Below, piece after piece: positions 1-64,000 of a stretch of DNA of 64,000 nt. The translations under genes and the position numbers were made by a program. The notes beneath the pieces are model-generated. The model was given only the letters and a program-made list of their open reading frames with translations, had not been told where the DNA came from and did no database searches. The stretch is taken from the NCBI RefSeq assembly GCF_900116425.1, contig NZ_FPAS01000004.1:62001-126000 (forward strand), read 5' to 3'. Position 1 is the stretch's first letter. Each line of letters starts with the position of its first letter. This DNA is from Lishizhenia tianjinensis. Lineage in GTDB: Bacteria > Bacteroidota > Bacteroidia > Flavobacteriales_D > Crocinitomicaceae.

Positions 1-516
1 TACCAAATCTTGCTCGGTGAGTTGAAACTCCCCTATTCCATTATTGATTTGCGCATTGCGTATAGATTCCGTCAATGCGATGTTGCCCAAGTTATCTCCG
101 AAACGGTAATCTCTGTATTCTCCTGTTTTATCTAGACTTTGTCCGAGATGCTTGGTTTTATGATTCCCTTTTCCGCGTTTATTGAGGTTTCCGAAGATTT
201 GTTCCAAGGCCGATTGACGTAACATTTGCTCCGACTTCGCCGTGATTTTCATACCACCCTTTTGCGGGTTGTCCTTATCGTCTTTGATATAGCCTTTTTT
301 CTTGAGGTCTTCTCGAAAATCATCAAGCGTATACTCAGGTGTTGTGAGTTGGTATTCCTGATCGAGGGTTTCCATCCATTCAAAACTCTCGTCTACATCC
401 CCCGAAGTATGCACGATGATTTCCTTCCAGATATCAAACAATTTATCAAAAGGAGAGCTGTCTTCCTTGATGAATTGCTTAAAAATAAGGCTGGATGTAT
501 TGCGCTTGTTTTGCAT
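1..516 (-). CDS. VWA-domain protein, COG4867-like (partial, runs off the left edge)
   Basis: The open reading frame starts at an ATG complementary to 514-516 and runs without a stop to base 1, giving 172 residues of the N-terminal part. It holds no recognisable catalytic motif here. The segment around residues 95-172 (LEQIFGNLNKRGKG, then EYRDYRFGDNLGNIALTESI) resembles the region that precedes the von Willebrand factor A domain in COG4867 proteins, where a basic stretch is followed by a Y-FGD motif. Those proteins usually pair with a MoxR/ChlI-type AAA ATPase, which would lie beyond the window. The family call rests on remembered sequence pattern; the VWA domain itself is not in view. Confidence 0.6.
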   Translation of the reverse strand, partial: MQNKRNTSSLIFKQFIKEDSSPFDKLFDIWKEIIVHTSGDVDESFEWMETLDQEYQLTTPEYTLDDFREDLKKKGYIKDDKDNPQKGGMKITAKSEQMLRQSALEQIFGNLNKRGKGNHKTKHLGQSLDKTGEYRDYRFGDNLGNIALTESIRNAQINNGIGEFQLTEQDLV

Positions 517-591
517 ATCTTAAAAATAACAAAAAACAAAGCGAAAGGTTTGTGCTAGGGTGTCTTGTTAGGGACGAAGATGATGGAAAGA

Positions 592-623
592 AAAAGCCCG
601 AAGCTATCAACTCCGGGCTTTTT
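592..623 (-). terminator. Rho-independent terminator after the DUF2891 gene
   Basis: An inverted repeat AAAAGCCCG / CGGGCTTTT with a 13-nt loop lies 20 bp beyond the stop codon at 643. A run of T follows the stem on the minus strand. It separates the DUF2891 gene from the VWA gene. Confidence 0.8.
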
Positions 624-642
624 AATTCATGTCTCAAAAATC

Positions 643-1761
643 TTACTTCTCCAAATCCCCTTCAAGGGCATAAATGGCAAAACTCGCCAACCAGTGTCCA
701 CCCATGTAATCGTCTCCCACTAAATTAGGCAGCGAGTAGGCGATGTGCTCACGGGCTATTAAATTCAAGTGTTTTAGTTCGTTTAACTTCGCCAATTTTT
801 GCAAGTTCCAAGCCCTACTGAAGTTTAAACCGTCTAGGTGTACGAGCTGACCATCTGTCCTATCACTCACAATTCCCGTCTCCCATTCAAAATCCTTTTT
901 AAACAATTCAGGTAAAAAGGCTTTTAACCAGGGTCTGAATTCTTCCTTTGGCAATATGCGCTGCATCAAGGCTGCCTCCTCTAAACATGGAGATAGAAAA
1001 TCAGAACCACTTGGTTCCCATCCGAGCGGACAAGCACTTGTTTTCACATCGTCCAAATAGAAATAACGCGCCCTTTCCATGATCACCTTCTTCAATTCTA
1101 CGTTATCAACCGCCATGGCATAATCAAAGGCGAAATTCAAGCCAAATGCCGTGTTAGAATGCTTACCTACACGCTCAGGATATTGCAACTTCGGTAAAAA
1201 CTCGATGTATTTTTGAACAATGTGATCGGTCAATGGCTTCAAATTCGCTCTTAAAGCCACTCCCAAAGTATCCTCCCAAGTTAATAACTCCAAATCCAAT
1301 TTTAACAACCACGCCCAACCATAAGTACGCTCATAACTCTTGTTGATTTTCTTCTCGAAATATTTAAGTTCTTCGGCTATATTCTCTTTGGTAATGCTTT
1401 GCGCCAACTGATATCTAATTGAAGGAGCATGTTCTAAATCCGGAAAACTCTTGAGTAGTTTCACCAAACTCCAATGACCATGCACCGCCGAATGCCAATC
1501 AAAACAACCGTAAAATGCTGGGTGCTCTTGTTGAGGCGTTGTAAAAGAACTATCGCTTTCTAAAACCATACTGGGTTTATTGGGGTATTGCTGACCAATA
1601 CAATCCATAGGTAAACGCGCCAACAAATTTGCTTGCTCCAAACTTAATTGCGTACTATCTTCCAATTGTTTTATCTTCTCCTCTACTTGCTTGTTGCGTT
1701 CATTCATATTACACGCCGTAAGCACGAACAAAAAAGATAAGAATGCCAATATTGTTTTCAT
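643..1761 (-). CDS. DUF2891 family lipoprotein
   Basis: The protein has 372 residues when started at the ATG at 1761; a TTG three codons upstream is less likely. It begins with a lipoprotein signal (hydrophobic stretch ending L-T-A-C), so it is probably anchored in an outer or inner membrane leaflet. The motif HPAFYGCFDWHSAVHGHW near residues 80-97 is characteristic of DUF2891 (Pfam PF11199), a family of unknown function with an all-alpha toroid look. Many Trp and conserved His/Asp residues fit an enzyme of the six-hairpin glycosidase kind, but that is inference. It appears to be a single-gene unit, with a terminator downstream and a 276-bp gap upstream. Confidence 0.85.
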   Translation of the reverse strand: MKTILAFLSFLFVLTACNMNERNKQVEEKIKQLEDSTQLSLEQANLLARLPMDCIGQQYPNKPSMVLESDSSFTTPQQEHPAFYGCFDWHSAVHGHWSLVKLLKSFPDLEHAPSIRYQLAQSITKENIAEELKYFEKKINKSYERTYGWAWLLKLDLELLTWEDTLGVALRANLKPLTDHIVQKYIEFLPKLQYPERVGKHSNTAFGLNFAFDYAMAVDNVELKKVIMERARYFYLDDVKTSACPLGWEPSGSDFLSPCLEEAALMQRILPKEEFRPWLKAFLPELFKKDFEWETGIVSDRTDGQLVHLDGLNFSRAWNLQKLAKLNELKHLNLIAREHIAYSLPNLVGDDYMGGHWLASFAIYALEGDLEK

Positions 1762-1982
1762 AGGTTTCAACTTTGGTCTAAAAATAGAAAATTAATAAGT
1801 TCTTGAGGCTCCCTGCCCTTTTCATTTCCTTACAAGGGCACCAGGCTATCCACTTTACTCCCTTGTCGTTCAACTGTGTTTTAAGAAGGCTTAATATAGC
1901 TTCTAGGGTCGCTTTAAACACCTTTTAAAACTAAGTTTTACTCCAAGGGCGGTACCGTTGCTATCCTTGGTAGATGGACATA

Positions 1983-2013
1983 AAAAAAGTCCCACTCAAA
2001 CCTGAATGGGACT
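1983..2013 (-). terminator. Terminator of the atp operon
   Basis: AGTCCCACTC and GAATGGGACT pair with one G-U, followed on the minus strand by seven T. It begins about 25 bp after the atpG stop codon, so it ends the atp transcript. Confidence 0.85.
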
Positions 2014-2037
2014 CCTTTATATATTTAAAACTTTCGA

Positions 2038-2913
2038 TTAACCGTTCAATGCTTCTGCACCACCAACGATCTCTAAAATTTCGTTTGTAATTGCTGCCTG
2101 ACGCGCTTTGTTGTAAGACAATGTCAAATCTTTCTTCAATTCAGAAGCGTTATCTGTTGCCTTGTGCATAGCTGTCATACGTGCTCCGTGCTCTGAAGCG
2201 TTAGAATCTAACAATGCTTTGAACAATTGGATTTTCAACGATTTTGGAATCAAACTTTCAACGATACCTGCTTTAGAAGGTTCGAACATGTACTCTACAG
2301 AAGCAGCGTCATCTTCTTGAACCGCAGGAATAATTGGCAAGAACTGTTCGTTCTCTACTGTTTGCATAGCAGCGTTCACAAACTTGTTGTATACCACAAC
2401 GATTTTGTCGAACTCACCATCCATAAATCTATCCATTAAGAACTGTGCTAAATCTGCAGAACGTTCAAACGTTAAATCGTTAAACATATCTTCAGCCGCT
2501 CCAATTCCTTCTGGTCTGTAGTTCATTTCACTTCTTTTGAAAGCGTCATTCACTTTTTTACCAACTGCTAATACTTTCGTATTGTAAGCTGCAAACTCAC
2601 CCGCTAAAAGTGCATTTACTCTTTTAATGACATTGTTGTTAAACGCCCCACACAAACCTCTGTTTGATGTAACCGCAACAATCAATACATTTTTCATCTC
2701 TCTTTCCTCTGCGTAAGCATTTTCAGAAAGATCTAATGTAGCACTTAAGTTACCCAAGATATCTTGCAACTTCTCAGCGTATGGACGCATTTTAGTAATC
2801 GCATCTTGAGCTCTGTTTAACTTAGCAGCAGAAACCATCTTCATCGCCGATGTAATTTGCATCGTAGATCCAATAGATGTAATTCTGTTTTTTATTTCTT
2901 TTAAGTTTGCCAT
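2038..2913 (-). CDS. atpG: F1Fo ATP synthase gamma subunit
   Basis: This 291-residue protein is the central rotor shaft of F1, joining the alpha3beta3 head to the c-ring. The N-terminal helix (MANLKEIKNRITSI, with MKMVSAAKL following) and the C-terminal helix with ARQAAITNEILEIVGGAEAL are the two parts of the coiled-coil shaft and match the family closely; length is normal. It is the last gene of the operon. It is separated from atpA by an inserted IVP gene, whereas gamma normally follows alpha directly. Its start codon lies only 6 bp from the first heptad of the repeat array at 2919-2946, so its translation initiation region is partly made of the inserted sequence. Confidence 0.97.
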   Translation of the reverse strand: MANLKEIKNRITSIGSTMQITSAMKMVSAAKLNRAQDAITKMRPYAEKLQDILGNLSATLDLSENAYAEEREMKNVLIVAVTSNRGLCGAFNNNVIKRVNALLAGEFAAYNTKVLAVGKKVNDAFKRSEMNYRPEGIGAAEDMFNDLTFERSADLAQFLMDRFMDGEFDKIVVVYNKFVNAAMQTVENEQFLPIIPAVQEDDAASVEYMFEPSKAGIVESLIPKSLKIQLFKALLDSNASEHGARMTAMHKATDNASELKKDLTLSYNKARQAAITNEILEIVGGAEALNG

Positions 2914-2916
2914 ATC

Positions 2917-2947
2917 AATTAAGAATTGTGAATGAAGAATTAAGAAT
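2917..2947. repeat. Heptanucleotide array on the atpG side of the first IVP gene
   Basis: On the plus strand four contiguous 7-nt units can be read: TTAAGAA (2919-2925), TTGTGAA (2926-2932), TGAAGAA (2933-2939), TTAAGAA (2940-2946). The IVP stop codon lies in the last unit. The reverse complement of the unit TTAAGAA is the unit found on the other side of the gene, so the two arrays form an inverted pair. Confidence 0.8.
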
Positions 2948-3281
2948 TTTTTGAGCTATTAATTATCGCTACCAGTAGTTTAATTAATTGCTCGTTTTCA
3001 TCCTTTAGCTCCTCACTTACCTTTTCTATCTTTAAATCAATAATATTTAACCAATACTTGGTTTCATCTGCTTCTTTCAAAGCTATTTTAAGCTTGTGAA
3101 CAAAATCTTTTCTGCTCTCTGCTCTTTGAGCCTCTACTACATTGGCTCCTATGCTCGTACCACTTCTAAAAAGCTGTTTGGCAAAATCGAAATGGTTTAA
3201 GCTTCTTAAGTGTTCGTAGTAATCAAAAATAGCGAGAGAAAAATCAAATGATTTAGTCACCAATATATTCTCTCTCGCCAT
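2940..3281 (-). CDS. Four-helix-bundle protein, S23/IVP family (inside the atp operon)
   Basis: The protein has 113 residues, close to the usual length of the 23S rRNA intervening-sequence protein family (TIGR02436). Typical features are visible: an N-terminal helix with SFDFSLAIFDYYEHL, then FAKQLFRSGTSIGANVVEAQRAESRKDF, then ALKEADETKYWLNII. These match the family core (R-S-xx-I-xx-N-xx-E-A and the E-T-xx-W-L motif). The gene separates atpA from atpG, although no rRNA is near, so the name IVP is historical. Biochemical function of these stand-alone proteins is unknown; a fold relationship to the Avd protein of diversity-generating retroelements is known. It is flanked on both sides by heptad arrays and its last codons lie inside one of them. 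Confidence 0.92.
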   Translation of the reverse strand: MARENILVTKSFDFSLAIFDYYEHLRSLNHFDFAKQLFRSGTSIGANVVEAQRAESRKDFVHKLKIALKEADETKYWLNIIDLKIEKVSEELKDENEQLIKLLVAIINSSKNS

Positions 3282-3317
3282 TAAATTCTTAATTCAGAAC
3301 TCTTAATTCTTAATTTA
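3282..3317. repeat. Heptanucleotide array on the atpA side of the first IVP gene
   Basis: Plus-strand units are TTCTTAA (3286-3292), TTCAGAA (3293-3299), CTCTTAA (3300-3306) and TTCTTAA (3307-3313). The array fills the whole gap between the atpA stop codon and the IVP start codon. Its unit is the reverse complement of that at 2917-2947. Confidence 0.8.
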
Positions 3318-4892
3318 TTAGTATTTCGAAGCGATCTCTTTCGCTACTGTAGCTAATGTGTCAGTTACTTCGTCAGTTAATTTACCTGCTCTTAAAGTAT
3401 CCAGAACGTCTTGGTGTTTCGCTGATAAGTAATCTAAGTACTCAGTTTCGAAAGCTTTCACTTGGTTCACTGGTACGTTTTGAATCAATCCTTTTGTACC
3501 TACGTAGATGATAGCAATTTGCTTCTCTACTGGGTAAGGATCTCCTTCTTTTTGTTTCAAGATCTCTACGTTTCTTGCTCCTTTATCCAATACCGCTTTA
3601 GTTGCAGCATCTAAGTCAGAACCGAATTTCGCGAAAGCCTCTAATTCTCTGTATTGTGCTTGGTCTAATTTCAAAGTACCTGCTACTTTCTTCATAGACT
3701 TAATCTGAGCGTTACCTCCTACACGTGATACTGAGATACCAACGTTAATCGCTGGACGAATACCAGAGTTGAACAAGTCAGACTCCAAGAAGATCTGTCC
3801 ATCCGTAATAGAAATTACGTTTGTTGGAATGTATGCAGAAACGTCACCCGCTTGTGTTTCGATAATTGGAAGGGCAGTTAAAGATCCTCCTCCTTTTACC
3901 TTACCTTGCAATGAAGCTGGTAAATCGTTCATTTGAGATGCAATTGTATCATCGTTGATGATTTTCGCTGCACGCTCTAATAATCTTGAGTGTAAGTAGA
4001 AAACGTCTCCTGGGTACGCCTCACGTCCTGGAGGACGACGTAATAACAATGATACCTCACGGTAAGCTACCGCTTGCTTAGATAAATCATCAAAAACGAT
4101 TAATCCTGGACGACCTGTATCACGGAAGTACTCTCCAATCGCTGCACCTGATAATGGCGCGAAGTATTGCATTGGAGCTGGGTCAGAAGCGTTTGCTGCT
4201 ACTACAACTGTGTAAGCCATAGCTCCAGCTGCTTCTAATTTATTAACTATACCTGCAACGGTAGAACCTTTTTGTCCAACTGCTACATAAACACAGTAAA
4301 CTGGCTCTCCTTTGTCGTAAAATTCTTTTTGGTTGATGATCGCGTCAATCGCAACAGTTGTTTTACCTGTTTGACGGTCACCAATGATCAACTCACGTTG
4401 TCCACGACCTACTGGGATCATAGCATCTACTGACTTGATACCTGTTTGTAAAGGCTCAGTTACTGGCTCTCTGTAGATAACCCCTGGAGCTTTACGCTCG
4501 ATAGGCATCTCAAATAACTCACCAGTGATTTCACCTTTACCATCGATTGGATTACCCAAAGTATCAACTACACGTCCAACCATACCTTCACCTACCTTGA
4601 TAGATGCGATCTGACCTAAACGTCTTACAGTATCACCTTCTTTTACTTGGCTTGAACGACCAAGAAGTACAGCACCTACGTTGTCCTCTTCCAAGTTCAA
4701 CGCCATACCTCTTAAACCACCATCAAATTCGATAAGTTCACCATATTGAACTCCGTTAAGTCCGTAAATACGTGCGATACCATCACCGATTTGTAGTACA
4801 GTACCTACTTCTTGAAGCTCTGCTTCAGATTTGTGACCTGAAAGCTGTTCTCTTAAAATTGCAGAAACTTCTGCTGGTTTTACATCTGCCAT
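3318..4892 (-). CDS. atpA: F1Fo ATP synthase alpha subunit
   Basis: The 524-residue protein is the non-catalytic nucleotide-binding subunit of the F1 head. The P-loop GDRQTGKT is at residues 171-178. The segment [22 protein letters not shown] is the Walker B region, and [23 protein letters not shown] follows as in all alpha subunits; the C-terminal helical domain is complete. It follows atpH after a 37-bp gap. The catalytic beta subunit (atpD) and epsilon (atpC) are absent from the window; Bacteroidota commonly place them at another locus. Confidence 0.98.
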
Positions 4893-4929
4893 CTTTTATC
4901 CTTTTTATTTGACTTTTGGCTAAGCCAAA

Positions 4930-5463
4930 TTATCGTGTTAAACGTTGTTTTAAATCCTTAAATTGACGAGAAACTGAAGCATCTATTTGCTTGTCTCCCA
5001 TTCTTACAACAAAACCTCCAATAAGAGATTCGTCAATTTTTTCCTCTACTTCTAATTCGCCTTTGATAGACTCTCCAACTTTTGCCAAAATTTGAGCTCT
5101 AACTTCGTCGTCTAATTTCGCTGCAGTAGTGATAGTAATCGGAACAATTCCTTTATGTTCTTTCACTTTTGCACCGTACGACATTGCTATTTGCGGCAAT
5201 AAAGCTTCTCTTCCGTTCTTTGTAATCAAGGCCAAGAAGTTTTTAGATACTTCATTGAACTGATCAAAAATTGCGTTAAAGATCTCTATTTTTTTATCCG
5301 CTTTAACAATAGGGCTACTCAAAAGTAACTCTAATTCTCTGTTTTCTAAAACAGTAGAAAGGAAAAAGTTCATATCATCTTGAATTCCATCCACATTATT
5401 CATGTCGATAGCCAATTCTAACAATGCTTGCGCGTATCTTGATGCTGCTTTTGTCCCTTTCAT
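4930..5463 (-). CDS. atpH: F1Fo ATP synthase delta subunit
   Basis: This 177-residue protein is the peripheral-stalk subunit that links the b-dimer to the top of alpha3beta3 (OSCP). The N-terminal helical bundle starts SRYAQALLELAID, and the C-terminal part IDESLIGGFVVRMGDKQID is the conserved beta motif of the family. It starts 4 bp after atpF ends, indicating tight translational linkage. Confidence 0.96.
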   Translation of the reverse strand: MKGTKAASRYAQALLELAIDMNNVDGIQDDMNFFLSTVLENRELELLLSSPIVKADKKIEIFNAIFDQFNEVSKNFLALITKNGREALLPQIAMSYGAKVKEHKGIVPITITTAAKLDDEVRAQILAKVGESIKGELEVEEKIDESLIGGFVVRMGDKQIDASVSRQFKDLKQRLTR

Positions 5464-5467
5464 AATT

Positions 5468-5968
5468 CTAGTTTAAGCTAATGTCCTCAGCCATTTTAGA
5501 TGCAAGTGCTTTTTGCTTCTCATCAGAAGCCAACTCTCCACGAACTACTTTTTCAGCAATTTCTAAAGAGATAGCAGCTACTTGAGTTTTCAATTCAGCG
5601 ATTGCTGCATTTTTCTCACCTGCGATAGTTTCTCTTGCAGAAGCCAATACTTTTTCAGCCTCTTGTGAAGCTTTAGACTTCGCTTCTTCGATCATTCCGT
5701 TTGCTGTTGCTTTAGCATCCTTAATCATCGCATCACGCTCTGCTCTTGCTTCCTGCATCATCACATCGTTCTGTGCAGTTAATTCTTTCATTTTAGCCTC
5801 AGCTTTTGCTGCAGCTTCAATTGCGTTTTGAATTCCTTCCTCACGCTTGCTTAAACCTTCTAATATTGGTTTCCAAGCAAATTTCCTAGCTAATAAAATT
5901 AATATTACTAAGATGACTGCTTGCATAAAAAACAAGCCTATCGAAAAATCACCTATTAACTTCTCCAT
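5468..5968 (-). CDS. atpF: F1Fo ATP synthase b subunit
   Basis: The 166-residue protein has a single N-terminal membrane helix (IGLFFMQAVILVILILLARKF) followed by a long Ala/Glu/Lys-rich helix that makes the peripheral-stalk coiled coil. This is the standard architecture and length. It lies between atpE (110-bp gap) and atpH (4-bp gap). Confidence 0.96.
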   Translation of the reverse strand: MEKLIGDFSIGLFFMQAVILVILILLARKFAWKPILEGLSKREEGIQNAIEAAAKAEAKMKELTAQNDVMMQEARAERDAMIKDAKATANGMIEEAKSKASQEAEKVLASARETIAGEKNAAIAELKTQVAAISLEIAEKVVRGELASDEKQKALASKMAEDISLN

Positions 5969-6078
5969 TATCGAATTGTATATAGTTTATTCTAAATTTC
6001 TTCTTTTTTGTTCTTAGTAGAAATTGTGTTGTAGTAAGCAACCCTTACCACAACACAATGTTCTAATTTGTTTTTGGA

Positions 6079-6267
6079 TTATTTTCCAAGGATTAAAGCA
6101 CCGAATGCTAAACCTTCCAAAAGTGCTCCAATGATAATCATTGCAGTTTGAATTTTACTTGCTGCTTCTGGTTGACGTGCAATACCTTCCATTGCTTTAC
6201 CACCGATGTTACCAAGTCCTAAACCTGCTCCGATTACGATTAATCCAGCTCCAATTAAATTGTACAT
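6079..6267 (-). CDS. atpE: F1Fo ATP synthase c subunit
   Basis: The protein has 62 residues, short but normal for Bacteroidota. It is a two-helix hairpin with a Gly-rich first helix (GAGLIVIGAGLGLGNIGG), the polar loop ARQPEAA and a second helix carrying the ion-binding carboxylate Glu51 in GALLEGLAFG. The set of residues around Glu51 does not by itself tell H+ from Na+ coupling; H+ is assumed. The 110-bp gap after it is the longest within the atp cluster and could hold a processing site that raises c-subunit yield. Confidence 0.96.
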   Translation of the reverse strand: MYNLIGAGLIVIGAGLGLGNIGGKAMEGIARQPEAASKIQTAMIIIGALLEGLAFGALILGK

Positions 6268-6301
6268 AGCTATTATATATTAATTAAACAAAAAATACTT
6301 A

Positions 6302-7462
6302 TTAATGATGATCTTCAACTGCCATTCCGATGAATAGCGATGACAACATCGTAAAAATGTAGGCCTGTAAGAAGGCTACTAAAAGCTCTATCAATGAAAT
6401 GAACAATGATAAGAACAATGAAATTGCTGTTGATCCTACAGCTCCAAACTGAGCTTTTAAGATTATCGTTAAAGCAATTAACGACATCAATACCATGTGA
6501 CCAGCAGTAATGTTTGCGAACAAACGAATTAATAATGAGAATGGTTTTGTAAACATCCCCAACACCTCGATAGGTGCTAAAACTATCTTCATCGGTACTG
6601 GTACACCAGGCATCCAGAAGATGTGACCCCAGTAGTGCTTGTTACCACTGAATTGTACAATGAAGAAAGTGAATAAGGCTAAACATGCTGTTACTGCGAT
6701 GTTACCTGTAACGTTAAATGCTAAAGGAGTTAAACCTAATAAGTTCAAAATCCAGATGAAGAAGAACACTGTCAATAAGAAACTCATGAACTTTTTGTAG
6801 TGCTTCTCTCCGATGTTAGGACGAGCAATCTCATCTCTAACGTATAATACTAATGGCTCTAAGATTCTTCCAATACCTGTTGGAACTGGACCTCTTTTGT
6901 AGCTTTTCGCTAAAGAACCAAACATCCAAATCATCAACAAACCTGCGATCAACATACCCAATACGTTTTTCGTAATTGAGAAATCGATAGGATGACCTAA
7001 TTCTTCGTGACCTTCAGCGTCTGTCTTAACAATTTTACCGTGTGCTAATTTGAAAAATGCTCCATTGCTTTCTGCAACTGTTTCACCGTGGTGGAACTTA
7101 GAAGACATAAAGAAGTGCATTCCTGTTTCACCATCCCATAAGATAACTGGTAATGGAAATCCGATGTGCGTACCTTTTTCGTTGTCTGAGAATAAAACAA
7201 AATCATGTGCATCCTGCAAGTGGTGTTCTTTGTACGCTTGAATTTCTTCTTGCGTATCTATCATTCCTTCGTACCCGTGACCACCGTGATCTGCATCATG
7301 CTCACCATGTGCTTCTTCGTGCGCCTCGTGTCCTTCTGCGTGTACTGCGTGAGCTTCGTGTTGCCCTTCATGACCGTGTTGCTCATTCGCAAAAGCGAAT
7401 GTTGTACCGATCGTAAACATCAAACCTATAAAAAACCTGACAGAATTTTGTGCTAGTGTCAT
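6302..7462 (-). CDS. atpB: F1Fo ATP synthase a subunit with signal peptide and His-rich N-terminal domain
   Basis: The reading frame extends up to a TTG at 7516, but I place the start at the ATG at 7462 because a strong promoter (7504-7533) lies between the two. The mature part has the usual membrane helices, with the essential Arg in SLLIRLFANITAGH and the conserved end AFLQAYIFTMLSSLFIG. It is about 386 residues, far longer than the E. coli protein. The extra part is a signal peptide (GLMFTIGTTFAFA), then about 45 residues dominated by His, Glu, Gly and Ala, and a periplasmic segment of about 90 residues before the first core helix. The extended form is familiar from Bacteroidota; the His-rich stretch suggests metal or proton binding, which is inference. 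Confidence 0.95.
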   Translation of the reverse strand: MTLAQNSVRFFIGLMFTIGTTFAFANEQHGHEGQHEAHAVHAEGHEAHEEAHGEHDADHGGHGYEGMIDTQEEIQAYKEHHLQDAHDFVLFSDNEKGTHIGFPLPVILWDGETGMHFFMSSKFHHGETVAESNGAFFKLAHGKIVKTDAEGHEELGHPIDFSITKNVLGMLIAGLLMIWMFGSLAKSYKRGPVPTGIGRILEPLVLYVRDEIARPNIGEKHYKKFMSFLLTVFFFIWILNLLGLTPLAFNVTGNIAVTACLALFTFFIVQFSGNKHYWGHIFWMPGVPVPMKIVLAPIEVLGMFTKPFSLLIRLFANITAGHMVLMSLIALTIILKAQFGAVGSTAISLFLSLFISLIELLVAFLQAYIFTMLSSLFIGMAVEDHH

Positions 7463-7503
7463 AATTCCCAACTGTATAAAAGTATATCTTCGAAATTTTG
7501 GTG

Positions 7504-7533
7504 CAAAAGTACACAATTAATTAGAAATACAAA
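7504..7533 (-). promoter_or_regulatory. Promoter of atpB (TTTG-N18-TACTTTTG)
   Basis: On the minus strand TTTG (complement of 7530-7533) is followed by 18 nt and TACTTTTG (complement of 7504-7511), matching the Bacteroidota sigma consensus TTTG/TAnnTTTG. Transcription would begin near 7497-7500, giving atpB a leader of roughly 35-40 nt. It allows atpBEFHAG to be expressed separately from the upstream sprE-bactofilin genes. Confidence 0.75.
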
Positions 7534-7619
7534 CTATTTTTTTTCAATTCCAAGATAGCTTTCCGAGAAATTAAGACGCTTGTACTATAGGTTTTGCTGT
7601 AGTTCGCTGCTAAGGCCGT

Positions 7620-8018
7620 TTATTTATCCTCTTGCTGTAAAACGATGAGTGCCAAAATGCTCTCCATAATCACAAAAAGAAATAATGGGATTACAATGGA
7701 GATTCGGGTTGACATAGACAGTGTATCTATATCCATTTCACCCCCAAAGAAAAGCACTAAAAATGCGCCCATCTTCATGGTTAATGCAACGATAAAAACC
7801 ATCAATATTTTGTTGGGTGTGAAAATTTTACCCACCTCCAAAAGAAGGTAGGTAAATAAAGTTCCAAATCCGAAGAAATAGTACAGCTTACTGATTTGAA
7901 GATCTACTTTTAAGTTATTCTTCTCTACTATGCTTAAATGAATAAACTCACCTAAAAAAAGCGTCGCTATAATAATTGCAGAAACAATTACCATACGCTT
8001 CACCACACTACTCTTCAT
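7620..8018 (-). CDS. Small membrane protein of the atp cluster, AtpI-position
   Basis: The 132-residue protein has about four predicted membrane helices (VIVSAIIIATLFLGEFI, FFGFGTLFTYLLLEVG, ILMVFIVALTMKMGAFLVLFF, IVIPLFLFVIMESILALIVL). It has no enzymatic motif. It lies between the AtpZ-like gene, which it overlaps by 11 bp, and atpB, the position taken by atpI in other atp operons. A role as an AtpI-like factor for c-ring assembly is inferred from position and topology only. Confidence 0.7.
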   Translation of the reverse strand: MKSSVVKRMVIVSAIIIATLFLGEFIHLSIVEKNNLKVDLQISKLYYFFGFGTLFTYLLLEVGKIFTPNKILMVFIVALTMKMGAFLVLFFGGEMDIDTLSMSTRISIVIPLFLFVIMESILALIVLQQEDK

Positions 8019-8247
8019 CGTCTTGATTACTTAATTTGATTACTTGTCTGATAATGGAATATATGGAACCAAACACTACAAATAAGGTGACCACCTTATA
8101 ATAGGATATGTGCTCGGAGGGATATTTTTTATCCAACCATTCTCCAATTAAACTTCCCAGCCATATGGATACCCCCATTTGGAGTCCAAGTCCGGTAAAC
8201 CTTATAAACTTGGAATAATTACCCTTATTCTTAGGAAGTAAATCCAT
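8008..8247 (-). CDS. AtpZ/AtpI family protein
   Basis: The 79-residue protein has two membrane helices. The segments FTGLGLQMGVSIWLGSLIGEWLDKKYP and YYKVVTLFVVFGSIYSIIRQV match the AtpZ/AtpI family (F0F1-ATPase assembly factor, DUF in older databases), including the G-xx-xG-xx-xD motif in helix one. AtpI/AtpZ proteins in other bacteria help c-ring assembly or Mg2+/Ca2+ uptake. It follows the bactofilin gene with a 1-bp gap and overlaps the next gene. Confidence 0.85.
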   Translation of the reverse strand: MDLLPKNKGNYSKFIRFTGLGLQMGVSIWLGSLIGEWLDKKYPSEHISYYKVVTLFVVFGSIYSIIRQVIKLSNQDDEE

Positions 8248-8248
8248 A

Positions 8249-8683
8249 CTAGTATACTAATTCGGCCTCTTGTTCGACCTCTTGATTTTTCTTTTTCTTA
8301 CGAGAAGATCCCGATGAAGGAGTATTGGCTCCACTCATCTTACAATCTCCGTTAAACTCAGCTCCGTCTTCAATTACTAAACGAGCTGTTGTCATGTCTC
8401 CGTTGATCAGTGCGGTAGACCTTAAGGTCAACACATCCTCCACTTTAACATTCCCGTTGATCTTCCCTTCAACCTCAACTTCATGCGCCACGATATCTCC
8501 GGTAATTTGCGCTTCTACGCCTACAACCAATTTCGCCGCACATTCAATGTTACCCACTACTTCACCATCTATTCTTAAACTGCTTTCGGTTTTCAAGAAT
8601 CCTTCCATTCTTGAACCGGTTACCAATCTGTTTAATCTGTCTGGTGAATCCACAACTTTACTGTTCTTACTACCTTTTAACAT
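8249..8683 (-). CDS. Bactofilin
   Basis: The 144-residue protein has a central region of short beta repeats, from about residue 20 to 115: VTGSRMEGFLKTESSLRIDGEVVGNIECAAKLVVG. This is typical of the right-handed beta-helix of bactofilins (Pfam PF04519, DUF583), which polymerise into cytoskeletal filaments without nucleotide. Both tails are disordered and Ser/Lys-rich. It starts 1 bp after sprE ends and is followed 1 bp later by the AtpZ-like gene, so it is co-transcribed with both. Confidence 0.92.
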   Translation of the reverse strand: MLKGSKNSKVVDSPDRLNRLVTGSRMEGFLKTESSLRIDGEVVGNIECAAKLVVGVEAQITGDIVAHEVEVEGKINGNVKVEDVLTLRSTALINGDMTTARLVIEDGAEFNGDCKMSGANTPSSGSSRKKKKNQEVEQEAELVY

Positions 8684-8684
8684 T

Positions 8685-11336
8685 TTAATAATTATCGTTA
8701 AAGAATTGTTCGTACTCCTTTAGTTTTTTGTCCTTTAGCAGTGTGCGGTAGTTTTCAGGAGAAATATAGATTATTTTATTGGTTTGTAAGTTCCCCAAAT
8801 GCTTTTTCGTGCGTTGGAATACCCTTACATAGTCTTCGGCGTCTGCCTTTTCTTTAAATTTCTTAATTACAACAAAGCTTAAATCATCACTGTAAATTTG
8901 AGCTTCTGGTGATTTCAATCTTTCTCTACCAAAGAACTCACGGTTAAAATTTGCGATGGATGTTCTTGCATCTGTGGTAGATTCATTATTGCTTAAATAC
9001 ACCATTACGTAGAACTCTGCATTATTATCGTAATTGTAAATATCTACAGGTATACTGAAATCTACAGGTTCATTGGCCGGAACACCATTCTTAATAAGTC
9101 CGATTAAGTCTTGCGCTCTTGTAGCCTCTGGTGTACCTGGAAATTCATCCACTAACTGTTGCAACACAGGTAGCATTTCCGTTTTATCGTCTTTTACTTG
9201 TCCTAAAGACAAGGCTTGTAAGAGCATGTATTTAGATCTGAACTCATTTTCTGGTTCTTCTGCAATAACCTTTTTCGCTTTGGAAATAACAGGGTAATAC
9301 ATTCCTTGCTCATAACGCTTCACATACCTTAGGTAATCTTCCAAATTCAATTTATCCAATTCCTTTTTCTTTTTGAAGTAATCTGGATCTCTTAAATAGT
9401 TCGCATAATCACTGTTTGGATAATTGTTCATGATGTAAGATCTGTAATGCGACGACAATCCTGGGTCTCCTCCTTTATGGATTTCATACAATTGGAAGGC
9501 TGAAAGTATATCATACTCACTTTCCTTTAGATCTCTACTCAAAGCATCTTTAAATTGCACAACCGCCAATTCCTTTTCTTGCAATTGATTCTTGTAGATC
9601 ATTCCAGAATTGTACAAGGCCTTCATGATTTTATCATTACTCGCTTGTATCAAGGAATCTGTTAAAGGTAGTCCTACCATCAACTTATCCACACTAAAGC
9701 CTGGCTCCTCTTTGATAACCGGTATAGAATCTTGAGGCAAGGAATCATTCGCTGTTTCTTCAAACTGAACAATATCTATTTTATTCGAACGTCTCCAGTT
9801 ATCCTCGTCTTCACGCTGTCCCCATATCCTTCTAAACTCATTAAACCCTTCGGCTATGGTTTTAGAATTGTTAAAATACCATTTTCCGCCTTGACCATTG
9901 TTCTGAACTTCTAAACCACTTTTCAGCGCTCGTAATTCTTCCAATCTTCTCGCCTCAGCTTCTTTGCGTTCTTTTTCCTCTTTCTCTAATTGTTTAACAA
10001 GATCTTTTAAGAAATCCCTACGCGTAGATTCATCCATTTTCGCGATGCGTTGCACACTATCTTCGTAGCTTACAACATCTATGGCAGCAACCAATTCTGA
10101 CAGCTTATCCGCCTTACTTTGAATAATTTCTTTTTTGGCGAAATCTTCTGGTAGCACATTGGCTGAGCTGTCGTAATATTTTTGCGCTTTCACATAATCT
10201 TTCTTATCAAAAGAAATGTTCCCCATGCGTTCATAGCTCACTCCTTTTTGATAATTGTTGTTGAGGGAATAAAAAACAGATTGTGTAAGATAGCTCATTC
10301 CAAGAGGCTCATCTCCATTGTCTAAAGCGATGTCTGCCAAGGCATAATAAATTTGGTCTTTGTACTCCAAATTTTTAGCATCCTTCAACATCTTCTTTAA
10401 CTGCTTTATAATTTTCTCATCGCCATCTCCACCAGCTAAGGCACGGTTAATCTTGGCGTAAAAAATCATCTCAAAATCAGAGTTCTTTTTAATAGATGCT
10501 GTAAAGAAATTTCGGGCTTCCGGACTCTCTTGTTTTGCGTACAATTGAGCTATGATAAAATTCAAGCGGGCACGTTCGTCTTTATCTTTACTATGACCCA
10601 CAGCTTCAATTAAATGTTGTATGGCTTTTTGCTCATCCTTTCTAAGCAATTCTAATTCAGCCTTTGTTTTGGCCAATTGAACTTCAAAACCTTTGGGGAA
10701 TTTAGCAATGGCATCTTTGTCTTTTTTGAATTGAATCAAAGGATCATCCTCGTGTTCTTCTTCAATCTGAATGGCTAAGGCATCTAATCGGCGCAATTTC
10801 AAACCTGCAGAAGTTAAATCTCCTTGGGCGATATCACATTTTGCCAACCATAGCATGGCCAAATATTTAGAAGGATCATTTACGTAAAATAAACGCACAT
10901 ACTCAAAAGCCTCACGTGCATTATCGTATTTCGTTTTGTAGAATTCTGCCTGACCTATCATCAACCAGTTTTCATCTATCCAGTTGTTCCACTCGTCTTT
11001 TTTACGAGAAATATCATTCATGTTAGGCATGGCATGTTTACCAATCACCTCTGTACACTTTGAAATTGCCGTATCTAATGCCGGGTATAAGTTTACCGCT
11101 TCATCCTCATCCGGAAGTCGCTCTATGGGTAATACTTCGTAATAATTTTCTGGATTTGCTCGTCTATAATCTTCGAGTCCTATGCGCACCAATTCGGTAG
11201 CATTGAAATAACCATTGAAACGCGCTGTTGCTCCATGGTAGGTTCGAGTTACAAAGGTATTTCTCTCCGTAGTACAGGCCATAACCACCAATACTACCAC
11301 AATAAGGGATAGGATATATACAGTAAATTTTTTCAA
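8685..11336 (-). CDS. sprE: Type IX secretion/gliding lipoprotein SprE (PorW)
   Basis: The 883-residue protein starts with a TTG codon at 11336, needed to include the lipoprotein signal (LIVVVLVVMAC, Cys21). Next come TTERNTFVTRTYHGATARFNGYFNA and WLMIGQAEFYKTKYDNAREAFEYV, the conserved start and first TPR-like helices of SprE/PorW, then many further TPR-like repeats. The C-terminal part has the repeated-domain motif FYVMVYLSNN. SprE/PorW is an outer-membrane-associated lipoprotein needed for type IX secretion and gliding in Flavobacterium johnsoniae and Porphyromonas gingivalis; the usual length there is about the same. It heads the group that runs into the bactofilin and atp genes. Confidence 0.9.
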   Translation of the reverse strand: MKKFTVYILSLIVVVLVVMACTTERNTFVTRTYHGATARFNGYFNATELVRIGLEDYRRANPENYYEVLPIERLPDEDEAVNLYPALDTAISKCTEVIGKHAMPNMNDISRKKDEWNNWIDENWLMIGQAEFYKTKYDNAREAFEYVRLFYVNDPSKYLAMLWLAKCDIAQGDLTSAGLKLRRLDALAIQIEEEHEDDPLIQFKKDKDAIAKFPKGFEVQLAKTKAELELLRKDEQKAIQHLIEAVGHSKDKDERARLNFIIAQLYAKQESPEARNFFTASIKKNSDFEMIFYAKINRALAGGDGDEKIIKQLKKMLKDAKNLEYKDQIYYALADIALDNGDEPLGMSYLTQSVFYSLNNNYQKGVSYERMGNISFDKKDYVKAQKYYDSSANVLPEDFAKKEIIQSKADKLSELVAAIDVVSYEDSVQRIAKMDESTRRDFLKDLVKQLEKEEKERKEAEARRLEELRALKSGLEVQNNGQGGKWYFNNSKTIAEGFNEFRRIWGQREDEDNWRRSNKIDIVQFEETANDSLPQDSIPVIKEEPGFSVDKLMVGLPLTDSLIQASNDKIMKALYNSGMIYKNQLQEKELAVVQFKDALSRDLKESEYDILSAFQLYEIHKGGDPGLSSHYRSYIMNNYPNSDYANYLRDPDYFKKKKELDKLNLEDYLRYVKRYEQGMYYPVISKAKKVIAEEPENEFRSKYMLLQALSLGQVKDDKTEMLPVLQQLVDEFPGTPEATRAQDLIGLIKNGVPANEPVDFSIPVDIYNYDNNAEFYVMVYLSNNESTTDARTSIANFNREFFGRERLKSPEAQIYSDDLSFVVIKKFKEKADAEDYVRVFQRTKKHLGNLQTNKIIYISPENYRTLLKDKKLKEYEQFFNDNY

Positions 11337-11370
11337 CGCGTTTTGATTTCCTTTATAAACTCTAAAAAAA

Positions 11371-11378
11371 CAAAAATA
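11371..11378 (-). promoter_or_regulatory. Possible -7 element before sprE
   Basis: TATTTTTG on the minus strand fits TAnnTTTG and lies 34 bp before the sprE start codon, just inside the terminator of the upstream gene. No TTTG is found 18 nt further upstream, so the call is weak. Confidence 0.35.
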
Positions 11379-11399
11379 TTATTAATCTGCTAAAGAAAT

Positions 11400-11436
11400 A
11401 AAAAAGGTCGGTAATTTTAGTACCGACCTTTTTTTA
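11400..11436 (-). terminator. Terminator after the YceI-like gene
   Basis: A perfect 13-bp stem AAAAAGGTCGGTA / TACCGACCTTTTT with a 7-nt loop ends in a T run on the minus strand, 15 bp after the stop codon at 11452. It isolates the YceI-like gene from the sprE transcript. Confidence 0.9.
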
Positions 11437-11451
11437 TGCATCTCTTTTAGA

Positions 11452-12102
11452 TTATTCGCAATCTTTCTTGAATACGGTAGAAAAGCTTAGGGTTACATCT
11501 GGCCAAAGCTTAGACTCTGTATCTCCGTTCACTACGTCTGTATGTAAATCCTTACATGCTTCGTTTAGACTATTAATTGCATCCTGTCCGTCCCAGTTAA
11601 ACACATCAATTTCTGCATCGAAAGTAAATGTTTCACCATTAAGCGTGTACTTACCGTTCACGGTTTGCGTTACTTCATTCATTGTAACTTCTAAATCTGC
11701 AGTACCGTCTTCTTTCAATGCTAAAACACGTCCCGTAATTTGAGCCGTATTGTTCATCACACCAAAGAATAAAGAGTCTATTTTGTGATCTCTACTTGCT
11801 TCATTTGAGTTTACAGAATTTACAGGTATCTCAAAAGTCAATTTTTGAATCATTGCTTCTAAGTCTGCACTCTTTTCTGGTCCGTTAACATTGATCACGT
11901 CAAAAGTCCCACTTACCCCTGCTTTACGTATAAACTTGTAAGCTGTCCAATTCATTTCTGTTGATGTTGCATCGTAAGAGTAATAACAGTTCTCCACTTT
12001 TACTTCCTCTTTTTGCTCTGCAGAACCCTCTGTTTTTGATTCTCCAGAACATGAAAACAACACTGCACTTAAGGCTATCAATCCTAGAAACGACTTTTTC
12101 AT
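11452..12102 (-). CDS. YceI-like lipoprotein
   Basis: The 216-residue protein has a lipoprotein signal ending A-V-L-F-S-C (Cys18), a short Glu/Lys-rich linker and then a beta-rich domain with MNWTAYKFIRKAGVSGTFDVINV. This fits the YceI lipocalin-like fold (PF04264), which binds isoprenoid-type lipids in a long beta-barrel pocket. RDHKIDSLFFGVM corresponds to the conserved loop of YceI proteins. Its ligand is unknown. It is monocistronic and divergent from the response-regulator gene at 12237. Confidence 0.8.
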   Translation of the reverse strand: MKKSFLGLIALSAVLFSCSGESKTEGSAEQKEEVKVENCYYSYDATSTEMNWTAYKFIRKAGVSGTFDVINVNGPEKSADLEAMIQKLTFEIPVNSVNSNEASRDHKIDSLFFGVMNNTAQITGRVLALKEDGTADLEVTMNEVTQTVNGKYTLNGETFTFDAEIDVFNWDGQDAINSLNEACKDLHTDVVNGDTESKLWPDVTLSFSTVFKKDCE

Positions 12103-12223
12103 TTTTTCTTTTATTTTAGATTTCGCTTAAAGGTAATAAATTGCAGTTAACAAACTAAATAATTCGCAATATCCTTCTAACTGACATTAATTCTTATATT
12201 AAACAACTTTTTAATTTATTGTG

Positions 12224-12231
12224 TAAATTTG
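12224..12231 (+). promoter_or_regulatory. Possible -7 element (TAAATTTG), near-leaderless start
   Basis: TAAATTTG fits TAnnTTTG and ends 6 bp before the ATG at 12237, so a transcript from it would be leaderless or nearly so. No -33 TTTG is present at the usual distance. Confidence 0.4.
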
Positions 12232-12236
12232 ATCCA

Positions 12237-12932
12237 ATGAAATGTTTTATAATTGACGACGACACTACCACTAGATTCTTAATTGCTGATATGCTTGAGA
12301 GCATTGGGGGTACGGAAGTAATAGGGAGCTTTGAAAGTCCTATTCAAGCGTTGGAAAACTATTTAAAACAAAAGCCTCATGTCATTTTTCTAGATGTAGA
12401 GATGCCAGGTTTAACAGGTGTTGAATTTGCCAATTCCATCTTACCAGAAACAAAGATAGTTTTCATCTCTAGTAAAAAAGAATACGCCGTTGACGCCTTT
12501 GGATTGAATGCTGTGGACTACTTACTTAAGCCCATTACACTTCCGCGTTTAACACAGGCCATCCTTAAATTAAAATCTGTTTTTGAGCCCGAAAACTCTA
12601 CAACAGATGAAGGGAAGGAACATGTATTTTTAAAAACTGGGGATGGTTACAAGCGCATTCGTATAGAGGACATTACCTATGTTGAAGCTTTGGGTGATTA
12701 CGTTCAAATCTACACGGCCGAGTCGAAATTCATCATGAATGGAACCTTGAAAAACGCCTATTCAAAACTTCTGGAAGAACTCTTTAAGCGTGTTCACAGA
12801 TCGTACATTGTGAACATGAATAAAATTGAAAAAATTGAAGATGGCGCTATTGTCATCGGTAAAAAAATTATTCCTATCGGTCGTTCTTACAAAAAAGACT
12901 TCAGTGATAGTATCAATACTTTTGACCTTTAA
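12237..12932 (+). CDS. LytTR-family response regulator
   Basis: The 231-residue protein starts at the ATG at 12237; an upstream TTG at 12219 overlaps the -7 element and is unlikely. An N-terminal receiver domain has acidic DDD at residues 8-10, the phosphoacceptor Asp in VIFLDVEMPG, and KPI near the end. A C-terminal LytTR DNA-binding domain (from about residue 135) contains YVEALGDYVQIYT and the conserved VHRSYIVNMNKI. No partner LytS-type kinase is adjacent. It overlaps the next gene by 1 bp (TAATG), so the three genes to 13574 are probably one unit. Confidence 0.93.
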   Translation: MKCFIIDDDTTTRFLIADMLESIGGTEVIGSFESPIQALENYLKQKPHVIFLDVEMPGLTGVEFANSILPETKIVFISSKKEYAVDAFGLNAVDYLLKPITLPRLTQAILKLKSVFEPENSTTDEGKEHVFLKTGDGYKRIRIEDITYVEALGDYVQIYTAESKFIMNGTLKNAYSKLLEELFKRVHRSYIVNMNKIEKIEDGAIVIGKKIIPIGRSYKKDFSDSINTFDL

Positions 12933-13291
12933 TGCAGAAAGTTATACTCATAGACGACGATCACATTACACACTTTATCTTCGAAAATCTTCTTTCGGAT
13001 GAAGGAATAGATTTCAAAGCTTATGATTCTGCCCAATCTTTTTTAAACGAAAATAAATCTGTAGAAGACTGCATATTGCTTATGGACGTGAACATGCCTG
13101 TTATTTCGGGTTATCAGCTTTGGTCCATATTAAATGAAAATTACGACCTATCCTCTACCTCAGTGACAATTTTTACCAGTGACATACGTGTGAAAAATGA
13201 ATTTTCTTCCTTAAATTCAAACGTTCATTTTATTGAAAAACACGAAGTTAACCTGGACACAATAAAAGCACTGCAACATGGAGATAGATGA
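12932..13291 (+). CDS. Single-domain response regulator (CheY-like receiver)
   Basis: The 119-residue protein is a receiver domain only: acidic DDD at residues 8-10, phosphoacceptor Asp in LLMDVNMPV, Thr in IFTSD and the Lys in FIEKHE are all present. It has no output domain, so it likely acts as a phosphate shuttle or by protein contact. It is translationally coupled with genes on both sides (1-bp overlap upstream, 14-bp overlap downstream). Confidence 0.9.
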   Translation: MQKVILIDDDHITHFIFENLLSDEGIDFKAYDSAQSFLNENKSVEDCILLMDVNMPVISGYQLWSILNENYDLSSTSVTIFTSDIRVKNEFSSLNSNVHFIEKHEVNLDTIKALQHGDR

Positions 13292-13574
13292 AAAAATTGC
13301 CAGTCAATACACCCCTACAGTCTTCCACAAGGCCTTAACAATGTTTGTTGAGAGCAATAAAGAACTCGTAAAAGGATTACAAGCCAACGATGAAGACGAA
13401 GAGTTTAAAACACTTCATAAATTAAAGGGAGGAGCAAACATGCTCGGGCTAAAACAAATTGGAAAGTACATAGAGCTTGCCGAAGCTGACCCTCTCAACA
13501 AGGCACACATAGAGGCTATACGCACAGAGTTTGAAAACATAGTAGCTTATAGTCTTCAAAACTCGCCGTCTTAA
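13278..13574 (+). CDS. Hpt-domain phosphotransfer protein
   Basis: The 98-residue protein has the histidine phosphotransfer signature LHKLKGGANMLGLKQIGKYI, with the phosphorylated His in HKLKGGA, in the middle of a helical bundle. With the two receiver proteins it makes a phosphorelay module that lacks a histidine kinase. The overlap with the upstream receiver gene suggests a fixed partner pair. Confidence 0.9.
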   Translation: MEIDEKIASQYTPTVFHKALTMFVESNKELVKGLQANDEDEEFKTLHKLKGGANMLGLKQIGKYIELAEADPLNKAHIEAIRTEFENIVAYSLQNSPS

Positions 13575-13592
13575 ATTCTTAAAACTATACTC

Positions 13593-14291
13593 ATGTGTTA
13601 TAGCAATTCACTTACGAGTAAAACTGAATCTTTTAAAGACAAATACAAACTCAGTGCACAAGTTAACTTTCAAGTTGACCCCACTTATTATGTAAGTGCT
13701 TTTACTCATCCACTTTGGCCTATAATTACCGATCAAGGCGTGGAAATGATGGAATGGGGCCTCATCCCTTCTTGGTTTAGAAAAGACCCCAAAGAGATAC
13801 ACAACAACACACTGAATGCTCGTGTAGAAACCGTGCATGAAAAAGCTTCTTTTAAAAACGTAATTGAACGCAACCATTGCTTGATACCCAGTACTGGATT
13901 TTTTGAATGGCAAACCTTGGGTAAAACAAAGGTGCCGTACTTTATTACGGTTAAAGACCAACCCCTTTATTCTTTTGCGGGGATTTACGACACTTGGATA
14001 TCCCCAGAAGGAAAGGCCATCAAAAGCTTCTCTATGTTGACCTGTGAGGCCAATGAATTGATGGCAGAGATACACAACACCAAAAAGCGCATGCCCATCA
14101 TTTTACCCCATACGCAGGAAGACGCTTGGGTACACAACGAAATGAAGACGCAAGACTTACAACTCTTTCCTTCGGAAGAAATGAAGGCCATAGAAATCAG
14201 TAGAAAAATCATCAATTCTCCGCAGCCGAATCGCAAAGAGGTACAAGAGGAGTTTCATAATAAGGACTTTTTTCAGGGGAGTTTGTTTTAA
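13593..14291 (+). CDS. SOS response-associated peptidase (SRAP/HMCES family, YedK)
   Basis: The 232-residue protein has Cys2 immediately after the initiator Met (MCYSNSL). In this family Cys2 forms a thiazolidine cross-link with abasic sites in single-stranded DNA. Other conserved parts are NNTLNARVETVHEKASFKN, CLIPSTGFFEWQ (catalytic Glu) and the His in IHNTKKRMPIIL. Length is typical. It lies 18 bp after the Hpt gene on the same strand but is probably unrelated in function. Confidence 0.95.
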   Translation: MCYSNSLTSKTESFKDKYKLSAQVNFQVDPTYYVSAFTHPLWPIITDQGVEMMEWGLIPSWFRKDPKEIHNNTLNARVETVHEKASFKNVIERNHCLIPSTGFFEWQTLGKTKVPYFITVKDQPLYSFAGIYDTWISPEGKAIKSFSMLTCEANELMAEIHNTKKRMPIILPHTQEDAWVHNEMKTQDLQLFPSEEMKAIEISRKIINSPQPNRKEVQEEFHNKDFFQGSLF

Positions 14292-14301
14292 GGCACAAAA
14301 A

Positions 14302-14331
14302 AACCTCCGCCACAATTAAGCAACGGAGGTT
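14302..14331 (-). terminator. Terminator of the suf operon
   Basis: AACCTCCG and CGGAGGTT form an 8-bp stem with a 14-nt loop. On the minus strand the stem is followed by seven T, so it terminates the sufBCD transcript; it may also stop the convergent SRAP gene. Confidence 0.8.
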
Positions 14332-14353
14332 CTAACAAGTAACAAACTTTATT

Positions 14354-15610
14354 TTATCTCACCCAACCGAATCTTTCTTCGAATTGTGTGTAAATGTAAT
14401 CTTGAACTGTTTCGTTTTTCACACGCTCTATCACCTCACCGATGAAGGCTTGTGTCATTAACTGCTCCGCACTTTTCTTTCCTAATCCTCTAGCTCTTAA
14501 GTAGAAAATTCCATCTTCGTCTAACTGACCAATGGTACATCCGTGTGAACATTTTACGTCATCAGCGTAGATTTCTAATTCTGGCTTGGCGTTAACCTCT
14601 GCGTCTCTCGACAACAACACATTACCGTTCGCCTGGAAAGCTTCTATCTTCTGAGAATCTTCTCTTACAATTACCTTCCCATTGAATACCGCCTTACTTT
14701 TATCGTCTACTACACCTTTGTACATTTCATCAGAAACACAGTGTGCTTGCAAGTGGTCTACGAAAGTATGGTTATCTACCAATTGCTTTTCTTTCGTTAA
14801 ATACACACCGTTCAACATCGTATCACAGTTTTCACCGTCTACCAAGATGTTTAAACCGTTACGTACCAACAAACCACCTAAAGTAATGGTATTGATATCA
14901 AAACGCGCATCTTTTTCTTGGATGAAGTTCTCTGTAGAGATGTGGAACATATCCAACTCCTCTAACTGTAATTTATGAACTTTTAAACCAGCGTTTACAC
15001 CTACAGAACCTTCTAATACAACATTAGAGAAACTCTCAGCTGCGTTCACAGAATGGTGCGTACAAACCACTTCCATTTCTGCGCTCTGGTCTACATCTAT
15101 AAAGTGACGCGTATTTGCAATTACTCCCTCACCTGTAGTGATGTGAATAATGTGCAAAGGCTTTGCAGCAACAACTTTTTTCTCAACCCTTACAAAAGCA
15201 CCACCTGTGTAGTAAGCTTTGTTAATTAAAGAGAAAACGTTTTCGTCTATGCTATCTAATTTATCTAAGTAATCTTCTAGATCCATATCAGCAACAGCAG
15301 AGATTGTTACCCCTTCTTGTGCTTCTATAGAAGACTGTGCAGCATCGTAAAAACCGTTCACAAAAACCATAACGTTAGCATTCAATGCTGGAATGCGGTA
15401 CGCGCTTGCATCTGCAGTCGCCTCAACGCTTTTATAGTTTTGCTTGGTGATACGAGTTACACGTGTATATTTCCAATCTTCAACGCGCGTAGTTGGGAAA
15501 TCCATACCCGCTAGGGCATCTTTCGCCATCGCTCTGTATGTTGGTAAATCACTACCTACAGAAAGATTTTCTACGAATTGAAGTACTTTATTTTCTTGTG
15601 CTATTTCCAT
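14354..15610 (-). CDS. sufD: Fe-S cluster assembly scaffold subunit SufD
   Basis: The 418-residue protein belongs to the SufB/SufD family, a beta-helix partner in the SufBC2D complex that builds Fe-S clusters. The N-terminal part contains FPTTRVEDWKYTRV, typical of SufD. The conserved C-terminal region has KCSHGCTIGQLDEDGIFYLRARG, in which the Cys and His next to the SufB interface are retained. It follows sufC by 6 bp. Confidence 0.97.
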   Translation of the reverse strand: MEIAQENKVLQFVENLSVGSDLPTYRAMAKDALAGMDFPTTRVEDWKYTRVTRITKQNYKSVEATADASAYRIPALNANVMVFVNGFYDAAQSSIEAQEGVTISAVADMDLEDYLDKLDSIDENVFSLINKAYYTGGAFVRVEKKVVAAKPLHIIHITTGEGVIANTRHFIDVDQSAEMEVVCTHHSVNAAESFSNVVLEGSVGVNAGLKVHKLQLEELDMFHISTENFIQEKDARFDINTITLGGLLVRNGLNILVDGENCDTMLNGVYLTKEKQLVDNHTFVDHLQAHCVSDEMYKGVVDDKSKAVFNGKVIVREDSQKIEAFQANGNVLLSRDAEVNAKPELEIYADDVKCSHGCTIGQLDEDGIFYLRARGLGKKSAEQLMTQAFIGEVIERVKNETVQDYIYTQFEERFGWVR

Positions 15611-15616
15611 GAGGAA

Positions 15617-16363
15617 TTATGCCTTTTCAGTTAACCAATCGTATCCTTTATCTTCTAATTCTAGTGCCAATTCTTTTGGACCAGTTTTGATGATTTGTCC
15701 ATCTGCCAATACGTGAACTTTGTCTGGCACGATGTAGTCTAATAAACGTTGGTAGTGCGTAATAACTACAATAGCGTTTCCTTCGTTTTTCAACTTGTTT
15801 ACACCATCCGCAACAATACGCAATGCATCGATATCTAAACCAGAATCTGTTTCATCCAAGATCGCTAATTTTGGCTCTAACATCGCCATTTGGAAGATCT
15901 CGTTTCTTTTCTTCTCACCACCAGAGAAACCTTCGTTTACAGAACGAGATGCCAATTTAGCATCCAACTGTACCAAGGCAGATTTCTCTTTTACACGCAC
16001 CATGAAATCTTTTGCAGAGATAGGCTCTTCACCTTTGTACTCTCTAATTTCGTTGATAGACGTACGCAAGAAGTTGATGTTAGAAACACCAGGAATCTCA
16101 ACAGGGTATTGGAACGCCAAAAACAAACCTTCTCTGGCTCTATCTTCTGTTTCCAACTCTAATAAATCTGTACCGTCGAAATCAACAGAACCTTCTGTTA
16201 CTTCGTATCCATCTTTACCTGCTAATACAGAAGCCAACGTAGATTTACCTGCTCCGTTTGGTCCCATAATCGCGTGAACTTCTCCTGCTTTAACTTCTAA
16301 GTTTAATCCTTTTAAGATGTCCTTGTCTTCCACTTTAGCGTGGAGATTCTTTATTGTTAACAT
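15617..16363 (-). CDS. sufC: Fe-S cluster assembly ATPase SufC
   Basis: The protein has 248 residues from the ATG at 16363, where MLTIKNLHA matches the family start; an in-frame codon 27 bp upstream would place its start in a repeat array. Walker A is GPNGAGKST at residues 34-42, the ABC signature is SGGEKKRNE, and Walker B is LAILDETDSGLDIDAL. SufC is the ABC-type ATPase that drives conformational change in SufBCD. Confidence 0.98.
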   Translation of the reverse strand: MLTIKNLHAKVEDKDILKGLNLEVKAGEVHAIMGPNGAGKSTLASVLAGKDGYEVTEGSVDFDGTDLLELETEDRAREGLFLAFQYPVEIPGVSNINFLRTSINEIREYKGEEPISAKDFMVRVKEKSALVQLDAKLASRSVNEGFSGGEKKRNEIFQMAMLEPKLAILDETDSGLDIDALRIVADGVNKLKNEGNAIVVITHYQRLLDYIVPDKVHVLADGQIIKTGPKELALELEDKGYDWLTEKA

Positions 16364-16400
16364 AACTGTTATTCTAAATTCAAAATTCAAAGTTTGGAGT
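16364..16400. repeat. Heptad array between sufC and sufB without a gene
   Basis: Plus-strand units ATTCTAA (16371-16377), ATTCAAA (16378-16384) and ATTCAAA (16385-16391) are contiguous 7-mers like those beside the two IVP genes. They fill the first half of the 85-bp gap. No IVP gene lies beside them. Confidence 0.65.
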
Positions 16401-16448
16401 TTTCCTCCTCCCCTTTAATTCTTCTGATTTTACTACTTAATTTTTTTC

Positions 16449-17894
16449 CTATCCTACTGAGTTCTCTAAAGAAATCGCCAATAATTTTTGCGCTTCTACT
16501 GCGAACTCCATCGGTAACTTGTTCAATACTTCTTTGGCGTAACCATTTACAATTAATGAGATGGCTTTCTCTTCAGAAATACCTCTTTGTAAACAGTAGA
16601 AGATTTGGTCTTCTCCAATTTTAGATGTTGTTGCCTCGTGCTCTATCTTCGCCGTTGGGTTCTTACATTCTATATATGGATAGGTATGCGCTCCTGAAGT
16701 ATCTGTCATCAACAATGAATCACATTGTGAGAAGTTACGTGCGTTCTCCGCATTCTTGTGGATTTGTACCAAACCTCTGTACGAGTTGTGTGAATGTCCA
16801 GAAGAAATACCTTTAGAGATAATTGTACTCTTTGTATTCTTCCCTAAGTGAACCATTTTCGTTCCCGTATCTGCCATTTGGTAGTTATTGGTAACTGCCA
16901 CAGAGTAAAACTCACCTACTGAGTTATCTCCTTTTAAGATACATGATGGGTATTTCCACGTTACTGCAGAACCTGTTTCCACCTGCGTCCAAGAAATTTT
17001 AGAATTAGTGTGACACATTCCACGCTTCGTTACGAAGTTGAAAATTCCACCTTTTCCATCTTTATCTCCAGGGTACCAGTTCTGAACCGTAGAATATTTA
17101 ATTTCTGCATCGTCTAAAGCAATCAATTCAACCACTGCCGCGTGCAACTGGTTCTCATCACGCTGCGGTGCTGTACATCCTTCTAAGTACGATACATACG
17201 CTCCTTCATCTGCAACTACCAAAGTACGCTCAAACTGACCTGTACCTGATTCGTTGATTCTGAAGTAAGTTGATAATTCCATCGGACATCTCACTCCTTT
17301 TGGAATGTAACAGAAAGATCCATCTGTAAACACCGCCGAGTTTAATGCTGCGTAAAAGTTATCTGAAGTAGGAACAACTGTTCCTAAATATTTTTGAACT
17401 AAGTCTGGGTGCTCTTGTACTGCCTCAGAGAAAGACATAAAGATGATACCCAACTCTTTTAATTTCGATTTAAACGAAGTGGCTACAGAAACAGAGTCCA
17501 TTACGAAATCCACTGCAGTACCTGTTAAACGCTGTTGTTCTTCCATAGAAATCCCCAATTTTTTCATGGTTTCTTTCATCTCTGGCTCAACATCGTCCCA
17601 AGATTCGTACTTCTTATTTTGCTTTGGAGCGGAGTAATACGTGATATCCTGAAAATCCGGTTTTTCGTATTTGATGTGCGCCCAATCTGGCTCCACCATG
17701 TTTGTCCAAACCTTGTAGGCATTCAACCTATACTCCAACAACCATTCTGGCTCGTTCTTCTTCGCAGAAATAAAGCGAATGATATCCTCGTTAAGTCCTT
17801 TCGGCGCCTTATCCGATTCAATATTCGTTGTAAACCCGAACTTATATTCCTGGTTCTTTAAATCTTCCGCTAATTCTTCCTCTGTATAGCCCAT
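16449..17894 (-). CDS. sufB: Fe-S cluster assembly scaffold subunit SufB
   Basis: The 481-residue protein is the scaffold subunit of SufBC2D on which the cluster forms. The family segments [17 protein letters not shown]-type (here [15 protein letters not shown]), [10 protein letters not shown] and [21 protein letters not shown] are present, as is [26 protein letters not shown]. Length is normal. It is downstream of an iscA-like gene and the second IVP gene. Confidence 0.98.
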
Positions 17895-17898
17895 TTAA

Positions 17899-17936
17899 AT
17901 TAGTTAATTTGATATTGGAAATTTGAAATTCCCTAT
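17899..17936. repeat. Heptanucleotide array on the sufB side of the second IVP gene
   Basis: Plus-strand units are GTTAATT (17903-17909), TGATATT (17910-17916), GGAAATT (17917-17923) and TGAAATT (17924-17930), each ending ATT. It begins 8 bp before the sufB start codon. The unit is the reverse complement of the array at 18351-18385. Confidence 0.75.
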
Positions 17937-17953
17937 ACCTAATTGTTTATGTA

Positions 17954-18262
17954 TTAATATTTATTTCCTCTGATTTCAGCACCCTTCAAATACTTGATAA
18001 ATCCAGTAATTTGTTTTGATACATCCTCCAGATTAGAAATTAATTCATTCAATAATTCTTCTCCTATGTAGTTTCTATCTTTTGCTCTGTAAACCTGAGA
18101 TTTGCTTTCATACAAAGAGCCTTGTGCATAACTTAAAAACAAGATAAACTCCTTGTTTCCCATACGCCCAAACCCTTCAGCGATGTTATCCATAATTGAA
18201 CCTGAAGCTCTGTTTAATTGATCGTACAAACCAGCGTCGTCTTTAATCCCCGATGTTTGCAT
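17954..18262 (-). CDS. Four-helix-bundle protein, S23/IVP family (inside the suf operon), start codon unclear
   Basis: The frame from the first ATG gives 102 residues with the family core LYDQLNRASGSIMDNIAEGFGRMGNKEFILFLSYAQGSLYESKSQVYRA. The expected N-terminal helix is encoded in frame upstream: residues KLEELQVWRDARVLVAEIYS can be read between 18262 and 18349, but that stretch has no ATG, GTG or TTG before the stop codon at 18350-18352. Either an unusual start codon is used or the start has been lost and the gene is decaying. It is only distantly related to the copy at 2940-3281. Heptad arrays flank it. Confidence 0.85.
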   Translation of the reverse strand: MQTSGIKDDAGLYDQLNRASGSIMDNIAEGFGRMGNKEFILFLSYAQGSLYESKSQVYRAKDRNYIGEELLNELISNLEDVSKQITGFIKYLKGAEIRGNKY

Positions 18263-18350
18263 TACACTATAGATTTCCGCTACTAAAACTCGTGCATCCC
18301 TCCAAACTTGTAACTCTTCTAACTTCGTAAACGTCGCACTCTTTACTCCT

Positions 18351-18385
18351 TAATCAATCTCCAATTTCAAATTTCAAATTTCAAA
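18351..18385. repeat. Heptanucleotide array on the iscA side of the second IVP gene
   Basis: Plus-strand units are TAATCAA (18351-18357), TCTCCAA (18358-18364), then TTTCAAA three times (18365-18385). The array runs up to the stop codon of the iscA-like gene at 18387. It pairs in inverted orientation with the array at 17899-17936. Confidence 0.85.
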
Positions 18386-18386
18386 T

Positions 18387-18710
18387 CTACACAGAAAAGC
18401 TCTCTCCACATCCGCAGGTTCTGTCGGCGTTGGGGTTAGAGAAAATGAATCCCTTTCCGTTTAAGCCGCCAGAAAAATCCAGCGTTGTTCCTATTAGGTA
18501 CAAGTAGCTTTTTTTGTCTACTACTATTTTTATCCCGTTATCTTCAAAGGCCTTGTCGCCCTCTTTATCTTCGTTATCAAAATCTAACTGATACATTAAC
18601 CCAGAGCATCCACCACCTTGAACACCTACACGGATAAAGTACCCGTCTTTGCCGTCTTCAGCCATGAGCTTAAGCGCCTGCTGTTTTGCTGATTCTGTTA
18701 CTTTAATCAT
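18387..18710 (-). CDS. A-type Fe-S carrier (IscA/SufA/ErpA family)
   Basis: The protein has 107 residues from the ATG at 18710 (MIKVTESAKQQALKLMAEDG). The three conserved Cys are present: GGCSGLMYQ and RTCGCGESFSV near the C-terminus. These carriers accept clusters from the SufBCD scaffold and deliver them to apoproteins. It is the first gene of the suf operon. A 27-codon extension upstream has no family similarity and is not included. Confidence 0.95.
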   Translation of the reverse strand: MIKVTESAKQQALKLMAEDGKDGYFIRVGVQGGGCSGLMYQLDFDNEDKEGDKAFEDNGIKIVVDKKSYLYLIGTTLDFSGGLNGKGFIFSNPNADRTCGCGESFSV

Positions 18711-18788
18711 ATCTGTTAATGTTGCTTTCGTTATAAACTTGCTTACCGATTTATTTAGATTTAATTTAAATAGAATCAATAATTGGCG

Positions 18789-18819
18789 CAAAAATACCGA
18801 ATTTACGGTATTGAAACAA
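18789..18819 (-). promoter_or_regulatory. Promoter of the suf operon with embedded palindrome
   Basis: On the minus strand TTG (complement of 18817-18819), 20 nt and TATTTTTG (complement of 18789-18796) resemble the Bacteroidota promoter. The 16-bp inverted repeat TACCGAATTTACGGTA (18795-18810) lies between and touches the -7 element. That is a typical place for a repressor operator, so control by an Fe-S or redox regulator of the Rrf2 type is possible but inferred. Confidence 0.5.
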
Positions 18820-19115
18820 CTATTTAAAATGATATTATATAACGTTTTGTCATTTCTCTCTATTCTTCGCCTGCATAGCTTATTTTTAGGGTAATCCCCC
18901 CAAGAAACTTGGGAGTCGGGTCATCCGCTATATGTGTTTTGGTAAAAATCAATTCAACTAAGGCAACCAAGAGCTTGTACCTTCGCTTTGTTTGCCCAAG
19001 TTTTCATTCACTTTTACCCGCAACCCATGCCACTCCTCCCCCTATTACGATACACCTTTAGTTAAGAAAGCACTTTGCGTTCAAAAGACGACACATCTAT
19101 TCCTGAAAAAACCAT

Positions 19116-19123
19116 TACCTTTG
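19116..19123 (+). promoter_or_regulatory. Possible -7 element of sufT (TACCTTTG)
   Basis: TACCTTTG fits TAnnTTTG and lies 10-16 bp before the two candidate ATGs (19134, 19140), predicting a very short leader. No -33 box is seen at 18 nt. Confidence 0.35.
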
Positions 19124-19133
19124 CCCAAGTTTT

Positions 19134-19451
19134 ATGACGATGAGCAAGAAAGAATTAGAAAACAAAATTGTAAGTGTATTAAAAACAATACACGATCCTG
19201 AAATCCCCGTAGACATCTACGAATTAGGGTTGATATACGAAGTGAAAATAGACAAGGAAAACAATGTTTTTATCGACATGACCTTGACTTCTCCAAATTG
19301 TCCGGTAGCAGAATCTTTACCTAAAGAGGTAGAAGACAAAACGGCGGCGATAGAAGAAGTAACTTCAGCAAAAGTGGAAATCGTTTTCGATCCACCTTGG
19401 GATAAAAGCATGATGAGTGAAGAAGCGCAGTTGGAATTAGGTTTCTTATAA
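19134..19451 (+). CDS. sufT: SufT-like DUF59 (MIP18 family) Fe-S assembly protein
   Basis: The protein has about 105 residues; ATG 19134 and ATG 19140 are both possible starts. The family motif KTIHDPEIPVDIYELGLIYEV is followed by MTLTSPNCPVAESLP with the conserved reactive Cys. The sequence then gives VVFDPPW-type VFDPPWDKSMMSEEAQLELGFL. DUF59 proteins aid maturation of Fe-S proteins. The gene is divergent from the suf operon, which supports the role. Confidence 0.93.
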   Translation: MTMSKKELENKIVSVLKTIHDPEIPVDIYELGLIYEVKIDKENNVFIDMTLTSPNCPVAESLPKEVEDKTAAIEEVTSAKVEIVFDPPWDKSMMSEEAQLELGFL

Positions 19452-19466
19452 AAACACTTTTTCAAG

Positions 19467-19976
19467 ATGGACGAAATCGTAAATAAAGTAAAACAAAGCG
19501 GTCTTAAAACACTAGATTTAGCTCAGTTTATACCCCAAGAAAGTGTGGTTGTCTTTGACCTAAAAGATTACCTATGGCAAGAACTTATCTTAAAAGAGAA
19601 AGATTTTAGAGCCGCTTTAAAAGATTTCGACTGGATGAGTCTTGAAGGAAAAGCAGTGGCTATTATTTGCTCTGCAGACGCTATCGTTCCAACATGGGCC
19701 TTTATGTTAGTTGCTTCCTATTTGCAAAAGAATAACATTAAACACATCGTTGGTTCTCCAGACGAAATGTCTAAACAATTGATCAAAGCAAAAATTGAGG
19801 AAATCAATCCAAAAGACTATACAGATGCACGCATCATAGTTAAGGGTTGTGCTGACATTGCGGTTCCCAACTTTGCGATGACCTATTTGGTAACTTACCT
19901 ACAAAATGAAGTGAAGAGTTTGATGTATGGTGAACCTTGTTCTACGGTTCCTATTTACAAAGCTCCGAAGAAATAG
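19467..19976 (+). CDS. DUF2480 family protein
   Basis: The 169-residue protein begins MDEIVNKVKQSGLKTLDLAQF and contains FDLKDYLWQELILKEKDFR and CADIAVPNFAMTYLVTYLQ, which match DUF2480 (PF10652), a family found almost only in Bacteroidota. Its function is unknown. It follows sufT by 15 bp and in many Bacteroidota lies with suf genes, which suggests a link with Fe-S assembly. Its 3' end overlaps that of the convergent deacetylase gene by 26 bp. Confidence 0.9.
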   Translation: MDEIVNKVKQSGLKTLDLAQFIPQESVVVFDLKDYLWQELILKEKDFRAALKDFDWMSLEGKAVAIICSADAIVPTWAFMLVASYLQKNNIKHIVGSPDEMSKQLIKAKIEEINPKDYTDARIIVKGCADIAVPNFAMTYLVTYLQNEVKSLMYGEPCSTVPIYKAPKK

Positions 19977-20574
19977 CTTCACACTTCCACCCTCTAGCAA
20001 GCGCTAATTCTAAAATATATTTTAATAAGTCCAGAGATCTTTCTTTGGACTTTTTGTTGTCGTGTAATACCACAATATCTCCCGACTTTAACTCCTTCAA
20101 CTTTTCTTTAATTTCTTCCAAGGGTACTTTAGCATCGTAATCATAAGTTAAAAAAGACCACATGACAATGTGATAGTCTTTGAGCAAAGCAGCTCCTTTT
20201 ACCCCATCTAAACGTCCGTAAGGCGGTCTAAACAACTTACTTTGAATATAGTGATTGGCTTCTTTTACATTTTCCAGGTATTCCTTCTTTCCAAACTTCA
20301 ACGCATTCTTGTGGTGCATGGTATGGTTACCCACTGCATGACCTTCAGCTTTTAAGCGTTGAAAGAGTTCTGGATGATTTTTCACATTCTCTCCCACGCA
20401 AAAAAATGTAGCTTTTGCATTGTATTCCTTTAATAGATCAAGCACTTGCGGTGTTACACTGGGCTCAGGGCCATCATCAAAGGTGAGGAAAAGAATAGGC
20501 GTAGAAACAGAAAAACTCCAGTTTCGTTTAGGAAAAACCTTTTGAACGAAAACTGGAGTTTTAAAAAGTTGCAT
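19951..20574 (-). CDS. Polysaccharide deacetylase family protein (NodB domain)
   Basis: The 207-residue protein has the NodB motifs: FLTFDDGPEPSVTPQVLDLL (catalytic base and metal Asp), NHTMHHKNA (metal His pair) and FRPPYGRLDG. The last motif, DIVVLHDNKKS, contains the catalytic His. Such enzymes remove N- or O-acetyl groups from polysaccharides or peptidoglycan; the substrate is not clear. There is no evident signal peptide. It starts 10 bp after the DUF2723 gene ends. Confidence 0.95.
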   Translation of the reverse strand: MQLFKTPVFVQKVFPKRNWSFSVSTPILFLTFDDGPEPSVTPQVLDLLKEYNAKATFFCVGENVKNHPELFQRLKAEGHAVGNHTMHHKNALKFGKKEYLENVKEANHYIQSKLFRPPYGRLDGVKGAALLKDYHIVMWSFLTYDYDAKVPLEEIKEKLKELKSGDIVVLHDNKKSKERSLDLLKYILELALARGWKCEAISSELCK

Positions 20575-20584
20575 AAATCTTTTA

Positions 20585-23500
20585 TTAGATAGGATCTACA
20601 GGACCCGCTCCTAATATTTGTTGTTGCATTGCTGAGTAAATGTAGTAGAACTCTGTTGCTCTAGATCCACCTACTACACGCTGACCTCTTTCTTGTTCTT
20701 TCAAACCTTTCACAATTCCTTCAACTGCAGAAGTCAATCTATTTTCAAGTCCGTTAGCATACTCCACTAAAGCCTCGTTAGAAGCACTAGCCGAATTCAC
20801 CGTTGCTACAACTCTCAATAAGTTTGTTGTAGAAGAAATAAAGTCTTTACTATTCAAGTAAGCCATTTCAGCCGATGAATTTTCGAAGAAGTTCACGTAA
20901 GTTTCCAACTGCTCTAAGTATTGCTTCGCCAAGGCATCTGCCTCTTCGTTGGCATCCACTTGGTACATCATAATAATGTAGTTTGCCACTACACCATCTA
21001 TGTAATTTGGAGCAATTTGTTGCGGCTGTATAGATCCACCATTGTTTACACGAACGGTTAAACCTCCATTTGCCATAGGCTCACCCATGTCTAACACCTT
21101 ATCCAATGGAATTTCTTCTAGAGACTTGTTTAAGATCATCAATACTGTATCTCTCACCGCTTCACCTTCTTTTAAGAGTTGATCACGCTGTGTTTTTAAA
21201 GAATCTATTCTTGCTTGATCTGAAGGGTTATTCAACAATTCAAGGTTCCCCAATTGTGCGTCTATCGCTCTCACTTGTTGTCCGTACTTGGTAGAGTAAA
21301 TCTCTTCGTAATCAGAAGCCAACTGGAAGAAATCTCTTCTGTACTGATTGGTGTGTCTTCTTACATAGTAATCTGCAACTACGCTTTCCCCTTTCAAGTT
21401 ACCAAATCTGTATTCGTTCATGTAGCAATCGTAAGTTGCCAAGCGAGAATTTGTTTTCGCTGCCTGACCTCTCAATGGAGTTAAGGCGTAAACAGAACCA
21501 CTTTGTACTAAAGCACCTGCTTGGTAGAAAGCCTTACTTACATCAGATCCGTAAGGAGAAGAGTAGTATACTGCTCTTTCCCATTCGCTGTTTACAATCG
21601 CATCTAACATCATTACTTCCTCACGTGTTAAACGAGAAACATCCGATCTAAATACTGGTCCTTTAGCGAAACTAATACGCATTTCCTCAGGACACATTTC
21701 CTTCTCTCCTTCTGTAATCAATCCAGACTTCACAACTTTATCCGCATCTATATCGAAAATCAATCCTTTAGAAGGGAAGAAACGAACTGTACCTCCATTG
21801 TTAGGAGCAGTAAACATGTAATCATCATTTCTTAAGAAGGCCATCACATATTTCGCCGGTAAGTAGTCGAAAGAAGACTCCCAATTTTGGCTTGCCTCAA
21901 ACAACTGTTGAATCAAGTTTCTATCTGCTTCCAACTCACCTTTTTGGTACATGTCTAAAATCTTGTCTACCGTACCCGTAATTGTAAGGTAATCCTCAAT
22001 TCCTGGATTCTCTAAGGTCTCCATTAACTTGGCCTGTAAAACAGGTAAGTTTTGGTTCATTTTCGCACTCTTCGCCGTCATAGACCCCATAGCATTTGCT
22101 AAGCTAGATCTGAACGAAAGAATAGCCCTATTAAATGCTACTGTATTGTGCTTTATCTTCAATTCCATTACCTCCTTAAACAATTCAGGCTTTCGTGTAG
22201 AAAGATCTTTTAAGAAGTAGTTGTTCAACTCTATAACATCTGAACTACCTGCGTGCATTAAGATTTGATCTTCCGTAAACTTAATTGGTAAAGGATCTGA
22301 ATCGTACGCGCGCATTTTCATTTGGTTGGTGTACCAGTCTGTTTGCATTAACGATAAGTTACAAACACGAACATCTGTACGCTTACCTTCTACTTCTTGT
22401 AAGTACCACAACGGGAAAGTATCGTTATCTCCATTGGTAAACAAGATAGAGTTTTGCTCACATCCGATTAAGTAGTTATACGCTAAGTCACGCGCAAAGT
22501 ATCTATCACTTCTGTCGTGATCATCCCAACCTTGAACCCCTAAAATGATAGGTGCAACCATAGCAATCACTATGGCTCCTATAGAAGCTCCAGAAGAATT
22601 CTTAACCATCTTGTTCATAATCACGAATAAGAAGATAATTGCAAAGGCTATGGCAACGATAACTATACCTGAAAGGATTACATTCATTCCCTCTCCAAAA
22701 GCAATCGCGGCACAGAAGGCCAATAAAACTCCTGCCGAAGCAAACAATTTAGATCTATCCTCTTTTGTGAAATTCTTGTACGCCTCAAATAAACCGTATA
22801 CTGATAAACCTATCCAGAAGGCAAAAGCATAGAAAGATGCTGCATAGGCATAATCTCTTTCTCTTGGTTCAAATGGTTTTTGGTTCAAGTATACCAAAAT
22901 TGCAAACCCCGTAAAGAAGAACAATAAGGTTACTACAAAGGCATCTTTCGGTGCTTTTCTGTAGTGGAAGAACATCCCAATTAAACCAAATATTAATGGA
23001 AGGAAGTAGAAACTGTTGTTACTTGGATTAGATTTAGACGGGTGAGGTTCGTTCTCTCCCATAGCTCCTAAACGTTGTTCATCTAAGAAATCAAATCCAG
23101 ATTTGTAGTTTCCTCGCATGGCATCTCCATGTCCTTGTATGTCGTTCTGTCGACCTGCAAAGTTCCACATGAAATAACGCATGTACATCCACCCCACCTG
23201 ATAATCTAAGAAGTACTGAATATTGTTAGCAAACGTAGGCAATGGTTTTTCATCACTACCTAACTGGCTCGACTTCACTCTTCTGTTTTCATCGTAACCA
23301 GACCATTGTTTGTACCCGTTAATTTTGTTCGCATCTGAAGAGAAGAACATACGTGGGAAAATGGTGTTTTGAGAATAAGTAGGTACTTGATTTTCTCTAC
23401 TGTTGGCATTGGTCTCAAAGTACTTTTCAACGATATCGTAGCTTTTACCTGATTCTTCAACGTAAGCTAGTGCGTCTTTTTCCTCTTTGAATGATTTGAT

Positions 23501-24667
23501 TTCAGCACCACCTTTTGAAGTGATTACAAATCTTCTGTCGTAGAATGGAGAACGATCTCCCCATTTACTTCTATCCTCATTCATTTTAGAGTTCCAGTAC
23601 GGTCCGTAGCCTATAGGCCAAGATCCGTATTGCTCACGTTTCAAGTAAGCATGAAGCGTTACTAAGTTCTCTGGGTTGTTTTCATCCAAAGGTGGGTTAG
23701 CATCAGAACGAATAACTATGGTTGCGAAAGAACCATACCCTATGAATAAGACAATTAATCCTAAAATTGCTGAATTGGCGAATCTCCAATCTTTCTTACG
23801 TGTAAAGTATAATCCGAATACTAAGAGACCGAACAATATTACAAAGAAAGTAATGGCTCCACTCATGAAAGGAAGTCCTAATGAGTTCTTAAACCATACC
23901 TCCATAGAACTTGCTAAGTCAATAGTTTTTGGAATAACACCATTTTGAACAAAGCCCAAAACTACAACTCCAATTACACCTGTAAGTATAAAAGTTTTAA
24001 GGTCTACCTTCTCCTTGTAGTTAAACATGATAACGTAGGCCATACAAGGCAATACCAATAATCCTAATAAGTGGACCCCGATAGCCAATCCAAACAAGAA
24101 CATGATTAAGATCATCCAACGCATAGGACGTATCTCTGGTGAAAGTTCTCCGTGTTTGATTGCCGATGTTTCTTCGTCCCACTTTAACAAGGCCCAGAAA
24201 ATTACTGCGGTAAACAAAGAAGACATGGCGTAAACCTCACCTTCTACTGCAGAGAACCAGAAAGACTCTGTAAATGTGTAGGCCAATGCCCCCACTACTC
24301 CAGAACCTAATATTGCAATCTGCTGTGCTTTTGACAAAGTTCTGTTTCCTCCATTAAAGGCCATTTTTTTAGCCAACATGGTAATGGACCAGAACATAAA
24401 TAATATACTAAATGAACTACTCAAGGCCGACATACGGTTAATCCATAAAGCTGCCGACTCAGGTGATGTAAAGAAGGTAAATAATCTACCAAACAACATA
24501 AAAAGTGGTGCCCCTGGAGGGTGACCTACCTCTAATTTATAAGCTGCTGTGATGTATTCTCCACAGTCCCATAAAGAAACTGTATCTTCTAGCGTGATAA
24601 AGTAAACAGCGGTTGCGATTAGAAAAACCAACCAACCGATTGTTACATTAAGCGATTTATAGTTCAT
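20585..24667 (-). CDS. DUF2723/TMEM260-like membrane glycosyltransferase
   Basis: The 1360-residue protein has an N-terminal DUF2723 domain: TVSLWDCGEYITAAYKLEVGHPPGAPLFMLFGRLF carries the conserved Asp/Glu-Tyr and the H-P-P-G motif in the first external loop. Many membrane helices follow to about residue 690, with a second set at 540-690 after an external domain, then a long soluble C-terminal part. DUF2723 belongs to the GT-C group; its human relative TMEM260 is an O-mannosyltransferase for selected extracellular domains. A role in protein O-glycosylation in the periplasm is therefore plausible but inferred. Confidence 0.9.
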   Translation of the reverse strand: MNYKSLNVTIGWLVFLIATAVYFITLEDTVSLWDCGEYITAAYKLEVGHPPGAPLFMLFGRLFTFFTSPESAALWINRMSALSSSFSILFMFWSITMLAKKMAFNGGNRTLSKAQQIAILGSGVVGALAYTFTESFWFSAVEGEVYAMSSLFTAVIFWALLKWDEETSAIKHGELSPEIRPMRWMILIMFLFGLAIGVHLLGLLVLPCMAYVIMFNYKEKVDLKTFILTGVIGVVVLGFVQNGVIPKTIDLASSMEVWFKNSLGLPFMSGAITFFVILFGLLVFGLYFTRKKDWRFANSAILGLIVLFIGYGSFATIVIRSDANPPLDENNPENLVTLHAYLKREQYGSWPIGYGPYWNSKMNEDRSKWGDRSPFYDRRFVITSKGGAEIKSFKEEKDALAYVEESGKSYDIVEKYFETNANSRENQVPTYSQNTIFPRMFFSSDANKINGYKQWSGYDENRRVKSSQLGSDEKPLPTFANNIQYFLDYQVGWMYMRYFMWNFAGRQNDIQGHGDAMRGNYKSGFDFLDEQRLGAMGENEPHPSKSNPSNNSFYFLPLIFGLIGMFFHYRKAPKDAFVVTLLFFFTGFAILVYLNQKPFEPRERDYAYAASFYAFAFWIGLSVYGLFEAYKNFTKEDRSKLFASAGVLLAFCAAIAFGEGMNVILSGIVIVAIAFAIIFLFVIMNKMVKNSSGASIGAIVIAMVAPIILGVQGWDDHDRSDRYFARDLAYNYLIGCEQNSILFTNGDNDTFPLWYLQEVEGKRTDVRVCNLSLMQTDWYTNQMKMRAYDSDPLPIKFTEDQILMHAGSSDVIELNNYFLKDLSTRKPELFKEVMELKIKHNTVAFNRAILSFRSSLANAMGSMTAKSAKMNQNLPVLQAKLMETLENPGIEDYLTITGTVDKILDMYQKGELEADRNLIQQLFEASQNWESSFDYLPAKYVMAFLRNDDYMFTAPNNGGTVRFFPSKGLIFDIDADKVVKSGLITEGEKEMCPEEMRISFAKGPVFRSDVSRLTREEVMMLDAIVNSEWERAVYYSSPYGSDVSKAFYQAGALVQSGSVYALTPLRGQAAKTNSRLATYDCYMNEYRFGNLKGESVVADYYVRRHTNQYRRDFFQLASDYEEIYSTKYGQQVRAIDAQLGNLELLNNPSDQARIDSLKTQRDQLLKEGEAVRDTVLMILNKSLEEIPLDKVLDMGEPMANGGLTVRVNNGGSIQPQQIAPNYIDGVVANYIIMMYQVDANEEADALAKQYLEQLETYVNFFENSSAEMAYLNSKDFISSTTNLLRVVATVNSASASNEALVEYANGLENRLTSAVEGIVKGLKEQERGQRVVGGSRATEFYYIYSAMQQQILGAGPVDPI

Positions 24668-24811
24668 AATTTTGTCTTAGTACAGTACGCGAATTTAACA
24701 ATCTTAGCGAGTCTGTTGTCATCTAAAAAACTAAAAAATGCTAACGGCTAAGTTTTAGTTCTTAATTTTAAGCGAGTTATAATTTTTTTTGAAATTTTTT
24801 AGTGAAAAGGC

Positions 24812-24841
24812 TTTGTGTTTCTCATTTTATTCATAAATTTG
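24812..24841 (+). promoter_or_regulatory. Promoter of tRNA-Gln (TTTG-N18-TAAATTTG)
   Basis: TTTG (24812-24815), an 18-nt spacer and TAAATTTG (24834-24841) match the full Bacteroidota consensus. The tRNA begins 44 bp after the -7 element, leaving room for a short 5' leader. Confidence 0.8.
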
Positions 24842-24884
24842 CAACCGCAATCGCTGACAAAGAAAGTTGAAAGCAATTGAAAAT

Positions 24885-24957
24885 TGGCCTATGGTGTAAC
24901 TGGCAACACGTCTGATTTTGGTTCAGAAGAGTCTAGGTTCGAGCCCTAGTAGGCCAA
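24885..24957 (+). tRNA. tRNA-Gln (anticodon UUG)
   Basis: The 73-nt cloverleaf has acceptor arms TGGCCTA / TAGGCCA, a D-arm with GTGTAACTGGCAACAC, and an anticodon stem TCTGA / TCAGA around the loop TTTTGGT, giving anticodon TTG. The T-arm contains GGTTCGAGCC. The CCA end is not encoded. A terminator follows directly. Confidence 0.95.
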
Positions 24958-24962
24958 CAAAA

Positions 24963-24994
24963 AAAACGAAGTTCTAAAGAGCTTCGTTTTTTTT
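24963..24994 (+). terminator. Terminator after tRNA-Gln
   Basis: A long stem (CGAAGTTCT / AGAGCTTCG with one G-U) is bordered by A and T runs, 6 bp after the tRNA. It works on the plus strand and shows that the tRNA is a single-gene transcript. Confidence 0.85.
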
Positions 24995-25025
24995 ATATCT
25001 AAACTTTTCTAGTGTTACTTTTTAG

Positions 25026-25050
25026 TATCACGCGATACAATCGCGCGATA
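25026..25050. repeat. 25-bp palindromic repeat, copy 1
   Basis: The 25-bp sequence is built as TATC-A-CGCGAT-ACA-ATCGCG-C-GATA, so it folds into a hairpin with one mismatch. A copy differing at one base lies at 26256-26280, and the two bracket the gene at 25052-26152. This copy begins just after that gene's stop codon on the minus strand. Confidence 0.85.
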
Positions 25051-25051
25051 G

Positions 25052-26152
25052 CTACTCAGGCTGAAGGTTTTGCCAAAGATATATACTCGGTGCTTGGTAG
25101 TAAATACAACCACACGTTTTCCAGAATTCTTTTACCGGCAGGTAATCCGATTTCATAACTACTCCATAATTTTTCTTATCAAAATCGTGCAAGTAATCTA
25201 CTCCTTCCAAATAAAACTCCTCTATCTGGAGAATATTAATGAACTCCTTGTCTTTATCGTGTTTGGTATTCAATTCGCGAACACTTTTGTAGTAAAGTAA
25301 ATTTTCAAAATTACCGATAGCTGGAACATTCATTCCCTCGGTATATCGAAACACCAGCGTGATTTCACTCCTCAGCCTATTTATCTCTGAATTAAAAAGT
25401 TTATAACTACGTACATAATTTAAATCTGAGATTACCCACTTTACTATCTCCCCCATGCGCTCGTAATAACCAACATGTAGGCTGTCTTGGTTTAATATCA
25501 GAACCTTTAAGCTGTCCACAACTTGGTAAATTAACTGATTTCTATCTCCGTAATTAAAGGGAAGGTATCTAAAAGGAGGATAGGGAACATTGGCACCATA
25601 ATAAACACCTACATTGTGTTGAGGAACTTCTGCTACAAGCTTTTCATTGGAAAAAGAGCGATACTCTTTGGTGTAGCGTCTGTATTTATCTTTCTTAATT
25701 TTTGAAACATAATCTGCTTTGCCATCCTTGTAATAGCTTAGGGAATCATCGTTGTACTGGTAGCCTCTATAACAAACTTTTAGGCGTTCATACTTCGGTT
25801 CTTTTTGACCTGCACCAATTGACACCTCCTCGAATTCAAACACCCTTTCGACTAAGCGAATGCTATCTCTCGAATCTAACTCATGCCATGGAATTTCAAG
25901 AGCTTCATAAAAATAATGCTTAAAAACCAAGGTATCATGGATTTGAAGTTTCTCTAATTTCTCTTGGGGAATTTGTCCTAAATGATTGGTTTGGGCGTAA
26001 AAGCGCCTGTTTCCTGAGATCACTTCAACCTGCGAAATAGGATGATTATTCACATCTAAAACAACAAGTTGGGCATGGGCAACTTGCAAACAAAGAAGAC
26101 ATAAAATTAGAAAATTAATTTTTCTGGGTGAGCGCGTTTTAGAAACTATCAT
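25052..26152 (-). CDS. Secreted protein of unknown function with N-terminal carboxypeptidase-regulatory-like domain
   Basis: The 366-residue protein has a signal peptide (INFLILCLLCLQVAHA). Residues about 28-110 (LVVLDVNNHPISQVEVISGNRRFYAQTNHLGQIP) look like the beta-sandwich seen in CarboxypepD_reg-like domains of Bacteroidota surface proteins. The rest is beta-rich, Tyr-rich and not recognised. The gene stands alone between two copies of a 25-bp palindrome. It has no terminator of its own other than the palindrome, which lacks a T run. Confidence 0.6.
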   Translation of the reverse strand: MIVSKTRSPRKINFLILCLLCLQVAHAQLVVLDVNNHPISQVEVISGNRRFYAQTNHLGQIPQEKLEKLQIHDTLVFKHYFYEALEIPWHELDSRDSIRLVERVFEFEEVSIGAGQKEPKYERLKVCYRGYQYNDDSLSYYKDGKADYVSKIKKDKYRRYTKEYRSFSNEKLVAEVPQHNVGVYYGANVPYPPFRYLPFNYGDRNQLIYQVVDSLKVLILNQDSLHVGYYERMGEIVKWVISDLNYVRSYKLFNSEINRLRSEITLVFRYTEGMNVPAIGNFENLLYYKSVRELNTKHDKDKEFINILQIEEFYLEGVDYLHDFDKKNYGVVMKSDYLPVKEFWKTCGCIYYQAPSIYLWQNLQPE

Positions 26153-26255
26153 AGATGGATGTAGATGACTTTTTAATTCAAAGATCTAAAATAGTATTGC
26201 TTTTGATTCAGAGCGAATAAGGATGTAGGGTTTAACAAAGTTTGGGTAGTATCAA

Positions 26256-26280
26256 TATCACGCGATACAATCGCGCTATA
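26256..26280. repeat. 25-bp palindromic repeat, copy 2
   Basis: It is identical to the copy at 25026-25050 except one base (G to T at position 22). It lies about 100 bp before the start of the gene at 25052-26152, between that gene and the terminator of the DUF420 operon. Confidence 0.85.
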
Positions 26281-26325
26281 GTAAAGGACAAAATCTTATC
26301 CTTATATTCATCGCTTTAACCACAA

Positions 26326-26354
26326 AAAAAGCGCACCCTTTAAGGAATGCGCTT
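26326..26354 (-). terminator. Terminator of the cytochrome oxidase assembly operon
   Basis: AAGCGCA / TGCGCTT form a stem with a 12-nt loop and a T run on the minus strand, 21 bp after the DUF420 stop codon. Confidence 0.8.
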
Positions 26355-26375
26355 CATACATATTTCTCTTTAATA

Positions 26376-26903
26376 CTACTTCATAAAAGGAGCTATCATC
26401 AAATACACTACTACACCTGAAGTGGCTACAAAGAACCAAATAGGGAAAGCATATCTAACCATTTTCTTGTGTTTCTTATAATTTCCCATCCAAGCAAAGG
26501 TATAAGCCATCATTACCAAAGGAATTACACCTATACTTAAAACAATGTGCGCCGCCAACAAAGGATAGTAAATAGCCCCCCATTCGCCTTCATACTTGGT
26601 TGTATCACTTGTTAAATGGTAAACCACGTAAGATGCTAAAAACAATAAACTGAGCACTAATGCAAAACGAATAAGTCTGCGGTGTGCTGGAATATTTCCC
26701 TTTTTAATCATGTACAAAGCAGATACTAAGACTATAGAAGTAATCGCGTTAATGGTTGCGTAAATAGGTGGTAAGAAACTGGTGTCTACACCCTTTACTT
26801 TTGGCATTCCGAACAATACTGCTACCACCACTGGTATTGCAATGGAAATTATCCAAGTCCACGTTTTAAACTGTTTTATTTGCGCAGGTGTTTTTGCTTC
26901 CAT
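26376..26903 (-). CDS. DUF420 membrane protein
   Basis: The 175-residue protein has about five membrane helices and the DUF420 (PF04238) pattern: IPAHRRLIRFALVLSLLFLASYVVYH, then LLAAHIVLSIGVIPLVMMAY and KKMVRYAFPIWFFVATSGVVVYLM. The conserved His residues in helices two to four fit a heme- or copper-related role. DUF420/CtaM proteins help cytochrome oxidase maturation. It ends the operon with the SCO genes. Confidence 0.92.
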   Translation of the reverse strand: MEAKTPAQIKQFKTWTWIISIAIPVVVAVLFGMPKVKGVDTSFLPPIYATINAITSIVLVSALYMIKKGNIPAHRRLIRFALVLSLLFLASYVVYHLTSDTTKYEGEWGAIYYPLLAAHIVLSIGVIPLVMMAYTFAWMGNYKKHKKMVRYAFPIWFFVATSGVVVYLMIAPFMK

Positions 26904-26908
26904 AACTC

Positions 26909-27577
26909 TTACTTTTCGTCGTATTCTTCGTTTAACAATCTTCTAATATCTCTTTCTAGGCGTTTTAAGTTTTCGGCACCTTTGCCATCTCTTTCTAAAA
27001 CATCATACACGCCACGTACATGTTTTGTTCTATCCACTAGGATAAAATGTGGACTATGTGCATATCCCCCTTCTGCATTGGGTTCATTAATGGCATTGAT
27101 AAAAAAGCTTTGTGTACCTAAATGATGTACGAAGGCTTCTTTCTCTCCCGTTAAGAAAAACCAGTTGTTGGCAGTGATTCCATGTCTATCCATGTATACA
27201 CGTAAACGATTTACAGTATCTCTTTCAGGATCTATACTAAAGGATAAGAATTGAAGCTTATCGGCTATATCCTTTGTACTTTCTGCTAGCTTATCCATTT
27301 GTCCTGTCATAGGTGGGCAAATAGTAGGACAATGCGTAAAGAAGAACTTTGCAATACTTATCTTACCTTCTAAATCTTTGTTGGTGAAAGGCAAAGAATC
27401 TTGGGTTAAAAACTGAAACTCTTCTTCGATGAAATCAAAGATAGTATCACCTTTATTGAAACCTGCTTCTGTACCTGTTGCTATTTCATGATGCCCCAAA
27501 TGCGGAAGTACATATTTGGGCTTACTCTCGCAAGCCAACAATACAAACATCAAGATGATACCGAATAGATACTTCAT
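26909..27577 (-). CDS. SCO1/SenC family copper chaperone (lipoprotein)
   Basis: The protein has 222 residues from the ATG at 27577; 24 Lys/Gln-rich codons upstream overlap the previous gene and are excluded. It starts with a lipoprotein signal (LMFVLLACES). The Cu-binding motif HCPTICPPM (CxxxC) and the distal His in GYAHSPHFILVD are both present, as needed for copper transfer to the CuA centre of oxidase subunit II. Confidence 0.95.
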   Translation of the reverse strand: MKYLFGIILMFVLLACESKPKYVLPHLGHHEIATGTEAGFNKGDTIFDFIEEEFQFLTQDSLPFTNKDLEGKISIAKFFFTHCPTICPPMTGQMDKLAESTKDIADKLQFLSFSIDPERDTVNRLRVYMDRHGITANNWFFLTGEKEAFVHHLGTQSFFINAINEPNAEGGYAHSPHFILVDRTKHVRGVYDVLERDGKGAENLKRLERDIRRLLNEEYDEK

Positions 27578-27578
27578 A

Positions 27579-28271
27579 TTACTTTGCTTCTTCTTTTGCT
27601 TTCGCTGCTGCTTTATCGTACTGCTTTTCCAGTAGAGATATGTGTTCATTTAAATCTCTAACCATACCTTCTGTTTTCCCCGAACGCAACATACGCACAT
27701 GGTTTTCCTTATCCACGATTATCATCGTTTCTAACCAAGGTTTACCTCTATACGCATTTTCCTCACGAGCTTCCATAAGGCTCATATCCTTATTTGTGAT
27801 GTCATAGATTTGCTTAGGATCTCCCTTTACTAACATCCATACATCCGGGTTGTAACCTTCGATTTCATCTTTTACCGTGAAATCGATTGCTCCTAAATCA
27901 TCCAAAGGATTACCTTCTTCATCTACAAGAATAGACACGAATTTGATGTGAGATGCGTTACGCTGCAACTTTCTATACTTCTGGTAAATCAACAGGTTAA
28001 AACGCGCCATATCGATTGCACAATCAACAGGACAGGTGTTTTGTATGGTAGAAAAGATAACGATGTTACCCTTCATACTTTCATTAGAGATCGTTTTACC
28101 ATCTGCTGTAGTGAAGCTATATTCACCTACATTACCGTAATCTCCTAATTCTTGAAATTTGTTTTCGCACTTGTTCATGGAAAACAATACCAATAAAGAA
28201 GCCGGTCCAAAGACAAGCAACATCATTAATATTGCTCTACCTCGACCGGCTTTAGTTTTTTGTGTAGCCAC
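27579..28271 (-). CDS. SCO-like thioredoxin-fold protein, membrane anchored
   Basis: The 230-residue protein starts at a GTG codon. An N-terminal anchor helix (ILMMLLVFGPASLLVLFSM) is followed by a thioredoxin-like domain with QNTCPVDCAIDMARFN, a CxxxC motif at the SCO position. The distal His typical of SCO proteins is not clear: the corresponding segment reads AYRGKPWLETMIIVD. It may be a thiol reductase rather than a copper donor. It lies between coxIV and the SCO gene. Confidence 0.8.
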   Translation of the reverse strand: MATQKTKAGRGRAILMMLLVFGPASLLVLFSMNKCENKFQELGDYGNVGEYSFTTADGKTISNESMKGNIVIFSTIQNTCPVDCAIDMARFNLLIYQKYRKLQRNASHIKFVSILVDEEGNPLDDLGAIDFTVKDEIEGYNPDVWMLVKGDPKQIYDITNKDMSLMEAREENAYRGKPWLETMIIVDKENHVRMLRSGKTEGMVRDLNEHISLLEKQYDKAAAKAKEEAK

Positions 28272-28293
28272 TATATATGTGTTTTGCTAATTT

Positions 28294-28647
28294 TTACATT
28301 GCAAGGTGCACTGCACTACCTTCAGTGAATGCAATAAACATTAAGTAAACAATGAACAATGCATATGGTAACAAGATTACCCACTTCAATGATTTTCTTT
28401 CATCACCTAAGTGCATAAATACCATCACAATGTAACCTGCTTTCAAAAGTGTTAATGCGATGAATAAGATTTTAACGGTTAACCAAGCTCCTGAACCTTG
28501 CTTCACCATCGCTCCTAAGATTACTTCAACTGCAGTAACTACAGTAAGTAACAAAGTCACCATCCAAATTTTCTTTCTGATCTTAACTCCTTGCTCTTCT
28601 GAGTGGTGTCCGTCTAAAGAATATTCTATTATATCGTCTCTTTCCAT
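28294..28647 (-). CDS. Cytochrome c oxidase subunit IV family protein
   Basis: The 117-residue protein has three membrane helices, a TM1 with VTLLLTVVTAVEVILG, TM2 KILFIALTLLKAGYIVMVFMHLGDE and TM3 ILLPYALFIVYLMFIAF. The central motif KAGYIVMVFMHL is diagnostic for bacterial COX subunit IV (prokaryotic type, CtaF/CyoD). It follows coxIII by 43 bp. Confidence 0.93.
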   Translation of the reverse strand: MERDDIIEYSLDGHHSEEQGVKIRKKIWMVTLLLTVVTAVEVILGAMVKQGSGAWLTVKILFIALTLLKAGYIVMVFMHLGDERKSLKWVILLPYALFIVYLMFIAFTEGSAVHLAM

Positions 28648-28690
28648 TTCTATTTCTTTAATGCGTTAGTACTGTTTGCTTTTCTACCTG

Positions 28691-29740
28691 TTAGATTAAG
28701 TAGAAGAAAGTAAATACGAATACCCAAACTAAATCGACAAAGTGCCAGTATAATCCAGTTTTCTCAACCATTTCGTAGTGACCTCTTTGGTGGTAAATAC
28801 CTCTAAGAACTCCTAAGAAGATGATGATGTTAATGATAACTCCTGAGAATACGTGGAATCCGTGGAAACCTGTGATGAAGAAGAAGAACTGTCCGTATTG
28901 GTCTGGACCGTACTCATTCTGTGTCATGTTAGCTCCGTAGATAACCGCACCTTTCGTTAATGCTTCGTAGTACTCAGCTACAGCACCTTCTTCTGCAGTA
29001 ACTCTTGTAGACTCATCTGCTGCTGAAGAGATAGCGTGTTTTGTACCTGCCTCTTTAATGATCAATTGTAAATTCTCATCTGCCGCTTTATTAACTTTAG
29101 CAACTGACCCATCGTGTAAGTGAATTGTTAAGTTATCAGCAGTACCGTGTAAGTGACCTGCTTGCGCTGCATGTTGGAATTCGTGTAATAAATCTTCTGT
29201 AACTAAATCACCTACTGCGTGGTGGTGACCTGCTTCAATTACTTCAAAATTTTCGATAGCTCCGAAATCTCCTTTAACTACAGCTACAGAACCGTCGTTT
29301 AAAGTTACTTTTCCGAATGGAGTACCGTGGATAAAGTGAGACCATTCCCAAGCCTGAGAACCTAAGAAGAAGAAACCACCAATAATCGTAGCCAACATCC
29401 ACTTAATAACACCTTTCTTATCCATTCTATGACCAGCTTCTACTGCCAATACCATCGTTACAGATGATACAATAAGGATGAAAGTCATCAAAGCCACGTA
29501 AGCCAACGGGTATCCGTTTCCTAAAAATGGTAATGCCTCAAAGGTCTCCTCACCTATAGGCCATGTTCCTTGTGTAGAGTACCTTGTATATCCGTAAGCA
29601 ACTAACAATCCTCCGAAAGTTAAAGCATCCGATACAAGGAAAAACCACATCATTAATTTTCCGTAGCTTGCACTGAATGGAGATCCTTTTCCTCCCCAAA
29701 GCGTAGCACTATCAATTTCTTTTGTAGCGTGACCAGCCAT
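28691..29740 (-). CDS. Cytochrome c oxidase subunit III, copy with periplasmic insertion
   Basis: The 349-residue protein matches heme-copper oxidase subunit III: KLMMWFFLVSDALTFGGLLVAY near the N-terminus, and FFFITGFHGFHVFSGVIINI and WHFVDLVWVFVFTFFYL at the C-terminus. Between about residues 130 and 275 is an insertion containing a His-rich segment (EAGHHHAVGD) and two versions of the motif NDGSVA / HDGSVA. The insertion lies after the third or fourth helix. The gene follows another coxIII copy. Confidence 0.95.
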   Translation of the reverse strand: MAGHATKEIDSATLWGGKGSPFSASYGKLMMWFFLVSDALTFGGLLVAYGYTRYSTQGTWPIGEETFEALPFLGNGYPLAYVALMTFILIVSSVTMVLAVEAGHRMDKKGVIKWMLATIIGGFFFLGSQAWEWSHFIHGTPFGKVTLNDGSVAVVKGDFGAIENFEVIEAGHHHAVGDLVTEDLLHEFQHAAQAGHLHGTADNLTIHLHDGSVAKVNKAADENLQLIIKEAGTKHAISSAADESTRVTAEEGAVAEYYEALTKGAVIYGANMTQNEYGPDQYGQFFFFITGFHGFHVFSGVIINIIIFLGVLRGIYHQRGHYEMVEKTGLYWHFVDLVWVFVFTFFYLI

Positions 29741-29764
29741 AATAAAATTTATTTTTTTGCAAGT

Positions 29765-30826
29765 TTAATGAATAAAAAGTAAAAATAGTAACAAATAGAC
29801 CCATAATGCACCTAAAAAATGCCAGAAAATTGCACCTGACTTTAAATTAACTGCATTAGAAGCATCCCATCGCCCTGTGAATGAACGAATTGTGTACACC
29901 AACATCATAAGTACAGCACAAATCACGTGAAGGAAGTGTAAACCTGTAATCATGAAAAGGTATGCTGTGCTCGTGTCTGAGTTACCTCTCAACAACTTAT
30001 TCTGTAAATTATCGCTCAACACCTCTCCATTGTAATGAAGCTTTCTATCGATGTATTGCAATTCTTTTCCAGCGTAATATAAATGAAAATCTTCACCCAT
30101 CTTACCTGAGATGAAAAAATCTCCTCTTTCATCTATAATATTTCTTGCCAAATGCGTTAAACGTTCGAACTCTAATAATTGCAGAGCCTCACCATTTGTT
30201 TTCACAAATTTACCATTCACCAAGCTCAAAGGCTCGTCCTTATATAGGAAGACAAACTTTTCTCCGTAAGCCGGCAAAGTAAAGATTTGATTAAAATCTG
30301 TTCCTAAATCGAAATTCAACATAAAGGTTCTTAAAGCTTGGGCTTCTTCTTCTGTAAGCAATTCACCTTTTTTCTCGTAGCTGTTTCCTTCTATATCTAA
30401 AAGTACACCATCCATCTTGATGCTGTAGTACTCACCGTAACGACCATCTGTCACCATGATTCTAGAAACGAAGTGTGCTCCTTCATTATTCAAGGCACTG
30501 TATCCTTTCCACTGACTAATTCCGAAAGCAATACCCAATATTGTTGTAAGCAATAAAAGCATAGACGTTTTTTTCATGTCTCCTGCCTTGATTGCTTTCA
30601 CCGCCATGTATAAAGGCAAACTACTTGCTAAAATCAAAATAGTACTAATCCAAAATGCCGTAGGAAATTTCACTTTAATCCAGAATCCGTCTCCCATAGA
30701 AACGATGTAAGCAGAGGTTAAACCTGCAAAGAACATGGTGATACTGAAAATAAATACCCAAACCAATCCTTTCTTGGTCTTCTCCTTTTGTTCAGGGGGT
30801 AAAGAGTTTACAAAATTCTCTTTCAT
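29765..30826 (-). CDS. Cytochrome c oxidase subunit III, second copy with insertion
   Basis: The 353-residue protein has LVWVFIFSITMFFAGLTSAYIVSMGDGFW at the N-terminus and YLFMITGLHFLHVICAVLMMLVY and FWHFLGALWVYLLLFLLFIH at the C-terminus, the subunit III core. Residues about 115-285 form a hydrophilic insertion of four similar Y-xG-E or Y-xGK-type segments (FLYKDEPLSLVNGKFVKTNG; LYYAGKELQYIDRKLHYNGE). It is distinct in sequence from that of the other copy. The two genes are adjacent (24 bp apart). Confidence 0.93.
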   Translation of the reverse strand: MKENFVNSLPPEQKEKTKKGLVWVFIFSITMFFAGLTSAYIVSMGDGFWIKVKFPTAFWISTILILASSLPLYMAVKAIKAGDMKKTSMLLLLTTILGIAFGISQWKGYSALNNEGAHFVSRIMVTDGRYGEYYSIKMDGVLLDIEGNSYEKKGELLTEEEAQALRTFMLNFDLGTDFNQIFTLPAYGEKFVFLYKDEPLSLVNGKFVKTNGEALQLLEFERLTHLARNIIDERGDFFISGKMGEDFHLYYAGKELQYIDRKLHYNGEVLSDNLQNKLLRGNSDTSTAYLFMITGLHFLHVICAVLMMLVYTIRSFTGRWDASNAVNLKSGAIFWHFLGALWVYLLLFLLFIH

Positions 30827-30853
30827 TGTATTGCGTTTTATTAAATTCTATTT

Positions 30854-31762
30854 CTAAACAAAGAACCTATCTAATACGTAGGTAAATTGTATAAGGGGTA
30901 AATAGATGATGGATGCAAACATCAATTTACGAGCATCTGCATCTTCTAAAGTTCTGTATAATTTAAAGGCGTATAAAAAGAATAACAATCCTAATACAGA
31001 AATGATCACTACGGTAATGTTACTTTGTACATAATCCAACAACCATGGAAAAAGGCTAAATGGAATTAAAAGTAAAGCGTAGAACATAATTTGGAAAGCT
31101 GATGCTTTTGATTTCCCTGATTTAGAAGGCAACAAATCGAAACCTCCTTGCTGGTAATCGTCGTGCGAAATCCAAGCGATGGCCCAGAAGTGAGGAAATT
31201 GCCACACAAACTGAACAAAGAATAAAGCTCCTGGTAATAATCCGAACTCACCCGTTACCGCTACGGCACCTATCATAGGTGAAATAGCTCCTGGAAAGGC
31301 CCCCACCAATACGGCCCATGGTGAAATACGCTTCATGGGGGTATATACGAAAGAGTAAGACACGTAAGACAAAAGTCCCAAAACTGCTGCATACAAATTC
31401 AATTGATACAACATCCACGTTCCAACGATTAAACAAACTGCTACCACAATAACACCTTCTCTTACCGACATATTTCCCTGTGGTAAAGGACGCATCTTGG
31501 TACGGTTCATTTGCGCGTCCAAGTCCTTTTCTATAATCTGATTGGTTCCATTACTGGCTCCGGTAACTAAAATACCACCGAGTAACAAATAAAGCAATTC
31601 TAAACCAGAGCTACTTTTCCCTTCAATTCCTAATGCAAATAAATATCCTGATAACGCCGAGACTACCACAGAAACGGATAATCTAATTTTTGTGAAAAGC
31701 ATGTAATCTTTTCTTTTTGACGGCTTCTTTTCTACTTGAGAAGATGTAGTTTTTTCGCTCAC
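30854..31762 (-). CDS. ctaB: Protoheme IX farnesyltransferase (heme O synthase)
   Basis: The 302-residue protein, starting at GTG, is a UbiA-type prenyltransferase that adds a farnesyl group to heme b to make heme O for oxidase. The first Asp motif is in NGTNQIIEKDLDAQMNRTKMRPLPQG, and the second in FAIAWISHDDYQQGGFDLLP. About eight to nine membrane helices are visible. It heads the oxidase assembly operon. Confidence 0.95.
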   Translation of the reverse strand: MSEKTTSSQVEKKPSKRKDYMLFTKIRLSVSVVVSALSGYLFALGIEGKSSSGLELLYLLLGGILVTGASNGTNQIIEKDLDAQMNRTKMRPLPQGNMSVREGVIVVAVCLIVGTWMLYQLNLYAAVLGLLSYVSYSFVYTPMKRISPWAVLVGAFPGAISPMIGAVAVTGEFGLLPGALFFVQFVWQFPHFWAIAWISHDDYQQGGFDLLPSKSGKSKASAFQIMFYALLLIPFSLFPWLLDYVQSNITVVIISVLGLLFFLYAFKLYRTLEDADARKLMFASIIYLPLIQFTYVLDRFFV

Positions 31763-31878
31763 AAATTTTGATTTAATAAATCGCTGGCAAATTTAGCCAT
31801 AATTTGGGAAGAAGGGTAGAAGATTGACATTTCTTTCCCCTTTCGGACTGATATTCAAAGAAAGTAGGAGTATTTGGA

Positions 31879-33327
31879 CTAAAAGCTGAAAGAATTCGAC
31901 TTCCACAGATTGGTTTTTACGCCAAACTGTAATCCAAAAGAAGTATTATTTACTTGCTCCATTCTGTCATTCATTGCAATAGCATTAACGAAAAGGACCA
32001 GATGAATTCTACTTACCAATTCATATTGCGCTCCTAAGGTAAGTCGTGTTCTACGCAAAGCGCCACCGTTGGCAATGGTATATCCATATTCATCTTCCCT
32101 TTCTGTGTAGGGTTGATAGGGATTCGTTCCCGAACTCAAATTTTGCATATCATTTTCTCCCCCTCTGAGCAGGTGCATAAATGTGAAGTTGAATTGCCAT
32201 TTCTCCTTGTATTCATATTGAACCTTAGAAAAAGACTCTATGAAATTAGACCCTGCCGGATGCGCCAAGACAAAACCTCTGTTTCCGTAATTTTGAGAAG
32301 TATTCAAATGCGAATAGGTAAAAGGTCGCACAGCATTGACTTCTGTTGAATAATGTAGTTTTTTATCCAATAAATTTCCCTTAACTCCAATTTGCACTCC
32401 GTATTTATTTGCCCACCAACGCGTACGATTGATGAGCTCAGTAACTGCTCCATCATCTAAAACTACTTGTCCGAACAAAAGATGATGCCCCAACTTATAA
32501 TTCACATTCATCCCCAACAATACATTATCCGAGCTTCCTAAACCGTATTCTGCGGGACGGTAAAACAAGAGGGGATTCAAATATTCCAATTCAAAACCTC
32601 TTTTCCAAGTTGTATCTGATGGTTGAAAAACAACAGATTCGAACAAACTAAATTCAAGATTAGGAGTAAGGTCCACACTCAAGTAATGGGTCGCGGCAAA
32701 CTTGTGCAAATTACCAGTTGGTATTTCCTCTTTAAAGAGTTGATATAAATTCAGCAGTTTGAATTTCCAAACTATTGTATTCAGCGCTGCGTAGGGATAA
32801 TTTCTTCCCACATCACTTAATAAGAGAGAACGTTGTCCATTCCCCAAATGAAATTTTCCTACCCCCGCCTGAAGGTTAAATATATTATTGGGCGAATAAC
32901 TCACTACAGCGTCTAGATCATAACCTTTCTCGAAAAACATGTAATAGGGTGCATTTGAAATGACTTCATAATCATACTCATCGTAGACCATTTGATCCAC
33001 TTGATTGCTACCTGCTCCTGCTCCAAGTTTTACATATAATTTCTCCCCAGCCTGAACTTCTAGCTGAGCCCCCAAAAGTCCCGTTTGTTGAAGCTTACCA
33101 AAACTTGCGGCTTCATAATTCAATAAAGGAGAGAATACAAAATTCGATTTACCCATTTTCCACCATCCTAAACCATAGGCATCATTCATGTATACAAAAT
33201 GATTAGAGGAAGAGGCAATATTTTCAGTCGTCCAAAACAAATCTTTGCTTCTATTCCAGGGTTTTGCTTGCGACAAAACCTGTCCCACAAAAAGCAAACA
33301 AACCAGAATTAATCCAAGTTTTCTCAT
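31879..33327 (-). CDS. RemB-like outer-membrane protein (Wzi-like barrel), copy 2
   Basis: The 482-residue protein has a signal peptide (LGLILVCLLFVGQVLSQ) and then a beta-rich sequence with the segment FHLGNGQRSLLLSDVGRNYPY. In gliding protein RemB of Flavobacterium johnsoniae a comparable G-x-G-xRSxLLSD-xxxPYP segment is present, as well as the parts RGFELEYLNPLLFYRPAEYGLG and GSNFIESFSKVQYEYK. It is in all likelihood an outer-membrane barrel related to RemB/Wzi. It overlaps the upstream gene by 1 bp. Whether it takes part in gliding is inference. Confidence 0.6.
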   Translation of the reverse strand: MRKLGLILVCLLFVGQVLSQAKPWNRSKDLFWTTENIASSSNHFVYMNDAYGLGWWKMGKSNFVFSPLLNYEAASFGKLQQTGLLGAQLEVQAGEKLYVKLGAGAGSNQVDQMVYDEYDYEVISNAPYYMFFEKGYDLDAVVSYSPNNIFNLQAGVGKFHLGNGQRSLLLSDVGRNYPYAALNTIVWKFKLLNLYQLFKEEIPTGNLHKFAATHYLSVDLTPNLEFSLFESVVFQPSDTTWKRGFELEYLNPLLFYRPAEYGLGSSDNVLLGMNVNYKLGHHLLFGQVVLDDGAVTELINRTRWWANKYGVQIGVKGNLLDKKLHYSTEVNAVRPFTYSHLNTSQNYGNRGFVLAHPAGSNFIESFSKVQYEYKEKWQFNFTFMHLLRGGENDMQNLSSGTNPYQPYTEREDEYGYTIANGGALRRTRLTLGAQYELVSRIHLVLFVNAIAMNDRMEQVNNTSFGLQFGVKTNLWKSNSFSF

Positions 33328-34877
33328 CAGTAATTGTGGTGTTTATTGCGCAAGGCTGTTTGTAATCCTACTTGTATAATTTTGGCATTGATTCCACTTT
33401 GTTCATCTATGCGGTAGCTTGCCTTTACAAAAGCTCTTAAATTGGTTTGTGCGTTAAACCTATAACCTAGCTCTCCACTCACGAAAAGGGTGTTGTATAA
33501 ATTTGTGGACTGCTCTTCACCTTTGGGTATAAAAACTTGATTTAAACTGTTGGAAAACCCTGCATTTTTATAATAAGTCGCAAAGGCACTTAGGTAGATA
33601 TTTCTGTAGAAATAATTCAACTCACCCAAAAATTCACGCGTACCGTTTCCTAAAGAGTAAGCTAAGGGTAGATTAAAGGACGTATAGGCCAACCTTCTGT
33701 TCTCAGCCTGATATAATTCATCACTGGTCTGGTTGTATTCCAACAACACATGCAATTGATGCTTTCCATAATTAAATTGTGCTCTGGCACCTAACTGCAT
33801 ACCGTGTTGCATGTTCTTTACATCATCTGTAACCCATTGTCCATACAAAACATACTTCTCCTTCCAGCGGTAACCTATGTTTAACCCAATTACATTCTTG
33901 ACCTTTGCATCTTCAAAACCATGAATCGCCGTATTCAAAGCTGGCACTGGCAGATAATACTCCAGGGGTACGCTTTTCGATTGTACAGAATCTTCTTTGA
34001 ACCAAATTCCGGATTCAAAAAAAGTGATGTTTAGATCAGGAATAGGCGTATAACTTAAACGGTGTACGCTTCTTGCTTTGCGTTCGAAAGGAGCCTCTAC
34101 GGTTGTGTAAAATTGTCTTCTCCATAAGTTCAATGCCTTGCCCACTTGGAAACTATATTTCCATTTTGATGCGAATTCTGTTTCTACCTTAAACTGAGTG
34201 GAAGCTGGCGCAAAATCAGAAAGCAATAAAGAACGCTTACCATAGCCCTCGAACTCTGGCGAACTACCTAATTGTAGTGTAAGATATTTACTTTGCCTCC
34301 AACGTACGTAGGACGAAGAATAGCCATAATCAAAGCCTCCATCACCAAAAGGTTTTGTACGCAAAGCATTTGGGATAACAGCGTGTTCGGTTATATAATT
34401 TCCATTGACCAATTTTTGCTCGCCACGTGCTGCATAAGCATCCGTTAAATAATTGGCAAACACACTCTGGTTTTCGAAATATGAAGTTGAAAATGATAGT
34501 TGATTCAGGATTTCTCCCTCTATGATTATCCCGCGAGTATTTTGATAAAGTCTACGCTCCGGAGCAATTCGATCTTGCCCCAATTGCACATCAACTATAG
34601 GGTCTAAAGTTAAATACAGTTGCTCGTTTTGAAACTCTAGTAAATGTTCATTATATATCTTACGTCCCCACCAAGATTCCCTTTGTTTCTGCTCCTCTTT
34701 CCAAAGTTCTGGTCCTCCTGAAAATTCATGGTAGGACGCCGGAAAACTCAAAGGTAAATTATCGGCCTTAAATATACTTTCTTGCTGATAGAAAGCATGC
34801 GTTGGTAGCAATAGTACCTTTTGCGCATGCAACAATACACTCGTTAAAATTAAGGCTATACTTAAAAGCTGTTTCAT
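33327..34877 (-). CDS. RemB-like outer-membrane protein, copy 1
   Basis: The 516-residue protein has a signal peptide (LLSIALILTSVLLHAQ). Key RemB-like parts are WWGRKIYNEHLLEF, LTLDPIVDVQLGQD, NTRGIIIEGEILNQLSFSTSYFENQ and GYGKRSLLLSDFAPASTQF, in the same order as I recall in RemB. Its length is shorter than RemB because the N-terminal TonB-C-like domain is absent. The 3' end overlaps the second copy by 1 bp and the 5' end overlaps cysQ by 4 bp. Confidence 0.65.
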   Translation of the reverse strand: MKQLLSIALILTSVLLHAQKVLLLPTHAFYQQESIFKADNLPLSFPASYHEFSGGPELWKEEQKQRESWWGRKIYNEHLLEFQNEQLYLTLDPIVDVQLGQDRIAPERRLYQNTRGIIIEGEILNQLSFSTSYFENQSVFANYLTDAYAARGEQKLVNGNYITEHAVIPNALRTKPFGDGGFDYGYSSSYVRWRQSKYLTLQLGSSPEFEGYGKRSLLLSDFAPASTQFKVETEFASKWKYSFQVGKALNLWRRQFYTTVEAPFERKARSVHRLSYTPIPDLNITFFESGIWFKEDSVQSKSVPLEYYLPVPALNTAIHGFEDAKVKNVIGLNIGYRWKEKYVLYGQWVTDDVKNMQHGMQLGARAQFNYGKHQLHVLLEYNQTSDELYQAENRRLAYTSFNLPLAYSLGNGTREFLGELNYFYRNIYLSAFATYYKNAGFSNSLNQVFIPKGEEQSTNLYNTLFVSGELGYRFNAQTNLRAFVKASYRIDEQSGINAKIIQVGLQTALRNKHHNY

Positions 34878-35674
34878 ATATCTAACACCTTCTTTTTGGC
34901 AATGAAATATGGGTTGGTAAGATTTGGACGGTTGTACAGCAAGGGCTCTAAGGTTTCTGCATGCAATACCTCACCTCCTATCGCTTCATAAATGGCTTGT
35001 CCCGCTGAAATATCCCACTCCATAGTAGGAGCAAAACGAGGATATAAATCTGCCTTACCTTGAACTAAATCAAAGAACTTCAGTGATGAACCTTTTTTAA
35101 TGAATGCTGCCTTTCCGTATTTGTCTTCGGCTTTGCGAATTACATTGAGCGTGTTTCCAGAATGATGCGTACGCGAGGTAGCCACCATCAATTGGTCATT
35201 CACTTCTTCAATCTGCAATAGCTCCACCCATTTATTACTTTGATAAATTTCGTCATAACTACAAGTAAACGCACCGAAGGCTTGTCCACCAAAAATAAGC
35301 TGTCTATTTACGGGTGAACCTATGGCTCCAAACACTGCCTTATGGTTGTGGATCAAAGAAATATTCACTGCAAACTCTCCGTTCTTTTTGATGAATTCTT
35401 TGGTGCCATCTAAAGGGTCAACACACCAAGACTCTACCCAATTTTTACGTTCTTCAAAGTCGGCTTTTTCACCCTCTTCTCCTGTTATAGGAATATTGGT
35501 TTTGGCCAAATGTTCTCTAATGATGAAGGAGGAAGCCAGATCTGCCTTGGTTACAGGACTCCCATCATCTTTGGCTATCGCCGTAAAATCTTCTTGATAG
35601 ATTTCCATAATCTTCTCACTGGCTTCTACGATTGCTTCCAATGCTGTAAAATGCTTTTCACCTAACTTCATCAT
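34874..35674 (-). CDS. cysQ: 3'(2'),5'-bisphosphate nucleotidase CysQ
   Basis: The 266-residue protein is of the inositol monophosphatase superfamily. The metal-binding motifs ITGEEGEKADFEERKN, VDPLDGTKEFIKKNGEF and WDISAGQAIYEAIGG are complete. CysQ recycles 3'-phosphoadenosine 5'-phosphate to AMP. A second ATG one codon after the first is also possible as start. It follows deoC directly (0 bp). Confidence 0.95.
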   Translation of the reverse strand: MMKLGEKHFTALEAIVEASEKIMEIYQEDFTAIAKDDGSPVTKADLASSFIIREHLAKTNIPITGEEGEKADFEERKNWVESWCVDPLDGTKEFIKKNGEFAVNISLIHNHKAVFGAIGSPVNRQLIFGGQAFGAFTCSYDEIYQSNKWVELLQIEEVNDQLMVATSRTHHSGNTLNVIRKAEDKYGKAAFIKKGSSLKFFDLVQGKADLYPRFAPTMEWDISAGQAIYEAIGGEVLHAETLEPLLYNRPNLTNPYFIAKKKVLDI

Positions 35675-36415
35675 CTATTGTTCTATGTATTTGAGTAAGT
35701 CATTCAACAATGAACTTGCCCCTATTCTAAATAAAGAAGGATGCATATATGTTTCACCACACACTTCCTTAACTATGTTTCTAATTTCCCAGGCTTGATC
35801 TAAGGTGCGAACACCACCACTCACCTTTATACCTACTTTTTGACCTGTACTTTCAAAATGCTCATGAACAACCCCTGCAATTTGTGCAACGGCCTCGGGT
35901 GTAGCGCCACCATTTTTACCCGTGGAAGTTTTGATAAAATCAGCGCCTCCACGTATAGCAATTTCCGTAGCTTGTTGGATTTCTTTTTTAGAAAGAACTG
36001 CAGTTTCCAAAATAACTTTCAATTTCTTCAAGGGAAGCTGTGCACGTATAGCCACCAATTCATCGAAAAGCATATCCAACTTTCCTGCTTTAAATAAGCC
36101 CATATTCAAGACGATATCCACTTCATCAATTTCCAATTGATTGAGCGCAGAGGCATCATTAATCTTGGTACTTAATAAAAGTTGACTATCCGGAAAACCA
36201 CAGCCCACTACAACACGTTGCAAACGATAAGCTTTGAGCAATTTATTGACCACATCAATTTGAGTGGGGTAAACACAAACTCCTGCAATTTCATACCCCC
36301 TACTGAGGAGGGGCAAAAGCGGAGTTATAAATTTTGTAATAGACTTTTTGTTATCTGTAAGAGATAAGGAAGTATAATCTAGATACGATAATATTTCTTG
36401 TGCCTTTTGAACCAT
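35675..36415 (-). CDS. deoC: Deoxyribose-phosphate aldolase
   Basis: The 246-residue class I aldolase has the Schiff-base Lys in ADFIKTSTGKNGGATPE and the second active-site Lys in KVGIKVSGGVRTLDQA. It splits deoxyribose 5-phosphate into acetaldehyde and glyceraldehyde 3-phosphate. Length is within the family range. It is first in a unit with cysQ and the RemB-like genes. Confidence 0.96.
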   Translation of the reverse strand: MVQKAQEILSYLDYTSLSLTDNKKSITKFITPLLPLLSRGYEIAGVCVYPTQIDVVNKLLKAYRLQRVVVGCGFPDSQLLLSTKINDASALNQLEIDEVDIVLNMGLFKAGKLDMLFDELVAIRAQLPLKKLKVILETAVLSKKEIQQATEIAIRGGADFIKTSTGKNGGATPEAVAQIAGVVHEHFESTGQKVGIKVSGGVRTLDQAWEIRNIVKEVCGETYMHPSLFRIGASSLLNDLLKYIEQ

Positions 36416-36427
36416 TACAAATAAAAA

Positions 36428-36455
36428 AAGTCCAACGCTAAAAGCATTGGACTTT
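36428..36455 (-). terminator. Terminator of the TonB-like gene
   Basis: AAGTCCAACGCT and AGCATTGGACTT form a 12-bp stem with one mismatch and a 3-nt loop, followed by a T run on the minus strand, 23 bp after the stop codon at 36478. Confidence 0.85.
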
Positions 36456-36477
36456 AAATATAGTAAATGAATTTCTA

Positions 36478-37155
36478 TTAATTCAATGTGAAGTTAATTG
36501 GAATACGACACACAGATCTTACGGGTTCTCCGTTTTTCTCACCTGGTGACCATTTCGGCATAGAACGCACTACACGTTTTGCTTCTCTATCCAATTCTTT
36601 CGAAACACTTTTAATGATTTCGATTCCTGAGATAGACCCATCACGTTCAACAACGAATTTCACATACACCTTACCTTGGTCACCCATTTGACGAGAAATC
36701 TCTGGGTACTTTGTATTATCGATAAGGAACTGCTTCATTGCTGCTGCACCACCTGGGAATCCTGCTTCCACATCCGGGAAGTCAACAATAGGAGGTTGTG
36801 GCGGCTCCGGCTCCTCTTCTTGAACCAACTTCACTGGTGCTGGATCAATTGGGGGAGGTGGATCTTTATCCTCATTCTCCTTCACTTCCAATTCCTCATC
36901 TAACACAGGCTCTTGTGCTGGTGGGGGTGGAGGTGTATCCTCTGGTGGGGGTGGCGGCTCCTCTTCTTGTTTGGTCTCTGTTTCCATTGGTAAATCCAAA
37001 TCTTGTTTCTTGTTCTGTCTTGCAGATTTGTCCTCTACAGGAGTTCTGTAAGAAAAAGAAGCAAGGATTAGAGAACCTATAATCAAAAAGCCCAACATAC
37101 TAAGTGGTAAGCGCACGCGCTCTCCGTCTACTTCGGGATTTTTCTTAACTTCCAT
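36478..37155 (-). CDS. TonB family protein (energy transducer)
   Basis: The 225-residue protein has one N-terminal membrane helix (LSMLGFLIIGSLILASFSY), a Pro/Glu-rich periplasmic linker (PPPPEDTPPPPPAQEP) and a C-terminal TonB domain with AMKQFLIDNTKYPEISRQMGDQGKVYVKF and RVVRSMPKWSPGEKNGEPV. It would link the ExbBD motor to outer-membrane receptors. ExbB/ExbD genes are not adjacent. Confidence 0.9.
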   Translation of the reverse strand: MEVKKNPEVDGERVRLPLSMLGFLIIGSLILASFSYRTPVEDKSARQNKKQDLDLPMETETKQEEEPPPPPEDTPPPPPAQEPVLDEELEVKENEDKDPPPPIDPAPVKLVQEEEPEPPQPPIVDFPDVEAGFPGGAAAMKQFLIDNTKYPEISRQMGDQGKVYVKFVVERDGSISGIEIIKSVSKELDREAKRVVRSMPKWSPGEKNGEPVRSVCRIPINFTLN

Positions 37156-37213
37156 AATTCTTCAATATTGTTGCTAATATACAAAGATCTACTAGCAAAA
37201 TTAAACCTTACAA

Positions 37214-37588
37214 TCAATAATAGTTGCGGTACAAGAAGTAAAAACCACATGTACCCACACAAACACCAACGGCATTTGCTATTATATCATAAATATCAAA
37301 TACTCTGCCAGAAATAAAGGCCCCTTGTAGAAATTCTATAGCTACTCCTAGAGCAATCGCTAAGCTTATTACAAGTATAAAAGCTTTATCCCTTAAAAAG
37401 CGGTTCACCCTTTGACGTTTAAACCCTGTTAGCCATAAATGAACCAACAGTGCATATATCCCCGTGTGAACGACTTTATCAAATTCAAAAACGAACCAAT
37501 CTGTTCGTTGTAATTCGTTACCTGGTGTTAAGCTCAACCCCACAACGGTGATGAGCCACAACAACCCTGGCAGAATAAATCTAAACAT
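37214..37588 (-). CDS. VanZ family membrane protein
   Basis: The 124-residue protein has about four helices, with the VanZ pattern TDWFVFEFDKVVHTGIYALLVHLW and AIALGVAIEFLQGAFISGRVFDIYDIIANAVGV. VanZ proteins are known from teicoplanin resistance, but most members are of unknown role. It overlaps gcvH by 1 bp, a pairing often seen in Bacteroidota. Confidence 0.9.
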   Translation of the reverse strand: MFRFILPGLLWLITVVGLSLTPGNELQRTDWFVFEFDKVVHTGIYALLVHLWLTGFKRQRVNRFLRDKAFILVISLAIALGVAIEFLQGAFISGRVFDIYDIIANAVGVCVGTCGFYFLYRNYY

Positions 37589-37965
37589 TATCCAACTAAT
37601 GCCTTGTAAGCATCGGCGTCTAATAAAGCATCCAATTGCGCAGTATCAGCAACTTTCACTTTAATCATCCAACCTGCTCCGTAAGGATCAGAGTTAACGC
37701 TTTCTGGCTCACTTTCTAACTCTTCGTTGAATTCAACGATTTCTCCAGCAATCGGCATAAACAAATCAGAAACTGTTTTTACAGCCTCAACTGATCCAAA
37801 TACCTCTTCAGCATCTAAAGTTTCACCTTCAGTTTCAACCTCAACGTAAACGATGTCACCTAACTCTCCTTGAGCAAAATCTGTAATACCGATCGTAGCG
37901 ATATCTCCTTCAACTTTCACCCATTCGTGATCTTTAGTATACTTTAATTCTTGTGGAATATTCAT
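37588..37965 (-). CDS. gcvH: Glycine cleavage system H protein
   Basis: The 125-residue lipoyl-carrier protein has the lipoylation site Lys63 in [16 protein letters not shown]. It shuttles the aminomethyl group between the P, T and L proteins. The other gcv genes are not in the window. A -7-like TATTTTTG lies upstream on the minus strand. Confidence 0.97.
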
Positions 37966-38209
37966 GCTTTAAATTTTAGTACTTGCAAAAATATAATTTT
38001 GAACGTTGATTTAATAACATGCCGTCACTTTTTTACAATTTCTTCATATTAGAAGTTGAAAATAATGCCCCGCGCTTTTACACTTTAATCTCCTCAGCCT
38101 CTTTCTTCTGAAAATAAAGGAGAAGTTCAGGGAACTTTCCCAAGAATTTTAACAAGCTTTTCTTGACTACTTCCGCCCGTTTTTGGTAGTCTCCAATTCT
38201 TTATTTACA

Positions 38210-38217
38210 TATATTTG
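38210..38217 (+). promoter_or_regulatory. Possible -7 element of prfB, near-leaderless start
   Basis: TATATTTG fits TAnnTTTG and ends 5 bp before the prfB ATG, so a transcript from it would start at or near the ATG. The nearest upstream TTG is 24 nt away, longer than the 18 nt seen in the other promoters of this window. Confidence 0.45.
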
Positions 38218-38222
38218 TTTTT

Positions 38223-39302
38223 ATGGTAAACAGTGACCAATTCAAAGAAATAGAAGGACGAATTACAGCACTCTATACTTATTTAGAAATAGAGAATAAG
38301 CTGTTAGAAATACAAGAGGGTGATCTTAAATCTCAAGACCCTACTTTTTGGGATGATCCTAAAAAAGCAGAAGTGGTTTTGAAGAAACTAAGACAGAAAA
38401 AATACTGGGTAGAATCTTACAATGCCTTGAAAGAAGGGTTGGATGATTTGGAAGTATTAATAGAGTTTCATAAAGACGGAGCGGGTTCTGAAGAGGAAAT
38501 TGATGAATTATACAGCAAAATACTTAAGGACCTTGAAGCATTAGAATTAAAAAACATGCTTTCTGGCGAAGAAGATAGTTTGAATGCTGTACTACAAATC
38601 ACAGCGGGAGCCGGTGGAACGGAAAGTTGTGATTGGGCCTCTATGTTGATGCGTATGTACACCATGTGGGGTGAAAAACATGGCTATAAATTAAAGGAGC
38701 TCAATTATCAAGATGGAGATGTAGCGGGGATTAAAACCGTGACCATAGAATTTGATGGTGATTTTGCCTTTGGTTATTTAAAAGGAGAAAATGGTGTTCA
38801 CCGTTTGGTGCGTATCTCCCCTTTTGATTCCAACGCCAAGCGTCATACCTCTTTTGCCTCTGTATATGTATACCCTTTAGTAGATGATACCATAGAGATC
38901 AATATCAACCCTGCCGATATAAGTTTTGAAACCTTTAGATCTGGAGGTAAGGGTGGACAGAACGTAAACAAGGTTGAAACAGCCGTGCGTTTGCGTCACG
39001 AACCTTCTGGAATTGTAATTGAAAACTCGGAATCGAGATCTCAGTTAGGAAATAAGGAAAAGGCAATGCAATTGTTAAAGTCGCAATTATACGAACTTGA
39101 GCTACGCAAGCGCATGGAGAAACGAAATGAGATAGAGGCCGAAAAAATGAAGATAGAATGGGGATCACAAATCCGAAACTATGTGATGCATCCTTATAAA
39201 TTGGTGAAAGACGTTAGAACAGGACATGAAACCGGGAATGTGGATGCCGTTATGGATGGAGACTTGGATGAGTTCTTGAAGGCTTACTTGATGAAATTCT
39301 AA
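38223..39302 (+). CDS. prfB: Peptide chain release factor 2, without programmed frameshift
   Basis: The 359-residue protein has the GGQ catalytic motif at 244-246 ([21 protein letters not shown]) and the UGA-reading tripeptide SPF at 199-201 ([12 protein letters not shown]). In many bacteria an in-frame UGA near codon 26 controls expression by +1 frameshifting; here the equivalent region ([11 protein letters not shown]) is continuous with no stop. RF2 is therefore not autoregulated this way. Confidence 0.97.
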
Positions 39303-39436
39303 AGGAAAACGCTTTGCTTTGCCTATCAAACGTGGGGATAGCGAATTACACGAAACAAATAGTTTATTAAAAAACACGAATAATAATTAACAACTACTTC
39401 GCAGAGAAATAATAAGACTTGACACAAAATATGTCT

Positions 39437-39444
39437 TAGCTTTG
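39437..39444 (+). promoter_or_regulatory. Possible -7 element (TAGCTTTG)
   Basis: TAGCTTTG fits TAnnTTTG, and TTG lies 15 nt upstream (39419-39421), a shorter spacer than usual. The gene start is 25 bp downstream. Confidence 0.4.
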
Positions 39445-39468
39445 AAGTGAAATTTAACACTTAATGTT

Positions 39469-40455
39469 ATGTCAGAAACAACAGAAAACAACCCGATCCC
39501 AAACCAAGGGAACGAAAATAAACCGAAGGGAGCTATTTGGATAATAGTTGCTATCGCTGCTTTAATTGGAATTGCTGTAATGGGAGTTATGTACTCAGGT
39601 CAAAAATCAGCAAAAGAAGAATGTCAAGTTGCCAATGCGCAATTGGAACAAGAAATGAAAGCAATGAATGACGCCCTATCTGGGTACATAGATATTACAA
39701 CATCTGATTTGAAACAAGATTTCCAAACGATGTTGGATACTTATGATGAAATGGTAGAATTTGATGCCTCTTTGAAAGACAGTATTGATATTCAAAAAGC
39801 GAGAATTGAATCTTTAATGGAAGATTTAAAAACCAACAAAAGAAGATCGTACAGAGAGATTAACAAATTGAAGACAGAGAACCAGACTTTGCGTAAAATT
39901 ATGAAAGGTTACTTGGTGCAAATCGATTCGTTAAACACGCTTACAGGAACACTTTCTAACCGTTTGGTTGAAACAGAATCTAGACTTTCTACAACAGAAC
40001 AGGAAAGAGATTTATACGCTCAAACTGCTGCTCAAAATGAGCAATTGGTTAAAGAAGGATCTAAATTGTCTGCTTACAACTTCAAAACGTACGCTTACAG
40101 ATATACAATCAACGGTTCTCCGGATGAAACAAACAGAGCCAAAAGAGCAGATGGAGTAAAATCTGAATTCACTTTGGGAGAAAACAAAATTGCCATGGCT
40201 GGAAACAAAATGGTTTACATGCAGGTAATTGACCCGAATGGAAAAGTAATTTACGCAAAAGCAAACAATACTTTTGATGCAAACGGTACAACATTGATCT
40301 ACACAGATAAGCGTGAGATTAATTACCAGCAGAAAGAAATTGACATGGCTGTAGTTCACAACTTACAAGGAAGAGAACTTGAAAAAGGTAATTACACGGT
40401 GAAAATCTTTGCCGATGGAGCTGTAATCGGAACCGATAGCTTCACTTTAAAATAA
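39469..40455 (+). CDS. Single-pass membrane protein with long coiled coil, unknown function
   Basis: The 328-residue protein has one helix near the N-terminus (IWIIVAIAALIGIAVMGVMY), a coiled coil of about 150 residues (KARIESLMEDLKTNKRRSYREINKLK) and a beta-rich C-terminal domain with FTLGENKIAMAGNKMVYMQVIDPNGKVI. The C-terminal domain probably lies in the periplasm. I do not recognise a family with certainty; similar single-copy proteins occur in Bacteroidota. It is a single-gene unit between prfB and a terminator. Confidence 0.65.
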   Translation: MSETTENNPIPNQGNENKPKGAIWIIVAIAALIGIAVMGVMYSGQKSAKEECQVANAQLEQEMKAMNDALSGYIDITTSDLKQDFQTMLDTYDEMVEFDASLKDSIDIQKARIESLMEDLKTNKRRSYREINKLKTENQTLRKIMKGYLVQIDSLNTLTGTLSNRLVETESRLSTTEQERDLYAQTAAQNEQLVKEGSKLSAYNFKTYAYRYTINGSPDETNRAKRADGVKSEFTLGENKIAMAGNKMVYMQVIDPNGKVIYAKANNTFDANGTTLIYTDKREINYQQKEIDMAVVHNLQGRELEKGNYTVKIFADGAVIGTDSFTLK

Positions 40456-40507
40456 ACAATACTGCCTACCTTTAAAAATGTAGTTATTGTTGACTAAAAC
40501 TTATGAG

Positions 40508-40529
40508 CGGTCTGCCTTCGGGCGGACCG
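40508..40529 (+). terminator. Terminator after the coiled-coil membrane protein gene
   Basis: CGGTCTGCC-TTCG-GGCGGACCG has a 9-bp stem with one G-U and a UUCG tetraloop, followed by TTTATTTTA. It lies between convergent genes and may serve both. Confidence 0.75.
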
Positions 40530-40535
40530 TTTATT

Positions 40536-41108
40536 TTATAGACTATTCCTATCCAAAACCTTCACTTCTCCAGGTGTCAAACCTTCTAAAGTTACGCCCC
40601 CTATTCTCCAACGCACTAAACGCACAGTAGGGAAACCAACGGCAGCTGTCATCTTTCTAACCTGACGGTATTTCCCCTCGCTGATAGTTAATTTTAACCA
40701 CGTCATTGGTCCGTGTTTAGGATCTCTCTCCTTTCTAGGATTTTTTGGAATACGTGTAAGTTCTTGATGAACCTCAACTTTTGCAGGTTGTGTAAGATAG
40801 CTTTCTCCCTCTACAGAAATTTCAACTCCCGTTCTCAATGTATGCAAGGCAGCATCATCTATGCTTCCATCCACTTGTACCCAATACTCCTTTTCGTACT
40901 TACTACTTCTAACATCTTCACTGAGTTGGCCATCGGTGGTGAGGAATAACAGCCCTTCAGTTTCTGCATCCAAACGACCTATAGCCATGGTTCCTTCTGG
41001 AAAATCATAGTAATCGCCTAAAAGCTTTTTCTTTCTTTTACCGTTTTGAACAAATTGAGATAAACAGCGCACGGGTTTGTGCATGATAAAGTCTTGGTGA
41101 TCTACCAT
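40536..41108 (-). CDS. RsuA/RluE-type pseudouridine synthase
   Basis: The 190-residue protein has the catalytic Asp in IGRLDAETEGLLFLTTDG and the later motif EGKYRQVRKMTAAVGFPTVRLVRWRIG, typical of the RsuA/RluB/E/F group. It lacks the N-terminal S4 domain, which is characteristic of RluE (E. coli site 2457 of 23S rRNA). Its stop end is unlinked; the start overlaps the NAD(P)-binding gene by 7 bp. Confidence 0.93.
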   Translation of the reverse strand: MVDHQDFIMHKPVRCLSQFVQNGKRKKKLLGDYYDFPEGTMAIGRLDAETEGLLFLTTDGQLSEDVRSSKYEKEYWVQVDGSIDDAALHTLRTGVEISVEGESYLTQPAKVEVHQELTRIPKNPRKERDPKHGPMTWLKLTISEGKYRQVRKMTAAVGFPTVRLVRWRIGGVTLEGLTPGEVKVLDRNSL

Positions 41109-41767
41109 GCGGCTATGCGCTTAATTTCATCAGATGGAATTCTGCCCGATGTATGATCAGTTTGCAGACTCAACTTTAACATGGCCAAAGCTATATCCGT
41201 TGACTTAATCGCCCTGTATTTCTTCAAGCCTCCTACCATTAAACAATGAAAAATAGGCATGACAATCTGCGCTATTTTTTCACCCGCTCTCTTTTCATCT
41301 CTTCCACCTAAAATGAGTGAAGGTTGCATGATGTAGGTATGCTCAACACTTTGTGCCAATACATCCCTTTCCATCTCTCCTTTAATTTGATTATAAGCAA
41401 TAGAACTTTTCGGGTTAGCACCTAAGGCAGAAATCACAATAAAATGACCTATTCCGTTTCGTTTACAGGCTTCAGCTAATTTTACGGGCACACCATAATC
41501 TATGGCTTTATATTTTGCTTGATCGGGTGTTTTGGCTTTAGTGGTACCTATACAACAAAATACCACATCCGCTTTTAGTTCCGTTAACCAAGACGTTTCT
41601 GTTACTATATCTAGGCTAACTTCCTTTAATTTTGAACTCTTTTTGCCCGTAGTACTTCTACCGTAAGTTACAACCTCATCAAAATCCGGGTGCATTAAAA
41701 GTGCATCCAGCAAAAAGCCACCAGTTAAACCAGTGGCTCCAATTAATATTGCTTTTTTCTTTTGCAT
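41102..41767 (-). CDS. NAD(P)-binding Rossmann-fold protein, HTATIP2/TIP30-like
   Basis: The 221-residue protein starts with a Rossmann motif AILIGATGLTGGFLLDALL and has FCCIGTTKAK, FIVISALGANPKSSIAYNQIKGEMER and TYIMQPSLILGGRDEKRAGEKI. These match the atypical short-chain dehydrogenase group of the HTATIP2 type. The active-site Tyr-xxx-Lys is present (YNQIK). Substrate is unknown. It is co-transcribed with the pseudouridine synthase gene. Confidence 0.88.
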   Translation of the reverse strand: MQKKKAILIGATGLTGGFLLDALLMHPDFDEVVTYGRSTTGKKSSKLKEVSLDIVTETSWLTELKADVVFCCIGTTKAKTPDQAKYKAIDYGVPVKLAEACKRNGIGHFIVISALGANPKSSIAYNQIKGEMERDVLAQSVEHTYIMQPSLILGGRDEKRAGEKIAQIVMPIFHCLMVGGLKKYRAIKSTDIALAMLKLSLQTDHTSGRIPSDEIKRIAAW

Positions 41768-41797
41768 CCCTTAAAAGTAAGCAAAAGTGCGTTCTTT

Positions 41798-42655
41798 TTA
41801 ATTCTTCTTTTTGGTGAAATAAACGATAGGTCTAAATCCTACAGTTGTGCTTGCGCCCTCATAGCTTGTATAACTTTGATTGCGTACATCGTAACCATAA
41901 TCTTTCCAGCTACCTCCACATACAGTATCATCTGCGGTAACTTCAGCAACGTTACCATTTAAACAATAGATTCCATAAGAACTCGGGTAGTAAGATTTAG
42001 CCAAGGCCATTAAATCTGCGCCGTCTAAAAAGTGATTTCCTTTTTTAATGGGAACAACAACAGCATTTCCGTTTTCATCTCTACTTATACTCTCTGGACC
42101 AATTGCTGCAAAATTACATAAATAGGCGCCCTGTGCATTTCTCAAATAGGCTCCTTGCCAAGCGTAAACAGCATCTGTGTTTCCTCCATTCGCCGCTCTC
42201 AACCATTGTTGTCGCGTAGGTAATTGAACCGTATAGGTATATTCCTCACTGCCAACATTCAATTGGTCTTGCAGGTAATTACAATAGCCTTCCATTCCTT
42301 CTTTTGAAATCGTCAATACAGGATATCTTTTAAACCCAGGATGATTTCCATACAACTTCATCATGTCTTTGGATAAATCGTTGGTTTTTATCCATAAGGA
42401 AGAATCTCTTTGCGCTATCGCTAACTCTTTTGTGTTCCCGGTTGACTTTAAATGATTCAAGTAAGCATTGTATTCCTCATTGGTTACCTCTGTTTTACTG
42501 ATCCCAAATCCACTCAAAACCTTATCTGCTTTCAATTCTGGAACAAATGAATAGCTTTCCTCTAATTTCTTGGGTAAAGGTGAGTTCTTTTTAAACAAAG
42601 AAAAGGAGCTTAATACTAAGGTAGCCGCGATGGCAGGAATGATTATTTTTTTCAT
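41798..42655 (-). CDS. Formylglycine-generating-enzyme/SUMF1-domain protein
   Basis: The 285-residue protein has an N-terminal export signal (IIIPAIAATLVLSSFS) and the FGE-sulfatase domain: KTEVTNEEYNAYL, YCNYLQDQLN, LPTRQQWLRAANGG, YGIYCLNGNVAEVTADD and CGGSWKDYGYDVRN, ending VGFRPIVYF. The catalytic Cys pair of true FGE is not evident, so it is likely a non-enzymatic relative of the domain in gliding proteins GldJ/GldK. No gliding gene lies beside it. Confidence 0.88.
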   Translation of the reverse strand: MKKIIIPAIAATLVLSSFSLFKKNSPLPKKLEESYSFVPELKADKVLSGFGISKTEVTNEEYNAYLNHLKSTGNTKELAIAQRDSSLWIKTNDLSKDMMKLYGNHPGFKRYPVLTISKEGMEGYCNYLQDQLNVGSEEYTYTVQLPTRQQWLRAANGGNTDAVYAWQGAYLRNAQGAYLCNFAAIGPESISRDENGNAVVVPIKKGNHFLDGADLMALAKSYYPSSYGIYCLNGNVAEVTADDTVCGGSWKDYGYDVRNQSYTSYEGASTTVGFRPIVYFTKKKN

Positions 42656-42705
42656 AAGAAGTGGTTTTTTAGGATATAAGTGCGGAGATAGGAAAAGGTT
42701 ACATT

Positions 42706-42849
42706 AGATTTCTGGATTTCTAGATTTCTGGAAAGGGATTTAAAGATTTAAGCATGGACTGTGTCCATATTTAAAAATTTAAACACCTCTTCTTCTGTTC
42801 ACCTTAAATTCTTAAATGAGAACTTTTGTTCTGCTTAAATTTTTAAATA
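42706..42849. repeat. Inverted octanucleotide arrays without a gene
   Basis: Left part: AGATTTCT, GGATTTCT, AGATTTCT (42706-42729) and GGATTTAA, AGATTTAA (42736-42751). Right part: CTTAAATT, CTTAAATG (42803-42818) and CTTAAATT, TTTAAATA (42834-42849). The right units are approximate reverse complements of the left ones. The 50 bp between hold a 15-bp palindrome. The architecture resembles the flanks of the IVP genes but with 8-nt units and no protein gene. Confidence 0.65.
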
Positions 42850-42917
42850 AGCTCAAACTTATCAAACAACTCACCCTCTAACCTGAGGACTGATGTACTT
42901 GAAGGGCGTAAACAAAA

Positions 42918-42943
42918 AAACGGAACCCTTACGAGTTCCGTTT
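42918..42943 (-). terminator. Terminator of ahcY
   Basis: AAACGGAAC / GTTCCGTTT is a 9-bp stem followed by a T run on the minus strand, 22 bp after the ahcY stop codon. Confidence 0.85.
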
Positions 42944-42965
42944 CCTATACTATTATTTCTACTTC

Positions 42966-44279
42966 TTAGTATCTGTAGTGCTCTGGCTTGTATGGTCCAG
43001 CTACTTCTACTCCGATGTATTTTGCTTGTTCTTCAGTTAAAGTTTCTAACTCAACACCAATTTTAGCAAGGTGTAAAGCAGCTACTTTCTCATCTAAGTG
43101 CTTTGGCAACATGTATACTTCGTTTTTGTAAGCATCTGCATTGTTCCACAATTCTAATTGTGCCAATACTTGGTTTGTGAATGAGTTAGACATTACAAAT
43201 GATGGGTGTCCTGTAGCACATCCTAAGTTTACTAAACGACCTTCAGCCAATAAGATGATATCATTTCCTTTCACGTTGTATAAGTCAACCTGTGGTTTGA
43301 TTTCAACTTTAGTATCACCGTAGTTTGCGTTTAAGTAAGCCACGTCGATTTCGTTATCGAAGTGTCCGATGTTACAAACGATAGTTTTGTCTTTCATCAT
43401 CTCAAAGTGTTTCCCTTGAACGATGTCTTTGTTACCTGTAGTCGTAACAACGATGTCTACCTTACCAACAACAGAATCCATTTTCTTCACTTCGTATCCG
43501 TCCATTGCAGCTTGTAAAGCACAAATTGGATCGATTTCAGTAACGATAACTCTAGCTCCTGCACCTCTTAAAGAAGCAGCAGAACCTTTACCTACGTCAC
43601 CGTAACCAGCTACTACAGCAACTTTACCAGCCATCATAGTATCCGTAGCTCTACGAATTGCATCTACTAAAGATTCTTTACATCCGTATTTGTTATCGAA
43701 TTTAGACTTAGTTACAGAATCATTCACGTTGATTGCTGGCATAACTAAAGTTCCGTTTTTCATTCTTTCGTACAAACGGTGAACTCCTGTAGTTGTTTCT
43801 TCAGATAAACCTTTGATATCTTTTGTTAACTCTGGGAAACGGTCAAACACCATGTTTGTTAAATCTCCACCGTCATCCAAAATCATGTTTAATGGCTTAC
43901 CACCTTCGAATGCGAATAAAGTTTGTTCTATACACCAGTCAAACTCTTCCTCGTTCATACCTTTCCAAGCATAAACTGGAATTCCTGCAGCAGCAATAGC
44001 AGCAGCAGCGTGATCTTGTGTAGAGAAAATATTACAAGAAGACCAAGTAACCTCAGCTCCTAATTCTACCAATGTTTCAATTAAAACAGCAGTCTGAATC
44101 GTCATGTGTAAACATCCTGCGATTCTAGCTCCTGCTAATGGTTTTGCAGCTCCGTACTCTTCTCTTAAAGACATTAAACCTGGCATTTCTGCTTCCGCTA
44201 ATCTAATCTCTCTTCTACCATACTCGGCTAAACTTATATCTTTAACTTTATAAGCTAATTTTTCAGTTGTGTTGCTCAT
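42966..44279 (-). CDS. ahcY: Adenosylhomocysteinase
   Basis: The 437-residue enzyme hydrolyses S-adenosylhomocysteine to adenosine and homocysteine. Family signatures are [31 protein letters not shown], the NAD-binding loop [19 protein letters not shown], and the C-terminal KLDE-type dimer tail ending [12 protein letters not shown]. Length is normal. It is transcribed alone from a strong promoter (44311-44340). Confidence 0.98.
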
Positions 44280-44310
44280 TTATAGTTGTTTATCTATTTA
44301 AATATGGTTG

Positions 44311-44340
44311 CAAAGATAAGGAAAGCCCCTTTATTTCAAA
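44311..44340 (-). promoter_or_regulatory. Promoter of ahcY (TTTG-N18-TATCTTTG)
   Basis: On the minus strand TTTG (complement of 44337-44340), 18 nt and TATCTTTG (complement of 44311-44318) match the consensus. The leader would be about 25 nt, too short for a riboswitch, so no SAH or SAM riboswitch is expected here. Confidence 0.8.
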
Positions 44341-44396
44341 AGGAATTGAGTTTTAAAACTTTATAGGGTAAAGAACAGGACGTTAGACGAAGTTCT

Positions 44397-44942
44397 TTAA
44401 TCTTCGATGATATAATTTTGAACTTTTACTAGGCTATCGTTGTTAAAAAGAAATGTATCGTAATGATACAAGCTATCGTGGTACTGATCTTTTAGTAAAT
44501 CTTGTAGAAATAACTTCCTAAACTTCCTCTTTTTTACTTCTTGGTAGTGGTATGCATTTACGGCAAAAAGTGGAAACGCCGGTTCCTGATCCATGGTGTA
44601 ATCAAAATTTGAATAGGTATGCATCATCAAATACATGGCTTTCCCTGATTCTTCAGCATAGCTTTGGTAGGTGCTCATAGGCAAACAACCTCCTCCCGAA
44701 CAGTAATTCACAATGAAACCGAATACAGAACTGTCTTTTGTTTTTAGTTCTTGCCTCAATTCCTCCCCAGTAATTTCATACACATAACCTGGAGCTGCTG
44801 CTTCAAACGTGGATAATTTCTTCACTCTTGCTTTTTGCTCTTGGTCTAAGTATTGATAATCTGTAGTAATACCTTTTAACTCTATGCTTATACATGAGGC
44901 AAGTAAACCGGCTAAGGCCAGTAATTTAAAGTGGTTTTTCAT
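44397..44942 (-). CDS. Lipoprotein with CX4C motif, tandem copy 2
   Basis: The 181-residue protein has a lipoprotein signal ending LLAS-C17. It is a paralogue of the next gene, sharing VYEITGEELRQEL, the Cys pair in VNYCSGGGCLPM (Cys81 and Cys86), TMDQEPAFPLFAVNAYHY and RKLFLQDLL. A beta-strand before the Cys pair and a Pro-containing F-P-L-F-A segment after it resemble a thioredoxin fold with active-site cysteines and cis-proline, but the CX4C spacing is not standard. No known family. Confidence 0.6.
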   Translation of the reverse strand: MKNHFKLLALAGLLASCISIELKGITTDYQYLDQEQKARVKKLSTFEAAAPGYVYEITGEELRQELKTKDSSVFGFIVNYCSGGGCLPMSTYQSYAEESGKAMYLMMHTYSNFDYTMDQEPAFPLFAVNAYHYQEVKKRKFRKLFLQDLLKDQYHDSLYHYDTFLFNNDSLVKVQNYIIED

Positions 44943-45051
44943 AAATGGTTTGTTTTGATTTCAATAAAATAATTTTAGTGGCTAAGGGTAAGACATCTAA
45001 CTAGAAGAAATGTTACAAGCGTTTTTCAATACTTCAATTTGAACTTGTTCT

Positions 45052-45603
45052 CTATTCAAAAATTTCATCTTTAACCGCCACCAAACTATCTCCTTGAAAA
45101 AAGAGAAATTTGTTTACATAAGGTTCAACCTCTTTTACTTTCTCCAATCCTAAAAGCTCTTGTAAAAACAACCTTCTGTACTTTTTTTGTTTGTTCTGCG
45201 CGTAGTATTGGGTATTAATAGCAAAGAGCGGAAATTCAGGTTCTTGATCCATGGTCTTGTCAAACCCGAAATAATCACACATAATTAAAAACAAATCTGT
45301 TTGATTATTCTCCTGGTAGTTGAAGTAACTCTGCATGGGATAACAGCGATCCCCTGCGCAGGTGTTTACAAAAATGTTGACTACACTTTGATCTCTATTC
45401 CCCAGCTCTCGCCTGAGGTCTTTGCCCGTAATCTCATAAACATTTCCAGCTTCCATTTTGCTGAAATCTTCGGTTTGAAGTATTAAAGATTTTTGATTTT
45501 CTGTTAAAGTGGGATACCCATCATGTATCCCATTTACTTGAAAATTAATTACACATGAACTCATCATAGCACATGTGGAAAGCATAACTAGGTGGTTTTT
45601 CAT
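45052..45603 (-). CDS. Lipoprotein with CX4C motif, tandem copy 1
   Basis: The 183-residue protein has a lipoprotein signal ending MMSS-C17 and the conserved Cys pair in VNTCAGDRCYPM (Cys82 and Cys87), followed by TMDQEPEFPLFAINTQYY and RRLFLQELL. It is about a third identical to its neighbour by eye, so the duplication is old. The two genes are separated by 109 bp. Confidence 0.6.
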   Translation of the reverse strand: MKNHLVMLSTCAMMSSCVINFQVNGIHDGYPTLTENQKSLILQTEDFSKMEAGNVYEITGKDLRRELGNRDQSVVNIFVNTCAGDRCYPMQSYFNYQENNQTDLFLIMCDYFGFDKTMDQEPEFPLFAINTQYYAQNKQKKYRRLFLQELLGLEKVKEVEPYVNKFLFFQGDSLVAVKDEIFE

Positions 45604-45669
45604 TTTAATTTGTTTTGGTTTTCACGATTTCTTCAACTTGAAAATCCAAACACTTTGAACTTGAAAGAA

Positions 45670-46086
45670 TTAATTCATTTTCTGCTTTGGACTTCCGTCT
45701 GCAGCAAAAAAAGCATCTTTGGGTTCCCATAACTCTATGCGGTTACCGTCTACATCTAAAATGTGTATGAATTTTCCGTATTCGAAATCTTCCAACTCGT
45801 TTACAATTTTTATTCCTTTTTCCACCAAGCCTTCAATCAATCCTTCTAAATTATCAACTCTGAAATTCAACATGGCTTTTTGTTTGGGCTCTCCAAAGTA
45901 AGTAGAGTCTTCTTCAAAAGTTCCGAGTTGTATAAATCCAGGACCTCCTTCATCCCTAACAAACTCAAAACCTACACCGTAGTCATTGGTGGTCATCCCC
46001 AAACACTCTTCATAAAAATTTCGCATAGCCTTAGGGTCCTTGCATTTAATAAATACTCCCCCCAAACCTGTCACTTTTCCTTTCAT
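45670..46086 (-). CDS. VOC family (glyoxalase-like) protein
   Basis: The protein has about 138 residues from the ATG at 46086. It has the two beta-alpha-beta modules of the vicinal oxygen chelate fold: GVFIKCKDPKAMRNFYEECLGM and LNFRVDNLEGLIEGLVEKGI, with a terminal metal ligand motif HILDVDGNRIELWEP. The enzyme activity is unknown. An ATG 36 bp upstream gives a hydrophilic extension without family similarity. Confidence 0.9.
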   Translation of the reverse strand: MKGKVTGLGGVFIKCKDPKAMRNFYEECLGMTTNDYGVGFEFVRDEGGPGFIQLGTFEEDSTYFGEPKQKAMLNFRVDNLEGLIEGLVEKGIKIVNELEDFEYGKFIHILDVDGNRIELWEPKDAFFAADGSPKQKMN

Positions 46087-46238
46087 ATGTTTTTTGCATT
46101 TAAGATAATAACTCCCGCTCAAAAGTTTTCAAATTCCACCCTTATTTTTTTAGCATTTTCATCCCCTTTTCATCCAATACAAATTTCTATGCGTATTTTC
46201 GAGAACAATACGATAGCTTAAGTGTTAGAAACAGAATT

Positions 46239-46868
46239 ATGATACAGCAACTTCAACAGTATAAAACCATCCTTCTACTCGGCATATTGATTATTTTCCA
46301 TACGGTAGGTTTAATCGGCCTCCAAAGTGATATGCGTCAGGATTTTCTTCAATTGAGTTTCCTGAATTTAAGTTTGGCATTTATTGTTTTGTTGGTGGGA
46401 AGAGAAAAGCACAGTCTGCGTTTCTACCTCTACGCTTTTTTTATCGTGTTAACGGGGATGACTGCAGAGTGGATAGGCGTTCATACGGGGCAACTTTTTG
46501 GCAACTACAGTTACGGTGAAAACTTGGGTATAAAAATTTGGGGAGTGCCCATCATTATCGGTATAAACTGGTTGATTTTAACCATGGGTAGCACTTCAAT
46601 TCTGGCTTTTACAAAATGGCCCTTAGTGGTCAAAGCCATGGCCTCTGCTGTATTAATGACCGCACTGGATTTATTAATTGAACCCGTAGCAATTGCCAAC
46701 GAATATTGGATGTGGGAAGGAGATATACCCTCTTTCAACTACCTCTCTTGGTTTTTTATTTCCTTGGTATTGCACCTCGGATATTTTGCCTTAGGATTGG
46801 CAGAAAAGAACAAAGTTGCAGTCGGCTTGTTCTTCATTCTTAGTCTGTTTTTTATATGTTTACTTTAA
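46239..46868 (+). CDS. Carotenoid biosynthesis protein, CruF-like (carotenoid hydratase)
   Basis: The 209-residue protein has about seven membrane helices. The segments AEWIGVHTGQLFGNYSYG, GVPIIIGINWLILTMG and DLLIEPVAIANEYWMWEGDIPSFNYLSWF match the PF04240 family (CruF, bisanhydrobacterioruberin hydratase), which adds water at the C-1' double bond of acyclic carotenoid ends. The gene sits directly before crtZ and a lycopene cyclase gene, which supports a carotenoid role. Products such as monocyclic hydroxylated carotenoids are inferred. Confidence 0.88.
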   Translation: MIQQLQQYKTILLLGILIIFHTVGLIGLQSDMRQDFLQLSFLNLSLAFIVLLVGREKHSLRFYLYAFFIVLTGMTAEWIGVHTGQLFGNYSYGENLGIKIWGVPIIIGINWLILTMGSTSILAFTKWPLVVKAMASAVLMTALDLLIEPVAIANEYWMWEGDIPSFNYLSWFFISLVLHLGYFALGLAEKNKVAVGLFFILSLFFICLL

Positions 46869-46880
46869 AGCTTTGATACA

Positions 46881-47360
46881 ATGTATTGGTGGGGACCCTT
46901 TCTTTTAATTGCAACATTTTTCGTCATGGAATTCATGGCTTGGGCTACGCATAAATATATCATGCATGGTTTAGGTTGGTATTTTCACAAAGACCATCAT
47001 CAGGTAGAGCCAGGCTTTTTCGAGAAAAACGACTTTTTCTTTTTGATCTATGCCATCCCCTCTTGGTTATGCATCATGTTGGGTATGATGAACAACAACT
47101 ACATCGCCGTTTGGATAGGTTATGGAATTGCGGCCTACGGCTTTGCCTACTTCCTCTTTCATGATGTCTACATACACAGAAGGTTCAAGTGGTTGCGCAA
47201 TATAGACCACCCCTACTTCATGGCTATTAGAAAAGCACACAAAGTGCACCACAAACATTTGGGCAAAGCGCACGGAGAATGTTTCGGTATGCTTATCGTG
47301 CCTAAAAAATATTATAGAGAAGCCAAACGATCTTTCGCCATTAAAAAATCTAAATCATGA
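46881..47360 (+). CDS. crtZ: Beta-carotene hydroxylase CrtZ
   Basis: The 159-residue di-iron membrane hydroxylase has all four His motifs: HKYIMHG, FHKDHH, FHDVYIHRR and HKVHHKHL. It hydroxylates C-3 of beta-ionone rings. Four membrane helices and length agree. It overlaps the cyclase gene by 4 bp (ATGA). Confidence 0.95.
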   Translation: MYWWGPFLLIATFFVMEFMAWATHKYIMHGLGWYFHKDHHQVEPGFFEKNDFFFLIYAIPSWLCIMLGMMNNNYIAVWIGYGIAAYGFAYFLFHDVYIHRRFKWLRNIDHPYFMAIRKAHKVHHKHLGKAHGECFGMLIVPKKYYREAKRSFAIKKSKS

Positions 47361-48055
47361 GCCTTTACCTTTGGATAAACCTACTCACTCTTGCCGGACC
47401 TTTCTTTTTGTCTTTCGATAAAAAGGTGGCCTTTTACAAACATTGGAAAGCACTTTTCCCTGCCTTATTAATTGTAGGTACAGGCTTTCTAGTATGGGAT
47501 GAGTTTTTTACGCAAAATGGCATTTGGGGCTTTAATCCAGAGTACTTATCGGGAATTTATCTCGGACATTTACCGCTCGAAGAAATCTTGTTTTTCTTTA
47601 CCGTTCCCTACGCCTGTATTTTCATTTTTGCCTGTATAGAAGCCTATTTTCCGGATATGAACCCCAATCTTTTTGCCTATATCTTTTCCATATCCTATTC
47701 TTTCACAGCCTTGTTTCTGGGCTTTTACCACCTAGAAAACTGGTATACAAGCACGGCCCTTATCGGTTCGGGCATACTCAACGCTGTATTTTATTTCGCA
47801 AAAACGCCCAGCTGGTACCCCAAATTCTCCATCGCTTTTATGGTAGCCATTTTGCCTTTTTTGTTGGTGAATGGAATTCTTACAGGACTCTTTACTCCAG
47901 CACCTGTGGTATGGTACAATGAAGTGCATATTATGGGACCCAGAATAGGTAGCATACCCGCAGAAGATTTGTTTTACAACTTTTTCATGCTCTTCGGTAT
48001 TATGCTTATTTATATGACTTTGCGTAAGAAAACTTGGGCAAACCCGCTGCGCTAA
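47357..48055 (+). CDS. Lycopene cyclase (CrtYc/CrtYd fusion type)
   Basis: The 232-residue protein has about seven helices and two copies of the lycopene cyclase domain: LGHLPLEEILFFFTVPYACIFIFA and GPRIGSIPAEDLFYNFFMLFGIM, each with the acidic/Phe-rich signature. This is the fused form of the heterodimeric CrtYc/CrtYd cyclases known in Bacteroidota. It converts lycopene ends to beta rings. The hairpin 48043-48060 covers its stop codon. Confidence 0.93.
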   Translation: MSLYLWINLLTLAGPFFLSFDKKVAFYKHWKALFPALLIVGTGFLVWDEFFTQNGIWGFNPEYLSGIYLGHLPLEEILFFFTVPYACIFIFACIEAYFPDMNPNLFAYIFSISYSFTALFLGFYHLENWYTSTALIGSGILNAVFYFAKTPSWYPKFSIAFMVAILPFLLVNGILTGLFTPAPVVWYNEVHIMGPRIGSIPAEDLFYNFFMLFGIMLIYMTLRKKTWANPLR

Positions 48056-48060
48056 GCGGG
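48043..48060 (+). other. Hairpin at the 3' end of the carotenoid operon
   Basis: CCCGCT and AGCGGG form a 6-bp stem with a 6-nt loop across the cyclase stop codon. It has no T run, so it may be a 3' RNA-stabilising hairpin rather than a terminator. Confidence 0.4.
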
Positions 48061-48304
48061 CCTTCCGTTAAAGTTGGACGCATGTAAACCAAGTAAATGT
48101 ACACTTTTCGTGCACTTCTATGGTCGTACCCGCAAAGCTACATTTTCTAGGTCTACCCTTCCCCAAGCTACCACTTCACTCCCTGTTTGAAAAACACTCC
48201 ATTCTCGGGTTCATAAAAGGTCTCACTCTGCACTCCCACCTCAAGACTGACTCCCATTTTCTTTTTGGAGATTTTTACTATTTTCATACACCAAATCCCT
48301 TGCG

Positions 48305-49135
48305 ATGAAACAACTCGTCTACTTCCTACTTGTACTCATCACATCTTCCCTTTGTGCGCAAAGCGATGAATTGAAATACAACAAAGAATGTAATTACTAC
48401 ATCCTAGATTACCTCCCCCTTTACCGCCATCAACTCGGAGTAACTGCAAATTATAATACGAACCTTCATCCCCAAAACAGTTCCTTTACCATAAGCATGA
48501 AAGCCGATTACAACTTTGGTGTTAACTATAAACTACTCGCTCATAAAAACACTTTACTTTTTGTACATGCCAATTTTAATACAGGGAGGTATGAAACGGT
48601 TATCCCCTTAACGAGTCCGTACCGCAGTTACTTTGATATACGCCACAACATTTCTAAAAGTATCTTCGAATTAGGAGTAAGTAAGGAATTCCGACTTTTC
48701 TCCCATCACCGTATAATTTTAGAACCTTTTTTAGGCCTTCAATTGATACATTCTAACACTCCAAATTTCCCATATTACTATCGCACTTTACGCAGTGATA
48801 AATACTACAGCCCCGAAGAAAATAGCCAAGTACAAAACAAAGAAATCTTCGAGATACAAATGAATACAGACTTTGTAAACCAAGCCCGATTGTTGGCTCA
48901 AATTAGCCTACGTTTTCAAATCATACCGCAGCTCTCTACCGGAATCTATTACAGAATGGGCGCACCCTTAAAACAAGATTTTCACATGAGAAAAACAGAG
49001 CACCTCCAAGTTCTCGGTGCGGGTGAAGAGATCATTACAGGTATGAAAGATTATACTTTACAACTGCGCCAACCATTGAATTATTTAGGGATTAGTTTGT
49101 ATTACCATTTTCAAAAAGTAGAACTTGGCAATTAA
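48305..49135 (+). CDS. Predicted outer-membrane barrel protein
   Basis: The 276-residue protein has a signal peptide (LVYFLLVLITSSLCAQ) and the alternating aromatic/polar pattern of a beta barrel (NPHPQNSSFTISMKADYNFGVNY-like strands). It ends with a Phe-containing strand (GISLYYHFQKVELGN). It shares length and general layout with the next gene, but I cannot place it in a named family. Confidence 0.55.
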   Translation: MKQLVYFLLVLITSSLCAQSDELKYNKECNYYILDYLPLYRHQLGVTANYNTNLHPQNSSFTISMKADYNFGVNYKLLAHKNTLLFVHANFNTGRYETVIPLTSPYRSYFDIRHNISKSIFELGVSKEFRLFSHHRIILEPFLGLQLIHSNTPNFPYYYRTLRSDKYYSPEENSQVQNKEIFEIQMNTDFVNQARLLAQISLRFQIIPQLSTGIYYRMGAPLKQDFHMRKTEHLQVLGAGEEIITGMKDYTLQLRQPLNYLGISLYYHFQKVELGN

Positions 49136-49181
49136 CTCATTCTTTTTTATGTAGTTTATTTTCCTCTCGTTAAAATAAACC

Positions 49182-49211
49182 TTTGCGGCGTTAAATTTCC
49201 TATTATTTTTG
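49182..49211 (+). promoter_or_regulatory. Promoter (TTTG-N18-TATTTTTG)
   Basis: TTTG at 49182-49185, 18 nt, and TATTTTTG at 49204-49211, 21 bp before the start of the barrel gene at 49233. Confidence 0.75.
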
Positions 49212-49232
49212 CTCCCAAATAATTACCTAAAT

Positions 49233-49988
49233 ATGAAAAATACAACGCTTTTAGCATTGGCTTCTCTTGGCCTTTTCACAGCCACAGCTCAAGAAACAAC
49301 AAGTCCGCGTAACTTCGATCACGAAATTTCTTTGGATAATGAATATTCGATCACAAACACATACAAATATTTCACTTTAAACTCTGATAGTGGAAATGAC
49401 GTTTTTATCAACAAAACGGGTGAAGTAGGATTCGGTTTAAATTACAAACACAAGGTAATTCAAAAAGGAAATTACTTCATGCACTTTGGTTTTAATTTAG
49501 GCTATTCCACTTATGATTATCATCTTGAATTCCCGTCTGGAGTAACCGATTACATGGAATATCTAATGGTAAGAAATAAATTTCGTTCAGGATTTAGTAA
49601 AGAATGGTATTTATTGAATGATAAATTAATTGTAGAACCGGTTTTAAACCTAACCTTTTTAACCACAACCAACAACACTGAAGCTTATGGTCTACACACA
49701 AATAATGAATACAACAGCAGATCATTAGTGACGTTTGAAACCCATAACATGAGAAGGCTACTTCCACAACTTCAACTCAATGTAAACTATCAACTTTACA
49801 AAAGGTTATACATGGGACTAACGATGAAAACAGGTTTATTTGAAGAACTTCCTTATGAATATATGTACAATGAAACCTTTGAAAATGACAATCCGACTTT
49901 GGGTACATATACCGTACAACAAGTTGGACGCGTAAGAGCGTCTACAAAAAACTTCTACTTAGGTTTCAATATTGCGTTCAAATACTAA
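49233..49988 (+). CDS. Predicted outer-membrane barrel protein
   Basis: The protein has 251 residues from the ATG at 49233 (upstream ATGs lie in the promoter leader). A signal peptide (LLALASLGLFTATAQ) is followed by antiparallel-strand patterns such as GEVGFGLNYKHKVIQKGNYFMHFGFNLGYSTYDY. The terminal strand is KNFYLGFNIAFKY. It has its own promoter and a strong terminator, so it is expressed independently of the gene upstream. Confidence 0.6.
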   Translation: MKNTTLLALASLGLFTATAQETTSPRNFDHEISLDNEYSITNTYKYFTLNSDSGNDVFINKTGEVGFGLNYKHKVIQKGNYFMHFGFNLGYSTYDYHLEFPSGVTDYMEYLMVRNKFRSGFSKEWYLLNDKLIVEPVLNLTFLTTTNNTEAYGLHTNNEYNSRSLVTFETHNMRRLLPQLQLNVNYQLYKRLYMGLTMKTGLFEELPYEYMYNETFENDNPTLGTYTVQQVGRVRASTKNFYLGFNIAFKY

Positions 49989-50011
49989 ACAAAGTACTTC
50001 ATACTATCACA

Positions 50012-50049
50012 AAAAAAAGACGCCTCCAACGAAGCGTCTTTTTTTTTAA
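50012..50049. terminator. Bidirectional terminator between convergent genes
   Basis: AAAAAGACGC / GCGTCTTTTT with a 10-nt loop has A and T runs on both sides, between the stop codon at 49988 and the stop codon at 50046. Confidence 0.85.
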
Positions 50050-50450
50050 TCTTTTATTTCCAAGGTTCCTGATATCGTGTAGGTCTCTCCTGTGTAATTA
50101 TCATTGAGTAATTCATCCACCTGTCCGCTAAAACTACCTTCCATTATGGTTCTTCCTGCGGCTTTTCCTTCCAACTCTACGTCGAAATAATAATACCCAG
50201 AATTTTGTCTGTATACCTCTATTTCTCCCACCCATTTTCCATCTTCTCTTTCCAAATAATTGAGTTGGTTATTGCTACCGGTCTTTATCAAGAAAATCTT
50301 ATTGGTATGTTCAGTTACTTTGGCTTCTTCAGAAATTAAAATTTCGTTATTGGTGTCTCTAAACACCATGTAAACATATTCGTCTTCCTCCACTTTTTGG
50401 GTACAAGAGAACAAGAGCAGTAAACTAAATAAGGGTATAATTTTTTTCAT
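50046..50450 (-). CDS. Small lipoprotein of unknown function
   Basis: The protein has 134 residues from the ATG at 50450. A lipoprotein signal (IIPLFSLLLLFSC) is followed by a beta-rich sequence with YMVFRDTNNEILISEEAKVTEH. No family is recognised. It is the last gene of the rnd-thiD group, 60 bp after its neighbour. Confidence 0.6.
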   Translation of the reverse strand: MKKIIPLFSLLLLFSCTQKVEEDEYVYMVFRDTNNEILISEEAKVTEHTNKIFLIKTGSNNQLNYLEREDGKWVGEIEVYRQNSGYYYFDVELEGKAAGRTIMEGSFSGQVDELLNDNYTGETYTISGTLEIKD

Positions 50451-50510
50451 GGTACTTTGTTTTGCCCTCAGAAAAGCAAAGCATGTACCAAACTTCAAAA
50501 GAAGCATGAA

Positions 50511-50894
50511 TTAACTGTCTAGCAAATCTTCACTTTCTGGTTTAGATTTTTGCAGTTTATTTAAAAAGGTAGCCAACAAAGAAATGGTGAGTCCAGCTAA
50601 AATAAAAATTGAGGCTCCAGGCCAGTGCATCATTTTAAACACCACTCCCACCATTACAATTCCGGCACCTATGTAAAAGACAAGACCTTTGTTTTTATTC
50701 GTATTCACCTTGCGTTTCTTATCGAAATAGATGGATAAAATTGAAAAGATAAACCCCAACATTCCTACGTAAATTACGCCATAACGCAACACGTCTTCAA
50801 AGCTAAAACCGAAAGCAGTATACCGTAAAAAAATCATAGCCATAGCTACAAAAGAGATGGCAAAACACAGTAAACTTAATCGATTAAATATCAT
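50511..50894 (-). CDS. Small membrane protein with GldL-like motif
   Basis: The 127-residue protein has about four helices. Its third and fourth helices, YIGAGIVMVGVVFKMMHWPGASIFILAGLTISLLATFL, resemble the first transmembrane pair of GldL (F-K-x-x-H-W-P-G-A). In GldL that pair belongs to the type IX secretion motor. The soluble part of GldL is absent, so this is not a GldL orthologue. It overlaps its upstream neighbour by 4 bp. Confidence 0.6.
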   Translation of the reverse strand: MIFNRLSLLCFAISFVAMAMIFLRYTAFGFSFEDVLRYGVIYVGMLGFIFSILSIYFDKKRKVNTNKNKGLVFYIGAGIVMVGVVFKMMHWPGASIFILAGLTISLLATFLNKLQKSKPESEDLLDS

Positions 50895-51244
50895 TCTTCT
50901 TCTTTTTTGTTATTCGGAAATACCAGCCATACTCCCAAAGTTAGTACGCCAATAAACAAAATGAATTTAGCGTTTTCCCATTGAAATTCCAAACCGGCAA
51001 AACCGACAAACAGCAACACTAAACTCAAAAACAAAAAAATACTTTGAAACCCAAATTTCAACCCTTCCTTTCTCGCTTCCCATAAGTGAAGACCTATGCC
51101 TAAAATCCCAGTAATCAAGATTAAGCCTCCCCAGGGAATAACTTGAAGCAAGGTATTATCTTCTCCTGCAAACAATATAAATAAACGGGGCAAAGCTATA
51201 CTGGCTCCACAGATTCCTAAACTTAAATTTGCTAATTTCTTCAT
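50891..51244 (-). CDS. Small membrane protein of unknown function
   Basis: The protein has 117 residues from the ATG at 51244. Four predicted helices (LGICGASIALPRLFIL, WGGLILITGILGIGLHLW, FGFQSIFLFLSLVLLFVGFAG, FILFIGVLTLGVWLVF) are visible without known motifs. It starts 1 bp after thiD ends and overlaps the GldL-motif gene, so all three are translationally linked. It may be a partner of that protein. Confidence 0.6.
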   Translation of the reverse strand: MKKLANLSLGICGASIALPRLFILFAGEDNTLLQVIPWGGLILITGILGIGLHLWEARKEGLKFGFQSIFLFLSLVLLFVGFAGLEFQWENAKFILFIGVLTLGVWLVFPNNKKEEE

Positions 51245-51245
51245 G

Positions 51246-52004
51246 CTAACCGTTGTTGTGATAGGCCAATAAACTTGGGTTGGAACTCGCGCGTTTATAC
51301 ACGTAAGATTTGGCCCTAATACTCGCCTTATGAAAATCGAACCCTCTCGCAATATATGCTGCTAACGCACTACTAAGTATGCATCCAGTGCCATGTTTGG
51401 GTAAAAAATCCTTCCCTTTCGCATTCAAGGCTTTCACACCTTTGGCGCTAATTAAAAAGTCTCTCCCCGCGCGTTGCTTAAAATCCGGACCAAGGTCTAT
51501 TTCCGTATGTCCCCCTTTCAAATACACTTTCTTTGTACTTGCATCCTTCAAATTCAGTTTTAGATATTCGGGAGCATTCGGCGTTACAACATTTACCTCA
51601 TCAACTATACTCTGCAAGGTGGCTGTAAATCTCAGCTCATCCATACTCAAACCGCTATCAAAACTAGCTTGTAAAACAGGATCCCAAACAATGGGAACTT
51701 TTGGGTGATATTTTTTGATACACTTCAACACTTCCTGTAGCACAGCACTATTTTCAATTAAACCGATTTTAATAGCTGCCGGAGTATAGCGTTGTAAGAG
51801 CAATTCTAATTGAGCAAGAATTACTTCCTGAGGTGTCCAAATTACCTCTTTAAACTCATCCTCTACCTGCAAAGTATTAGCTGTTTGAACTGCCAAACCT
51901 AAGGTTTTCAGCTGTTCGAAGGTTTTAATATCTGCCAATATACCTGCGCCTCCACTCGGATCAAGGCCTGCGATACTTATACATATGGGTCTAATTCTCG
52001 ACAT
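51246..52004 (-). CDS. thiD: Hydroxymethylpyrimidine/phosphomethylpyrimidine kinase
   Basis: The 252-residue ribokinase-like enzyme phosphorylates HMP and HMP-P in thiamine synthesis. Motifs seen are GLDPSGGAGILADIKTFEQL, VWDPVLQASF and LPKHGTGCILSSALAAYIARGF with the catalytic Asp-like/Cys anion-hole region. The rest of the thi operon lies 11 kb away (62.9 kb). It is 4 bp after rnd. Confidence 0.93.
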   Translation of the reverse strand: MSRIRPICISIAGLDPSGGAGILADIKTFEQLKTLGLAVQTANTLQVEDEFKEVIWTPQEVILAQLELLLQRYTPAAIKIGLIENSAVLQEVLKCIKKYHPKVPIVWDPVLQASFDSGLSMDELRFTATLQSIVDEVNVVTPNAPEYLKLNLKDASTKKVYLKGGHTEIDLGPDFKQRAGRDFLISAKGVKALNAKGKDFLPKHGTGCILSSALAAYIARGFDFHKASIRAKSYVYKRASSNPSLLAYHNNG

Positions 52005-52007
52005 CCT

Positions 52008-53153
52008 TTACAATCTTATGGTTAAACCTAAGTTGGCTGCTTCCTGGTTGATGATTTCCTTTTTATAAGGCAACAAATCTGTAGCTTTTTGCAACGCTAT
52101 CTGACTTATCAAAGTATTCGAAAGCACAAAGGCAGAAAATTCTTTTCCATACTTCTCGGCAATGGCTTCTTTTATAGGTCCAAAATAATTGTTCTTTTGT
52201 TCGTCTACAATGGCTCTTAACTCTTTGTTTTTTGCTTTCTCTTCAGGGTTGAGTGGTGCTACTGCAGGCTTACTTTTAGATATTTGTTTTTTGTGCGCCA
52301 ACTCATACAACTCCTCCATTCTATTTTCCAAATCTCTTTGGCAGTTTGGCGTTTGTATTTTTCTATACACTCCTCTAAACTTCATGAAATCTTCTACGTA
52401 CTTATTACCCAAAGCCAAATCCCAAATCAAATCTTTGTGCATAATTTGATAACTCGGTTTGTTTACCGCTTTGGCCAATTTTTCTCTCCAAATCAACAAG
52501 CCTTCAACAATGAACCACTCAAAAGCATTGAGCATTTTTTTGTCCTTCAATTTAACGTTGATTTCTTCACTGTTGTCTATAAATTCTGCAGTATTAAAAA
52601 TTGCATTTTCTTGGGCTATCCAATCTAATCTCCCCAACGCTTCAGCTTGTTGCATCAAAGCATCCTTTAAGGGGAAAAGATAGAGCACATCGTCTGCGGC
52701 ATATTTTATTTGTTCCTCGCTTAAAGGGCGTTTGAACCAATTACTTTTCTGTAATTTTTTATCGGTTTCCATGCCCAAAACCTCTGCCAACATATTCGAC
52801 AAAGAAGAAGGTGGATAGTTTAATAAACTGCGCACATTGGCCAAATCCAAAATGTTCTGTGCTTTACACCCGAGGTGGTGCAAAAGGCGAATGTCCTCCC
52901 CAAAAGCGAAAACTAATTTTTCTACTGCCGGATCTCTAAAAACATCAAAAAGCCCTTCCAAGCTTATCTCTTTTGCTAAAGGGTCTATAAGGTAACACGT
53001 CTTATGATCATAAATTTGAATGAGGCACAAATTAAAGCCATAACGGTAGTGATTCTTATCGAATTCTAAATCGACCGCTATGCTCGGTTCGTTAGCTATA
53101 GCTTGTACACATTGGTCAAGCTCCTCTTGTTTGGTAATGTATTGTATTTGCAC
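52008..53153 (-). CDS. rnd: Ribonuclease D-like 3'-5' exonuclease
   Basis: The 381-residue protein starts at GTG. It has the DEDD exonuclease motifs: AVDLEFDKNHYRYGFNLCLIQI, KLVFAFGEDIRLLHHLGC and QIKYAADDVLYLFPL. A C-terminal helical region of the HRDC kind (about residues 215-300) follows. It trims tRNA 3' ends. It is upstream of thiD. Confidence 0.93.
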   Translation of the reverse strand: MQIQYITKQEELDQCVQAIANEPSIAVDLEFDKNHYRYGFNLCLIQIYDHKTCYLIDPLAKEISLEGLFDVFRDPAVEKLVFAFGEDIRLLHHLGCKAQNILDLANVRSLLNYPPSSLSNMLAEVLGMETDKKLQKSNWFKRPLSEEQIKYAADDVLYLFPLKDALMQQAEALGRLDWIAQENAIFNTAEFIDNSEEINVKLKDKKMLNAFEWFIVEGLLIWREKLAKAVNKPSYQIMHKDLIWDLALGNKYVEDFMKFRGVYRKIQTPNCQRDLENRMEELYELAHKKQISKSKPAVAPLNPEEKAKNKELRAIVDEQKNNYFGPIKEAIAEKYGKEFSAFVLSNTLISQIALQKATDLLPYKKEIINQEAANLGLTIRL

Positions 53154-53413
53154 GCGCTAAAATTACGCTTTTGCAAGAAATTGTAAACACGTAAAAGCGA
53201 CTATCTGATAATTCTCATTTTTGGTCCCTCAAAATTTGGGTATTTAGGCTTTAAAATTCACGTAAAAGCCTTCCCAACCAGTTTCCTCCTCACTCACTTC
53301 CAATTTGTTTACTAATTTTCATTATTTTCGAGGCTACACATATCATAAACCGCTTTAATTTCCTTCATCACTTCTACTAGAAAGATTTGGGTGTGTGGTT
53401 AGAACACTGTAAA

Positions 53414-54244
53414 ATGAAAAAAATTAATTTACTGCTTCTATTGCTGTGCTGTTTGGTTGGACAAACCACTATTGCACAAAGCACAAAAAAGACACGTTTA
53501 TCGGCTTGGTCTTTAGAACTTGGTTTGGAAAAATCCTTTTTAAATAGAGGAAACTACTACCACTCACCGAGTACATCCAACCATGTAGGAAGCGTATTAG
53601 CCGAAGAACAAGTCGAATTTTTCTTACCACTTGGAGGGGTAGCGAGCTTAGAATATACTTTGTCTAAAAAACTAGCTTTAAGCTTTGATGTTGCCTACCA
53701 CCATATTCCTACCCTAACAGATACCTATAGATACAACCAAGTTTTCACTTATGGCTCAGATGTATATGAAAGAAAAATGGATGAGTTTGGTTTGTACTCG
53801 GCTTATGTAAGGGCAGGACTTGGGTTAAAGCTATACTTTCGAAAAGCACCAATGGGTGGCTATTTTAAAATCAATGCGAATTATTACTCGGTAAATTCAG
53901 ATGTACATAGAACAACTACTGCGAGTACAACTTATGAATACTATGGGTACACCTATGAACCTGTAAAAATTACAAGTACAGCCTTAGGGGTTTCTTTAGA
54001 ATGGGGGAAAAGGAAAGTAATAGGTGACCGTTTTTTCGCCGATTTTGGAGTACGCTACACAAGGCCTATTTTAAGTTTTTCAGACAACACTTATGATGCA
54101 GATTGGAACAACAAAGTATTTGTAAACAATGAAATAAGAGATTATTTCCCAACCAGCAATATGCACTATCATCAATTCAAAAGTATCCTTGCAGAATACA
54201 TGCAGTTTTACCTAAAATTTGGAATCTATAAATTCAACATCTAA
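53414..54244 (+). CDS. Outer-membrane barrel protein of the paired surface module, pair 1
   Basis: The protein has 276 residues from the ATG at 53414. A signal peptide (INLLLLLLCCLVGQTTIAQ) precedes a barrel with ASLEYTLSKKLALSFDVAYHHI, the motif RKAPMGGYFKINANYYS, DFGVRYTRPILSF and the terminal strand EYMQFYLKFGIYKFNI. The motifs are shared with the barrels at 55370, 59688 and 60619. It overlaps the lipoprotein gene by 1 bp (TAATG). No known family. Confidence 0.65.
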   Translation: MKKINLLLLLLCCLVGQTTIAQSTKKTRLSAWSLELGLEKSFLNRGNYYHSPSTSNHVGSVLAEEQVEFFLPLGGVASLEYTLSKKLALSFDVAYHHIPTLTDTYRYNQVFTYGSDVYERKMDEFGLYSAYVRAGLGLKLYFRKAPMGGYFKINANYYSVNSDVHRTTTASTTYEYYGYTYEPVKITSTALGVSLEWGKRKVIGDRFFADFGVRYTRPILSFSDNTYDADWNNKVFVNNEIRDYFPTSNMHYHQFKSILAEYMQFYLKFGIYKFNI

Positions 54245-55368
54245 TGAAAAATTTAACGTATATCATCATCATTGCTGGACTTACATTCGTTGGATGTAGA
54301 AAGAAAATTGAAAGCACTCCAGGAGAGCATCCCAACAACTTTACGGACTCAAAAACTTTTGAAACGGTACACAAAGATTACTTTAAAAATAAAGAATCTA
54401 TAAGGAATTTATTTTCCTTCGACAACAAGTTATACATTACCACAAATAACAAATACGGCGATGAATCTGTGATTACCGTATTATTGGAGGATAACACCTT
54501 GGTTATACCCGAACAAAATATAGGTACTATATACGATGCTGATAATACCGACTTAAGTTCAGACTTCATCTCGGATGCCCAAGAAAAGGATGGTATCGTT
54601 TATTTTGGTGGAGATTTAGAATATGACGATGATGAATACCTCTACTTTGAATATAATGTTGCCGATAATACCTTAAACAAAGGAATTAACCTCATTACAT
54701 CAAATCCTTATGCGGTAAAATCTATGATGAAATACCAAGGTGAGGTTGTTGCATTCACTGACGCCTATGCCAATGATCTAAATTGTTTGAGTTGTCCGAA
54801 TAATACTGGACCCTACCCCAATATTTTAAACATCAATTTACACGACGTCACTGCAGTTAACGACATGTTCTATTTGCAAACTCATCAGGGAAGAGTCTAC
54901 TACACAAATGTAGCCAACAGCACATCCTATTCAGGAATAAATATGGCATCAACAGATACAGTTGTACGCATGTTTGAATATAACAATACCCTTTGTGCTA
55001 TCGGGTCTTTTGATAATGGTAGTTACAGTTTAGCTTATGTCAACAACAATCAGCTAGAGCCTTTGGGTACTAATTCTGATATCATGGCTTATCTCTCTAA
55101 AGACTTTACATATTCATACAATGCAGACAAATACTTCGAAAACGTTCCTAAAGTGAGGGTGATTAACGATGACATTTATATGATGGGGAAAATGTATCTT
55201 AAAAATAGTGCAGGAGAATATGATTTCAGGTACGCCACTACTCGCTATCACGATGGAAAGGTAGAAATAATAGACACCGATCTTTACATTACAGACATCG
55301 CCGAAATGAATGGAGAGTTGTATGGCGCGGTATTTTACGGAGCTTATCTGGCTAAACTTACCTTCTAA
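54244..55368 (+). CDS. Lipoprotein of the paired surface module, pair 1 (CxxC present)
   Basis: The 374-residue protein has Cys18 followed by Arg-Lys (GLTFVGCRKK). Repeating segments of the sort MMKYQGEVVAFTDAY, FEYNNTLCAIGSFDN and VINDDIYMMGKMYL suggest a beta-propeller-like repeat domain, with the end ITDIAEMNGELYGAV. A CxxC pair, Cys181 and Cys184 (CLSC), lies mid-protein. It is clearly paralogous to the genes at 56187 and 61416 by eye; no known family. Confidence 0.65.
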   Translation: MKNLTYIIIIAGLTFVGCRKKIESTPGEHPNNFTDSKTFETVHKDYFKNKESIRNLFSFDNKLYITTNNKYGDESVITVLLEDNTLVIPEQNIGTIYDADNTDLSSDFISDAQEKDGIVYFGGDLEYDDDEYLYFEYNVADNTLNKGINLITSNPYAVKSMMKYQGEVVAFTDAYANDLNCLSCPNNTGPYPNILNINLHDVTAVNDMFYLQTHQGRVYYTNVANSTSYSGINMASTDTVVRMFEYNNTLCAIGSFDNGSYSLAYVNNNQLEPLGTNSDIMAYLSKDFTYSYNADKYFENVPKVRVINDDIYMMGKMYLKNSAGEYDFRYATTRYHDGKVEIIDTDLYITDIAEMNGELYGAVFYGAYLAKLTF

Positions 55369-55369
55369 A

Positions 55370-56194
55370 ATGTCATATATAAAAAACGCATCCTACTTTT
55401 TAAAATTACAGTTGAGTTCTGTGGTTTTACTTCTCTGTTCGGGATTGTGTTGGGGGCAACCTACCCGCCATATAAAAAGTTTCAATCTAGGTGTGGGTAT
55501 AGAAAAACCTATGAGTTTTATTTATGATTTTGTGGATGACAATGATTTTAGGACAAGTTTCTACAAGGACTCAGAAATCATTCCTCTAGGACTAAGTTTA
55601 AATCTTTCAAAAAATGTTGGTCGTAAAACACACCTGCATTTTAGCCTACTCGGCCGGGCATTAGGAAATACTGCTTACACCTATCATCAGGATAAATCTA
55701 TAGACGAAATCAATTATACTTTTACCGATAGTAACTTCGTACGCAGCAACCTTTTTCAACTACAATTAGGAGCTAAATATTTCCTAAACAATGCACCACT
55801 TGGTACATATCTTCACGCCAACCTCAATGTTGCTTACATAAACAATGAAATTTTCAGGAAATCTACTTTGGGAAGTGAATTCATCTTACATACAGAAACA
55901 TTTGCACCCGCCAAACACCAAAGTATTCTTTACGGAATTGACCTGGGAATGGGGGCTACAAAAATGATAAGTAATCGCCTACTCTTGGATTATGGGTTTC
56001 ACATTTCACCTTTTTGGTTTCTATTATCTCCCAACAACATGGATGCCCATTGGATAAACCATACTATAAATGCAGAAGGCTTTATTCCAGGATATTCTAA
56101 GGGCAATGTAGAACTCTTGAACAAAAAACTACTCGCTACAGAATTCCTGAAATTCTACCTAAAAATTGGTCTACAAAACTTTAAGTATGAATAA
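55370..56194 (+). CDS. Outer-membrane barrel protein of the paired surface module, pair 2
   Basis: The protein has 274 residues from the ATG at 55370, 1 bp after the previous gene. A signal peptide (SVVLLLCSGLCWGQ) precedes the barrel with LNNAPLGTYLHANLNVAYI, LLLDYGFHISPFWFLLS and the end EFLKFYLKIGLQNFKYE, in the same order as in pair 1. Overlap with the next gene is 8 bp. Confidence 0.65.
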   Translation: MSYIKNASYFLKLQLSSVVLLLCSGLCWGQPTRHIKSFNLGVGIEKPMSFIYDFVDDNDFRTSFYKDSEIIPLGLSLNLSKNVGRKTHLHFSLLGRALGNTAYTYHQDKSIDEINYTFTDSNFVRSNLFQLQLGAKYFLNNAPLGTYLHANLNVAYINNEIFRKSTLGSEFILHTETFAPAKHQSILYGIDLGMGATKMISNRLLLDYGFHISPFWFLLSPNNMDAHWINHTINAEGFIPGYSKGNVELLNKKLLATEFLKFYLKIGLQNFKYE

Positions 56195-57320
56195 GTATAT
56201 TTTGCCTTTCGTAATTCTTGCCTTAGGAGTTTCGGCTTGTAGAAAAGATAATTCATTCACTCCCTCGCAAAGCACAGTAGAATTAAAACCATCTACTTGG
56301 GAACATGTAATACTTACTTCACCGGTTGGGGAGGGTGTAAACCGCACTTACGCCTCGAGTTTGGGTGCTTTTGGCGACCAGCTTTTTGTGGGTAGTTACG
56401 GTAGTATAGGTAGCAAATCCATGTTTGATGGTTTTCACGTAATCATTGCACCCTTTGGTCAAGATTCAACGCTAGGTATACCAGAACTTTATTCTACAGA
56501 TTACAGTGTTTTTTCTTTAGACGAAATGGTCAACGGGTTCCTTCCCTTTGATGATAAAATACTTGTGTATGGTTTCTTAAACTACGAAACTGAAAATTCA
56601 AACCTAACAGAGAAAAAATATGCTTTCTATTATGATCCTATTACCAACACGTGTACAGAAGAGCTCGGTTTAATAAACACAAGTGATGACCTTGCAGGAG
56701 TTCTTAAAGTTTTGGAATATCAAGGCGATCTCTATGCCATCTTTAGAGCAAAACAAGACCAAAGTAAAACCATAGCCTGTATCACCTGCACAGGAAGTTC
56801 TCAACTTCCGGCTTATGACAACATTAATTTTAGGGATTATTTTGTTGTTAACGATCTAATTTTTGCCCTAACCGACGACTATCAGCTACTCCAATACAAT
56901 ACAACAAGCAATTCTTGGGCTAATTATGGCAATTCGAACTATGAGTTTTTTAGTGTATTTGAATACGAGGGAAAAGTATGTGCTTTGGCAAACACAACGG
57001 CTGATTTACATGTAGTTGAATTAGTTTCATCTACCCAAATTAATTCGCTCATTACGAACAACAGTGAACTGGGGCAATTTATTACCGGTTCTAACGACAA
57101 TACGGGAGTTACTGTAAGCAACGGTAGATTATTTATTTGGGGTTATTTTCCCTTTATAGTTAATGGTCAATATAAATTCGATGATTACTTATTAGAGGTG
57201 GTGGACAACGAACTCAAAGTAATAGATAGGAACATAAAAATTAAGGATGTAGCGGTCTTTAACGATGAGTTATATGTGATTAATAAATCCAACACAGGAC
57301 TTTGGAAGTATAAGTCGTAG
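56187..57320 (+). CDS. Lipoprotein of the paired surface module, pair 2 (CxxC present)
   Basis: The protein has 377 residues from the ATG at 56187. It has the start ALGVSACRKD (Cys18), repeats VLEYQGDLYAIFRAKQD, FEYEGKVCALANTTADL and VSNGRLFIWGYFPF, and the CxxC pair Cys198 and Cys201 (CITC). It ends IKDVAVFNDELYVIN. The two Cys align with those of pair 1. Terminated by the hairpin at 57335. Confidence 0.65.
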   Translation: MNKYILPFVILALGVSACRKDNSFTPSQSTVELKPSTWEHVILTSPVGEGVNRTYASSLGAFGDQLFVGSYGSIGSKSMFDGFHVIIAPFGQDSTLGIPELYSTDYSVFSLDEMVNGFLPFDDKILVYGFLNYETENSNLTEKKYAFYYDPITNTCTEELGLINTSDDLAGVLKVLEYQGDLYAIFRAKQDQSKTIACITCTGSSQLPAYDNINFRDYFVVNDLIFALTDDYQLLQYNTTSNSWANYGNSNYEFFSVFEYEGKVCALANTTADLHVVELVSSTQINSLITNNSELGQFITGSNDNTGVTVSNGRLFIWGYFPFIVNGQYKFDDYLLEVVDNELKVIDRNIKIKDVAVFNDELYVINKSNTGLWKYKS

Positions 57321-57334
57321 AAAAAGTATTAAAC

Positions 57335-57369
57335 AAAAAAGGAGAGCTCAATTGGCTCTCCTTTTTTTT
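57335..57369. terminator. Bidirectional terminator between pair 2 and the M48 protease gene
   Basis: AAAAAAGGAGAGC / GCTCTCCTTTTTT with a 7-nt loop has long A and T runs on both sides, so it can stop both convergent transcripts. Confidence 0.9.
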
Positions 57370-57383
57370 ATACAAAGTTTAAA

Positions 57384-59522
57384 TTATTCTTCTTCTGTTT
57401 TCCCGAAGTTCTCGAAGGCATAGAAGTAAGCCAATTTCAATACAGGAATATGAGGATATTGTTTGTAGGTATCTACCTCTATTTCCATCAAAGTATTTGT
57501 TTCTAAATCGAAAGCAAAGGCGAAAACCATCAAATCGTATTTTCTTTTGTTGTTATAATCTACATAAGCAAAAACAATATTGGTATTCGCAGAGCCACTT
57601 TTGTATTCTTCTAATTCCAAGAAGTCAGGACTAATTAAATCATTAATAGATGCATCACTGTACATGTAGAAATAACGCAAGAACATTGCTTTTGAGTTAT
57701 ATCCTTCTGTTCCCAAACTCAACATGTTGTATTTCGACAACAACTCTGTTTGGTATCCCAACGATTGCGCTGATCCTACTACAGCATCTCCTAAATTCCT
57801 TCTTACCTCTTCGTTTCTTTCGTAAGAAAATCTTCTTCTTTTTACTACAGATGCCAAAGGCTCTACAAAGACCAACTTATCCACAGATGGTTTTTCTTCC
57901 TCATCGTCATCGTATTTGTCTTCATCCACTATATCTTGCTGCTCGTTAAAAAGCTTTAAGAATTCGTCATTGTTGGCCACATCTTTTAAAGCAAACAAAT
58001 GAAACTCCGTAGAGTCTAATGCTGCTCCTTCTAAAGAACCATCAACTCCTTTGGCATATTTGGCATTGATTTTCTTTTGCTTAATTTTTTCGTATTTGTT
58101 CAAGGCTTTAAATTCCTCTGAATCTTCATCCATAAAAGCTTCTACATCTGCAGCTTCTGTAGCTTCTCCTGTAGAATCGTTTACTGTTATTTTATCGTAG
58201 TAAAACTCATCCAAAGATTTGAAACGTCTGGCCAATTGTTTCACTGTATTTTTATACACCAATTCTATCCCTTTATCTTCAGGATATTTATTGTGGATGT
58301 CTATCAGGTTTCGCATGGCCATCACCACCAATTGGTCTTTAGACATTTCCTTCATCAAATGATGAACCGTGTAGCTCTCTCCTTGAATTTCGTCTAAGTC
58401 TGAGTAAAGATCTCGCTTGCTTCCTTGACTCGCATGCACGGCAATGTTGGTCCAACAAAGTGCCTTCATCCAATCAAAAGTGTAGCTGCTTCCATACTTT
58501 GTTTCAAGGATGTAAATTTCATAAATGGCATTTGAAAAGTCAGAGTGGTATAACCAGTTATTCACTCTTTCATAGCGCGCCATTCTTCTAATTTTTGTAA
58601 AATCGTCTGCGTTGAAACTTCTTTTTTGCTCCGGTTCAAAGTCCATGTACTTTTCCAAAAGCTCTTCATCAAAGTTATCTTTACGCTTGCTGATATTCGG
58701 GTGAGAGTGGTAAGTATCATCGTAATCTTCATCAAACTCAATCTCATTAATATCTGTTGGCATTAAACTTTCGTGGATAAAAGCATTTTCTCCAGAAATG
58801 TACGACTTGTCAAATGCCACTTCATCTATAGGCAAGTAAGAATAGGCCAAGATATCGAAAACATTCACCAATTCTTCCAAAGGAAAACCAGCTTCTAAAT
58901 AACGCTTCAATCCTAATTCATCTGCTTCTATTTCGTGTTGCTTTGAATAAGCTTTCAAGGCTCTAATTTGCTTATCAAAGTTGTTTCCATTGATAGACTC
59001 CTCAATTTCAATTTCCTTTCTAAACCCTTCTACGTTGTGATTTTCAACGTAGTGGCTAATTTCATGCGACAACACAAAAGCTAACTCGTAATCCGAAGTC
59101 AACTGAGAAATCAACCCTATGGTAACGAAAACTTCACCATCCGAAGTTACAAAGGCATTTGCCTCGTTTGTACGGAAAGTATAGAAACTCAAATCGTTAA
59201 AAAGAGCGGTATCATTGAACAAAATTTTAGAGGCTACCTCTTTAATGTGTTCTGTAAGCGGATCTCCGTAAACGACCAATCCAGAATGTAACAATTGATC
59301 GATAGAGTAAGATTTTCTTTCAATAAAATACTGACGTTCTTCACCACTTAGATCTAGGTTTTGGAAACTCGCTTCTGCCACTCTTTCGGCATAAGTTAAA
59401 CCAAAAGTTTTGGGCAATTCACCCGTAGCTTTTAGCGGTTTGTAATTATTAAAATCAACGTCTTGAGCAAATACCTGGAAAAGTAAAAGTAGCGTAGATA
59501 AAGAGGTTATTAAGTTTTTCAT
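57384..59522 (-). CDS. M48 family metalloprotease (periplasmic)
   Basis: The 712-residue protein has a signal peptide (ITSLSTLLLLFQVFAQ). The zinc motif HEISH is at residues 153-157 (VLSHEISHYVENHN) and the third ligand Glu is near residue 199 (HEIEADELGLKRY), the M48 order. The C-terminal 400 residues are acidic and helical (TPR-like) without family resemblance, much longer than BepA-type proteases. It is transcribed opposite to the surface-module genes that surround it. Confidence 0.92.
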   Translation of the reverse strand: MKNLITSLSTLLLLFQVFAQDVDFNNYKPLKATGELPKTFGLTYAERVAEASFQNLDLSGEERQYFIERKSYSIDQLLHSGLVVYGDPLTEHIKEVASKILFNDTALFNDLSFYTFRTNEANAFVTSDGEVFVTIGLISQLTSDYELAFVLSHEISHYVENHNVEGFRKEIEIEESINGNNFDKQIRALKAYSKQHEIEADELGLKRYLEAGFPLEELVNVFDILAYSYLPIDEVAFDKSYISGENAFIHESLMPTDINEIEFDEDYDDTYHSHPNISKRKDNFDEELLEKYMDFEPEQKRSFNADDFTKIRRMARYERVNNWLYHSDFSNAIYEIYILETKYGSSYTFDWMKALCWTNIAVHASQGSKRDLYSDLDEIQGESYTVHHLMKEMSKDQLVVMAMRNLIDIHNKYPEDKGIELVYKNTVKQLARRFKSLDEFYYDKITVNDSTGEATEAADVEAFMDEDSEEFKALNKYEKIKQKKINAKYAKGVDGSLEGAALDSTEFHLFALKDVANNDEFLKLFNEQQDIVDEDKYDDDEEEKPSVDKLVFVEPLASVVKRRRFSYERNEEVRRNLGDAVVGSAQSLGYQTELLSKYNMLSLGTEGYNSKAMFLRYFYMYSDASINDLISPDFLELEEYKSGSANTNIVFAYVDYNNKRKYDLMVFAFAFDLETNTLMEIEVDTYKQYPHIPVLKLAYFYAFENFGKTEEE

Positions 59523-59687
59523 AGTTTTTCGATGAAAAGCGAATATATAAATTTCAAAAGGATGAAGGAATAAACTGTCGTCTTTTTTTTAGAAAGCTCA
59601 TCCAGAGTACACTTTCTTTTTAAATCCTTGAAAAAAAATTATATTTAGGCTTTCGAGTAAAAACCATACAAGAACTAATTTAACTAC

Positions 59688-60422
59688 ATGAGAATCTTTA
59701 TTACGTTATTAACCCTAGTTATACTTCATACATCTACCGCACAAAAGTTCCAATCTTTTAGTGTTTTTGGAGGGATAGAACAAAAAGGGTTTAGAGAAGC
59801 TGAATACTACAGCGGTCAATACAACATTAGTGCACAGACCTCATTAACGCTACCTTCTTTAAGATTTGGTGCAACCTACAAGCTCGGTGCAAGAACTCAA
59901 TTATTTACCCAAATAAGCAACCAGAAATTATACGATGCGCAAACTATTCCTGATTACTACGGCGCAAACTATAGAAGTTATTTTTCTTCTAATCAACGTG
60001 TTTTAGACCTTGGAGTTCGTAGGCACAAGAAATACGCGCCGCTTGGAGGTTATATAGGGTTAAACCTACTTTTGAGTTCTACCAATATTGTCTTAACAGA
60101 ATCTGAAAACTCTGCCTTGTCCGATTTAAGTGGAAATGCAACGAATTTAGGTTTAAAGTTTACCTGGGGAAAAACAAAACTTGTAGGTAACAACTTCTTT
60201 ATTGACTGGGGAATTTCTTACCAATACTACCCTACGTTCCTTAATTTATTTTCATCCAATGATGGACAGGAAAATGAGTCTTACAATTTTTACAAACAGG
60301 ATGGGGATAGAACGGTATTGAAAGATGATTTTAAATTCACTACTGCCAATTATTTAATCGACAGATGTGGAAGAATCGCCTTTTACTTTAACATCGGTTT
60401 TGCTAGTATTGGTATTAAATAG
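59688..60422 (+). CDS. Outer-membrane barrel protein related to the paired module, solo
   Basis: The 244-residue protein has a signal peptide (FITLLTLVILHTSTAQ) and the motifs KKYAPLGGYIGLNLLLSS, NFFIDWGISYQYYPTFL and the terminal RIAFYFNIGFASIGIK, which align with the barrels of the pairs. No lipoprotein partner gene follows directly; the next gene is another barrel. Confidence 0.6.
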   Translation: MRIFITLLTLVILHTSTAQKFQSFSVFGGIEQKGFREAEYYSGQYNISAQTSLTLPSLRFGATYKLGARTQLFTQISNQKLYDAQTIPDYYGANYRSYFSSNQRVLDLGVRRHKKYAPLGGYIGLNLLLSSTNIVLTESENSALSDLSGNATNLGLKFTWGKTKLVGNNFFIDWGISYQYYPTFLNLFSSNDGQENESYNFYKQDGDRTVLKDDFKFTTANYLIDRCGRIAFYFNIGFASIGIK

Positions 60423-60618
60423 ATCACTACTACTCCACTTTTTTAAGCTTTCATTTTTTCGCTCAAAAGGAAGTTTGTTTATTTAAACTCCCAGGAGAAG
60501 TAATAAATAGGCTGGACGAATCCGATCATGTTAACGATGTTCCCTAATTCAACAAAAACACTTGTATACTTGCTGCTATTAATGGCGGAATGAGATTATA
60601 GATACTGAAGAAATAGTT

Positions 60619-61413
60619 ATGAAATATTTACTAATTAGCTGTATATCTTTTATGATTTTTACGGGGCACGCCCAAAAGATAAACTACTTCACAATTGGTA
60701 TAGAGTCTCCGCTTAGCGCGAGTTCATCGTTTAATTATTTTAAATTAAAGACACCCGATGACTTATCTTATTCAGGGACAGGTACAGTAGTATATCCCTT
60801 AAACAATTTAAAGCCTTCCTCTTTACAAATTGCCTATAACTTACAATTGAGTAAAAGATTTGTTTGGAGCATAGGGGTTGGACAACAAAGCACCAAATCT
60901 TACATGTACACGATTAATAAGGACTATTACTATTCGAATGACCCACTTTACTTCTCTGATAGTCTACAAATAAAATTGAATCGTACTGTTTTGTTCACGG
61001 GAATTAAGGGGTATTTTCAAGTAGCACCACTTAACCTTTACCTTTTTGCAAATGTTAGAGCAATACACGCTCCTTTTGAGGTTCAGAGAAAAACTACAGC
61101 ATTTACCACTAGTGTTTACCATGAACACCGCACCTTTTACAAGGATAGATCACTATATTGGAATTACGACTTTGGCATAGGAGCGCAACGTTTTATAGCC
61201 GATAACTTTTCTTTAGATTATGGTATAAAAGTTAATCTGGGTCATTACTTCTTCGAAAAACATAGCTCTGATAGAAACTACTATGAAACGAACAAACTAC
61301 TCTCAGGTGAGGCTCCTAAGTTTCCTATAAATAATGTAAAGGATGTAGAAAAAAGAGTAAACCTAGAAAGTACAATGTTTGTGTATCTTAACATCGGAAT
61401 AAATAAAAATTAG
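60619..61413 (+). CDS. Outer-membrane barrel protein of the paired surface module, pair 3
   Basis: The 264-residue protein has a signal peptide (LISCISFMIFTGHAQ). Barrel motifs are QVAPLNLYLFANVRAIH, NFSLDYGIKVNLGHYF and the end ESTMFVYLNIGINKN. It is 2 bp from the next gene. The motif APLGxY is changed to APLNLY. Confidence 0.65.
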   Translation: MKYLLISCISFMIFTGHAQKINYFTIGIESPLSASSSFNYFKLKTPDDLSYSGTGTVVYPLNNLKPSSLQIAYNLQLSKRFVWSIGVGQQSTKSYMYTINKDYYYSNDPLYFSDSLQIKLNRTVLFTGIKGYFQVAPLNLYLFANVRAIHAPFEVQRKTTAFTTSVYHEHRTFYKDRSLYWNYDFGIGAQRFIADNFSLDYGIKVNLGHYFFEKHSSDRNYYETNKLLSGEAPKFPINNVKDVEKRVNLESTMFVYLNIGINKN

Positions 61414-61415
61414 GC

Positions 61416-62525
61416 ATGACTTTTACTCGATTATACCTTCTACTTATTCTGGGTGTATTTCTAACATCCTGTAGAAAAAACACTTCTTTTATTTCAGAAG
61501 AAGGTTTTGACAGCTCAACCCTCAACGATGTACAACACGTCTATTTTCACACGCAAGATAGCGTGTATTACAATCACGTACCACAGCTTTCTTGTTTACT
61601 TTCTGATGAAGAAAACCTATACATTGGATTCACCGATAATGGAACCTTTGATGATCCTTACTTTGGATTTTCAGTAATGTCTAAGTCGGAAGAGTTGAGC
61701 TACCCAGAACTACCTTGGGGACTTCATACCTTTAGACGTTATAGAATCAACGGAATAAAGGAAGTTGGGGATGACATTTATGTTTATGGTGACATAAAAA
61801 CAAATGATGGAGCCAAAAAAAACAATGCCTTCAAATACAACAAAACACTTCAAAAATTTGAGAACATTCTTTGCGATGTTGACTTTGGAAACAATACGGA
61901 CAAGCACATCCGAGACGTAGAAGTCTATCAAGGCAACGTATTGGGGATTTTTGAGGGTAATGGATATTTTTGTTTGAACAACATTTTACCAAACGCGGTT
62001 AATTTATACAGTTTTGGGGATAGTTACAGAAACTATACTATTATAAACGATACGGTATACAAAATATCTGATATTTATAACAGTATGATTGCAAACCCTA
62101 CAGCAACCACAAATAGCGATCAGGCCATTTTTACGAATGTTTACGACATCTATGAAATGATAGATTTTAAAGGAGAAACATGGGCTTTAGGTAATTTTTA
62201 CGGACTCCCTTCCGTTCTTGGAAAAGCAAATTGGAGCAACGAATCTTTTGAGCGTCGCCCTTTTGAAAACGATAGTTTAGTCCGTAAAATCACGAATATC
62301 ATTACCACTAAAATCATCAATGATGAACTTTATTTAAGTGGTGCATTTGAACACAAATTAACAGGAAATAGCTATAAAACGGAAACCTGTCTTATCAAAT
62401 TCGATGGTGAAAAATTCAGTCTTGTTTTTAGTGGAAAGCAAATACAAGATTTGGAAATATTCAATGGATACTACTACTATTTTGAAAAGTGGGATAACAA
62501 CCTTAAAAAAGTTAAATATCAATAA
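61416..62525 (+). CDS. Lipoprotein of the paired surface module, pair 3 (second Cys missing)
   Basis: The 369-residue protein has the start GVFLTSCRKN (Cys19), the repeats DVEVYQGNVLGIFEGNG, DFKGETWALGNFYG and IINDELYLSGAFE, and the end IQDLEIFNGYYYYF. In the position of the CxxC pair only the first Cys (Cys186) remains (FCLNN), so a disulfide at that place cannot be a shared need of the family. Confidence 0.65.
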   Translation: MTFTRLYLLLILGVFLTSCRKNTSFISEEGFDSSTLNDVQHVYFHTQDSVYYNHVPQLSCLLSDEENLYIGFTDNGTFDDPYFGFSVMSKSEELSYPELPWGLHTFRRYRINGIKEVGDDIYVYGDIKTNDGAKKNNAFKYNKTLQKFENILCDVDFGNNTDKHIRDVEVYQGNVLGIFEGNGYFCLNNILPNAVNLYSFGDSYRNYTIINDTVYKISDIYNSMIANPTATTNSDQAIFTNVYDIYEMIDFKGETWALGNFYGLPSVLGKANWSNESFERRPFENDSLVRKITNIITTKIINDELYLSGAFEHKLTGNSYKTETCLIKFDGEKFSLVFSGKQIQDLEIFNGYYYYFEKWDNNLKKVKYQ

Positions 62526-62722
62526 AACATTTAAGCTTTTCCCTATCCTGTTGTTCTCGGGCCAAGCCCCCAGTCATACTGCTTTATTTTGCAACTTGGA
62601 ATACAGAAGAATCACTTCAATTTAATGAAGAAAAAGTAGTACTCTTCTCCCCTTCAAACGAAGATATAGATTGTTAATTTTAAGAATAAAAAAATAATTC
62701 AAGTTCAATCAAATTCTCCCAC
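62526..62722. other. Intergenic region before the thi promoter
   Basis: Nothing specific is seen in this 197-bp part except AT-rich sequence; the following 220 bp hold the thi promoter and TPP riboswitch. Confidence 0.5.
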
Positions 62723-62751
62723 TTGCTATCTTCTAAAAAAACCTATCTTTG
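62723..62751 (+). promoter_or_regulatory. Promoter of the thi operon (TTG-N18-TATCTTTG)
   Basis: TTG at 62723-62725, an 18-nt spacer and TATCTTTG at 62744-62751 match the consensus. Transcription would start near 62757, directly before the TPP aptamer. Confidence 0.8.
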
Positions 62752-62756
62752 TAGCT

Positions 62757-62845
62757 CAGCTTTAGGGGTATCCTTTATAAATAAGGATTGAGACAAACCC
62801 TCAGAACTTGATGCGGTTGATACCGACGAAAGGAAAAGCAAGGAC
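62757..62845 (+). promoter_or_regulatory. TPP riboswitch (THI element)
   Basis: The conserved TPP-aptamer parts are in order: TTTAGGGGTATCC, a P3-type arm with GGATTGAGAC, then ACCCTCAGAACTTGATGCGGTT and GATACCGACGAAAGGAAAAGCA. The usual CUGAGA block reads TTGAGA. It lies about 100 bp before thiS. Thiamine pyrophosphate binding would lower expression of thiS and thiC, probably by masking translation start, since no strong terminator hairpin is seen. Confidence 0.93.
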
Positions 62846-62945
62846 TCCTCCTCTTTGAGCATCCCCCTCTTTTTCTGTACAAGCTGATTTTAATTTGTTT
62901 TGCTTAACTTGAGCAAGCTTAATTTTTAAGACAGAAGTTTACACA

Positions 62946-63146
62946 ATGAAAGTAAAATTCAACAATACAGAAGTAGAAACATCAGCCCAAACGGTTTTGG
63001 CCTTTTTAGCTGAACAGGGTATGGAAAATAAAACGGGTATCGCCGTGGCCTTGAACAGCTCCATTGTTTCTAAATCGAATTGGTCTACCCAAAACATTCA
63101 AGAACAAGATAGTATTATGGTTATCACCGCGACGGCCGGAGGATAA
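62946..63146 (+). CDS. thiS: Sulfur carrier protein ThiS
   Basis: The 66-residue protein is a ubiquitin-fold sulfur carrier; it ends ITATAGG, with the C-terminal Gly-Gly that becomes a thiocarboxylate for thiazole synthesis. The start MKVKFNNTEVE and the length are normal. It is the first gene behind the TPP riboswitch. Confidence 0.95.
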   Translation: MKVKFNNTEVETSAQTVLAFLAEQGMENKTGIAVALNSSIVSKSNWSTQNIQEQDSIMVITATAGG

Positions 63147-63158
63147 GCATAGATTTAA

Positions 63159-64000
<842 letters not shown>

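Follow-up and report, generated by a model that had tools for sequence, protein, structure and literature searches.

The suf operon of Lishizhenia tianjinensis contains a small IVP gene bracketed by short arrays of 7-nucleotide repeats, an arrangement that raises the question of what the repeats are and what sets their sequence. The gene is an open frame of the minus strand (17954–18349) with an iscA-like gene (18387–18791) on one side and sufB (16449–17894) on the other. The 5′ arm of the element on the gene strand (18355–18386, minus strand) adjoins the iscA-like gene, consists of TTTGAAA-type heptads and has a lag-7 score of 20.0. The 3′ arm (17899–17933, minus strand) adjoins the start of sufB and holds a lag-7 array at 17907–17930. 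Read along the gene strand, TTTGAAA occurs three times upstream and a degenerate inverted complement follows downstream. The inverted match of the 5′ arm to its partner scored 19.6, against a mean of 10.3 for the same flank compared with other loci. The heptads listed in an earlier note on this DNA (TTTCAAA three times, TCTCCAA and TAATCAA on the right; TGAAATT, GGAAATT, TGATATT and GTTAATT on the left) were all present within 17899–18386.

The earlier note also placed an IVP gene between the iscA-like gene and sufB, an assignment borne out by profile matches to TIGR02436 (E = 1.6e-30, 105.5 bits against a cut-off of 24) and PF05635 (E = 3.5e-31, 108 bits against a cut-off of 33.8), which make the product a member of this family of four helix bundle proteins. 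Apart from PF05635, the element had no significant Pfam match and no transposase-like domain. The AlphaFold model (pLDDT 92.7) predicts a four-helix bundle that matches structure 2GSC (E = 1.4e-5, TM up to 0.91), which is reported to be a homopentamer (Lin et al., 2006, as cited in PMC4990558). Two glutamates are invariant among IVPs from 217 loci, and a glutamine, an arginine, a serine and an asparagine are near-invariant. The dN/dS ratios of most close pairs (0.04–0.18; two pairs had too few substitutions for an estimate) point to purifying selection on the IVP. None of ATG, GTG and TTG occurs in the suf frame ahead of helix 1; the earliest in-frame ATG is at 18262, and homologues at the identical site start with ATG. 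Lacking a canonical start before helix 1, this copy may be starting to decay or may use a rare start codon.

We scanned the whole stretch of DNA that was analyzed (64 kb; hereafter, the window) for lag-7 arrays with a score of at least 9.5, using ten dinucleotide shuffles as the control. Only five period-7 arrays were found (2917–2948, 3284–3315, 16371–16402, 17907–17930 and 18355–18386), against 0–2 in each shuffled window (mean 0.3), and lags 5, 6, 10 and 11 gave none in the same scan. Four of the five bracket two IVP genes. The second gene (2940–3282, minus strand; E = 6.3e-27 in the TIGR02436 search of the source genome) lies in the atpA|atpG gap between a 5′ arm of AATTAAG (3284–3315, minus strand) and a 3′ arm of CTTAATT (2917–2948, minus strand), both named on the gene strand, with an inverted match of 20.6 against a mean of 9.4. 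As the earlier note claimed, the heptad differs between the suf and atp loci and the two sides match in inverted orientation within each; chance, which it held to be unlikely, is excluded by the window scan together with the permutation tests described below. The fifth array (16371–16402, minus strand) stands alone in the sufB|sufC gap. Relatives hold an IVP gene in this very gap (L012, L017, L021, L039, L045 and others) and remnants of such elements are known at other loci, so we read the solo array as probably the scar of an IVP element lost from sufB|sufC. Other features of the window include a TPP riboswitch (62754–62851, plus strand; RF00059, 64.8 bits) and a tRNA gene (24885–24957, plus strand; RF00005).

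The source genome has seven IVP genes, identified by a TIGR02436 profile search, and a wider set comprised stretches around IVP genes at 217 loci of Bacteroidota and plasmids. At each locus the upstream flank was compared with the reverse complement of the downstream flank. The same-locus mean for the seven loci was 16.1, with an exact permutation p of 1/5040 (0.0002), the minimum possible; over the 217 loci it was 19.5, against 10.2 between loci (sd 2.4), and none of 5000 permutations came near, these figures not being strict probabilities because the loci are best profile matches and mutually related. At 82% of the 217 loci, the same-locus score exceeded the 95th percentile of the scores in that locus's row. 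The comparison of side-to-side with between-locus matching that the earlier note had proposed thus gave an excess in both sets: paired inverted heptad arms at IVP genes are real and general.

Periodicity in the flanks was confined to lag 7, weakly to lag 8, and to their multiples (44% and 40% of flanks versus 0.2–0.5% of shuffles). The unit is not always seven nucleotides long, as the minor lag-8 peak and some arrays of 8- or 9-nucleotide units attest. Another IVP locus of the source genome (L005, G000:C8) has on one side a long, near-perfect period-9 array, AAATCCCTC, which begins at about position 1825 and has a run of N inside. Arms accompany IVPs on cyanobacterial plasmids (AGGTGAC, GGGAAAA, AGTAGGG, GGGTGTA and AGGAGTC) and, with 8-nucleotide units, on a Gemmatimonadota plasmid. 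A Riemerella plasmid carries an armed copy at the same iscA|IVP|sufB position as the suf element, and all three IVPs on viral contigs are armed (scores 27–34). Four true DGR-Avd loci, in which an RT-like motif adjoins the gene, had no arrays and only background scores (8.6–10.6).

In many bacteria, heptamers are reported to outnumber every other class of long SSR (PMC4679880, PMC4692102), and arrays without an IVP gene exist, both of which would suit arms that are ordinary heptanucleotide microsatellites in intergenic DNA. Such repeats would be expected to decay uniformly and independently of any gene, and the arms do neither: their units show a core/linker contrast and they are tied to IVP genes. 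All but one of the window arrays flank an IVP, the inverted match is locus-specific, the core is constrained in both arms and the DGR-Avd genes have none. We consider the chance that the arms are ordinary microsatellites negligible, and the explanation is refuted for IVP flanks. A separate observation concerns an uncultured Bacteroidales (RUG312, L089), in which very long heptad arrays surround sufB with no IVP gene (2722–2917, 4456–4707 and 6784–6863; for example, ATAAACC over about 160 bp).

The earlier note proposed that the array sequence is set per locus, for example by copying from one side to the other. In mechanistic terms, a local heptad would expand, and template switching or conversion would carry it over to the opposite flank. 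This would produce matched and inverted arms, and the inverted similarity does sometimes extend past the heptads (L032, L045). However, arms at the same site with dissimilar IVPs (less than 45% identical) were at background, with a mean of 7.60 versus 7.39 at different sites, and thus showed no site effect. Arm similarity between different genomes and sites instead followed IVP identity, from 7.4 (below 40%) through 8.2 (40–50%) and 9.7 (50–60%) to 12.0 (60–70%), and pairs at least 50% identical had a mean of 9.94 versus a permuted maximum of 8.34 (2000 permutations). Since similarity rises with IVP identity while the site has no effect, these comparisons assign the heptad to the IVP lineage and not to the site. 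For example, paralogs of one genome at different sites have common heptads (L175/L186, L251/L252 and L194/L195), and AGTCAGG is common to two IVPs that are 63% identical, one from Bacteroidota (L231) and one from a cyanobacterial plasmid (L207). A residue-level search for specificity-determining positions in the IVP gave z-scores within noise.

Copying between the sides fares no better. In 13 close element pairs, 63 arm positions had changed on one side and 18 on both, 5 of the latter in concert; as most changes are one-sided, neither copying nor strict compensation maintains the match. Empty sites have no arrays. Expansion and copying of a local heptad is therefore highly improbable, being largely refuted by the same-site comparison. 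What stands of the earlier interpretation is that the arms are paired, inverted, different from locus to locus and not due to chance; what does not is that they are set per locus or copied between sides. Because the heptads follow the gene and not its landing place, the two together resemble a single, very small mobile unit.

The architecture of the arms is consistent with recognition by a protein. Detected arrays have 4–9 units, most commonly 4–5. When the four best-conserved positions of the unit were chosen in one arm, their agreement in the other arm was 0.875, compared with 0.677 for the linker positions. This core–linker difference (0.198) exceeds that under uniform decay (0.046; maximum of 5000 null values, 0.130) and is symmetric between the two arms. 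The linkers still agree above chance, and unit duplication therefore also contributes. The within-arm core profile was near its null, so only the between-arm test was used. A spaced short core with free linkers, inverted at the two ends, is what the binding sites of a multimer would resemble. As a separate matter, we discarded a strand polarity based on G-rich-first arms; this pattern is symmetric under reverse complement and hence orientation-blind, which makes the count of same versus opposite orientations uninformative.

The arms might instead act in RNA, as an intervening sequence in which they pair in the transcript, the IVP lies in the loop, RNase III cuts the stem and pairing is what selection maintains. 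The predicted RNA fold of the suf element has its two arms paired (z −1.85), and 88 of the 111 IVPs with both neighbors assigned run with both host genes. The IVSs of 23S rRNA are similarly laid out, with complementary termini and excision by RNase III, and tandem GACAGAT heptamers precede the S23p ORF in the helix 45 IVS of Coxiella burnetii 23S rRNA (PMC4990558). The suf element, too, is an ORF bounded by complementary termini, although it is not inside an rRNA gene and there is no rRNA anywhere in the 64-kb window. Of the known systems, the 23S rRNA IVSs come closest to the present elements: they encode a protein of the same family, have terminal inverted repeats flanking the ORF and are similar in size (about 430 nucleotides). 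The present elements differ from them in occupying protein operons and in bearing heptad arms on both sides that follow the IVP lineage.

Pairing as the driving force is nevertheless at odds with the mismatches between arms. An early fraction of G-U over A-C mismatches of 0.566 at 101 loci shrank to 0.536 at 172 loci, with a confidence interval (0.489–0.584) that includes 0.5; this lack of a G-U excess speaks against pairing in RNA as the chief constraint. Furthermore, the arms of close relatives lack compensatory changes, and strong constraint falls on just about four of the seven positions. Two IVPs on cyanobacterial plasmids (L202 and L205) are antisense to both neighbors, yet still have arms. 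An origin of the arms in RNA-level excision is thus, in our estimate, unlikely, though it is the least improbable of the alternatives to a mobile element.

The IVP genes recur in particular intercistronic gaps: fadJ|fadA (21 loci), sufB|sufC (15) and sdhA|sdhB (11). Occupied sdhA|sdhB gaps measure about 440–560 bp, and empty ones in other genomes are mostly 6–54 bp and free of arrays, a few being longer but without an IVP. Intermediate states also occur: L302 has an internal IVP deletion with the arms retained, L327 has arms and a short IVP fragment, and only arm-like sequence is left in L310 and L329. In one genus (L298–L302), every readable sdhA|sdhB gap is occupied by an element or its remains, which belong to several unrelated kinds and lie between host genes that are 87–100% identical near the gap. 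L298 and L299 agree at every one of the last 60 nucleotides of sdhA and of the first 60 of sdhB, yet their IVPs share only about 65% identity and their arms are unrelated. The sequences indicate that one element was replaced by another, by insertion and excision or by local recombination.

Repeated use of the same three gaps, and replacement at a single site whose flanks stay intact, are also what a resident cassette moved by homologous recombination would produce, its arms then being regulatory sites (for autoregulation or transcript insulation) of the IVP or of a host protein. Presence and absence at the same gap and the many other sites that are used speak against such a cassette, as do paralogs of one genome that sit at unrelated sites with common heptads. 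So do the IVPs on viral contigs and those inserted between cas genes, or nrd genes, of cyanobacterial plasmids. We therefore hold a resident cassette to be a poor candidate, less probable still than RNA-level excision.

IVP genes have been reported as cas-associated (PMC3936711; also in a figure legend of PMC10910872). Two plasmid loci resemble these cases: an armed IVP lies between Cas6 and Cas4 in Anabaena sp. 90 (L203, 640–1417) and another between Cas10/Cmr2 and Cmr3 in Picosynechococcus (L208, 950–1379). These copies bear arms of the heptad type, which suggests that 'cas-associated' IVPs are insertions and not parts of the CRISPR machinery.

In our reading, the suf IVP gene and its arms probably form one copy of a miniature mobile element; the arms would serve as the terminal recognition sequences of the element itself and are likely bound by a ring of IVP. 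Such an element consists of an array of about 4–7 heptads, the IVP gene and the same array inverted, each arm presenting a constrained core of about 4 nucleotides every 7 (sometimes 8) nucleotides with freely drifting linkers. An IVP ring would bind the arms with one heptad per protomer and hold both ends together, an attractive correspondence suggested by the homopentamer 2GSC and by arrays mostly of 4–5 units. Binding of the arms would direct insertion into intercistronic gaps, where either a separate enzyme or the IVP, using its invariant Glu and its Asn, Arg and Gln residues, may carry out the cutting and joining. Judging from its position, the inserted IVP would be expressed from the host operon, and decay would leave solo arms such as that at 16371–16402.

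Some results weigh against a mobile element. No transposase-like domain is present in the element, and the source genome has no match to the reverse transcriptase (PF00078) or Y1 transposase (PF01797) profiles, which led us to reject either enzyme acting in trans. Target-site duplications are not convincing: the bases shared at element ends average 4.45 versus 4.21 (p = 0.005), with fuzzy boundaries. Recurrence at sdhA|sdhB, fadJ|fadA and sufB|sufC could partly reflect homologous exchange via the host genes, and the common history of arm and IVP could be plain co-inheritance without binding.

REP/BIME-RAYT and MITE-type elements are small and intergenic, with inverted arms around a gene and solo or ORF-less derivatives. 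The present elements are likewise small, intergenic and built of a gene between inverted arms, with solo derivatives, and they have the terminal inverted repeats of DNA transposons and insertion sequences. They differ in that the genome gave no Y1 transposase match and the element no transposase, in arms that are repeat arrays differing from copy to copy where REP-RAYT systems have imperfect palindromes, and in the lack of a clear target duplication. Homology of PF05635 with Avd has been discussed (PMC10053308), and the IVP shares the fold of DGR bAvd (PF22296; PDB 4DWL and 8UBB; TM 0.7–0.85). However, the bAvd profile did not match the window protein and gave related IVPs 20.2 and 13.7 bits against a cut-off of 40; true Avd genes adjoin an RT and lack heptad arms, and the source genome has no PF00078 RT.

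The 7-nucleotide units are also those of the heptameric SSRs (cyanobacterial STRRs and the repeats of Xanthomonas and Nostoc). Examples are GGGAATC in Xanthomonas and GGGGATT in Nostoc, with 70 close pairs in Xcc that are inverted, as the arms are (PMC4692102); heptamer repeats are known from Beggiatoaceae as well (PMC4679880). The texts of both papers, as searched, make no link to IVPs, and a search of open-access PMC papers gave no report of an IVP–heptad link beyond the Coxiella heptamers.

More tentatively, the elements may be self-specifying, a small ring-forming IVP reading modular heptads, one per protomer, on either side of its gene, with its specificity and the array sequence diversifying together; we consider this conceivable but less likely than mobility itself. 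If so, some of the bacterial heptamer repeats that lack an explanation would be derivatives without an IVP. The results also suggest that a solo heptad array can be what a lost IVP element leaves behind. To our knowledge, no function has been assigned to IVP/S23p proteins in the decades since they were first described. The association described here links these unexplained proteins to the unexplained heptamer repeats and turns the question of IVP function into a direct binding test, with the protein's own arms as the candidate ligands.
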